From: Bacillota bacterium
GTDB taxonomy: Bacteria; Bacillota; Limnochordia; DTU080
Direction: 5' to 3'
NCBI GenBank assembly: GCA_012840225.1
Contig: DULU01000023.1
Location: 1 to 40,807 of the forward strand
DNA length: 40,807 bases
The notes under the pieces are model-generated. The model saw only the letters and a list, made by a program, of their open reading frames with translations. It did no database searches and was not told the DNA's origin. Positions 1-40,807 of the stretch are shown one piece after another. The translations under genes and the position numbers were made by a program. Position 1 is the first letter of the stretch; every line of letters starts with the position of its first letter.

Positions 1-68
1 ATTAGATGTGCGGGGGTTTGTACAAGTAATTGAGCTCGATGTTATAAAACAGTTGCTCCAGGGATAAT

Positions 69-1136
69 TTACCCTAAACTATCTGAAAACCACAACATAG
101 AAGCTAACAAGCCGGTCGCAGCACTAGGTACTGGTATTATCTCTGTACTCACTAACTCCATTGTTGTTACGGTATCACCCAACGAAAAGCCGCTGGGTAT
201 ACTAACGGAATTGCTTGTGGTTACCGTCTTTATAATGCCATCTGTAGGTGATATCCATGCTTCTTCTTTTGTTGTTACCACTTCTCCAACTGGGCATGGA
301 GTTGCGTCAATCGAACATTCGATCTTTGTTGATTCCTTTTCAAGGTACCATGTATTATATGTTCCGGCTGGAACGGTAACTTCGCGTTCGTCAACAACAA
401 CTAGGTCCAAATATGATTCTTTGCCAACCGCTATGGGACTAGTAAAAAGCGCCGTATTATTTCGGTACTCATTCAAGCCAATACCCCAACCAGGCGCTCC
501 TAAATAGTACCAATAATAAGGTGCGGACCCCTCTCTATACAAAGGCATGTTAACAGCTACATTTAATGCGTCATATGTCAATTTTGCCGTTAACGCCGGT
601 TTCCCCTCAACATTAGCTGAGCCGTTAATCCACATGGACTGGTACATCTCGCCTGGAATCCCTTCGACCGTCGTTTTCCATACCCAACGCTTCCCTAGAG
701 TAAGTCCAAATTCAAAATCGGTAGGTATCGAAACACCTACAGTCAACGAACCGGTTATTAATTCCGGCGTTATATGTACATCCTCTGTTTGCCCTGCTTT
801 GATTATTACGCTTCCGGTCCAACTAGCTGTAGCGTTGTTCACTAAATCGAATACTTGAACCAGAACTGTCCACGTACCTGGCGCAAGACCATTAACAGTA
901 CATGATGCCGTTTCCCCATCTGCCGAACTGGTGAGAGTTTCAGTTATTGTCATGTTTCCTTTTGTCAATGATACCTGAATTGAACCAATTTCGGATGCAT
1001 CCACCACTTCACTTGTGAGCGTTGCTTGAATCTCTACTGCTCCATTACTTTCGATTTGAGTCTTCTTCCCGCATCCCGCTACCCATAACGACAAGGTAAT
1101 GACCAAAATGATTAAAATCGTCCTTTTCAGATACAT
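69..1136 (-). CDS. Predicted secreted lipoprotein of unknown function
   Basis: The protein is about 355 residues with a short basic N-terminus, a hydrophobic stretch and a lipobox (LWVAGC), so it should be lipidated at Cys and anchored outside the membrane. The next ~100 residues are Thr/Ser/Val-rich and look like a beta-sandwich of the carboxypeptidase-regulatory or Ig-like kind; the rest is a beta-rich domain with many Trp and Tyr that I do not recognise. I chose ATG at 1136 because the GGAGGTG ribosome binding site lies about 12 bases upstream and the signal peptide then starts at once; a longer reading to 1178 would bury it. The gene is clearly more AT-rich than the rest of the window, which suggests recent acquisition. 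Function is unknown. Confidence 0.75.
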   Translation of the reverse strand: MYLKRTILIILVITLSLWVAGCGKKTQIESNGAVEIQATLTSEVVDASEIGSIQVSLTKGNMTITETLTSSADGETASCTVNGLAPGTWTVLVQVFDLVNNATASWTGSVIIKAGQTEDVHITPELITGSLTVGVSIPTDFEFGLTLGKRWVWKTTVEGIPGEMYQSMWINGSANVEGKPALTAKLTYDALNVAVNMPLYREGSAPYYWYYLGAPGWGIGLNEYRNNTALFTSPIAVGKESYLDLVVVDEREVTVPAGTYNTWYLEKESTKIECSIDATPCPVGEVVTTKEEAWISPTDGIIKTVTTSNSVSIPSGFSLGDTVTTMELVSTEIIPVPSAATGLLASMLWFSDSLG

Positions 1137-1186
1137 AGTAAAGTACCACACCTCCAAAGTGGACCTTAATGTCAACATACTATATT

Positions 1187-1201
1187 GGAGTACTATACTC
1201 C
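1187..1201. promoter_or_regulatory. Small palindrome upstream of the lipoprotein gene
   Basis: GGAGTACTATACTCC is a perfect 6-bp inverted repeat with a 3-base centre, about 50 bases upstream of the lipoprotein start and close to TATAGT-like boxes on the minus strand. It could be an operator, but no regulator gene is adjacent and it could be chance. Confidence 0.2.
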
Positions 1202-1310
1202 GCCTCCCGTTATATTTTACTACAAGTGAATAACTTCGCGCACTACTGTATTTGCACGAACGCAGCCAACAGAGGACCGAGCGTGAGGGCAGAACTTATC
1301 AGGTCATTGA

Positions 1311-1475
1311 GGAGCCAAGCTTCTGATTTGCAACGAGAGTTTCTACCTCATTGGTTCGTTCAACTTCCTCTCCTTCGACAGTGATTACGATACCGGTGGA
1401 CGCGAGGAGCTAACGAAGCTGTCCCAAAACACCCAACTTCTTAAAGACTACCGCGCGAAGTATTTCTCCTTCTGA
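1311..1475 (+). pseudogene. C-terminal remnant of a phospholipase D-like protein
   Basis: Read in the frame ending at TGA 1473-1475, the DNA encodes about 54 residues containing AKLLICNESFYLIGSFNFLS followed by a REELT segment. This matches the second half of a PLD-superfamily HKD motif (HxK, then GSxN and a downstream R/EE), as in PLD-like nuclease or NERD-associated proteins. The expected His of HxK is missing and an in-frame stop (1308-1310) lies just upstream, with no start codon, so this is a gene fragment, not an active enzyme. The rest of the gap 1137-1624 shows no recognisable gene. Confidence 0.5.
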
Positions 1476-1624
1476 TCGAACATCCTATAATAGCCAAAGA
1501 CCTCGACTAGGCCTGCGCTGCTGGAGTGTGCTTTGCCGCCACAGCGATTCGTCTTTTCGCAGACAATCTTCCAGGGCACCAAAAAATACCTGCCCTTTGG
1601 GCAAACCCAACATAGTAATTTACC

Positions 1625-2059
1625 TCAATCCCATCGTATGTAATTCTTCAAATCCACCGCCAATGCATCGAGTTGCCGGCGTTCCATAATTGGCGGTATA
1701 TCAGGATAGAAGCTTACATGCCTGTCACCCGTTTTCCGGGGCAACAGATGCACATGAACGTGAGGGATCTCCTGCCCGGCAGCAGATCCGTTTGACTGCC
1801 ATACGGTCAATCCGTCCGGGTGAAACCGCTCCTGGATAGCTCTTGCCACCACCGCCACGCAGCGGAATAATTCCCCGGCAAGCAGCGGGTCCAATTCATA
1901 TAGAAAGGTGACATGCTTCTTTGGGATAACAAGCACATGCCCCGGGTTGGCTTGGCGAAGATTCATCAGGGCAAGTATGTCTTGATTCTCAAAAACAATA
2001 CTTGCAGGACTTCTCCCGCTAACGATCTCGCAAAAGATGCAAGGTGTGTGCCGGCTCAT
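1625..2059 (-). CDS. HIT family nucleotide hydrolase/transferase
   Basis: This 144-residue protein has the histidine triad HVHVHLLPR (H100, H102, H104) and the CIFC pair at residues 7-10 typical of bacterial HinT/Hit proteins. The family hydrolyses nucleoside phosphoramidates and similar nucleotide conjugates in the cytoplasm, using the middle His as nucleophile. The length and the N-terminal CIFCEIV start are normal for the family, and AGGTGAG lies 6 bases before ATG 2059. It is transcribed alone with a good promoter upstream. The exact substrate cannot be told from sequence. Confidence 0.93.
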   Translation of the reverse strand: MSRHTPCIFCEIVSGRSPASIVFENQDILALMNLRQANPGHVLVIPKKHVTFLYELDPLLAGELFRCVAVVARAIQERFHPDGLTVWQSNGSAAGQEIPHVHVHLLPRKTGDRHVSFYPDIPPIMERRQLDALAVDLKNYIRWD

Positions 2060-2100
2060 CGCAACTCACCTAAATGCTGGAGCTACAATAATACTCTAAT

Positions 2101-2129
2101 TATATAGCATAATGATGCTGTGGTTGCAA
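2101..2129 (-). promoter_or_regulatory. Sigma-A-type promoter for the HIT gene
   Basis: On the minus strand a TTGCAA -35 box (2124-2129) is followed by a 17-base spacer and a TATATA -10 box (2101-2106), about 45 bases upstream of the HIT start codon. Confidence 0.55.
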
Positions 2130-2162
2130 AGTTATGCGTAATAACCCGCCTAGCAGGATACC

Positions 2163-3122
2163 TTATATATTATTTTCCATCAAATCCCTAAGCACGACCT
2201 TTGCCTCCGGGAAGTCGTCCTCCTTGCCATACACACCGCGATAGGTTTCGGGAAGCAGGCCGGCAATTGCCAGGCCAATGACGTCCATCATGATCCGGCG
2301 ATCGCCGCCGGAGCGCGCCATGAGCGCCCCGGCCGGCATGGGCCTCCCCACATACATCCTGATACAAGCAGGATTGACTTTATTGTCACCGACGGGGTAA
2401 AGAACTTCCGAACCGGTCAAACCCACAGGCAACACCCAAACTTCCGGCACTTCAATGTAACGGGCCACACCGGCCAGCATCGGTTGCATACCTCCGGTCC
2501 GGCTGCGCGTTCCCTCACCGAACAGCAACAACACATCACCGGCCTCAAGTCTCCGTCGGGCCGCCTCAATGGATCGCCGGGCAGCCAAGGCCACTTCCCG
2601 CTGATTCATGACCGCTTCTTCAGAAGATACCTCGGCACTCTGCGGCACTTTTATGGTGCCGAAACACAAACTGGAAAACCGCCTCTGGCGACTGGTGAAT
2701 ACCTTTGGGCCGGCAATGACCGTGAGCCGGTCGGCAAGCAGTCCGTCACCAGTCCGCCGCAGCATAAACTCAATCACATTGGCATCAGCGTAGGACAGGT
2801 GATTGGCCAGCAACACTGCCGGCATATTCTTGATTTTTTCCAGATGCTCCGCCCCGGAAACCGTCGAGCCCTCTTTCAGAAAACGGGCGGTGATCAGATC
2901 ATGTATCTGCCGGGCCAGGAGATGACCGGGATAATAACCCCACCCATGGTCGGCTTCCAGTTGTCTGCCGAGAGTGGCCAGGGCCTGAGGACCGGCGCTG
3001 TCGACCAGGTGTTCAAGGGCCTGGCGAATGTCGTTGAGAGCGATTAGATCCTGACTGGGAAAAAAATCCAGAATCTCATTTATAAATTTTTCACGAATTT
3101 GCGCATAAGACTGTGTCTCCAA
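2163..3122 (-). CDS. PlsC-like phospholipid acyltransferase family protein
   Basis: The 319-residue protein carries the acyltransferase signature NHLSYAD (residues 107-113, H-x4-D) and the acceptor-binding block FGEGTRS (201-207), so it should move an acyl group to a glycerophosphate or related alcohol at the inner membrane face. An N-terminal helical domain of about 90 residues precedes the catalytic part; this is longer than in PlsC itself and recalls glycerol-3-phosphate acyltransferases. No clear transmembrane segment is seen. The start is TTG at 3122, supported by GGAGGAG a few bases upstream. It stands between unrelated genes, and its acceptor is not predictable. Confidence 0.82.
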   Translation of the reverse strand: METQSYAQIREKFINEILDFFPSQDLIALNDIRQALEHLVDSAGPQALATLGRQLEADHGWGYYPGHLLARQIHDLITARFLKEGSTVSGAEHLEKIKNMPAVLLANHLSYADANVIEFMLRRTGDGLLADRLTVIAGPKVFTSRQRRFSSLCFGTIKVPQSAEVSSEEAVMNQREVALAARRSIEAARRRLEAGDVLLLFGEGTRSRTGGMQPMLAGVARYIEVPEVWVLPVGLTGSEVLYPVGDNKVNPACIRMYVGRPMPAGALMARSGGDRRIMMDVIGLAIAGLLPETYRGVYGKEDDFPEAKVVLRDLMENNI

Positions 3123-3171
3123 GTAGCTCCTCCATTACTTTCCGGGCCACGTCGCCGGCTGCACTATAAAT

Positions 3172-3330
3172 TTATCCAATAAACAAGGTGCAGGAGGGCT
3201 TTGCCGTATCCGCTCCGTTCCTGCGCAACGCACCAGGCTGAATGCGACCGCCGGCGGCTTCCCACTCATCCATCTTCTCGTTATATTGGCGCTCGTGATC
3301 CGGGGCTGGCAACTCAAGGTGCAGCTCCAT
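3172..3330 (-). pseudogene. N-terminal remnant of a GNAT acetyltransferase
   Basis: A 52-codon reading frame from ATG 3330 to TAA 3172 begins MELHLELPAPDHERQYNEKM and continues with an EWEAAGGRIQPGALRR segment. This is the usual N-terminus of COG3981-type GNAT acetyltransferases. The acetyl-CoA binding part is missing: the frame ends soon after, and the acyltransferase gene begins 50 bases downstream. A fragment left by deletion is the simplest reading. Family assignment rests on pattern memory only. Confidence 0.45.
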
Positions 3331-3345
3331 TGCCGCAGTTCACCC

Positions 3346-3813
3346 TCACTTTGGTGTCCCGACTTTCGGCTTGCGCTTCAGCATCAGCAGCCGCTTTATA
3401 TCTGCCGCTACCTCGTCGCTATCCACCAGTATTATCACCCAGCGGCCATCGTGATGTGTAGTCGCCCTTTGATAGTCGCTGCGCACATGCGACTTCAGCT
3501 CAGGAAGCATGGCTGCCACTTTTTGTTGTTCCTTGGCGCCGAAAACCAGAAGCACCTGGAATTGCCCCTGCTCGGGAAAAAAAGAGCAAAAGGACCGCGA
3601 CTTCTTGTAGCGCAGGTACCAGCCGTGCTTTTTGCCTCCGTACAACCATTTGATTTCAAACACATCCGGATAATGAGCGGCGATGAACTGTGTAAGTTCG
3701 GACCAACGCCTGCCGGCCTCCGGGCCTATCCAGCCGAATATGAAGTTGTCATCCGGCTGCAATGCCGGATCGATCAGGCGAGCGTTATTGCATATGCTGT
3801 TGTTATTGCTCAC
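3346..3813 (-). CDS. DUF3788 family protein
   Basis: About 155 residues. The run W-SEL, EIKWLYGGKKHGWYLRYKK, a Ser/Phe-rich strand ending in FPEQGQFQVLLVFG and a C-terminal Arg/Lys-rich helix fit the DUF3788 pattern of small cytoplasmic proteins of unknown function that travel with accessory genes. GTG at 3813 is chosen because GGAGGG sits 5 bases before it; an upstream ATG at 3858 has no such site. It lies 55 bases after the end of the truncated methyltransferase on the same strand. Confidence 0.7.
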   Translation of the reverse strand: MSNNNSICNNARLIDPALQPDDNFIFGWIGPEAGRRWSELTQFIAAHYPDVFEIKWLYGGKKHGWYLRYKKSRSFCSFFPEQGQFQVLLVFGAKEQQKVAAMLPELKSHVRSDYQRATTHHDGRWVIILVDSDEVAADIKRLLMLKRKPKVGTPK

Positions 3814-3868
3814 GACCACCCTCCCTCTCTCTTTATAGCCAACCAGGTGATTGATCAATCTTCCGACG

Positions 3869-4468
3869 CTATAGCTTCCTCGCTTTGACCACCAAGGTCA
3901 CGGGAAGCATCTTGGCTTTCTCGGCAAACTCGCCGCTTTGCCTTTGCAAAATGTCTTCATCAGATTGTTCGATCATCCGCTCGATCATTAACCCCGCCTC
4001 GGCCAAGGCATTCACATATGTCGATAGCTGGCGATCCGTCAGCATTAATGTCGCACCCTCAAGATTAACCGTATACCAGGACTCATCAAAGTAACTTTTC
4101 GTGACGGTCAGTACCCCGTTTTCTGCAGCCACACACTTATGAATAGGATGAGACCAGCTGAAAATGAATACGCCGTCCTTTTTCAGGTAGGAGGCGATGC
4201 GCCTAAAGGTACCGACAAGGTCGGTGGTCCAGCCGATGGCGTAAATAGAATAAACCAGATCGAAATAATCCATCGGCAGACCGCATTCTTCTTCCATAGG
4301 AGAGCAGATCAAGTTGGCTCGCAGGCCGCATGCGGCCAATCGGTGTGCGGCCTTTTCGAGTTGTTTTTCCGATATATCAAGAGCCCACAGTTCAGCCCCA
4401 GTCGGCCCGGTGCAGCGGATCCACTTTGCTATAGTGATGCTCCGCCAAGCCGCCTGCCGGGCCCAGGA
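3869..4468 (-). pseudogene. Truncated SAM-dependent methyltransferase
   Basis: The C-terminal two thirds of a class I methyltransferase are readable: a GAELWALDISEKQLEKA segment (acidic residue binding the SAM ribose), then MDYFDLVYSIYAIGW (motif IV) and a YLKKDGVFIFSWSHP strand (motif VI region). The glycine-rich motif I and the ~80 N-terminal residues usual for this family are absent. Upstream the frame closes at TGA 4469-4471 without a good start (only TTG 4339 inside the domain), and another frame is open across 4396-4474. N-terminal deletion, possibly with a frameshift, most likely made this non-functional. Confidence 0.65.
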
Positions 4469-4504
4469 TCATGCTCCTCACTAACTTACCGGCAACCGGC
4501 TTGT

Positions 4505-5266
4505 TTATAAAGCCGGCTCTGCCGCCTCCGCCTCTTCCTCCGCCTCCGCCTCTGACTCCTCCCCACCGATGCCCAATAGCGGCGGCAGCTGTGACACATC
4601 TCTCAATATGCTGATATGAGGAAATTTATTTAACCCGGCCGGCCCGGTGGTTCCGGTCAGGACGGCGGCGAAGGAGACGCCGGCCCGCCAGGCCGCTTCG
4701 GCATCAACCAGATGATCGCCCACATATAAAACGGCCTCCGGATCCACACCGAGTCTGGACATGGCCATCTGCAACCCGCTCGGATCAGGCTTGGGCAGCT
4801 TGATATCCTCCCCGCCCACAATGAGCGTAAAGTATTCCCTGATGCCAGAGATGGCAGTGATTGTCTCAATCCGGTAGCGGTATTTGGTGGAGACAATTCC
4901 CTGCATCATGCCTGCCTGGTTTATATACCGCAACACATCCGGAACAAAAGGATAGATCCTGGTCATCTGGGTCATAACCTCGTCGGCACGGCTCACAAAG
5001 TGCTTGGTGAAGGCTGCCGCCAGCCGGTCGGCTTCTTCGCCAATGAGATGCCGCAACATCCCGGAGAGGCTCAAGCCGATCGTTTCCTGAATCCGCCCGG
5101 GCGGAAACGGGGGGATACCGATTTGCTCCAGCGCATAATTGGCGCAATGTACCACCCCTGCCGACGAATCGGCCAGGGTGTAATCGAAGTCATATATGAC
5201 GGCTTTGAATGAAAAAGTATGATGCGGCCGGCCAGGGTCGGCGCTGCCGGGCATAGACATCGACAT
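4505..5266 (-). CDS. HAD family hydrolase, phosphoglycolate phosphatase-like
   Basis: The 253-residue protein has all four HAD motifs: IYDFDYT (D26, D28), a Ser/Thr in IVSTKYR, Lys in IKLPKPDPSG and YVGDHLVDAEAA. The cap is the small helical type of phosphoglycolate phosphatase and similar enzymes, which remove phosphate from small metabolites in the cytoplasm. ATG 5266 is preceded by GGGAGAG; ATGs at 5260 and 5254 are alternatives. The last ~20 residues are an Ala/Glu repeat tail encoded by CTCCGC-like repeats, not part of the fold. Its substrate is not determinable. Confidence 0.85.
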   Translation of the reverse strand: MSMSMPGSADPGRPHHTFSFKAVIYDFDYTLADSSAGVVHCANYALEQIGIPPFPPGRIQETIGLSLSGMLRHLIGEEADRLAAAFTKHFVSRADEVMTQMTRIYPFVPDVLRYINQAGMMQGIVSTKYRYRIETITAISGIREYFTLIVGGEDIKLPKPDPSGLQMAMSRLGVDPEAVLYVGDHLVDAEAAWRAGVSFAAVLTGTTGPAGLNKFPHISILRDVSQLPPLLGIGGEESEAEAEEEAEAAEPAL

Positions 5267-5372
5267 AAGCTTTATGCTCTCCCATCCTGCGCATCGGGTC
5301 AGTAGCGGAAGAGGTGCCGATGAATATGATGCCGCTCCGCCACTCCCGGCCCTTTTCGGGCTCTAAATCCAT
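5190..5372 (-). other. Possible small ORF between GGT-like and HAD genes
   Basis: A 60-codon frame starts at ATG 5372 with GGAG six bases upstream and overlaps the HAD gene start by 77 bases in another frame. Its N-terminal half (MDLEPEKGREWRSGIIFIG) looks protein-like but I recognise no family. It may be a remnant or a chance frame. Confidence 0.2.
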
Positions 5373-5435
5373 GAACATCTCCACTTGTCCAAGAAGCGTG
5401 AACCCCGCACAGAAGCTGGTCGCCAAACCGCTCCT

Positions 5436-7025
5436 TTATGAACTTCGCGGATCGGCGCCCGCCAGCAGGCGCCCCGTCTCCTGCTCCACCATGATAGCCT
5501 GCACCCGGGCCATATATGTCGACCGCCTCACCCGGTAGCCTCTGGCCTGCAGTTCCCGGACCGTGCTTTCCGGTATCGCCGGTTCGACGAAGATCAGGCC
5601 GTCTTCCTCGGAGTGAAAGCGCGGCGCCGCCACTGCCTCTTCCATGCTCATGCCGTGATCGATCACATTGACAATAGCCTGCAATACCGCCGTGAATATG
5701 CGGCTCCCGCCCGGTGCGCCGATAGCCATGAAGAGCCGGCCGTTTTTGAATAGCAAAAGCGGCGCTCCCCCGCCTCCTCGTTTCCCGGCCACAATTGAAT
5801 CCCAATAGCCCGGACGCGGGTTGAAGTGGCCAACGAAATTATTATACAGAAACCCCAGACCAGGGGTGATCACCCCCGATCCGCCGAGGGAGCCGATGGT
5901 GTGCGTCCAACTGACTGCCGAACCGGCGCCGTCGATTACGGAAACATGAGTGGTGCCCGGACTATGGCCGGCCGGACCTAGAAGGCCTATGTTCATGTCT
6001 GTAGCGATCCGTTCCTGCCAATATGCAGCTCTCCGCGGCGAGGTATATTTGGCCAAGAGATGCAGCGCCACGGAGAACGGCGGATCACACTTCAGCGGCA
6101 CGTGATCGGCGAATCCGGCCCGCATCACTCTGCTCAGCAAATCGATGTAATCCGGGCTGTTGTGCTCCATCGCCGCCGGAGCGAAACCCTCCAGAATCTG
6201 CAGCATGGACAATACCTGCGGACTGCTTGACGACCCGCTCACCGCCGCCCGCACCTCATACCCCCGATATCTGCCGCAAACCGGCGCTGCCGTCGGCGCT
6301 TCATATTGCTGCAGATCCTTCCCGGTGATCAGAGCACTATGCATTTCCATATCTCGGGCCATCTCTTCGCCTATTCTGCCTGAGTAAAACTCGTCGGCGC
6401 CGTTTTCCGCCAAGCGCTGCAGAGTACGGCCGCAATCCTCCTGTACCAGCCGCTCACCGGCTTGGCGCGGCAGCCCCAGCAGCGCGGCAGTTGTCGGCTG
6501 ACCGGCGAGCTTGCGCTGCCAACTGGGATAGCCGGGACTCCCTCCGGTAGAGCGCAATTGCCTGGCTAAACTCTTATCTATAACAAAGCCTTCTTGTGCC
6601 AGTTGCCGGGCCGGTGCCAGGAGTTCCGTCCAGGAAAGCCGGCCGCTGCCAAAGCGGCGATAGGCCTCGCCGGCCCCTTTGACCACTCCGGGTGTGGCGA
6701 TGGAGCGGTAGCCCATCTGATTATCTTCATTGTCGAGAATATAACGCCCATACGCCTCCGACCTGCCGACACAGCGTCCCGGCCAGTCGGCCGGTGGCAA
6801 GTTGGAACCAAGAGTACAAGAACAGTCTATCAAGAGCGTCTCATCCGTCGGCCCATGATGCAAGAATAATAACCCTGAGCCTCCTATGCCGCAGAGCAGC
6901 GGGTTGACCACCCCTTGCACAAACGCCGCCGCGATGGCCGCATCAACCGCATTGCCCCCTTTGGCCAGCACCTCCATGCCGGCCTGGACGGCTTGTGGTT
7001 CCGGAGCAACTACCAAGCCATTCAT
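5436..7025 (-). CDS. Gamma-glutamyltransferase family protein (Ntn hydrolase)
   Basis: The 529-residue protein covers the full GGT fold: GGNAVDAAIAA near the N-terminus, the autocleavage/nucleophile site GTTHVSVID (Thr about residue 358), NNF, GKRGGGG and GAPGGSRI. Family members self-cleave into two subunits and break gamma-glutamyl bonds, for example of glutathione. There is no signal peptide, unlike the periplasmic or secreted enzymes, so it should act in the cytoplasm. ATG 7025 follows AAGGGG by 6 bases; a GTG at 7055 overlaps the TAG of the upstream methyltransferase. The two genes are therefore probably co-transcribed. A hydrolase such as an acylase of the same superfamily is possible. 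Confidence 0.85.
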   Translation of the reverse strand: MNGLVVAPEPQAVQAGMEVLAKGGNAVDAAIAAAFVQGVVNPLLCGIGGSGLLFLHHGPTDETLLIDCSCTLGSNLPPADWPGRCVGRSEAYGRYILDNEDNQMGYRSIATPGVVKGAGEAYRRFGSGRLSWTELLAPARQLAQEGFVIDKSLARQLRSTGGSPGYPSWQRKLAGQPTTAALLGLPRQAGERLVQEDCGRTLQRLAENGADEFYSGRIGEEMARDMEMHSALITGKDLQQYEAPTAAPVCGRYRGYEVRAAVSGSSSSPQVLSMLQILEGFAPAAMEHNSPDYIDLLSRVMRAGFADHVPLKCDPPFSVALHLLAKYTSPRRAAYWQERIATDMNIGLLGPAGHSPGTTHVSVIDGAGSAVSWTHTIGSLGGSGVITPGLGFLYNNFVGHFNPRPGYWDSIVAGKRGGGGAPLLLFKNGRLFMAIGAPGGSRIFTAVLQAIVNVIDHGMSMEEAVAAPRFHSEEDGLIFVEPAIPESTVRELQARGYRVRRSTYMARVQAIMVEQETGRLLAGADPRSS

Positions 7026-7054
7026 AATTATCCCCTTTTCTTCGGCGCCCGGCA

Positions 7055-8059
7055 CTAAAGAGGCCGCCTTTGCTCGCTCTCCTTCTCGAAATAATGCAAA
7101 GTCAACCCGTCGGTGACCGTCGCATAAGTGATTTGGTCGAAGTCGGGTCCATACTGCTCGCGGAATTCCCGGACCACCCGGGCAAAAACTTGCTCATGGA
7201 GTTCGTCCGGCACCCCTTGCTGGTCGGAGAAGCCCTTACCCCCAAGGCGATATAAAAAGTAATCCGCCATAGTTTCCTTGTCCCGCCGGAAGAAATCGAT
7301 CTTGATCTCCGTATGGTTGCCGAAAATCGCCGCACAGGCCGCATGCTGATCAAATTCCCAGCTATAGCGGGTGGCCTGAACTCCGGCCTCCGTGATAAGC
7401 TCCCAATAACGGCGGTGAAAGGCGTTGACCCGCTGCTCATATTCCTGATTCAACGCTTTCAGTTCCTCAGCCACCTCTTTGGGCAGACCCGGCGAGTTGC
7501 CCATGATGAAAAGTTTACCACCGGGCTTTATCACCCGGTAGAGCTCGCGGATCACCAAGAGCGGCTCCGATATGAGATGCAAAATGCTGACGGCTAAGGC
7601 ACCGGCAACGGAGTTGTCGGCCAGGGGAATGGACAGGGCATTCATCCGGCAGGGAATGAGCCGGGTCGGCAGCACCTGGTTATGCCGGGCTTTCTCCAGC
7701 ATCAGGCAGAGCATGACCTGGGAGATATCCCCGGCGATGACGGTACACCCTTGCAAGGCGAGAGGCACCGCCAGGCGCCCGTCGCCGCAGCCGAGATCGA
7801 GTATTGTCCCCCAATCAGCCAACTCGGCTACCCGGCCGGCTACAGCCATACCGGCCGGATCGCATTCCAGCCGGCGGCGCCCGCTGAAATATGGCCCCAC
7901 CCGATCATAGCCGAGATACTTGACCCCTTTGCCGCCGTCCAGGTTGAGGCCCGGATCCTCCGTGAGTTGGTAGATATCGTCCATCTTGGCAAAGGTAAAG
8001 CCACAATAGGCACACTGAGACAGATCGGTATATTTTCCGCACTGCGGGCATTTAAACAA
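7055..8059 (-). CDS. Zinc-ribbon class I SAM methyltransferase
   Basis: A four-cysteine zinc ribbon (C4, C7, C16, C19) opens the protein, followed by a class I methyltransferase with motif I ILDLGCGDG (about 86-94), GDISQVML, and VIKPGGKLFIMG. The arrangement resembles RlmA (23S rRNA G745/748 methyltransferase), but the family is broad and no target can be assigned. The start is taken as TTG 8059, eight bases after GGAGG; the upstream ATG 8098 would add 13 residues across that ribosome binding site. Its stop touches a GTG of the GGT-like gene, pointing to translational coupling. Confidence 0.8.
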   Translation of the reverse strand: MFKCPQCGKYTDLSQCAYCGFTFAKMDDIYQLTEDPGLNLDGGKGVKYLGYDRVGPYFSGRRRLECDPAGMAVAGRVAELADWGTILDLGCGDGRLAVPLALQGCTVIAGDISQVMLCLMLEKARHNQVLPTRLIPCRMNALSIPLADNSVAGALAVSILHLISEPLLVIRELYRVIKPGGKLFIMGNSPGLPKEVAEELKALNQEYEQRVNAFHRRYWELITEAGVQATRYSWEFDQHAACAAIFGNHTEIKIDFFRRDKETMADYFLYRLGGKGFSDQQGVPDELHEQVFARVVREFREQYGPDFDQITYATVTDGLTLHYFEKESEQRRPL

Positions 8060-8111
8060 GACTATTTCCTCCACAAATAACTTCAGGCACTTGACCATAA
8101 CCGGCCGGCAG

Positions 8112-8993
8112 CTAAGCTCCGGGCAGCAATTTCCCGAGATTGACCATCTGCAGAAAATCGGCCTCCGTCAGGATCCTGAGCGGTTGGCCGGCGGCTATGA
8201 GTTGTTCAGCCCTCCGCAGCTTCGTGCTCTTGCCGCGTCCATCCAGGCTGCTGTGGCCTTGGTCGCCTATCACCAGAATGGTGGTTCTTCTGGTTACATT
8301 ATCCGCAATTTCGCACCCGAGCCGGGCGGCCATTTCCGCCGCCTTCTCTCGGGGCATCCGCAGTTGACCTGTGAAAACCAGAACCTCTCCATAAAGAGGG
8401 CCGTCCGGATTGCCGGGTCTGGCCACCGGCTTACCCCACCTGGACCGCTGGGAATAACGCGGTTGGTCCATCTGCCGCAGCCAGTCCTGCACGCTCAGGC
8501 CGGTGATTTTCATGGCGGCCAGAATGATCTGTCCGGCCGCTTTGGCATCTTCAAGGGCATTGTGATGCGTGAATTCATAGCCGATCATTTGGCATACGTT
8601 GGCCAGGCCATATCCTCTTTTGGCTACTTCCTTCCAGGTCCGCCTGGCCACCCGGGCAGAATCCAACCAGATGGATTGTGGCTTTCCATGTCCGCACAAA
8701 TCAAAGGCCCGATGTATGGCTATCCGGTCAAAAGGGGTGTGGCTGACGACTACACGACCATCAAGGTATTGATGCAGATGAGGGACTATCTCGGCAAAGG
8801 CCGGCGCTCCCCGAACCATGTCCGCCGTGATCCCGTGAATGGCCACATTATGTGGGCTGAACCAATCCTGCGGATCCACCAAAGATTGCCATTCGTCCAC
8901 GATCTCTCTATCCAGAAACGCCGCTATTCCCACCTGGCAAATCGATGCTACATCCGGATTGGCCGTCTCGACATCAATTGCAATAAAGTCCAT
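8112..8993 (-). CDS. DEDDh 3'-5' exonuclease with C-terminal BRCT domain
   Basis: Residues 1-170 are a DnaQ-like exonuclease: IAIDVET (D7, E9), SHTPFDR and HHNALEDA supply the catalytic acidic residues and His. Residues ~205-290 form a BRCT domain (LVFTGQL, AAEMAARLGCEIADNV, TTILVIGD). This fusion is known from Firmicute DNA polymerase III epsilon-like proteins and suggests a role in DNA repair or proofreading apart from the replicase, since PolC has its own exonuclease. AGG lies just before ATG 8993 (AATAGG). It is 18 bases upstream of the next gene's long reading. Confidence 0.9.
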   Translation of the reverse strand: MDFIAIDVETANPDVASICQVGIAAFLDREIVDEWQSLVDPQDWFSPHNVAIHGITADMVRGAPAFAEIVPHLHQYLDGRVVVSHTPFDRIAIHRAFDLCGHGKPQSIWLDSARVARRTWKEVAKRGYGLANVCQMIGYEFTHHNALEDAKAAGQIILAAMKITGLSVQDWLRQMDQPRYSQRSRWGKPVARPGNPDGPLYGEVLVFTGQLRMPREKAAEMAARLGCEIADNVTRRTTILVIGDQGHSSLDGRGKSTKLRRAEQLIAAGQPLRILTEADFLQMVNLGKLLPGA

Positions 8994-9036
8994 CCTATTT
9001 ACGCCTTTCTATCGACAATGGGGCGGAATACAAATG

Positions 9037-9399
9037 CTAGGACTTCCGCACCTCATGGACCCTGAATTCAACCATCTTCCGCATCAGAGCGAGCGGCAGC
9101 AGCTGATCAAGCGGGAATTGCACCGCGCCCTTTGAGAATTTATAGGGTCCGAGTTCAGACCTGAACTGCTCAATGGCGCTCGGCGTGGGATAAAAACCTA
9201 TGTGTTTCGCATGGGCGGCGAAATGCACCAAGTGTTTCCCGTTCAGATCAAAGGTGGGCATCGCATAGCTAATCGTCTCGATCGCATCGGGCACAGCCTC
9301 TTTGATCACCGAGCGAATCTTTTGTAATACCTTTTGAATATCGGACGGGAACTCCGCTATGTATTCGTCGATGGAACTCGCTTTCGATCTGTTGGCCAT
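9037..9399 (-). CDS. DUF1801 / YdhG-like protein
   Basis: The 120-residue protein matches the DUF1801 pattern: an IDEYIAEFP start, EAVPDAIETISYAMPTF, a HFAAHAKHIGFYP strand and a basic KFSKGAVQFP segment. The family is small and cytoplasmic; some members were proposed to act as iron chaperones (frataxin-like fold), others are of unknown function. AAGGGAG lies 7 bases before ATG 9399. It is a single-gene unit. Confidence 0.85.
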   Translation of the reverse strand: MANRSKASSIDEYIAEFPSDIQKVLQKIRSVIKEAVPDAIETISYAMPTFDLNGKHLVHFAAHAKHIGFYPTPSAIEQFRSELGPYKFSKGAVQFPLDQLLPLALMRKMVEFRVHEVRKS

Positions 9400-9452
9400 A
9401 TTATAACTCCCTTGTCACCTTTATGGAAATAAATTGGCTCCGTTTGAGGAGA

Positions 9453-9702
9453 CTATCCTAATGCTGCATCGAGGCTGTTGTCTTCCATATCATACACCTT
9501 CTTATTGGTTTCGCCCTGGAAACGTGAAGCCGTCGGCTACACTTGCCTGCAACAATTGTCCTGCGATGTCTGTCAGCCTTTTGCAAACGGCGACCGGGGC
9601 TCATGGAGCTCGTCGGCGAGTATCTTATATGCATCCGGAAATGGCTTCCGCAACCCACTGTTTCAAAGTGCCTTCCTCTTGCTTAACATATTCCCTTTTC
9701 AT
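9453..9702 (-). pseudogene. Decayed gene with multiple frameshifts, family unknown
   Basis: Three consecutive frames on the minus strand each give a protein-like piece: from ATG 9702 MKREYVKQEEGTLKQWVAEA, then YKILADELHEPRSPFAKG, then LTDIAGQLLQASVADGF, ending in a KKVYDMEDNSLDAALG segment before TAG 9453. Joined, they read as one protein of about 90 residues, so the gene has at least two frameshifts. I do not recognise the family. Confidence 0.35.
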
Positions 9703-9729
9703 CAATCCATAATATTTAAATTACACCCG

Positions 9730-10001
9730 TCAACACAAACTCTCCATCCGGAGCTTATGCCAGTTCTCCTTGAAATACGGCAGGCGTACAAAGGCCTGAG
9801 ACAAAAATTCCAGCACTACCACATCATCGACCTCTTCTATATCCCGGAATTCCAGTCGGCGCAGGAAGCGGCCGGTGCCGGCTTTGAAACGCTTGTCCGG
9901 ATCAGCCAACAATCCGCCAAAAACGTTCATCCCAAGCTCCAACTCATCCATTTAATTAATATTCGCCACTTATCCTCCAACTCTTTCAGTGAATACAGCA
10001 T
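9730..10001 (-). pseudogene. Frameshifted small gene, family unknown
   Basis: An ATG at 10001 opens MLYSLKELEDKWRILIK, which shifts by one base near 9948 into a 73-residue frame beginning DELELGMNVFGGLLADPDKR and ending at 9730. The downstream frame alone has an ATG (9951) but no ribosome binding site and an in-frame TAA just before it, so a frameshift of an ~90-residue charged protein is the better reading. Together with 9453-9702 this fills the gap 9400-10133; the last 130 bases show nothing. Confidence 0.35.
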
Positions 10002-10133
10002 TGACACCGGCTTTATCTAGGCGCCCGGCACATCCACATCAGGCGCGGCATAGCCCGGCGAAAAAGCTATTGTCCACCAGACAACTGTTACTCTTGGTAT
10101 GCCCGGTCCGGAAACGAAAGCAGCCTAGAGGAA

Positions 10134-11777
10134 GTGCGCCCTGAACCGCTCACGGATTTGCACATCGCACCGCACCCTGCCCAAGCTGCGGATAGTGAAC
10201 CCCAAGGCCAAAGCGCATCTTTTCTGCGGCGAGGTCTTGAATATATTCCGGCCGCGGCCGACGCCGCCTTAGCCAGCTTCCCCCTTTTCCTGGCCTATCA
10301 GCAAATACATCCGGAAGTGGTTGCAGCCCTCGACTTCTCGCTGAAGGAAAACATCGAGAATTTCAGCGACTTGAAGCAAATTGTGGAGTCTACCGAAGCC
10401 ATGAGTCCGGAAGCATATGCCGGATGGTTTTCACGGCTGGAAGGGTATGTCGGTGAGGAGATAGCCGCCAATGCCTTGGAAGCGTCCGGTTTTGAGGTGC
10501 TGGCCGCCGAAACCGCCAACAACCCCGGCTGGGATCTACTGGTGGATGGCCAGGAATATAACGTGAAAGTGGGAAAAGGCATTGGTCACATCATGGAGCA
10601 CTTCGACAAATACCCGGACATCGATGTTATCACCAGCCCCGATTTGGCCGCAGAGCTTCCGGCCGAGCTCCAGGACAAAGTGATCCCCCTCACGGAGCTG
10701 GACCACGAACACCTGACGAGCAAGATTACCGAAACCTTGGAAGGTGTTGAAGGTGTCGACTTCGACGTGGAGATACCGGTAATCACCTTTCTGGTTTCCG
10801 GCTGGCGGGAATTGAAACTTAACTATAAAGGCTACACAGATTTGCTCACTTCCCTGAAAAACATCGGCCTCGATGTGGCCGGCACCGGCATCGGCGGTAC
10901 CATTGGCGGCAAGATCGGCGCAGCCATCGGCACATTCATCGCGCCGGGAGTTGGTACAATTACAGGCGCGGCCATAGGTGCCCTAATTGGCGGCATTTCC
11001 GGTAGGATGTTTACCAACAGCATCAAAACCATGGCCTTCAGGGAAGCTGTAGAGGACTATCAAAGGGCGGTAGACGAAAGTCAGAGGCAAATAGAAGAGA
11101 AACATGCTTCATTCAGAGAATCCATGGCCAATTTGATATCCAACGTCAACGACGAACTCCAGGATAGGGTGCGCTCCATCGAGCACACCCATCGCCAGGA
11201 TCTATACCTGGCCAAAAATGATTATGAGACCGCATGTCGAGCTTTTGCTCTCGCTGTCCCTGAGGCTCTGGCGGAAAGCGAGCGCCGCCTGGTCGACGAG
11301 CAAAAAGAGGTATTGCAGATGATGAAGCGATCAGGCCTATTCCGGCGGACATTTTGGCCGGCGCACCACGACTTGATCTATATGGCTGTCAAGAGCTGGT
11401 TTAGGAGCCGGCGACGGGAACTCTCCAGGCTGGCTGCCTATCTGCGGCGCAAAAGCACCCGGCTGTCCGGCGGCGCCGCCGTGCAGCTTATCAAGCAGCA
11501 CCTTGATAAGAAGGTTATTCCCAATCCCCGGTTGGAAGAGGCTGTCGACCGGCTGTTGAGCGAGCAAAAGCAGGCTTTGGAGCGTTGCGAAACGGCACGA
11601 TCTCTGGCCACGGAAGAGATAAAGATGGCCTACACGCAGTCACAAAACCGTATCAAAAGAGCTATGACCGCCGGCCTGCAGGAAATGGCGCGCCTGTTGC
11701 AGGAAATGAACAGACGCATCGCCCCACTGAAGGAGCGGGTGGTTCTGGAGGGAAGAAAACTGGGTTATAACCTCTAA
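10134..11777 (+). CDS. Unrecognised protein: PD-(D/E)xK-like region, glycine zipper, coiled coils
   Basis: The 547-residue protein is not one I can name. Residues ~100-150 contain YVGEEIAANALEASGF, then NNPGWDLLVDG (D134) and YNVKVG (K145), an order that resembles Mrr/Holliday-resolvase PD-(D/E)xK nucleases, though the middle E/Q is Asn here. Residues ~248-292 are a glycine zipper (repeated GxxxG, e.g. GGTIGGKIGAAIG) able to span or disrupt a membrane. Residues ~300-350 and ~480-540 look like coiled coils; between them lies a basic segment. The start is unsure: GTG 10134 has GAGG almost touching it, and the open frame runs further upstream without a better codon. The CPBP protease gene is convergent, 12 bases away. 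Confidence 0.7.
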   Translation: MRPEPLTDLHIAPHPAQAADSEPQGQSASFLRRGLEYIPAAADAALASFPLFLAYQQIHPEVVAALDFSLKENIENFSDLKQIVESTEAMSPEAYAGWFSRLEGYVGEEIAANALEASGFEVLAAETANNPGWDLLVDGQEYNVKVGKGIGHIMEHFDKYPDIDVITSPDLAAELPAELQDKVIPLTELDHEHLTSKITETLEGVEGVDFDVEIPVITFLVSGWRELKLNYKGYTDLLTSLKNIGLDVAGTGIGGTIGGKIGAAIGTFIAPGVGTITGAAIGALIGGISGRMFTNSIKTMAFREAVEDYQRAVDESQRQIEEKHASFRESMANLISNVNDELQDRVRSIEHTHRQDLYLAKNDYETACRAFALAVPEALAESERRLVDEQKEVLQMMKRSGLFRRTFWPAHHDLIYMAVKSWFRSRRRELSRLAAYLRRKSTRLSGGAAVQLIKQHLDKKVIPNPRLEEAVDRLLSEQKQALERCETARSLATEEIKMAYTQSQNRIKRAMTAGLQEMARLLQEMNRRIAPLKERVVLEGRKLGYNL

Positions 11778-11789
11778 AAACCTGTCCAG

Positions 11790-12425
11790 TCAAAGCACAC
11801 TGACGAAATTGTTAATCGCATGAGCGATCATGCCGCTCGCCACCGAGCGGCTTTTGAATACGACAAAGCCGAAGATCAACCCTAATATGAAGATAGATAA
11901 GGCGCCGCCGACAGGCTTGGTGACATTTTCCACAAGGGTGCCGGAGAAATACCACCCCGGCATATGAGCGCCGACGAAAAAGAGCGATGAGAGGGCGTTG
12001 GCAATGCCGAAACTATATTTTTTCAGTAAACCGCCCAAAACCGCTCCCCGAAAGGCAAACTCTTCCGCCAGCGGCGCCATGATCACCGTGCTTACCAGCT
12101 GCCAGTTGAGTACCGGCACATCAGGCGGCTCTCCCATCCACAGGCGTATGCACACTTCCATACCGATGAGAAGCCCGACGCCGCCTCCCCAGGACAAAAT
12201 TGAGCGGAGCCCCTTACCTTTGAGCGCTTCCAGTATGCCAATCCCGGAGTAGCGCATTACCAGGGCAGCCGGCACCATCCAAAGAATTATCCGCCACACC
12301 GTCCAATAAAAGGTCCTGTCATCAGCCGTCGCCGGCCATCCCACCAGGTCCTCCAGCAGCCCAATAAGCAGCCAAGCACCAATCCACGTGACATAAAGGA
12401 CTACAACAAACCCCAGCGTGGCCAA
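11790..12425 (-). CDS. CPBP family intramembrane metalloprotease
   Basis: The 211-residue protein is very hydrophobic with about six membrane segments and has the three CPBP (CAAX protease, Abi) motifs: EEFAFRG, FVGAH and HAINNF. The Glu pair and two His bind zinc within the membrane. Family members process prenylated proteins, protect against bacteriocins or act in peptide maturation; the role here is unknown. TTG 12425 is the only usable start after an in-frame TAA, with a weak GGAA-type site upstream. Confidence 0.88.
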   Translation of the reverse strand: MATLGFVVVLYVTWIGAWLLIGLLEDLVGWPATADDRTFYWTVWRIILWMVPAALVMRYSGIGILEALKGKGLRSILSWGGGVGLLIGMEVCIRLWMGEPPDVPVLNWQLVSTVIMAPLAEEFAFRGAVLGGLLKKYSFGIANALSSLFFVGAHMPGWYFSGTLVENVTKPVGGALSIFILGLIFGFVVFKSRSVASGMIAHAINNFVSVL

Positions 12426-12539
12426 GACTATTTGCGCTTTCCGCTTCCCGGAAACGTCGTGATCGATAGCTTATCTCCTATCATCTTGTATACTCCACTT
12501 ATGTAGCCAGGTATTATTCAACATCCCACGCAGGTGGTG

Positions 12540-13079
12540 CTATATTTTCTCCATGAGAGCGCCCAGCTTGCGCACGGTGTTGCAATTGCGGACAGTCATT
12601 TTCGCATACCACTCGGTAGCTGCCAGCTTCAGCAAGCCGCTCCTGGTGACTTTGGCTCGCTCTACCCGCCACAATATGGCTCCAGGAACATGCTTGACCT
12701 CGTCGATACCCGGATTTATCGTCAGCCGACCAAGCAAATCCTTTGCATCGATACTATAATCCAGGAACAAAACATCGCATTTGGCTTCGTCACCGTCAAC
12801 CCAGTCTGCCGGCATCGCTGCCACGATCGCTCTGATATTACCGGCATCCCGCAGGAACACCTTGACCGGAAAGCCCAGCTCGCTTTGTATAGCCGCTTCC
12901 AGTGCTCCGGCCAGCAGGGCAGACTCATCGGCTTCACACTGGAATATCACATTTCCGGAATTGATATAAGTCCGGACCTCCTTCATTCCTACCCGCTCGC
13001 ATATTTCCTTCAGTCGCTTCATATCGACTTTCCGTTTGCCGCCGACATTAATACCCCGAAGCAGCACTACATATGTCAT
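12540..13079 (-). CDS. DUF1697 domain protein
   Basis: About 179 residues with the DUF1697 hallmarks: YVVLLRGINVGGKRKV at the start, MKEVRTYINSGNVIF, and a C-terminal MTVRNCNTVRKL segment. The family is widespread, cytoplasmic and uncharacterised. ATG 13079 lies 8 bases after AAGGAG; the ORF can be read three codons further upstream but across that site. It stands alone and is divergent from the URO-D family gene. Confidence 0.9.
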   Translation of the reverse strand: MTYVVLLRGINVGGKRKVDMKRLKEICERVGMKEVRTYINSGNVIFQCEADESALLAGALEAAIQSELGFPVKVFLRDAGNIRAIVAAMPADWVDGDEAKCDVLFLDYSIDAKDLLGRLTINPGIDEVKHVPGAILWRVERAKVTRSGLLKLAATEWYAKMTVRNCNTVRKLGALMEKI

Positions 13080-13184
13080 ATAGAGCACTCCTTGACCGAA
13101 ACCGCGCCCGCCCTTTTGAGCCGATTATACCAAATCTGAAGGAAGCTATGGCTGATTAAGCCAATATATGGTTTGAGGTGAGAT

Positions 13185-14231
13185 ATGGAAGATATATTTG
13201 CTCCACTGCCGAAAGAAGAGGTAGTCCGTGCCGTGGAACATCGCTATCCGGTGCGTATACCTATGATCCGGGCTAAATGGTGGGGAGAAGGTCTGCGTGA
13301 GCAATACGGCCACTCTTTGGCTCAGTTCCACAAATACCCGGAAGACGCCATGTTTATCCTGATCAACATTCCGCTGGAGGCGGGCAAGATGAACCTCTCC
13401 TGGAATACCGCCGGCAGCCGGGCCCTTGATGCGGGCGGCATACTGCCCGACTGGAAGTATTTGGATGAGTTTATCGCCAAGATGCCGGACCCGGACGAAC
13501 CGCACCTGTTTGATGATTATCATGCTATCGCCGAAAAGGCGCATGCGGAAAACCGTTACCTTCTGTTCGGCTGGTGGCGGCTTTTCTTTGAGCGTCCCTG
13601 GTATCTGCGCGGCATGGAGAACCTCTTGGTGGATTATTACGAAAACCCCGATCAAGTCCGCCGCCTAAATGAAGCTCTTTGCGATTTATATGTGAAGCTT
13701 ATCCGCCGCGCCGTGCGGGAGTTGCAGCCCGACGGCTTCTGGACCAGCGACGACTTAGGTCATCAAACGCAGCTGATGATGCATCCGGATCAGTTCCGCT
13801 CCTTGATCAAACCATATTATGAAAAAGTGGGGGCCGTCTGCCGGGAAAACAACCTGCATTTTTGGCTGCACAGCTGCGGCAACAACACCGCCATCCTCGG
13901 CGACCTGGCCGATGCGGGAGTGAATGTCTTTCATCCTGTGCAGAAATACACTATGGATGAGAATGAGGTGGCCGCCAAATATGGCAACCGGCTCACCTTC
14001 CTCGCCGGCATCGACGTGCAGCACATTTTGCAGAAAGGCACCCCAGAGGAGGTGCGGACCGAAGTCCGCTACCTCATCGATACCTTCGACCAGCCAAGCG
14101 GCGGGATGTGCCTGGCGGCCGGCAACGGCATCGTCGCCGGCACACCGTTGGAGAATATCGATGCTTTTCTCGATGAAGCCCTGCATTACGGACTGCAGCA
14201 TCGTCGGCAATACCGGAGGACGGATGCCTGA
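13185..14231 (+). CDS. Uroporphyrinogen decarboxylase family protein (MtaA/corrinoid methyltransferase-like)
   Basis: The 348-residue protein has the URO-D TIM-barrel pattern, including TSDDLGHQTQLMMHPDQFR, the metal-binding HSCGN and a late Cys in GGMCLAAGNGI. His and Cys in those positions bind zinc in the methyltransferase branch (MtaA, MtbA, CmuA) rather than porphyrin, so transfer of a methyl group between a corrinoid protein and a thiol is likely. True HemE is less likely because its N-terminal Arg/Asp signature is absent. GAGGTGA precedes ATG 13185. No corrinoid protein or other methyltransferase is next to it. A terminator follows. Confidence 0.8.
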   Translation: MEDIFAPLPKEEVVRAVEHRYPVRIPMIRAKWWGEGLREQYGHSLAQFHKYPEDAMFILINIPLEAGKMNLSWNTAGSRALDAGGILPDWKYLDEFIAKMPDPDEPHLFDDYHAIAEKAHAENRYLLFGWWRLFFERPWYLRGMENLLVDYYENPDQVRRLNEALCDLYVKLIRRAVRELQPDGFWTSDDLGHQTQLMMHPDQFRSLIKPYYEKVGAVCRENNLHFWLHSCGNNTAILGDLADAGVNVFHPVQKYTMDENEVAAKYGNRLTFLAGIDVQHILQKGTPEEVRTEVRYLIDTFDQPSGGMCLAAGNGIVAGTPLENIDAFLDEALHYGLQHRRQYRRTDA

Positions 14232-14308
14232 ACGGCCGGCTGAACGACACCGCCCGGCTGATCGACAGCGGCGGACCGAATGACAGGCGAGCTGAATGAC
14301 AGGCACAC

Positions 14309-14340
14309 AAAAAAAACCGCCCAAACGGCGGTTTTTTGTT
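14309..14340. terminator. Bidirectional intrinsic terminator
   Basis: A stem ACCGCC/GGCGGT with a CAAAC loop is flanked by A-rich DNA on the left and TTTTTTG on the right, so it can end both the URO-D family transcript (+) and the tRNA-Asn transcript (-). Confidence 0.75.
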
Positions 14341-14415
14341 TGGCTCCCCGGGCTGGATTCGAACCAGCAACCCTCCGGTTAACAGCCGGATGCTCTACCG
14401 TTGAGCTACCGAGGA
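14341..14415 (-). tRNA. tRNA-Asn (GTT)
   Basis: The 75-base sequence folds into a complete cloverleaf: acceptor stem TCCTCGG/CCGGGGA, D arm with GCTCAACGGTAGAGC, anticodon loop CTGTTAA giving GTT, T arm GCTGG-TTCGAAT-CCAGC and an encoded CCA end. It is read on the minus strand from a strong promoter and ends at the hairpin 14309-14340. Confidence 0.97.
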
Positions 14416-14440
14416 ACGGTTGCTGCAAGCGACCTTCTTT

Positions 14441-14469
14441 AATTTAGCATGTCCCGTGATGGCTGTCAA
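14441..14469 (-). promoter_or_regulatory. Promoter of tRNA-Asn
   Basis: TTGACA (14464-14469), a 17-base spacer and TAAATT (14441-14446) lie on the minus strand about 26 bases before the tRNA 5' end. Confidence 0.75.
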
Positions 14470-14594
14470 GCACCTCTTGCTGCGATTTTGCAGCGATTAT
14501 ATTACAGTCTTGACATCCCCCACCGGCAGTGGGACGATACAGGAGATGCCAAAATAATCGCAAGCTATTTAGCTTGAGAAGTATTGGTGGGAAG

Positions 14595-16022
14595 ATGAAT
14601 ATGCTGGAGAAAAGCCGTAGTCAGGAACTGCAGAAACCGCCGCTTCCGAGGGGGCCCGCCGATACCATCCGCATCCGGCGGCTTCTTTTGTCGGCAGGAG
14701 TATCCTTTTTGATATACTTCCTCACCTCCGGCCTGGCGCCGGCTCCCCGCCTGGCCTTAACCATTTTCGGCGTCGCCGCCATGCTCTGGATCACCGAAGC
14801 CGTGCCGCTTTATGTAACCTCGTTCATCATCCTCTTCCTGGAAGTGACGCTGTTGGGGCTGCCGGGCGGCCCCCTGGGCTTCGAGGGAAGCGAATATAAA
14901 GCATTCCTGCAGCCTTTTTTTGACCCCACCATCACTTTATTCATGGGCGGCTTTGCCCTCAGCGCCGCTTTGAGCCGCTACCGCCTGGACGCCTTGTTGG
15001 CCTCCGCCATTCTGCGGCGCCTGCCGCCCACGCCCGGAGCGGTCTTAGCCGGCTTTATGGCCGCCACCGTCTTTCTTTCAATGTGGATGTCCAACACGGC
15101 CACCACCGCCCTGATGCTGGCGGTAATGCTCCCTGTGTTGGGTAACATAGCCGAATCCGATCCCTGGCGCCGGGCACTGGTGCTCGCCATACCCTTCTCC
15201 GCCAACTTAGGCGGCATGGGCACACCGGTGGGCAGCCCGCCCAATGTCATAGCCCTTGGTGCGTTGCAGCGGGCGGGTGTGGAAATCAGCTTTATCAAGT
15301 GGATGGCGATCGCCGTTCCCGTCATGCTTCTCATGCTCTTTTTCACCTGGTTTCTATTGATGCGCTTCTTCCCGCCGCAATCCGGCACCGTGCTGCTGAC
15401 CCGAGCGGGACAAAACAATGCGACCATCACCACGCGGGGCTGGTTTGTGCTGGCTACCTTTATCGGCACCGCCTTGCTCTGGCTCACTTCCGCCTGGCAC
15501 GGCATCCCTGAAGGTATCGTCGGCCTGATTCCCGTCATCCTGCTATTCGGCAGCAAAACCTTAAGCACGGAAAACATCAGCAACCTGGGTTGGGATGTGC
15601 TGCTCATCGTCGGCGGCGGTCTGAGCTTGTCCGTGGCTTTTCAGCAGGCCGGCTTGCCGGAAGTGATTGCCGACCTCCTGCCGACCGCCGGCATGCCCAT
15701 CTGGCAGTTGCTGGTGCTGATGATTGCTTTGACTTCGCTATTGGGCACATTCATCAGCAACACGGCTACCGCCGGTCTGCTCATGCCCATCGTTATCGGC
15801 CTGTGTGCCGGTCATCCGGCCATGACCGCCATAACGGTCGCCACCACCCTGGCTATTTCCATGGTTATGACCCTGCCCATCTCCACACCGCCCAACACCA
15901 TGGCCTATGGCACCAGGGCGATCGGCACTGCAGACATGGCCCGCACCGGCTTGCTGATCAACCTGGCCGGCATGGCCTTACTGGTGCTGGCCGGTTCGCT
16001 GTTGTGGCGGCTGGTGATATAA
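14595..16022 (+). CDS. DASS/SLC13 family anion:sodium symporter
   Basis: About 475 residues with 11 or more membrane segments. Two Ser-Asn-Thr motifs (MSNTATTALML and ISNTATAGLL), plus GTPVGSPPN and STPPNTMAYG, are the sodium and substrate-binding loops of the divalent anion:Na+ symporters (dicarboxylates such as succinate or malate, or sulfate). Substrate cannot be fixed by sequence. The start is ATG 14595 or ATG 14601, both after GGTGGG; a GTG at 14529 would add a stretch without membrane character. It is a single plus-strand gene. Confidence 0.9.
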   Translation: MNMLEKSRSQELQKPPLPRGPADTIRIRRLLLSAGVSFLIYFLTSGLAPAPRLALTIFGVAAMLWITEAVPLYVTSFIILFLEVTLLGLPGGPLGFEGSEYKAFLQPFFDPTITLFMGGFALSAALSRYRLDALLASAILRRLPPTPGAVLAGFMAATVFLSMWMSNTATTALMLAVMLPVLGNIAESDPWRRALVLAIPFSANLGGMGTPVGSPPNVIALGALQRAGVEISFIKWMAIAVPVMLLMLFFTWFLLMRFFPPQSGTVLLTRAGQNNATITTRGWFVLATFIGTALLWLTSAWHGIPEGIVGLIPVILLFGSKTLSTENISNLGWDVLLIVGGGLSLSVAFQQAGLPEVIADLLPTAGMPIWQLLVLMIALTSLLGTFISNTATAGLLMPIVIGLCAGHPAMTAITVATTLAISMVMTLPISTPPNTMAYGTRAIGTADMARTGLLINLAGMALLVLAGSLLWRLVI

Positions 16023-16115
16023 CTCGCCCCGCCCTCACACATGCCTTTACACACAACCACACATTTGCCCCACACAATTGCCGGCCTCTGCCTAATTGGC
16101 GGCCTCTGCCGAAAT

Positions 16116-16151
16116 AAGGAAAAACCAGCCGGTAAAGCTGGTTTCATCCTT
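16116..16151. terminator. Bidirectional hairpin terminator
   Basis: AAACCAGC pairs with GCTGGTTT around a CGGTAAA loop, extended by AAGGA/TCCTT on the outside. It lies between the convergent transporter (+) and small hypothetical (-). The remaining intergenic bases carry a direct repeat of TGTGAGCAGC at about 16160-16180. Confidence 0.6.
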
Positions 16152-16217
16152 ATATTTGACTGTGAGCAGCTGTGAGCAGCTGGCTATGGTCTCCAAAATC
16201 TATGGTTAACAATCCGG

Positions 16218-16514
16218 CTAATCATCTAAAGCGGCTTTGAGCCGTCTCACCAATCTGGCTACCGTAGCGGCATCCATGGCCCTGATCTGCGCCTTGGAGA
16301 CCCGCAGGCCCAACTTGGCTTCCATGCGCCGCCATGTTACGGGGTCCAGATGGTCGATCCGCCGCTTGATGGCTGCCGGATCGTGTATGTTTTCCCTGGC
16401 GAGCCGTCGCCGCAGGCTGGCTTTGGTTTTAGGATCAAGTCCCCTGATCGTTCTGTATGCCCGGCGGTAGATCTCCTCAATGCTGGCCATTTCGGCGTCC
16501 GCGTCCTTTCCCAT
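16218..16514 (-). CDS. Small basic hypothetical protein
   Basis: 98 residues, rich in Arg, Lys, Asp and Ala and predicted all-helical, with no membrane segment, cysteine motif or family I can recognise. The pattern of short charged helices (IEEIYRRAYRTIRG, AAIKRRIDHLD) could suit nucleic-acid or protein binding, but this is only a guess. ATG 16514 follows AAGGGCAGGGATAAGGA; ATG at codon 9 is another choice. Confidence 0.55.
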   Translation of the reverse strand: MGKDADAEMASIEEIYRRAYRTIRGLDPKTKASLRRRLARENIHDPAAIKRRIDHLDPVTWRRMEAKLGLRVSKAQIRAMDAATVARLVRRLKAALDD

Positions 16515-16605
16515 TCCTTATCCCTGCCCTTCACTTTACGAGCCGGCCGCTCTTTTTGCCCTAGGAACGAAATCATATTTTATTTATGGTTCCCGGCAGG
16601 ACATT

Positions 16606-16680
16606 ATGTCGGCTAAAATTAGAAGCGGTAGTTACCCGGAGGAGCACCGGAAACGGAAAGGTATGAGCATAAACAAATGA
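16606..16680 (+). other. Possible leader peptide overlapping the NUDIX start
   Basis: ATG 16606 follows AGGA by four bases and opens a 24-residue basic frame that ends at TGA 16678-16680, overlapping the NUDIX ATG as ATGA. The NUDIX gene has only a weak ribosome binding site of its own, so coupled translation is possible. Confidence 0.25.
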
Positions 16681-17222
16681 TAATTGAGAGAAATGCCGTG
16701 CGGGCCATCCTGCTCGCCCCCCTGCCCGGCAGCAGCGGCAAAGATACATCTGCCGCTCAACATCAAAGGCCGCAGGAAGAGCTACAGGAAGAGTTGCAGG
16801 TGTTGCTGATGAAGGTCCAGCCGCCGCAGGGCAGAAAAACCTTCTGGATCACGCCGGGTGGCGGCATGGAAGAGGGCGAGAGCGCAGAATCATGCCTGCG
16901 GCGGGAATTGCAGGAGGAACTCGGCATAACCGAGATGGAGATCGGTCCCTTGGTCTGGCGCCGCCAGCACACCTTCACCTGGGGAGAGAAGCGCTATTGC
17001 CAGCGGGAAAATATTTATATCGTCCGCACCCGCCCGTTTGTCCCCCATATCAGCGATGCGGTGGAAGCAAAGGTGCTGCAGTGCTTCCGCTGGTGGCCGC
17101 TGGTCGAACTCAGCCGCACGACGGAAACATTGACCCCTTTGTCTCTTGCCGAGATCATACAAAGATACCTGCGGGAAGGAGCGCCCAAAGAGCTGCCTGA
17201 AATGGAGGTGCTGGTCGATTAA
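16677..17222 (+). CDS. NUDIX hydrolase
   Basis: The 181-residue protein has a perfect NUDIX box: G62, E68, then R76-E77-L-x-E80-E81-x-G83-I84, which binds the metal and cleaves a nucleoside diphosphate linked to another moiety. An extra Gln/Glu-rich stretch (about residues 20-40, HQRPQEELQEELQ) interrupts the first strands and looks like a low-complexity insertion. Preferred substrate is unknown. ATG 16677 is the family-like start (IIERNAVRAILL). It faces the speD gene, convergent. Confidence 0.9.
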   Translation: MIIERNAVRAILLAPLPGSSGKDTSAAQHQRPQEELQEELQVLLMKVQPPQGRKTFWITPGGGMEEGESAESCLRRELQEELGITEMEIGPLVWRRQHTFTWGEKRYCQRENIYIVRTRPFVPHISDAVEAKVLQCFRWWPLVELSRTTETLTPLSLAEIIQRYLREGAPKELPEMEVLVD

Positions 17223-17288
17223 GGTTATATAGCTATGGCTATGGTTAAAGCAAAAGCGCAAACCTTCGGCAACGACCTCAAGCAGGCC

Positions 17289-17720
17289 TCAATCGGTGCA
17301 TGAGCTACAGCCGGCCGGCGTCATGACCTCGTTGGTTATGCCCTCAGGCTGAATGTTTTCGGCGTCTGCCAACACGCCCCGCCTGATGTTATATTTCCGC
17401 ACCTTCACAGGCTGCAGGACGTCTTGCAGATGCTCTAAAGCTTTATCGGTTTCACCGCCGCCGCAGGTGAAAATATCCACTGCCGCGTATCCCGATTCCG
17501 GATAGGTATGAATGCTTATATGGCTTTCCGCCAACAGCAACATACCCGTCAATCCGCACGGGCTGAATTGGTGCCACTCTTCACCCAACACTGTCATTTT
17601 CGCCACTTCAGCGGCCCGGTGCAATGCCCTCCGCAGTTCACCTGCATCATTCAACCGAGTGTAATCACAACCCCAGAAATCCGCCAGGATATGGGCCCCC
17701 ACAGTGTCGTACACCTTCAT
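17289..17720 (-). CDS. speD: S-adenosylmethionine decarboxylase proenzyme
   Basis: The 143-residue protein is a class 1B AdoMet decarboxylase: it self-cleaves between Glu65 and Ser66 in LLLAESHISIHTYPE to make the pyruvoyl cofactor, with His71 and Cys86 as the other catalytic residues (spacing identical to the well-studied Thermotoga enzyme). It supplies decarboxylated AdoMet for spermidine synthesis. ATG 17720 is chosen because AAAGGGTGG precedes it and the product then begins like family members; a longer frame to 17834 would start at the predicted transcription start. The C-terminus is a short Cys-rich tail (CSSC). No speE lies nearby. Confidence 0.93.
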   Translation of the reverse strand: MKVYDTVGAHILADFWGCDYTRLNDAGELRRALHRAAEVAKMTVLGEEWHQFSPCGLTGMLLLAESHISIHTYPESGYAAVDIFTCGGGETDKALEHLQDVLQPVKVRKYNIRRGVLADAENIQPEGITNEVMTPAGCSSCTD

Positions 17721-17768
17721 CCCGACCACCCTTTCGTCAAGACTAGAGTGCATCGACCCCATAGCGAG

Positions 17769-17805
17769 CCTGATCACCAGACTGCCACCGGCAGCTTTCA
17801 TCAGG
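17769..17805 (-). promoter_or_regulatory. Structured 5' leader of speD
   Basis: In the ~114-base leader the RNA can form an outer CCTGAT/ATCAGG stem and an inner CTGCC-GGT-GGCAG stem with an internal loop. This could be a polyamine- or SAM-responsive element or simply local structure; it matches no riboswitch class I can name. Confidence 0.35.
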
Positions 17806-17840
17806 TGTTGCCGTAGGTCGTCTTGTCTACACAAACTTCT

Positions 17841-17868
17841 ATTATAAGCTACCCCCGACTGTTGTCAA
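17841..17868 (-). promoter_or_regulatory. Promoter of speD
   Basis: TTGACA (17863-17868), a 16-base spacer and a consensus TATAAT (17841-17846) on the minus strand place transcription start near 17834. Confidence 0.8.
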
Positions 17869-17957
17869 TGGATTAAGGTAAAGATAGCACAGGCATTTTT
17901 ATCCTTTGATATCCTCTTTTTTCAATTTTGTGCGAGGCTTGATTCGGCCTGGAAGGC

Positions 17958-18329
17958 CTACACTTCCGCCATGGCCTTGACCTCGTCCACCGACAGCCGG
18001 GCGGCATCGCCCCACAAGCGTTCCAGATCATAGTATTCCCTGTCCGCCCGGATGAACACATGTACCACCAGGTCGCCATAATCGATGAGCACCCAGCGGG
18101 CATCCTCCCAGCCTTCACGTCTCAGGTAATTAACCCCCTGCTTTTCCAGGGCCTCTATTATGCCTTCGGCAATAGCCCGCACCTGGATGGTGGTCTCGGC
18201 GCTGGCCACCAGGAAATAATCGGTCATGATCGTCAGCTCGCGCAAAGACAAGATGACCACATTTTCCGCCAGTTTGTTCAGGGCAGCTTCGGCAGCTATG
18301 GCTACCAGCTGTTCCGGTTCCTTTTTCAG
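17958..18329 (-). CDS. rsfS: Ribosomal silencing factor RsfS
   Basis: About 123 residues of RsfS/Iojap: AAEAALNKLAENVVILSLRE, MTDYFLVASAETTIQVRAIA, ARWVLIDYGDLVVHVF and a YYDLERLWGDA end. RsfS binds ribosomal protein L14 and stops subunit joining when nutrients are low. Homology extends upstream of the first ATG/GTG in frame (18260), back to KKEPEQLV. The only fitting initiator is CTG 18329, ten bases after GGGAGG; between them is ATG-TAG, out of frame. The gene is last in the long minus-strand run, after the LCP gene. Confidence 0.88.
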   Translation of the reverse strand: MKKEPEQLVAIAAEAALNKLAENVVILSLRELTIMTDYFLVASAETTIQVRAIAEGIIEALEKQGVNYLRREGWEDARWVLIDYGDLVVHVFIRADREYYDLERLWGDAARLSVDEVKAMAEV

Positions 18330-18380
18330 CCTACATCAACCTCCCGTCAAACAAATATTTCCCTTGGTTTGTTAATCCTA

Positions 18381-19379
18381 TCACATATTGGCGCTCTCGT
18401 CCTCCCCCATCACGAGCTCGCGCACCACCTTTTTCATCTCCGGCTCATCGGCAATCCAGTAGCTGGCGCCGTTGATGCGGGCGGCTCTTCCCGGCAGCAC
18501 ACGGGTGGTCAAATTATCGGCATTCACCTTTTTGGCCAGAAGGATCAGATCGGCTAGTTGACTGGACGAGAGATCGCTTTCCAATGCTTCAGTCAACTGC
18601 TTGACCAGGAATGGCGCTCTCAGCCAGTTTTGCGGCTTAAGCGCCTGGGCTACCAACGCCTGTACAAAGGCCAGCTGCCGTTGCACCCGGCCGTCATAGA
18701 TGCCGTTGACCGGATCGACCAAGGAGATATCTCCCAGCCGGTCATTGCGGTAGCGGACATAACCGAGCGCCTCCGCCCCGTTCAGCTGGTGGAGACCTTC
18801 CTTGATGTCGATGACCAGATTTTGCGCCCGGTCCTGGTAATACATCGGTTTGGATACTTCCAGAACCACCCCGCCCAAGGCATCGACGATGCGTTCAAAG
18901 GCCGGAAAATCGATGATTATGTAATGATCCACCTTTATGCCCAGGAGTTCCTCCACCGTCTGCCGCACCAATTCAGGCCCGCCGAGCGGATAGGCGACGT
19001 TGATCTTGTCATACCGGCGCTCGTTGATTTTCACCCTGGTATCACGGGGAATGGACAAGACGCCGGTCTCGCCGGAGACGGGATCGAAGCTGACCAGCAT
19101 GATGGTATCGCTGCGCCCGCTGTCGGCCTCCCGGGTGTCCACACCCAACACCAGGGTAGTAATGCGCCGTTCCTCGGCAGGCAGCTCAGCCAGCTTGGCC
19201 AAATCCCGGTCCAGCTGAGCCTGATATAACTGCACGGCAGCAAAAAGGGCGACCGCCCCTGTGAGCAACAACAAGAGAACCACCGCCAAAGGCTTCAGCC
19301 AACGCCTTTTTCTGCGGCAAAACCACCTGCGCTTGCCTCCGGGCAGGTTTGATAGATCGGCGAGCGGGTTCGGTTTCAT
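18381..19379 (-). CDS. LytR-CpsA-Psr family wall-polymer ligase
   Basis: The 332-residue protein has a basic N-terminus, one membrane segment (~29-50) and an extracellular LCP domain with LVLGVDTRE, GRSDTIMLVSFDP, SIPRDTRV, KINVAYPLGG and YVRYRNDRLGDISLV. The conserved Arg and Asp bind polyprenyl phosphate, so the enzyme likely attaches teichoic-acid-like or other polymers to peptidoglycan. ATG 19379 is preceded by GGAGA. It sits between nadD-yqeK and rsfS, a common Clostridia order. Confidence 0.93.
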   Translation of the reverse strand: MKPNPLADLSNLPGGKRRWFCRRKRRWLKPLAVVLLLLLTGAVALFAAVQLYQAQLDRDLAKLAELPAEERRITTLVLGVDTREADSGRSDTIMLVSFDPVSGETGVLSIPRDTRVKINERRYDKINVAYPLGGPELVRQTVEELLGIKVDHYIIIDFPAFERIVDALGGVVLEVSKPMYYQDRAQNLVIDIKEGLHQLNGAEALGYVRYRNDRLGDISLVDPVNGIYDGRVQRQLAFVQALVAQALKPQNWLRAPFLVKQLTEALESDLSSSQLADLILLAKKVNADNLTTRVLPGRAARINGASYWIADEPEMKKVVRELVMGEDESANM

Positions 19380-19411
19380 GACTACAGTTCTCCGTCAGGG
19401 TTATTACTTCA

Positions 19412-20716
19412 CTACCTTTTTACCTTCGCCAGCAGATGGTGACGCGCCTCCAAGGTTGCCGGGTGAAGCGGACGGCCTGTTTTTATTATGTACATGATGG
19501 ACTGTTCAAGAGCGGTCAAAACCGCCTTGTCCAGGTCGACGGCCGCCAGCCGCCTCACTTCTTCCACTCCGGGAAAGCTGCGCCCTTCTTCTATATAATC
19601 GGCCAGGAAGATGATTTTCTCCAAAGTGGTCATGCCGGGTCGCCCTGTGGTGTGGTAGCGGATGGCGCCCAGCACCTCCGGATCGTTGATGCCGAGTTCC
19701 TTCTGCACCAGAAGCGCTCCGGCCTCGGCATGAAGCAAAGCCGGGGACCGCCACTCTTTGGCTGGCAAGGACCTCCCGGCTTCGCTGATGATCCTCTCCA
19801 GCTCAGTCACGGAAAGATCGCGGGCCACATCATGCAGGATGGCCGAAGTCTGCACCACCAAGGGATCGCGCTCGGGGTCATGGACGGCCGCCAACTGCAA
19901 AGCCGCCTTCATCACCCGCTCGCTATGGGCCAACCTGGCCGGCTTCATCCGCATCTCCAGCCAAGCCCGGAGCTCCGCCGGTGGCCTAAGCGGCGTAGCC
20001 CCGGCTCCTGCCCCGGCGGCCGCACACATCCCAGACCCGTCTCCGGCCGCCTTATTTACATAAAGATGATTTTCCTTTATGTAAGCCAAAACCGCATCGG
20101 GCAATAAATAGCGGGCCGACTTGCCTAAAGCCAAGCGCTGCCTCACCTCGGTGGATGATATGTCCACCCCAGGCACCCGGTGCATGAGCAGATGGTCCGG
20201 GTGGGCGGCAAAGAGGCCTGCCAGATGGCAGGAGAGCTCGTCCATGCTGTAACCGGGCCTGTTTAAGACCACGATGCGGCACAAAGCGACCAGCTGCCGC
20301 GGCTCGTACCAGCGGGGGAGCTCAAAGGCCATATCGCTCCCGATGATAAAATAAAACTCCTCCCCCGGCTGTGCTTCTGTAAGTAGGCGAATGGTGTCCA
20401 CCGAATAGTGAGGCCCCGGGCGCTCAAGCTCCATGCGGCTCACCCTGAAGTGAGGATGGCCGGCTACCGCCAGTTTCACCATAGCCAGCCGGTGATGAGC
20501 GGCGCTCACTTCCTCAGACTTCTTATGGGGCGGCACACCGGCCGGGATAAACAGCACCTCGTCGAGGTCCAGATCCTCCCACGCCGCCTCTGCGGCGGCC
20601 AGATGACCATAATGCGGCGGATCGAAGGTACCTCCCATCACGCCCACCCGGCGCCTGCGGCCGCTTTGCCCTTGTTTTATTTCTTTCTCCCTTAACTGCA
20701 TCTCCTGTTCCTGCAT
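19412..20716 (-). CDS. Fused nicotinate-nucleotide adenylyltransferase (NadD) and YqeK HD phosphohydrolase
   Basis: Residues ~24-222 are NadD: GGTFDPPHYGHLA (HxGH at 35-38), PPHK, and ISSTEVRQRL; it makes NaAD in NAD synthesis. A Gly/Ala linker (~225-245) leads into YqeK: H265, H296-D297, H330, H356 and D374 form the HD metal site; YqeK enzymes cleave Ap4A. In most Firmicutes these are two adjacent genes. No stop or start-like site separates them here. Several start codons are possible (ATG 20716, ATG 20701); the second is better spaced from AGGA. It follows proB by 6 bases. Confidence 0.92.
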   Translation of the reverse strand: MQEQEMQLREKEIKQGQSGRRRRVGVMGGTFDPPHYGHLAAAEAAWEDLDLDEVLFIPAGVPPHKKSEEVSAAHHRLAMVKLAVAGHPHFRVSRMELERPGPHYSVDTIRLLTEAQPGEEFYFIIGSDMAFELPRWYEPRQLVALCRIVVLNRPGYSMDELSCHLAGLFAAHPDHLLMHRVPGVDISSTEVRQRLALGKSARYLLPDAVLAYIKENHLYVNKAAGDGSGMCAAAGAGAGATPLRPPAELRAWLEMRMKPARLAHSERVMKAALQLAAVHDPERDPLVVQTSAILHDVARDLSVTELERIISEAGRSLPAKEWRSPALLHAEAGALLVQKELGINDPEVLGAIRYHTTGRPGMTTLEKIIFLADYIEEGRSFPGVEEVRRLAAVDLDKAVLTALEQSIMYIIKTGRPLHPATLEARHHLLAKVKR

Positions 20717-20722
20717 CTTATG

Positions 20723-21929
20723 CTAACCGTGCAGTTCACCACCGGCACCGGAGGCTGCCATCCCGCCGCTCTCATCAGGTTTCATGCCGTTAGCTTTCAG
20801 CCTGGTAGAGAGGACCATATTATCGCGGTGCACCACTTCGTCATATATCTTGTGGCCGAGCTTTTCGCTGATCTGGCTCGTTTTCATGCCTCTGATTTGC
20901 CTGATATCTTCAGATTTATAATTGCTGAGTCCTCTGGCCAGCTCATTCCCCTTTTCATCGAGGATGCGCACCAGGTGACCCTCTTCGAAAAAGCCATGGA
21001 CACCCACTATGCCGCTCGGCAGAAGGCTCTTCCCTTCCGCTACCAAAGCTCTGGCGGCGCCTTCGTCGACGATCACGTCCCCCTGCGGCTGCTGATAGAA
21101 GGCAATCCACCGCTTGCGGCTGCCGAGTTTGTGATCGGACGGCACGAAGAGGGTACCCACCGACTCGCCGTTCAAAATGCGACGCAGGATGCCGTCGGCG
21201 CGACCATGGGCGATCACCACGGCGCTGCCGGAAAGGGTGGCAATGCGGGCGGCCTGGATCTTGGACATCATCCCGCCGCTCCCCAGATGGGATCCGGGAC
21301 CTCCGGCCAGGGCTTCAATCTCCGGCGTGATCTCGGTGACCAGAGGAATGCGCTCTCCTTTGCCCAGCTTAGGATCCATGGAATAAAGCCCGTCCACATC
21401 CGTCAAAATAATCAGCAGATCGGCCCCGATCAGGCCGGCGACTAAGCTGGCCAAGGTATCGTTCTGCCCGAACTTGATCTCATCGACGGCGACGGTATCG
21501 TTTTCGTTCACGATCGGCACGACACTCATGCGCAAAAGCTGGATGAGGGTATGGCGGGCGTTGAGATGGCGCCGCCGCTCGGTGATATCTTCCCTGGTCA
21601 GGAGGATTTGCGCTACCACCTGATTATACTCGGCAAATAATTTGCCGTAGGTTTCCATAAGTATGCTCTGACCCACGGCGCACACCGCTTGCTTTTCCGG
21701 TATGGTCCGGGGACGCTCTTTTAAGCCCAGCCGGCTGGTTCCTGCCCCCATGGCGCCGGAGGTGACCACCACCACCTGCCGTCCTTCGTTGACCATATCG
21801 GAGATGTAGCGCACCAGGCGCTCCATCTGCGTCAGGTTCATCTTCCCGTTGGCATAAGTGATGGTGCTGGTACCAACTTTGATGACAATGCGTTTAGCGT
21901 CACGGAAGGCAGTCGTGATACGTTTCCAT
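20723..21929 (-). CDS. proB: Glutamate 5-kinase, with start or frame anomaly
   Basis: The kinase domain (KVGTSTITYANG, VVVTSGAMGAG, NENDTVAVDEIKFGQNDTLA, SGGMMSKIQAA) and C-terminal PUA domain (about 285-360) are complete, so it is ProB, the first step of proline synthesis from glutamate. Family homology begins at RDAKRIVIKVGTS, upstream of the first in-frame start (ATG 21841), yet that frame has no ATG, GTG or TTG before its upstream stop. ATG 21929, after GGAGGG, is one frame off and would need a one-base shift near 21905. proA, normally next, is absent; nadD-yqeK follows at once. Confidence 0.88.
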
Positions 21930-22086
21930 GAACGATAACTCCCTCCAAACAGTTACCTTTGGTACAAACAGCATAACCCCGGCTGCTTGCTACAAGGGAT
22001 AGATTCTAGCCCCCGGCGCACTTCCCTGCCGAATGCCGACCATTGCGCCTCATGTTTATGCGCTGTTTATATAAACCGCTTCATCA

Positions 22087-23481
<1,395 letters not shown>

Positions 23482-23509
23482 TTAAAATGAAGTATAACCA
23501 TTTAAGAAG

Positions 23510-23529
23510 CCCGATGCTTCCGCACCGGG
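23510..23529 (-). other. GNRA-capped hairpin between rpmA and obgE
   Basis: On the minus strand CCCGGTGC and GCATCGGG pair (8 bp) around a GGAA tetraloop, followed by TTCTTAAA. It may be a weak terminator or mRNA processing hairpin. The same gap has a 23-codon frame (23543-23614, MLDHKPADQKIRQLDNKLER...) of doubtful value; Spo0B, often here in relatives, is absent. Confidence 0.4.
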
Positions 23530-23678
23530 CCCGGATCGTTTCCTAAAAAGAGAATCTCTCGAGCTTGTTATCAAGCTGCCGGATTTTTTGGTCAGCGGGT
23601 TTGTGATCAAGCATAGCTCACTGCGCCAGCCCGGATCAACGATCGCCCCGCTCCCGCCCGTCCTCCTGCACCGTTGCC

Positions 23679-23999
23679 TCAGTCGCCGGCCTTGGCCACT
23701 GCTGCACCGGCGGCCGCCTCGGCAGCCACAGGATATACACTGACGCGCTTTTTATCTTTCCCAAACCGCTCGAAGCGGACTATGCCGTCGATTTTGGCAA
23801 AAAGGGTGTCGTCCTTGCCCAGACCGACATTCACTCCGGGATGAATGCGCGTCCCCCGCTGGCGCACCAGGATACTGCCGCCGCGCACCAGCTGGCCGTC
23901 ATGCTCTTTGGTGCCCAGCCGCTTCGACTGGCTGTCGCGCCCGTTGCGGGAGCTGCCGACCCCTTTCTTATGCGCAAATAACTGAAGATCAAAACGCAT
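23679..23999 (-). CDS. rpmA: 50S ribosomal protein L27
   Basis: 106 residues. The N-terminus [20 protein letters not shown] has the Firmicute LQLF-A extension, which the protease Prp removes after Phe so that the mature Ala-His-Lys-Lys end can reach the peptidyl-transferase centre. The core [16 protein letters not shown] is standard. The C-terminus carries an extra ~15-residue Ala-rich tail. Prp itself is encoded 32 bases upstream. ATG 23999 fits the usual GGAGG site (tccaacctcc on the plus strand). Confidence 0.98.
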
Positions 24000-24031
24000 T
24001 GACTTCCAACCTCCTTCATAACCACAAAACT

Positions 24032-24367
24032 TTAAACCGTGCGCTCTTTCACCACCAGGTATCCCGGGTAGCTCGCCGCTATGCCCTTCAACCCGGCCAC
24101 CATCGTCGCCAGGACCACCTGCCCTTTTTCCCGCTCTTCTGCAGTCTGTTCGGCAGGGGCGAGGCGACAGCGCAAAAAACCTGATTTTTGTTCCACCATG
24201 GGGCGGAGGTCCAGCACTTCTTTCAAGCCGCACACCGCCGTCTGCACGACGGCCGAGACGGCGCTGCAGACCAGATCATGCCCATATGGTCCGCTTCCGG
24301 CATGCCCGGTGGCGACAAACTCCACAATCTCACCGTCCGGAGTGCGGCACACCTCCACCGCTATCAT
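24032..24367 (-). CDS. prp: Ribosomal-processing cysteine protease Prp
   Basis: The 111-residue protein has the catalytic His in [11 protein letters not shown] and the catalytic Cys in LVCSAVSAV, the Prp (YsxB) pattern. It cleaves the N-terminal extension of L27. The gene sits between rplU and rpmA, as in Bacillus and Clostridia, so enzyme and substrate are co-expressed. Its start lies 6 bases after the rplU stop, with GAGG inside the rplU end. Confidence 0.96.
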
Positions 24368-24373
24368 GCCATA

Positions 24374-24769
24374 TCAGGCCTCGGTGGGAGCAGCGGCCGG
24401 CTCTTCCTCTTTCCGGGGTTCGGCCGGGGCCACTGCTATCGTCTCAATCTTGTCGCCCACTCCGACACCGGTGATCAGCAGGGTGGTGTAGGGCTGACGA
24501 TGACCATAGCGCCTGCGCATGTTCTTCTTGGCTTTGTACTTAAAGCCCCGGATTTTCGGCCCGAGTATCTGATCTTCCACTTTGGCCAGCACCTTGGCGT
24601 CGGGCACATAAGGTTGACCGACCTTGATGCCGTCTGCGCCGGATAACAGCAACACCTTGTCCAGGACGATCTCCGCGCCGTTTTCGGCGTCGAGCTTCTC
24701 CACCAGGATGCGCTCTCCGGCACTTACCTTATACTGCTTGCCTCCTGTTTCCACAATGGCGTACAACAT
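24374..24769 (-). CDS. rplU: 50S ribosomal protein L21
   Basis: 131 residues with the L21 pattern: YAIVETGGKQYKV, VLDKVLLL, and IRGFKYKAKKNMRRRYGHRQ, which contacts 23S rRNA. The last ~18 residues are an Ala/Pro/Glu tail beyond the usual end. AGGAGG precedes ATG 24769 closely. It follows a ~230-base leader after rng. Confidence 0.97.
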   Translation of the reverse strand: MLYAIVETGGKQYKVSAGERILVEKLDAENGAEIVLDKVLLLSGADGIKVGQPYVPDAKVLAKVEDQILGPKIRGFKYKAKKNMRRRYGHRQPYTTLLITGVGVGDKIETIAVAPAEPRKEEEPAAAPTEA

Positions 24770-24803
24770 TTTCCTCCTAAACTAAAGGCTCGCTCGGACA
24801 GGC

Positions 24804-24838
24804 GGCGCCTTCCATATCACAAAACAAGTGGTGGCGCC
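24804..24838 (-). promoter_or_regulatory. Hairpin in the rplU leader
   Basis: GGCGCC repeats 24804-24809 and 24833-24838 pair with CAC/GTG inside, giving a hairpin ~35 bases before the rplU start. It could be the autogenous L21 leader known in some Firmicutes, but I cannot match the consensus by eye. Confidence 0.3.
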
Positions 24839-25000
24839 TTTTTTCCATCTCCCATGGGCTTCCCGCCCAGCCCGGCCGATGCGGCTTCGGCGCCGGCTAA
24901 TATCCGCCTTTGCGCCTACGTTAAGGATAATACCATCCCGCCGGTGCCCTGTCAAACCCGCCTTGCCAAAGATGTGCCGAGGACCAGCCGGGCGAGCGCC

Positions 25001-26833
25001 CTACTTCGCCGGAGCGGAGGAGAGGGAAGCCTGGGCGGTCTGGGAGCGGCGGGTAGAGCGCCGGGAGCGGACGGCCTTTTTGGTGTTGTTGGCGTTGGCG
25101 GTGTTTGCGGTGGTGGCGGTGGTGGGCGGCGGGTTCTGGACCATCCGTCCCTTGGCATAAGTGCGGAAGACTTTGGTGATCTCCACCTTCAGCCGCTGGC
25201 CGATCTTTTGCCCGGCCCCTTCTATATCCACCACAAAGCCCTCCAGGCGGCTGATGCCGTCGCGGGGATTGCCGTTGTGGGCGTCTTCCACATCAAGCTC
25301 CAGCACCTGTCCCTCTTTTACCGGCAAGGCCTTGGCCGCCAACTCCGATTCGGAGGCGGCGGTGACGAAGTTGACCTGCTCCAGGTGGAAATGCTCCTGG
25401 CCGCGCACGTAAATCACCTTGCCGACCGCCTCCTCCCAGCGTTTCAGCAGCGTACCGTTGGGACCTATCAGATACCCGGCCACACTGGGATGAGCTTCCA
25501 CCATGACCGCGGCAATCTGCGGATCAGCATCCAGAATCCGCTTCAGATCCCTCTGGATTTGATTGGCTATGGTCACTTCCGAGCGCACCCGGCCGGTGCC
25601 GACACAATACGGGCAATCCGTGTGCAAGAGCTCACCCAGTTCCTGGCGCACTTTCTTGCGGGTCATCTCCACCAGACCCAGGCCGGTGAAGCCCACCACA
25701 TTCACCTTGGACTTGTCCGGCCGGATCTCCTCAAACAAGCGATCCAGCACTTTCTGCTCATCTTCCTTGGTGTCCATGTCGATAAAGTCCAGGATGATGA
25801 TGCCGCCGATGTCCCGCAAGCGGATCTGCCTGGCGATCTCCGCCGCCGCCTCCAGATTGGTGCGCAGCACCGTGTCGGCCAGATTGGTACTGCCCACATA
25901 GCGGCCGGTGTTCACATCGATGCTGGTCAGGGCTTCGGTGCGGTCGATGATCAGATACCCGCCCGACGGCAGCCACACCTTGCGTTGTAAGGCCTGGACG
26001 ATCTGCTCCTCGATTTGATAGGCGTCAAAGATGGGTGGACCCGAGCGGTATAGATACACCCGGTTCTTTAAGGCCGGAGCGAGCGTGCCCAATAGATCCA
26101 GTGCTAATTTATAGGCCGGCTCGGAGTCGATGATAAATCTGTCCACGTCGGCGGTGCACAGGTCTCTCACCAGCCGATACATCAAATCATGATCCTTATA
26201 AAGCAACGCCGGGGCGCTGACCCGTTTGGCTTTTTCTTGTATGCTTTTCCAGACGTCGACCAGAAATTGGTAGTCGGCAGCCAGCTCCGCCTCATCCCGG
26301 CCTTCAGCCACGGTGCGCACGATCAGGCCCATGTCTTTCTGCCTGATGCGCCGGGAGATGTTCTTCAGCCGGTTGCGCTCCTCTTCGTTGGTGATGCGCC
26401 TGGAGATGCCCACATAATCCACGGTGGGCATCAACACCAGGTAGCGTCCGGGCAGGCTGGCGTGGGTGACCACCCGCGCCCCCTTGGTGCCCATGGCTTC
26501 CTTGGTCACCTGCACCACAATCTGCTGGCCGGGCTTGAGCAAATCTTTTATATTGCGCAGCTTGATCTTTTCCAGCGGTTCATCAAGGTCGCGGGCTACG
26601 TTCCTATAGTCCAGGGCATCATCCACATAGAGGAAGGCGTTTCGTTCCAAACCGATGTCGACAAAGGCGGCCTGCATGCCCGGCAGCACGTTGGCCACCC
26701 GCCCTTTATAGATGTTGCCGGCAATCCGTTCCGACTCCTCACGCTCTATATATAGCTCTACAAGACGTTGCTCCTCTAGTACGGCAGCGCGCATTTCCCT
26801 GAGACCGGCGTTGACGACGATCTCTTTCCTCAA
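25001..26833 (-). CDS. rng: Ribonuclease G/E family endoribonuclease
   Basis: About 610 residues: an S1 domain (KGRVANVLPGMQAAFVDIGL), the DNase I-like catalytic core with SIDVNTG and IIILDFIDM (the two metal-binding Asp) and the zinc link CPYCVGTG. It processes rRNA and mRNA. TTG 26833 is chosen because GGGAG lies eight bases before it and it gives the normal family start. A short frame (GTG with GAGGAG) ends just at that start and may couple translation. The C-terminal 60 residues are a Thr/Ala/Ser/Arg-rich tail. Two radical-SAM genes usually found between spoIVFB and rng are missing. Confidence 0.93.
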   Translation of the reverse strand: MRKEIVVNAGLREMRAAVLEEQRLVELYIEREESERIAGNIYKGRVANVLPGMQAAFVDIGLERNAFLYVDDALDYRNVARDLDEPLEKIKLRNIKDLLKPGQQIVVQVTKEAMGTKGARVVTHASLPGRYLVLMPTVDYVGISRRITNEEERNRLKNISRRIRQKDMGLIVRTVAEGRDEAELAADYQFLVDVWKSIQEKAKRVSAPALLYKDHDLMYRLVRDLCTADVDRFIIDSEPAYKLALDLLGTLAPALKNRVYLYRSGPPIFDAYQIEEQIVQALQRKVWLPSGGYLIIDRTEALTSIDVNTGRYVGSTNLADTVLRTNLEAAAEIARQIRLRDIGGIIILDFIDMDTKEDEQKVLDRLFEEIRPDKSKVNVVGFTGLGLVEMTRKKVRQELGELLHTDCPYCVGTGRVRSEVTIANQIQRDLKRILDADPQIAAVMVEAHPSVAGYLIGPNGTLLKRWEEAVGKVIYVRGQEHFHLEQVNFVTAASESELAAKALPVKEGQVLELDVEDAHNGNPRDGISRLEGFVVDIEGAGQKIGQRLKVEITKVFRTYAKGRMVQNPPPTTATTANTANANNTKKAVRSRRSTRRSQTAQASLSSAPAK

Positions 26834-26965
26834 AATTTTCACTCCCAACAGGGCAAAACAAAACGAGGCGACACTCCTCCTCACGGCAGGGTAAAAAACA
26901 GGGCGCCGGCACACGATCGAGGGGTGTTGTTAATTTTTGCCTCAAAGCGGCGCATCAATTGACTG

Positions 26966-26985
26966 CCGCCTCAAAACGGAGGCGG
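26966..26985 (-). terminator. Hairpin between spoIVFB and rng, possible attenuator
   Basis: CCGCCTC and GAGGCGG pair (7 bp) around a CGTTTT-like loop, without a U tract on the minus strand. It lies ~130 bases before the rng start and may attenuate or protect the rng transcript. Confidence 0.35.
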
Positions 26986-27039
26986 GTGTCGGACCTCGCA
27001 TTAAGCCTTATAAACAAAACTGACTAAACTTTTATGTCT

Positions 27040-28146
27040 TCAGAATATCACAGGAGGTTCCTTATCGTCAATTAGAGCCCCAATAGGTTGATCAAAACCT
27101 TTTTCAAACAGCATATCGATCAGCTTGAATTCGGTCACCAGCCCATTTATTTTGCCACTTTCGTCCAAAACCCACACCAGATGATAATGCCTTGGCACGA
27201 AATGTTTCAGCACCTCGCCGATCTTGGTGCTATCGGCCGTCACGAGTTGGCCGGATTCCAGGCAGCGGTGTTTCTTCAGCTCATCCTGTTTGCGGCTCAG
27301 ATAGCGGATCAGTACATACATGGCCTCCCGCTGTTCTTTGGCGGCGGCGGAGAATATAAAGAAACCGAGCAAGAGCAAAGCCGGAGGAAGTCCGGTGCCG
27401 TCGCCCATCACTGCCGTTGCTGCCGCTGCCACCGTTCCGGGCTCGCCAGCCCCCTCCGGTACGCCAGGCAGAGGTGGGACCGGCGGTAAGTGCAGGCGAC
27501 CTCCGCTCCAGGTGGAGAGGAGTGCCGGGAGCCCTAAACGCCAGGCCAGACCGACCACCCCTGCCGCCATGAGCAGCACGGCAAAGACCTTTCCGGCGAG
27601 CGCCGCCCATTGGGTCGCCCGGCGGTAACCAATCTTGCCGGCCAAACCGGCCCGCAACAGGCGTCCGCCATCCAAAGGCAGGGCAGGCACCAGGTTGAAG
27701 GCCGCGAGGAGGAAGTTGGTCTGCACAAAAAGGTGAGCCCACTCTTCGGCCGCCGTCGCCGCCACTACCTCCGCCACGGCCGGTCCCGCCGCTGGTCCGG
27801 ACACCGGTCCCACCGCCTCCAAGAGCGGCACCAGGAATACCCGACCGCAGGCAGCCAAAAGCAAGCTCATGAGCGGCCCGGCCAGCGCCACCGGTATCTC
27901 CACCGCCGGATCGGTCTCCATCAGCCCGTCGATGCGGGCCACCCCGCCAAAAGGCAAGAGTTCAAGCTCCTCCACCGCCAACCCATAAGCTCTCGCTACC
28001 AGCATATGAGCCGTCTCGTGGAGGATGACCAGCAAAAAGATCATGAGCATCTCCGGCAAGAGACCGGCGGCGGAAAAAACCACCAATAGAAGCAAAAAGA
28101 GCTTGTGGCAACTGATGCCGACACCGCAAATCCTGCCTACTCTCAT
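27040..28146 (-). CDS. spoIVFB: SpoIVFB-like M50 membrane metalloprotease with C-terminal CBS domain
   Basis: The 368-residue protein has HExxH in ILHETAHMLV (H43, H47) and the second zinc motif NLVPALPLDGGRLL, within multiple membrane segments, then a C-terminal CBS-like part (ADSTKIGEVLKHFVPRHYHL...). SpoIVFB cleaves pro-sigma-K in the mother cell during sporulation. Two low-complexity Ala/Gly/Pro segments (about 110-130 and 225-260) interrupt loops. The start at 28146 is 11 bases after the SpoIVFA-like stub. Confidence 0.9.
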   Translation of the reverse strand: MRVGRICGVGISCHKLFLLLLVVFSAAGLLPEMLMIFLLVILHETAHMLVARAYGLAVEELELLPFGGVARIDGLMETDPAVEIPVALAGPLMSLLLAACGRVFLVPLLEAVGPVSGPAAGPAVAEVVAATAAEEWAHLFVQTNFLLAAFNLVPALPLDGGRLLRAGLAGKIGYRRATQWAALAGKVFAVLLMAAGVVGLAWRLGLPALLSTWSGGRLHLPPVPPLPGVPEGAGEPGTVAAAATAVMGDGTGLPPALLLLGFFIFSAAAKEQREAMYVLIRYLSRKQDELKKHRCLESGQLVTADSTKIGEVLKHFVPRHYHLVWVLDESGKINGLVTEFKLIDMLFEKGFDQPIGALIDDKEPPVIF

Positions 28147-28157
28147 AAAACCGTGCC

Positions 28158-28442
28158 TTATGGTGATGCCGGACTGCCCGTTACGCCGCCCACCAGTTTC
28201 CGCCAGAGAGAAAGCTCAGAACCCTGCCCCAACGCCTCCCTCTGCCCCGGCCCCTGCCACCTGCCGGCCAAATCCTTGGCCTGCTCCGCCAGCTCCTGCC
28301 ATTCCCAGTCGGTGGTCAAGGCATACTCCACATATGAAGTAACCCAACCCGCCGCCGGGCGACCGGCAGTCTTCAGCCCGACGACCAAAGCGAACAACAC
28401 TATAGCCCAAGCAGCATTATACCATATTTTCCCAGTACGCAC
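28158..28442 (-). CDS. SpoIVFA-like membrane stub lacking the M23 domain
   Basis: About 94 residues: a short N-terminus, one membrane segment (WAIVLFALVVGLK) and a conserved-looking VEYALTTDWEWQELAEQAK region that resembles the N-terminal half of SpoIVFA-type proteins. The LytM/M23 peptidase domain found in full SpoIVFA is absent and the frame ends just before spoIVFB. GTG 28442 is the better-spaced start (8 bases after AAGGGGG); GTG 28448 is also possible. The position before spoIVFB supports the assignment, which is inference. Confidence 0.5.
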   Translation of the reverse strand: MRTGKIWYNAAWAIVLFALVVGLKTAGRPAAGWVTSYVEYALTTDWEWQELAEQAKDLAGRWQGPGQREALGQGSELSLWRKLVGGVTGSPASP

Positions 28443-28546
28443 CTCCACATCCCCCTTGCTTCTTTGCTAAATCATATGGCCGGGAGATGAACCATATGAA
28501 TCCCCACCGGCCCGCCTCGCCTCGCCCTGCCCCGCCTCGCCTGGCC

Positions 28547-29755
28547 TCAAAAGTGAATTTTTTTCCTTCTCATATTGACGTTGAACAAAATCCCCAAGGC
28601 GGCGTAATTAGCCAGAGTGGAGCTGCCGCCGTAGCTCAAAAACGGCAAAGTCTTGCCCGTGATCGGCATCAGCCCCAGGCACATACCGACATTGATCAGC
28701 AGATGCGCCAGGAAAAGGAAGAAGACCCCGGAGACCAGGAGACGGCCGAAGCGGTTGTCCACTTCCATCATTGTTTTTAGGCACCGGTACAAAAACCAGA
28801 AATAAATCCCCAAGAGAGAGACGGCACCCAAAAAGCCCATCTCTTCACCCACGACGGAGAAGATGAAGTCGGTATGCCGGGAAGGTAGGAAGCTGAGCTG
28901 GGTCTGCGTCCCGCTGAAGAGCCCTTTGCCGAAGAAGCGCCCCGAGCCAATGGCAATGATCGACTGGATCACATTCCAGCCGGCGCCGTGCTTGTAGGCA
29001 TATGGATTTATAAACACCATCAGACGCTTCAGCTGGTATTCCTTGATGATCGGCAGCCAGCCCATGCTGGATAAAAAAGTGGCCAGGGCGCCCGCACCGA
29101 TAATGCCCCCCGACAAAAGCAAAATATGCTTGGGCGTGGCTCCGGCCATATACAACATGCCCAGGCAGATGATGGTATAGATCATGCAGGAACCCAGGTC
29201 GGGCTGGATGAGAATGAGGAGAATGGGCAAGCCCATGTGCACTAGCGGCGAGATGAGATCGGAAAAGCTATCCAGTTTCTCCTTTTGGTCCAGGTGTTTG
29301 GCCAGGGTGATGATCAGGGCTATTTTCACAAACTCCGAAGGCTGCCAGCGCGGTATGGGGCCCAAATCGAGCCAGCGCTGGGCACCCATGGAGGTATATC
29401 CCATCACCGCCACCAATACCAGCGAAAGCAGACTGCCTAAATAAAGCACCCGACTGAAGCGACCGAAATAACGATAATCGAAAGTGATGAGGACGCCCAC
29501 CAGCAAGGTGCCGAGCACGGTCCAGACGGCTTGCCGTTTCACATAACTGGTGGTTTCGCCGGCGGCTCCCGGCATATTGTGCGTGGCGCTGTAGATGGCA
29601 ATCAAGCCGAATATTACCAGCAGGCATACCGACAAGACCAGGTGTCCATCCAAACTGCGCAATATTCTGCGGTCCACCGGCACAAATGCGGACCTCCTTT
29701 TGTCCTGGCCGCCTCCCACCACCCGCTCGGTTTGCCACAGGGCGGGAACACTCAC
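28547..29755 (-). CDS. rodA: RodA/SEDS peptidoglycan glycosyltransferase
   Basis: The 402-residue protein has ~10 membrane segments and SEDS signatures: RWQPSEFVKIALI, IQPDLGSCMIY, NPYAYKHGAGWNVIQS, GLMPITGKTLPFLSYGGSS. It polymerises glycan strands with PBP2 in the elongation complex; mrdA is five genes upstream. GTG 29755 overlaps the minE stop as GTGA, so translation is coupled. Confidence 0.95.
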   Translation of the reverse strand: MSVPALWQTERVVGGGQDKRRSAFVPVDRRILRSLDGHLVLSVCLLVIFGLIAIYSATHNMPGAAGETTSYVKRQAVWTVLGTLLVGVLITFDYRYFGRFSRVLYLGSLLSLVLVAVMGYTSMGAQRWLDLGPIPRWQPSEFVKIALIITLAKHLDQKEKLDSFSDLISPLVHMGLPILLILIQPDLGSCMIYTIICLGMLYMAGATPKHILLLSGGIIGAGALATFLSSMGWLPIIKEYQLKRLMVFINPYAYKHGAGWNVIQSIIAIGSGRFFGKGLFSGTQTQLSFLPSRHTDFIFSVVGEEMGFLGAVSLLGIYFWFLYRCLKTMMEVDNRFGRLLVSGVFFLFLAHLLINVGMCLGLMPITGKTLPFLSYGGSSTLANYAALGILFNVNMRRKKIHF

Positions 29756-30030
29756 TGGAGAGATCCCGGTCCGGGGCGTTTCAGGCGGCGTATCGGTATG
29801 CTCGCCACCAAAGCTATCGCCTCATCATCTCGTTCCAGATTGAATTCCAGGTTGCGCTCGTCGATTTCCATATATTTGGAAACCACATCGAGAAGCTCCA
29901 CCCGCATTTGCTCCATGAGATTAGGGGAGATGATGGCTCGGTCCTGCACCAACACCAGCCGCAATCTGTCCTTGGCTCTCTGCCGACTGGATTCTTCTTT
30001 ACTGAACAGGCGTGTTAAAAAGTCGAACAT
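29752..30030 (-). CDS. minE: Cell division topological specificity factor MinE
   Basis: About 92 residues with the MFDFLTRLFSKE membrane helix, the RAKDRLRLVLVQDRA MinD-contact strand and a C-terminal dimer domain. With MinC and MinD it keeps division at midcell. ATG 30030 is six bases after AAGGGGGAG; ATG 30036 nearly touches it. It overlaps rodA by 4 bases. Confidence 0.96.
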   Translation of the reverse strand: MFDFLTRLFSKEESSRQRAKDRLRLVLVQDRAIISPNLMEQMRVELLDVVSKYMEIDERNLEFNLERDDEAIALVASIPIRRLKRPGPGSLQ

Positions 30031-30046
30031 GCCCATCTCCCCCTTT

Positions 30047-30862
30047 CTAATTGCTGTTCCTTCTGCTGAACGGCAGCGGTATCATGCGTTTGAATTTATC
30101 CACCAGGCCGTTTTGTTCCAGCGCCATAAAGGGCACATCTTCACCCTTCACCCGGCGGGCGATGTTTTTATAGGCCATCCCGGCCTTGGATTTGGGATTG
30201 AAGATGGCCGGCTCGCCCTTGTTGGTAGCCACCACGATGGTCTGGTCGTCGGGAATCACGCCCAGAAGCGGTATGGCCAGGATCTCTCTCACGTCCTGGA
30301 TATTCATCATATCGCCGCGCTTGATCATATCCGGACGGATGCGGTTGATCACCAGTTTCGGTTCATAGAGTTCATAGGCTTCCAGCAGGCCGATGATGCG
30401 GTCGGCATCCCTCACCGCCGACACCTCCGGGGTGGTGACGATGATGGCTTCATCGGCTCCGGCGATGGCATTGCGAAAGCCGTGTTCGATGCCGGCCGGC
30501 GAATCCATCAGCACATATTCGAACTCCTGAACCAACTCCTGGGTGAGCGCTTTCATCTGCTCAGGGGAGATGGCATCTTTCTCCCTGGTCTGGGCGGCGG
30601 GCAAAAGGTAGAGATTGTCTGTGCGCTTGTCCTTAATCAGTGCGCTGCGCAGCTTGCAGGCCCCTTCGATCACTTCCACCAAGTCATAGACGATGCGGTT
30701 TTCCAGGCCCATCACCACATCGAGATTGCGCAAACCGATATCGGCGTCCACCAGGCACACTTTATGTCCCAAAAGGGCCAGGGCGGTACCGATGTTGGCG
30801 GTGGCGGTCGTCTTTCCTACCCCGCCTTTTCCACTGGTGATCACTATTACCTTTCCGGGCAT
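30047..30862 (-). CDS. minD: Septum site-determining ATPase MinD
   Basis: The 271-residue ATPase has the deviant Walker A SGKGGVGKTT, VDADIGLRNLD (switch) and a C-terminal amphipathic membrane helix LVDKFKRMIPLPF. It carries MinC on the membrane. GGAGG lies 9 bases before ATG 30862; the genes minC-minD-minE are tightly packed. Confidence 0.98.
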   Translation of the reverse strand: MPGKVIVITSGKGGVGKTTATANIGTALALLGHKVCLVDADIGLRNLDVVMGLENRIVYDLVEVIEGACKLRSALIKDKRTDNLYLLPAAQTREKDAISPEQMKALTQELVQEFEYVLMDSPAGIEHGFRNAIAGADEAIIVTTPEVSAVRDADRIIGLLEAYELYEPKLVINRIRPDMIKRGDMMNIQDVREILAIPLLGVIPDDQTIVVATNKGEPAIFNPKSKAGMAYKNIARRVKGEDVPFMALEQNGLVDKFKRMIPLPFSRRNSN

Positions 30863-30876
30863 AGGCCGGAACCTCC

Positions 30877-31533
30877 TTACTTAGGGGCGTAAGTTTGAAT
30901 GTGTATAGCACCGTCTTTAATCAGCGCTACTTCAGGTGCTGATGGATGCGGCGACTCCCCGTCGGGGGCGCGGGAGATAACCGAAGCGATGCGCAATTGC
31001 GTGGGTTCTAGCCGAAAAGCCACTACCTGTGCTTTGGTGTTGCCACCGGCTCCGGCATGGGCGACGCCCCGCAAAGTGCCGATGACCACAATATCCCCTG
31101 TACAGGTGATTACGGCCCCCGGATTCACATCCCCAACCACAACCACATTGCCGTCAAAATCGATGCGCTGTCCCGAGCGCAGGGTCCTTTTGAGCAAAAG
31201 CGCCGGCTCATAAGGTTTCATCGTTTCCGCCGACGAAGACCAGGAATCGCGGCCCGTCGGCGCCTGGGACAAAGGAGGCATTATTTTCAGATCAAATTCC
31301 GCCAAGACTTCCAAAAACTCCTTTGGACATTCTTCAGGCTCGAGACCCCTGCCGCCCAGCACCACCCGCACGGGGGCTCCGGACAACAAATTGCGGGCGG
31401 CAGAGAGTTTGCGTTTAAGCTCATGTATCACCGACTCCGGGTTGATAGTGTCGCGCAGATTTATGACGACTCCCCGGCGATCGCCCTTCAAAATGACGCT
31501 TTCCGCATCGGGCATCCCAAGATCACTCCGCAC
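30877..31533 (-). CDS. minC: Septum site-determining protein MinC
   Basis: The 218-residue protein has an N-terminal MinC_N part (VILKGDRRGVVINL) and the C-terminal beta-helix (RSGQRIDFDGNVVVVGDVNP, TCTGDIVVIGTLRGVAHAG) that binds MinD and FtsZ. Start is GTG 31533 or ATG 31515. Followed directly by minD. Confidence 0.95.
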   Translation of the reverse strand: MRSDLGMPDAESVILKGDRRGVVINLRDTINPESVIHELKRKLSAARNLLSGAPVRVVLGGRGLEPEECPKEFLEVLAEFDLKIMPPLSQAPTGRDSWSSSAETMKPYEPALLLKRTLRSGQRIDFDGNVVVVGDVNPGAVITCTGDIVVIGTLRGVAHAGAGGNTKAQVVAFRLEPTQLRIASVISRAPDGESPHPSAPEVALIKDGAIHIQTYAPK

Positions 31534-31621
31534 CTCTACCTCTGGGCCACTTTAGCTTCGCTTAGCGCCTTTCCGGCTGACTTCTGTTCATCATTGGTTC
31601 TGCAGCAAAGCTACATTTCCT

Positions 31622-33436
31622 TCATTGACCATCCTGACGAAGAAAATATGCATCCATGATGCTGCGGGCTGCCGCCGCCGGGGCAATGGAACCGCTCTCC
31701 CCATGCTCCACGAAGACCACCACCACTATCTCCGGTTGATCGGCCGGGGCGAAACCGGCAAACCAGGCATGAGCAGCCTGCCCGGAAACCTGGGCCGACC
31801 CCGTCTTGCCGGCCGGATTATAGGCAGCATTCTTGAAAGAGCCGGCCGCCGTGCCGTTGGACCACTGAGTAACCGCTATTAAACCTTCGGTTATCACCTG
31901 CCAGTATTCCGGATCGGCTTTGATATGCCGGGTCTCCTCGGGAGCAAACTGCGCCACCACCTGGCCGGCGGGAGAGACGATCTTCTGCACCAACTGCGGG
32001 CGGTAGACCAGGCCCATGTTGGCTACCGCCATATAAACCGAAGCCAGCTGCAAGGGGGTGACCAGGAGATAGCCTTGGCCTATGGCCATATCCATGGTCT
32101 CGGCTTCATACCAGACTTCCCGGTAATTTTTGTTTTTCCATTCCCTGTCGGGCACCAGCCCGGATTTCTCTCCGGGGAACAGTTCCAACCCTGTGGGTTG
32201 CCCCAAACCGAAGTTGCGGGCGGTGCGGGCCAACGCCTCCACCCCACCGGTAGCCGGCCGCAAGGCCATCTCCCAGAAGAAGTCGTTGGCCGATCTGGCG
32301 AGCGCCCCCACCACCGTCACCTTGCCGGCCGGGCTCTGCGGCGGGCTACTGCGCAGCGTCCAGTCCTTCTTGCCATATTTGCCGTAGCCGGTGGCATTAT
32401 ATACCTCATCGACCCGGAGGGCGCCCGACTGCAGCGCCGTCAAGGCTGTGATCACTTTAAAGGTGGAACCCGGCGGGTATTCGTTCAGCGCCCGGTGAAT
32501 AAACGGTTTATTTTTATTGTTGTTCAGCTCGGTAAAATACCTGTTGCGCTCCTCGCTGTGCAGCCGGCTCAAGTCGTAGCCGGGCTGGCTGCAGAGCGCC
32601 AGCACCTCGCCGGTCTTGGCCGCCAGCACCACCACAGCGCCCCCGGATACCTGTTTATAGTTCAGCTTCTGCAGCCGGTTGATCTGTTCGGCCAAGGCTT
32701 TCTCGGCCGCAAGCTGCAGATCGAGATCGATGGTGAGATATAAATCATAACCCGGTTCCGGATCTATGGCGGAAAGTTCCCGGATAGGACGGCTCAGGGC
32801 GTTCACTTCCACGCGCCGCTGGCCGTCCTGGCCTTTCAGATACGCCTCATAGGTCTTCTCCAACCCGGTCTTGCCGATATAGTCGGTGGGCTTATAGCCC
32901 TTCCTGACATCTTCAGGCTCCACCAAACCCAGATAGCCCAGGGTCTGGCTCGCCAGATCCCCATATGGGTACTGCCTGGTCCACTCCTCTTCCACCAGCA
33001 TGCCCGGCAGGTCGGCGCGCTCTTCCTCCACGGCGATCACCACTTCCATGGGCACATCTCTTTTCAGGCGCACCGGATTATATGGATAAGCCGCTCCTGC
33101 CGCCAGGGTCTTTTCGATCTCCTCAACGGAAGAGTCGAGCAAGCGGGCCAGCGCGGCCAGCACCTCGGGCTTCTTTTCTTCCGGGAGATCCTTCGGCACG
33201 ATGGAGACAGTATAGGAAGGGCGGTTTCCGGCTATCACCCGGCCGGAACGATCGTAGATGGTGCCCCTGGGGGCGCGGATGGGAATGGGCCTGATGCGGT
33301 TGTCGTCGGCCAGCCTGACATATTCCTCGCCCTTGACCACCTGAAGATACCAGAGTCGCATGGTCAGCAGGCAGAAAACAGAGACGAGAATGATCAATAA
33401 ATGCTTTACCCTGGCCCCAAGCGCCTGTTCGGTCAT
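31622..33436 (-). CDS. mrdA: Penicillin-binding protein 2
   Basis: The 604-residue class B PBP has one N-terminal membrane segment (~12-28), a dimerisation part with RGTIYDRSG, and the transpeptidase motifs S324-TFK, S382-A-N384 and K544-TG. It cross-links peptidoglycan with RodA during elongation. ATG 33436 is preceded by a weak GGCGGGA site. The mreBCD genes lie just upstream. Confidence 0.97.
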   Translation of the reverse strand: MTEQALGARVKHLLIILVSVFCLLTMRLWYLQVVKGEEYVRLADDNRIRPIPIRAPRGTIYDRSGRVIAGNRPSYTVSIVPKDLPEEKKPEVLAALARLLDSSVEEIEKTLAAGAAYPYNPVRLKRDVPMEVVIAVEEERADLPGMLVEEEWTRQYPYGDLASQTLGYLGLVEPEDVRKGYKPTDYIGKTGLEKTYEAYLKGQDGQRRVEVNALSRPIRELSAIDPEPGYDLYLTIDLDLQLAAEKALAEQINRLQKLNYKQVSGGAVVVLAAKTGEVLALCSQPGYDLSRLHSEERNRYFTELNNNKNKPFIHRALNEYPPGSTFKVITALTALQSGALRVDEVYNATGYGKYGKKDWTLRSSPPQSPAGKVTVVGALARSANDFFWEMALRPATGGVEALARTARNFGLGQPTGLELFPGEKSGLVPDREWKNKNYREVWYEAETMDMAIGQGYLLVTPLQLASVYMAVANMGLVYRPQLVQKIVSPAGQVVAQFAPEETRHIKADPEYWQVITEGLIAVTQWSNGTAAGSFKNAAYNPAGKTGSAQVSGQAAHAWFAGFAPADQPEIVVVVFVEHGESGSIAPAAAARSIMDAYFLRQDGQ

Positions 33437-33482
33437 GTTGTTCCCGCCGTTCGTTTTGCCTCACGATAATCCGACGGACGGG

Positions 33483-33992
33483 TCAGAGCCGGTATAGCCG
33501 GCGCACCAGCCGCTGCCACAGCGGAAAGAGCAAACCCGTCAACAATCCATTGTAACATATTGACGGTATAACCACCGCTGTCAAACTCTCCCCGAATGGG
33601 ATGTGTACGCCAAAGGCCAAGGCGCCGAGATAAAAAAGGCTCTGGCGGCAGGCGGTGACCACGCCGCCCACCAGGAAAGGCACCACAAAGTTTTCCCGAA
33701 ACAGCCCCTGGCCGAGCAGGCCGCTTATAAGACCGGCCGCCACCATGCTTATGGTGCCGAGGCCCAACAGGCGGTCGACCATGAGATCGGTAAAAAGTCC
33801 GCAAAACAATCCCGTCACGGCGCCTCTGGGCGGACCGCCGACCAGTCCGGCTGCCGTCACCAGGGCGATCAGGAGATCGGGGCTCACTCCGGGAATAAAG
33901 CGATTCAGGAGGGCGGTCTGCACCACTATAGCGGTCAACACCACCAGAAGGCCTGCGGTTATATGACGCCAGGACATAGCCCCCACATCCAA
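33483..33992 (-). CDS. mreD: Rod shape-determining protein MreD
   Basis: 169 residues, almost all hydrophobic, with 5-6 membrane segments and GLFCGLFTDLMVDRLLGLGT, the usual MreD pattern. It sits between mreC and mrdA in the elongasome cluster. TTG 33992 or ATG 33977 (after GTGGGGG) could be the start. Confidence 0.92.
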   Translation of the reverse strand: MDVGAMSWRHITAGLLVVLTAIVVQTALLNRFIPGVSPDLLIALVTAAGLVGGPPRGAVTGLFCGLFTDLMVDRLLGLGTISMVAAGLISGLLGQGLFRENFVVPFLVGGVVTACRQSLFYLGALAFGVHIPFGESLTAVVIPSICYNGLLTGLLFPLWQRLVRRLYRL

Positions 33993-34016
33993 ATCACATC
34001 CGTATCCATATTCAGC

Positions 34017-34838
34017 CTATTTCGTGATGACGGCCACCCACTCCAGGTGAGCGATATCAGCCGCCGGCACCAAGATCCCATAGCGGTTCAGGCCGTGCTG
34101 CACTTCGTGCACTTCCACCACCTCGCCGATGAGCAAGCCTTTGGGGTAGATATCCGAAAGGCCGGAGGTGACGATTTTATCCCCGGGCTGCAAATCCACC
34201 TCTCTGTCCAAGAGCTTTACCCGGACCCGCGCATCATCCGGACTACCGATGCCTTCCACCAGGACGATCTCCCCGGTGCGCTGCACCCGTCCGCCCACCG
34301 CCGATTTGGGATCGGTGATCAGGTGGGCCTGCGAGGTATGGGCGGTAACGCTGAAGATCCGCCCGACCACCCCTTCCGGGGTGATCACGGCCATATCCTG
34401 TCTGATGCCCGAGGTGGCTCCTTTGTTGAGCACGATGGTGTTAAACCAGCTCACCGGGCTGCGGGCGATCACCTCGGCGACGACGATCTCCTTTTGCTTA
34501 TCTTTGGCCAGCTGCAAAAAGGCCCGCAGCTCTTCATTTTCCCGCAGCGCTTCCCTGGCGGCGCTCAACTCCGCCAACAGCGCTTCGTTCTCCGCCTTTA
34601 GGCGGTCGTTTTCGCTATACAGATAAAACAGGCGCACCACATTGCCGGCGAGCCCGGTCACCGCTTTGGTAATGTGATAAACCCCGCTCTGCAGCGGGGC
34701 CATCAGTTCGCGGAAGATCACTTCGGGCCAACTGAGACGGGTCCTCTGCTCGATGGTCATAAAAATAACTCCTGCTATCAGCAAAACGCCCAGCAAGCCT
34801 ATTATGATCCACCGCCGGCGACCCGGTCCCGGAATCAT
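34017..34838 (-). CDS. mreC: Rod shape-determining protein MreC
   Basis: About 273 residues: a membrane anchor near the N-terminus (WIIIGLLGVLLIAGVIF), a coiled coil (ENDRLKAENEALLAELSAAR) and the two beta-barrels of MreC. ATG 34838 is chosen for GAGGTG six bases upstream; the longer frame to 34916 lacks one and would overlap mreB. It links MreB filaments to PBP2. Confidence 0.95.
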   Translation of the reverse strand: MIPGPGRRRWIIIGLLGVLLIAGVIFMTIEQRTRLSWPEVIFRELMAPLQSGVYHITKAVTGLAGNVVRLFYLYSENDRLKAENEALLAELSAAREALRENEELRAFLQLAKDKQKEIVVAEVIARSPVSWFNTIVLNKGATSGIRQDMAVITPEGVVGRIFSVTAHTSQAHLITDPKSAVGGRVQRTGEIVLVEGIGSPDDARVRVKLLDREVDLQPGDKIVTSGLSDIYPKGLLIGEVVEVHEVQHGLNRYGILVPAADIAHLEWVAVITK

Positions 34839-34848
34839 GGCCAACACC

Positions 34849-35874
<1,026 letters not shown>

Positions 35875-36564
35875 TCAAGATTCGCCGCACAAGCCTCTTT
35901 CTCTCAAACTTATATATTTATTATCTCCAATAATTACATGGTCGAGCACCGGAATGCCCAGAATGCGACCCACATCCCGCAGGCGGTCGGTCAGGCTTAA
36001 GTCGTCGGCGCTGGGCTCGGGATCACCGCTGGGATGATTGTGCACCAGGATGACGGCGGCTGCACTGCGCCGCACTGCTTCCCGGAATAATTCTCTGGGA
36101 TGTACCAGTGATCCCTGCAAATGCCCTACAGAAACTGTTTTGATGGCTATCACCTTATTTTTGGTATCCATCAGCAATACCAGGAACTCTTCCCTGGCCA
36201 GATCGCGTAGGCGAGGTAAAACCAAAGAAGCGGCATCGGCGGCACACCTGACCGGTGGCCGCATGTGACCCTGCTGCGCCACCAGCCGCCGACCCAGTTC
36301 CATAGCTGCCAGCAGACTGGACGCCTTAGCCGGGCCGATCCCCTCTACCTGGGTGATCTCTTCCACGCTGGCATCAGCCAGATCCCGCAAGGTCTGCCAC
36401 TTGCTGAGCAGGCGGTCGGCGAGTTCCAGACTGGACGCCTGGCGGGTGCCGGAATTCAGCACCAAGGCTAATAGTTCCCTGCTGCTCAAACCTTCCGGCC
36501 CCTTGGCCATCAACCTCTCCCGAGGTTTCTCTTCATCAGGCATATAACGAACAGATATAGACAT
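35875..36564 (-). CDS. radC: RadC/JAMM family protein
   Basis: About 229 residues: a helix-hairpin-helix segment (ITQVEGIGPAKA) and the JAMM motif HNHPSGDPEPSADD (H175, H177, D187-188) that should bind zinc. RadC families are linked to DNA repair or competence but the exact role is unclear. ATG 36564, eleven bases after GGAGG, is preferred; a GTG at 36630 would overlap maf. It comes before mreB, a common Firmicute order. Confidence 0.93.
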   Translation of the reverse strand: MSISVRYMPDEEKPRERLMAKGPEGLSSRELLALVLNSGTRQASSLELADRLLSKWQTLRDLADASVEEITQVEGIGPAKASSLLAAMELGRRLVAQQGHMRPPVRCAADAASLVLPRLRDLAREEFLVLLMDTKNKVIAIKTVSVGHLQGSLVHPRELFREAVRRSAAAVILVHNHPSGDPEPSADDLSLTDRLRDVGRILGIPVLDHVIIGDNKYISLRERGLCGES

Positions 36565-36613
36565 CGCAAAGCGAGCCTCCAGTTTTTCCCTCACGAGCCT
36601 CGCCTGGCGCTTC

Positions 36614-37552
36614 TCACTGTTCACCGGCACTTAAGCCACTTAAGCCTCGATTAATCTCTCCTGCAGGAGGCATCTCCAGCCCGCACAAGCCAAGGAGCAG
36701 AGCCAGCTTGGGCACAGGCAACCCCACCACATTGAAGTAACATCCTTCGATACGGCTGACAAATATCCCTGCCCGCCCCTGAATTCCATATGCCCCGGCC
36801 TTGTCCATCGCCTCACCGCCGGCCAGGTATAATTCAATCTCCCTCTCCGAGAGCTTCTTAAAATAAACCGTCGTCACTTCATGAGTGGTGAGCAAAAGAA
36901 AGGGGGAGCTGTTGTGGGCTTTAGCTTCCCCGGCCTTGCCTTCGCCGGCTGCGGCTTCCCCGGATGCGGCTTCGCCGGGTGCGGCGCCAACCGCAGCACC
37001 CTCCTCAGCGCCCGCCGCAGCACCCTCCTCAGCGCCCGCCGCAGCACCCACCGCCGCTCCCACTGCCTCATTCACTGCCTCGTCCTCTGCCTCGTCCACC
37101 AGGGTATAGGTGATTTGCTTCTCGGCAAGGAATCCAGCGTCGGACAACGGTCCTGCCGCAGGATTAGAGATGACGGCGGCGGGAGCGGCCACAGCCAGCC
37201 CGGTCACCACTTCATGCCGGCGTCCGCTTAGAGAGCGCAGCATCTCGGCCGCTTCGGCCCGATCGGCCGGTTTGCCCAGGATGCGGCGGTCGAGGAGGAC
37301 TATAGTATCCGCCCCGATCACAATTGTCCAGGGATTGGCTTTATATACTGAGGCGGCTTTGGCTGCCGCCAACTTTACGGCATATGCAAAAGGAGCGGCG
37401 CCGCCCCCGCCCTCGCCCTCAGTCTCATGGGCGAGCGCCCCCTCATCCACATCAGCAGGTATAACCGTAAAACTTAACCCGATGCGATGCAAAAGCTCCC
37501 GCCGGCGAGGTGAGGCGGAAGCCAGTATCACCCTGGGAAAACCTAAATCCAA
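36614..37552 (-). CDS. maf: Maf family nucleotide pyrophosphatase with low-complexity insertion
   Basis: The ends match Maf: ILASASPRRREL (12-20), IGADTIVLLD (79-88, catalytic Asp), GKPADRAEAAEM, and EIELYLAGGEAMDKAGAYGIQG. Maf hydrolyses non-canonical or selected NTPs and affects division. Between strands, residues ~121-215 are extra, with 154-214 an Ala/Gly/Glu repeat (e.g. GAEEGAAAGAEEGAAVGA) encoded by a 24-bp tandem repeat. Normal Maf is ~190-210 residues; this is 312. The frame stays open, so the fold may tolerate a disordered loop. Confidence 0.9.
   Translation of the reverse strand: MDLGFPRVILASASPRRRELLHRIGLSFTVIPADVDEGALAHETEGEGGGGAAPFAYAVKLAAAKAASVYKANPWTIVIGADTIVLLDRRILGKPADRAEAAEMLRSLSGRRHEVVTGLAVAAPAAVISNPAAGPLSDAGFLAEKQITYTLVDEAEDEAVNEAVGAAVGAAAGAEEGAAAGAEEGAAVGAAPGEAASGEAAAGEGKAGEAKAHNSSPFLLLTTHEVTTVYFKKLSEREIELYLAGGEAMDKAGAYGIQGRAGIFVSRIEGCYFNVVGLPVPKLALLLGLCGLEMPPAGEINRGLSGLSAGEQ
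36993..37049. repeat. 24-bp tandem repeat inside maf
   Basis: The unit GCAGCACCCTCCTCAGCGCC+CGCC (24 bp) occurs twice without mismatch (36993-37016, 37017-37040) plus a 9-base third start. It codes on the minus strand for the GAEEGAA-type repeat in Maf. Being a multiple of three, it keeps the frame. Confidence 0.9.
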
Positions 37553-37612
37553 ACCCGATCACCCGAGCTTCTACCATCCTATCGGCTTTTTCGATGCCAG
37601 TGTATCACCTCG

Positions 37613-38158
37613 TCATCTGGGGAACAAGACGGACTGCATCGTTGTTAACCTGCCGGTCGGGCATTGGAATTCTTTCCCTCCGGACCAGGAGCGGCAAAAA
37701 CCGTCGTCGCCCCGGGGCCGCAGAGTTCCACCCCCGTTTTTCCGGTCGCCCAAAACCAGCAAGCGTGCCTGGGCGTAGGTACCTCTCCGGCGCTGGACAC
37801 GATATAACCTGACGTCCGGTTTGGTCCTGTGCAGGCCTACGATGAGCATAAATGCATCTTCATAATAAGCCTGCCTGATATCGCTTTCCGACGGGCAGGC
37901 CGCCCCACTGGGATGGGAATGATAGATGGCGGTCAGCTCCCAATTCTTCGCCGCCATCAGCCTGAACAGCTCGGCTTGTACGGTGCTGTCCACCAGGTAA
38001 TTACTATAAGGGTCCGAAGCCACATTGGGCACGGAAAAAACTGCCGTGACCAAACCTTTCACGCCGGCAACCAGGCCGCAGGCCTCCCTGGGATATTCCT
38101 TTTTGCAGTGGTCGATGATCTGCTGATATAACTGTTTGGGAATGCGCATCGCCGCCAA
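37613..38158 (-). CDS. M67 family JAMM metallopeptidase
   Basis: About 180 residues with EACGLVAG (catalytic Glu) and HSHPSGAACPSESD (zinc His, His, Asp), the JAB/MPN pattern of bacterial M67 peptidases. Family members release sulfur carrier proteins of ThiS/MoaD/CysO type or clip cysteine adducts. The ORF opens as GTG overlapping the sat stop (TAGTG), but TTG 38158 is better spaced from GAGGAGG. It follows sat directly, so a role in sulfur assimilation is likely. The C-terminal ~45 residues are Arg/Gly-rich and poorly conserved. Confidence 0.85.
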   Translation of the reverse strand: MAAMRIPKQLYQQIIDHCKKEYPREACGLVAGVKGLVTAVFSVPNVASDPYSNYLVDSTVQAELFRLMAAKNWELTAIYHSHPSGAACPSESDIRQAYYEDAFMLIVGLHRTKPDVRLYRVQRRRGTYAQARLLVLGDRKNGGGTLRPRGDDGFCRSWSGGKEFQCPTGRLTTMQSVLFPR

Positions 38159-38175
38159 AGTGTTATGCCTCCTCA

Positions 38176-39321
38176 CTATTGGTCCAGCAAGACGGCTGCC
38201 ACCTCAGGCCTGGTCAACTCCGGCGGAGGGGCAAGGCGCTGCGAGAGGAGCGAGCGCACCTTTGTGCCGCTTAAGCTGATGTGGGCATCGCTGTTATGCG
38301 GGCAGGTTTTCGCCGTGGCCATCTGGCCGCAGATGCGGCAATAAAAGGAGTGTTCAAAGAAAAGCGGCTGGATGCCGAGCTCTTCAGCAGTGAATGCAGT
38401 AAAGATGCGCTGGGCGTCGTAGGTGCCGTAGAAGCTACCCACCCCGGCGTGGTCTCTGCCGACGATGAAATGCGTACAGCCGTAGTTGCGCCGGCAGATG
38501 GCATGAAAAACGGCTTCCCTCGGTCCGGCATATCGCATGGCGGCCGGAAAAGCTGACAATATCACCCGGTCGGCCGGGTAGTATAGGTCCAATATTTTCC
38601 TATAGCTATCAAGGCGGACCGCTGCCGGCACGTCGTCGGCTTTGGTCTCGCCCATCAGCGGGTGGAGGAGCAGGCCGTCGACGATCTCCATGGCACATTT
38701 CTGAATATATTCATGAGCCCGGTGGATGGGGTTGCGTGTCTGAAAGCCAACCATCGTCTGCCACCCCAGGGCTGCAGCACGTGCCCGCACCTCCGCCGGA
38801 TCCATGGCCAGATCAAGGAAGGGAAGGGAGGGACGGTTGATCATCGTGACCGGGCCACCTATGAGTACTTCGCTTTGCGCCAACACATAAGCAACGCCTG
38901 GATGAGCGGTATCGGCGGTGCCGAAAACAGCTCGCACCGTCACCTCTTTATTGTGGGTGAATATATCTTCTATCGTCATAACGGCAAGCATCTTCCCCTG
39001 CCGGAATAATGCTACCTTCTGCCCGATGGATAACTCCCGGCTCACCGAAGAATCGACGGCCAGGAAAATGGGCAAACCCAGGACGTGCCCCGAGGGCAGC
39101 CTCATGCACTCGACAACGGAAGTAAACTCCTCCCGGTTCATAAAGCCGGTGAGCGGACTCAGTGCTCCGGTGGCTATCAACAATAGATCAGCCGCCTGCA
39201 CGGCATCGAGAGCTAGGTGAACCATCTCTCTGGCCCGCAGAGACAGCTCCATTGCCGCCTCCCCCTTCGCTTCCCTATTGATCAACTTCCCTCCATTCGG
39301 CAGCGCCAACGGCATGAACAT
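38176..39321 (-). CDS. sat: Sulfate adenylyltransferase (ATP sulfurylase)
   Basis: The 381-residue enzyme has PNGGKLINRE at the start, GALSPLTGFM, the ATP/sulfate site QTRNPIHRAHE, GRDHAGVG and a C-terminal zinc loop with CRICG...C-H. It makes APS from sulfate and ATP, the first step of sulfate assimilation or reduction. The monomeric archaeal/Firmicute type is complete. ATG 39321 follows GGGAG; ATG 39315 is an option. No aprAB or cysH is in the window, so dissimilatory use cannot be claimed. Confidence 0.97.
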   Translation of the reverse strand: MFMPLALPNGGKLINREAKGEAAMELSLRAREMVHLALDAVQAADLLLIATGALSPLTGFMNREEFTSVVECMRLPSGHVLGLPIFLAVDSSVSRELSIGQKVALFRQGKMLAVMTIEDIFTHNKEVTVRAVFGTADTAHPGVAYVLAQSEVLIGGPVTMINRPSLPFLDLAMDPAEVRARAAALGWQTMVGFQTRNPIHRAHEYIQKCAMEIVDGLLLHPLMGETKADDVPAAVRLDSYRKILDLYYPADRVILSAFPAAMRYAGPREAVFHAICRRNYGCTHFIVGRDHAGVGSFYGTYDAQRIFTAFTAEELGIQPLFFEHSFYCRICGQMATAKTCPHNSDAHISLSGTKVRSLLSQRLAPPPELTRPEVAAVLLDQ

Positions 39322-39527
39322 CTCACTCCCAAAATGCGAATTTACAACTAAAGCATCTTACGGAGACGGCAAAAAAGGGGTACATTGTCCTAAGCAGAAG
39401 AATAATATTGCTGCTTGGCAGCCCGATAACACAACGCCACAACAGCCGGGCAGTACGAGCGAAAGCCGAGCGAGCGAGCGACACGACCAACACGGTGGCA
39501 TGAAGATTTGAGGATGGAGGAACGCAT

Positions 39528-40481
39528 ATGAAGGATATACATGAAGTGATCATCATCGGCTCAGGGCCGGCAGGCCTCACCGCCGCCATTTACACAGCCA
39601 GAGCCGGTTTGACCCCACTGGTGTTTTCCGGCCCTACACCCGGCGGTCAGTTGACCACCACCTCGCTGGTAGAGAATTTCCCCGGCTTTCCGGAGGGCAT
39701 TACCGGCCCTGAACTGATGGATAAGATGCGGGAGCAGGCTTCCAGGTTCGACGCCCGCTTCGAGGATTTGGCAGTAACTGCCGTTGATTTTTCCAGCCGG
39801 CCTTTCAAAGTGACCGCTGAATTACCCACAGGAGATCCTCCCCGCACCTGGGAAAGCAAAGCGATAATCATCGCTACCGGCGCCGCTACTAAAAAACTGG
39901 GTCTGCCGAGTGAGGAAGCGCTCTGGGGACGCGGCGTCTCAGCCTGTGCCACCTGCGACGGCTTCTTCTTCCGCGACAAAAAAGTGGCTGTGGTAGGCGG
40001 CGGGGACACTGCCATGGAAGAAGCACTCTTCCTCACCAAATTTGCCCGGCAGGTGACGGTGGTGCACCGCCGTGATAAATTAAGAGCCTCCCAAATATTA
40101 CAGCAGCGGGCTTTCAACAACAGCAAGATCGATTTTGCCTGGAACAGCACTATTCAAAAGGTGTTGGGTGAAGAAGAAGGTCGGGTGACCGGCTTATTGC
40201 TGCAGGATACTATAACCGGTGCCCTGCGGGAATTTTCCTGCGACGGCCTTTTCCTGGCCATAGGTCACCTGCCGAACACCGAAATCTTCAAAGGCCAGCT
40301 ACCGCTCACTGAGGACGGTTATATCATCGTTCATGACCGCACCAAGACTGCCATACCCGGAGTCTTTGTAGCCGGCGATGTAGCCGATCAGCACTACCGC
40401 CAAGCCATCACCGCCGCCGCCACCGGATGCATGGCCGCCATGGACTGCGAAAAATGGCTCGCCTCCGTCGGATCCAATTGA
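39528..40481 (+). CDS. trxB: Thioredoxin reductase
   Basis: The 317-residue flavoprotein has an FAD site GSGPAG (11-16), the redox pair C140-A-T-C143, the NADPH loop GGGDTAMEEA and a second FAD motif VAGDVADQHYRQAI. It reduces thioredoxin with NADPH. GGAGGAAC precedes ATG 39528. It is divergent from sat; a terminator follows. Confidence 0.97.
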   Translation: MKDIHEVIIIGSGPAGLTAAIYTARAGLTPLVFSGPTPGGQLTTTSLVENFPGFPEGITGPELMDKMREQASRFDARFEDLAVTAVDFSSRPFKVTAELPTGDPPRTWESKAIIIATGAATKKLGLPSEEALWGRGVSACATCDGFFFRDKKVAVVGGGDTAMEEALFLTKFARQVTVVHRRDKLRASQILQQRAFNNSKIDFAWNSTIQKVLGEEEGRVTGLLLQDTITGALREFSCDGLFLAIGHLPNTEIFKGQLPLTEDGYIIVHDRTKTAIPGVFVAGDVADQHYRQAITAAATGCMAAMDCEKWLASVGSN

Positions 40482-40568
40482 TGAGGGGATAACGGTTGGT
40501 TCAGTCCCGGCAGTCCGGCTGGCCGCACAGTAACAGAGCTGAAAGTAGCAAACAAAATACGATGTTGG

Positions 40569-40598
40569 AAAGGATCGGCTTTTGCCGATCCTTTTTTC
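40569..40598 (+). terminator. Intrinsic terminator of trxB
   Basis: A 10-bp perfect stem AAGGATCGGC/GCCGATCCTT with a TTTT loop is followed by a T run, 90 bases after the trxB stop. Confidence 0.92.
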
Positions 40599-40727
40599 TT
40601 CCGCCAGTAACTGCTCGGGAAGCCATATTCCGACCCCTGCCGGAAAACCTCGGTGCCGGCGGGAGGCTCGATGTTTTGGGCTTTTGGTAGGTTTTTTCCA
40701 CCGCATATAAGCTCTGCTTCCCCAGCT

Positions 40728-40807
40728 ATGAGCTGTGAAGATATTGCACGGGCTGCTGGACAGGCTATTTTGCCGGCCGGCTGGAGCGATTGGGAGCAGA
40801 AAAAAAG
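40728..40807 (+). CDS. Possible start of a gene cut by the window edge
   Basis: ATG 40728 opens MSCEDIARAAGQAILPAGWS and stays open to the end. No ribosome binding site is visible just before it, so it may be chance. The gap 40482-40807 otherwise holds only the trxB terminator. Confidence 0.2.
   Translation, partial: MSCEDIARAAGQAILPAGWSDWEQKK

Follow-up and report, generated by a model that had tools for sequence, protein, structure and literature searches.

Among the defences that act at the bacterial membrane, SNIPE is a membrane-bound GIY-YIG nuclease that becomes toxic without its membrane segment (PMC13190303) and for which DNA cutting at the membrane has been proposed. Kiwa and Zorya are also membrane-located, DNA-targeting defences, and in Kiwa the KwaB protein binds DNA but does not cleave it (PMC12904381). 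In addition, PADLOC lists a phage-defence candidate, PDC-M72B (profiles PDLC04784/04785), which belongs to a two-gene system, PDC-M72, with an adjacent PDC-M72A. From its sequence and its many repeat-like partial matches, PDC-M72A reads as an ankyrin-repeat protein.

We compared these systems with the product of one gene in a stretch of 40,807 nucleotides of DNA, referred to as the window. Like SNIPE, it is a single protein with a putative membrane segment, a predicted cytoplasmic nuclease and a long helix; this parallel is in layout only, the activity of the window protein being a predicted one. However, its nuclease is of the PD-(D/E)XK and not the GIY-YIG type, the order of the parts differs, and Pfam gave no match to a GIY-YIG nuclease or to DUF4041 in the window protein. 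On the grounds of the other nuclease fold and the missing DUF4041, membership of SNIPE was rejected. As regards the membrane part of the SNIPE-type layout, the window protein has a glycine zipper and the N-terminal anchor is found in its relatives only. The likeness to Kiwa and Zorya would be DNA-directed defence at the membrane, and the coiled-coil part of the window protein gave weak ZorA matches in PADLOC; those two systems, however, are multi-protein and their membrane components are unrelated to that of the window protein. Finally, Hjc, HindIII, EcoRII and CdiA-CT (PDB 1gef, 3a4k, 3hqg and 4g6v) have the same core fold and E-D-xK arrangement, whereas the matched domains carry no membrane segment.

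The open reading frame is a real gene, as proteins from other genomes of the class match it over nearly its full length: in two of these genomes residues 37-545 could be aligned, with 38% identity and E-values of 1.7e-96 and 4.7e-96. The source genome holds a single copy. The start of the frame is weak and uncertain: GAGGA stands just 1 nt before the GTG at 10134, nearer than is normal for a ribosome-binding site, and a search for a better in-frame start codon found none. The helical lead-in at the N-terminus (Table 1) is kept across relatives as an 'IDPRVVxAADF' segment in the alignments. The window frame has no N-terminal hydrophobic anchor, and no in-frame transmembrane segment was found upstream of it (window positions 10005-10133). 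Several Bacillota relatives begin with such a transmembrane segment, which the window gene may have lost.

Table 1. Features of the window gene and its product, with the basis of each assignment.
Feature	Position	Strand	Details	Basis
Whole open reading frame	10134..11777	+	547 aa, GTG start, start codon uncertain	Full-length homologues
N-terminal helical lead-in	10239..10403	+	Residues ~36-90 ('AADAALASF...IHPEVVAALDF')	Alignments
Predicted PD-(D/E)XK nuclease core	10416..10751	+	Residues ~95-206	AlphaFold, Foldseek, PADLOC PDC-M72B (residues 81-204)
E108	10455..10457	+	Invariant acidic residue, helix 1	27/27 relatives
D134	10533..10535	+	Invariant, opens strand 2	27/27 relatives
N143-V144-K145	10560..10568	+	(Q/N)xK motif, strand 3	K in 27/27 relatives
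Glycine zipper, hydrophobic membrane-type segment	10866..11018	+	Residues 245-295	Pfam PF13488, GxxxG shuffles, clade conservation
Long charged helices, predicted coiled coil	11019..11759	+	Residues 296-542	AlphaFold

The sequence-only reading had noticed the order GEE...D134...N-V-K145 and likened it to an Mrr/resolvase-type core. The residues stand where it had placed them (G107-E108-E109, D134 and N143-V144-K145), and the likeness held in the relatives as well as in the predicted structure. In an alignment of 13 relatives, which was built from whole proteins and is the unbiased one, eight columns were invariant: G104, E108, L115, G132, D134, G139, K145 and V165. G104, E108, D134 and K145 had no exceptions among 27 relatives from Bacillota, Pseudomonadota, Rhodothermota and Verrucomicrobiota, 25 of the 27 stretches having been excised by a loose E-D-xK pattern; relatives lacking D134 or K145 numbered zero. 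Two positions before the lysine, most relatives have the Q of a classical Q-x-K where the window protein, together with its own clade, has N. This replacement of Q or E could point to a catalytically dead PD-(D/E)XK domain that only binds DNA at the membrane, as KwaB does in Kiwa (PMC12904381). With E108, D134 and K145 all kept in 27 of 27 relatives, we regard such a dead domain as improbable.

In Foldseek, coiled-coil matches overwhelmed the full-length model, and the domain was consequently modelled separately. AlphaFold predicted for it an alpha-beta-beta-beta-alpha-beta arrangement (mean pLDDT 85.7, pTM 0.78), with E108 in helix 1, D134 at the beginning of strand 2 and K145 closing strand 3. 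In a Foldseek search against the PDB the best match of this model was the CdiA-CT toxin of Burkholderia pseudomallei (probability 1.00, E 0.021), followed by HindIII, Ecl18kI and EcoRII, with Hjc and I-Ssp6803I within the first ten. All six are proteins of the PD-(D/E)XK fold, and no known non-nuclease fold was ranked first. The Foldseek E-values alone are non-significant (best 0.021); it is the consistency of the fold matches together with the invariant residues that makes a PD-(D/E)XK nuclease fold very likely in this model. Sequence searches found no significant similarity to any PDB chain, and the core has no name in Pfam or NCBIfam, although two relatives gave weak matches to Pfam PDDEXK_5 at exactly this site (E 0.12-0.14). 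With the window protein itself, Pfam, NCBIfam and PHROGs gave matches only to the glycine zipper and the helices; matches to phage tape-measure proteins were set aside, as they resembled low-complexity matches to helices and glycines.

The CdiA-CT match also led us to consider a nuclease-bearing toxin that is secreted or delivered by contact. The fold is, however, common to many restriction enzymes, the nuclease domain is central and does not lie at a variable C-terminus, and anchored relatives should place it in the cytoplasm. No delivery domain and no conserved small immunity-type partner gene were found for the window family. A contact toxin was thus rejected for want of a delivery part, and we consider any toxin of this kind very improbable. 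Of the roles that the sequence-only reading had left side by side (membrane-attached nuclease, effector, defence, contact toxin), defence is the best supported, while the missing delivery domain and immunity partner leave the effector and the contact toxin unsupported.

The GxxxG-rich membrane-type segment that had been suggested behind the core was recognised by Pfam as Gly-zipper_Omp (PF13488) at residues 253-295, where the score of 29.3 bits exceeds the cut-off of 25. Residues 245-295 contain nine GxxxG motifs, in comparison to 4.4 in shuffles of the same segment (p 0.004), and the glycine zipper exceeds chance. A hydrophobic segment follows the core in 19 of 19 members of the close clade, so that the core and the glycine-rich hydrophobic segment occur together throughout it, and the segment is glycine-zipper rich in the Bacillota members of this clade, except for L032. 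The AlphaFold model is of low confidence over the zipper (pLDDT below 50 at residues 247-292), and the membrane character of the segment is judged solely from its composition; attachment of the protein to the membrane is likely, by a segment that would insert into it. The long charged helices, also anticipated from the letters, are evident in residues 301-547, which are 33% charged, and in very long helices predicted at high confidence (274-396, 411-441 and 465-542).

An N-terminal hydrophobic anchor is clear in the Bacillota relatives L036, L081, L082 and L086. Arg-rich stretches (RRWRWR, RRYRW) come after it in some of these, L036, L081 and L082 among them, and by the positive-inside rule the nuclease of such relatives should lie on the cytoplasmic side. 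The relatives from Pseudomonadota and Rhodothermota have, instead of the anchor, an N-terminal region of ~400 residues with hydrophobic segments of its own. We also noticed a second family (L008:1174-2781, minus strand, and L061:1192-2619, plus strand), in which 'DG...IQTK/FQSK' motifs precede membrane segments rich in glycine. It has no clear NCBIfam match, L061 corresponds to PADLOC PDC-M09B (E 4e-177), and the family may be another membrane-linked PD-(D/E)XK type. The bacterial dynamins LeoB/LeoBC resemble the window protein in the glycine-zipper and helical segment only; membership of the dynamins was rejected, the matches being limited to these parts and a GTPase domain being absent. L032:9456-14576 encodes a pair of dynamin-like GTPases along with a coiled-coil protein, convergent with the second copy that the Guaymas Basin MAG contains.

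The window protein had at first been described as belonging to no named family. This stood for Pfam and NCBIfam, which are silent on the core, and did not stand for PADLOC, whose candidate PDC-M72B covers the nuclease domain, if weakly (residues 81-204, E 6.7e-8). The match is at the level of the domain only, including E-D-(Q)xK, and is stronger in the relatives L041, L060 and L058 than in the window protein. The window protein differs in having a glycine zipper and a long coiled coil in addition, and it falls into a separate clade: in the tree the long type of the window and the PDC-M72B type form two fully supported clades. PDC-M72A is absent next to the window gene, and the source genome has only partial matches to it on another contig (C122). 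As true adjacent PDC-M72A/B pairs are found elsewhere (G236 and G099) and not here, the window was rejected as a PDC-M72 system.

The neighbours of the window copy read as housekeeping genes, and no defence genes were found near it or near several of its closest relatives. Among other relatives, at least eight are placed within or close to genes of defence or restriction. L091 sits between BREX pglX and pglZ/brxL, L041 adjoins DRT4 and PDC-S20, L037 is near DSR2 and PDC-S11, and L035 is near PDC-S11 and PDC-M33A. L038 has AbiJ nearby, an overlapping HNH gene and a GIY-YIG gene close by, and L090 has an OLD-like gene ~5 kb away. As seen by eye, L109 precedes a C5 DNA methyltransferase and L110 is beside type III restriction-modification genes and an integrase. 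L030, which is among the closest relatives, has a DPPY-motif methyltransferase upstream. The enrichment of relatives in defence loci is suggestive and not a measured one, since the choice of neighbours was made by eye and against a small control. In this control, a PADLOC scan of 30 window ORFs, matches reached 1.7e-36 and none fell below 1e-40. PADLOC matches by themselves are thus non-specific, and only strong, system-specific neighbours should count, because ordinary window genes are matched too. The profiles PDC-S48 (1.7e-36), ThsC (1e-24) and others matched ordinary-looking genes of the window, probably the RadC-like gene (35875-36630) and the HIT-like gene (1625-2059). The L091 protein (9441-11063, minus strand) is of the PDC-M72B type, with two N-terminal hydrophobic segments, within the BREX operon. 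A neighbouring membrane protease of the CPBP type, once suggested as a processing partner, was dropped, as its gene is convergent and not a conserved neighbour.

The AbiJ and OLD-like genes near relatives would also fit an abortive-infection effector, in which the membrane keeps the nuclease inactive until infection activates it to cut the cell's own DNA. The glycine-zipper and coiled-coil segments could sense a change in the membrane, and SNIPE lacking its membrane segment is toxic (PMC13190303). A conserved adjacent regulatory partner is, however, absent, and the data do not separate targeting of host DNA from that of foreign DNA; we consider this explanation unlikely.

Somewhat less unlikely is a membrane-attached nuclease that serves housekeeping or DNA metabolism (DNA uptake, plasmid partition or repair located at the membrane) and not defence. 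It would agree with the ordinary chromosomal genes around the window copy and with the neighbours of L081, L082, L083 and L087/L088, which show no evident defence role. The presence of the family is, however, very patchy: of 398 Bacillota genomes, 15 matched the domain profile, representing 14 of 267 genera, and in the alphaproteobacterial class to which L035 belongs the profile matched 5 of 385. Several relatives lie within defence loci, and in the tree a Rhodothermota protein is nested among those of Pseudomonadota, which suggests horizontal transfer of the gene. At the thresholds used, searches of phage records and of viral contigs yielded no relatives, and only two plasmid records, from Paracoccus and Shinella, contained them. 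Decayed copies were also seen: L094 (G008) is broken by frameshifts and a stop, and L012 (G025) is the C-terminal part only.

The PDC-M72B match, the relatives in defence loci and the patchy distribution favour a defence role, which we regard as probable. Our preferred explanation, which we hold with moderate confidence, is that the window protein is a membrane-tethered PD-(D/E)XK nuclease with a protective role, in which foreign DNA from phages or plasmids would be cut on its way into the cell. In the cytoplasm, E108, D134 and K145 would bind the metal and carry out the cleavage, whereas the glycine zipper, together with the N-terminal transmembrane anchor in several Bacillota relatives, would keep the protein at the inner membrane and off the nucleoid. 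The long C-terminal helices might oligomerise the protein or sense the infection machinery. A nuclease held in this way would meet entering DNA and not the chromosome, which seems to us the most economical reading. Counted against it are the lack of nearby defence genes at the window, the Foldseek E-value of 0.021, the absent anchor and the N before K.

More tentatively, the protein could represent a widespread family, so far undescribed, in which a single membrane-embedded PD-(D/E)XK protein cuts foreign DNA on entry. This family would be a second, unrelated solution to the task of SNIPE, in which membrane location, and not sequence or methylation, separates self from non-self, and its nuclease domain would also occur in BREX and restriction loci. 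If our reading is right, a family of membrane nucleases spread across at least four phyla has been overlooked by the general annotation libraries, and E108, D134 and K145 would offer a clear mutational test. The distinction of self from non-self by membrane location, so far shown for SNIPE, would then become testable in an independent family.
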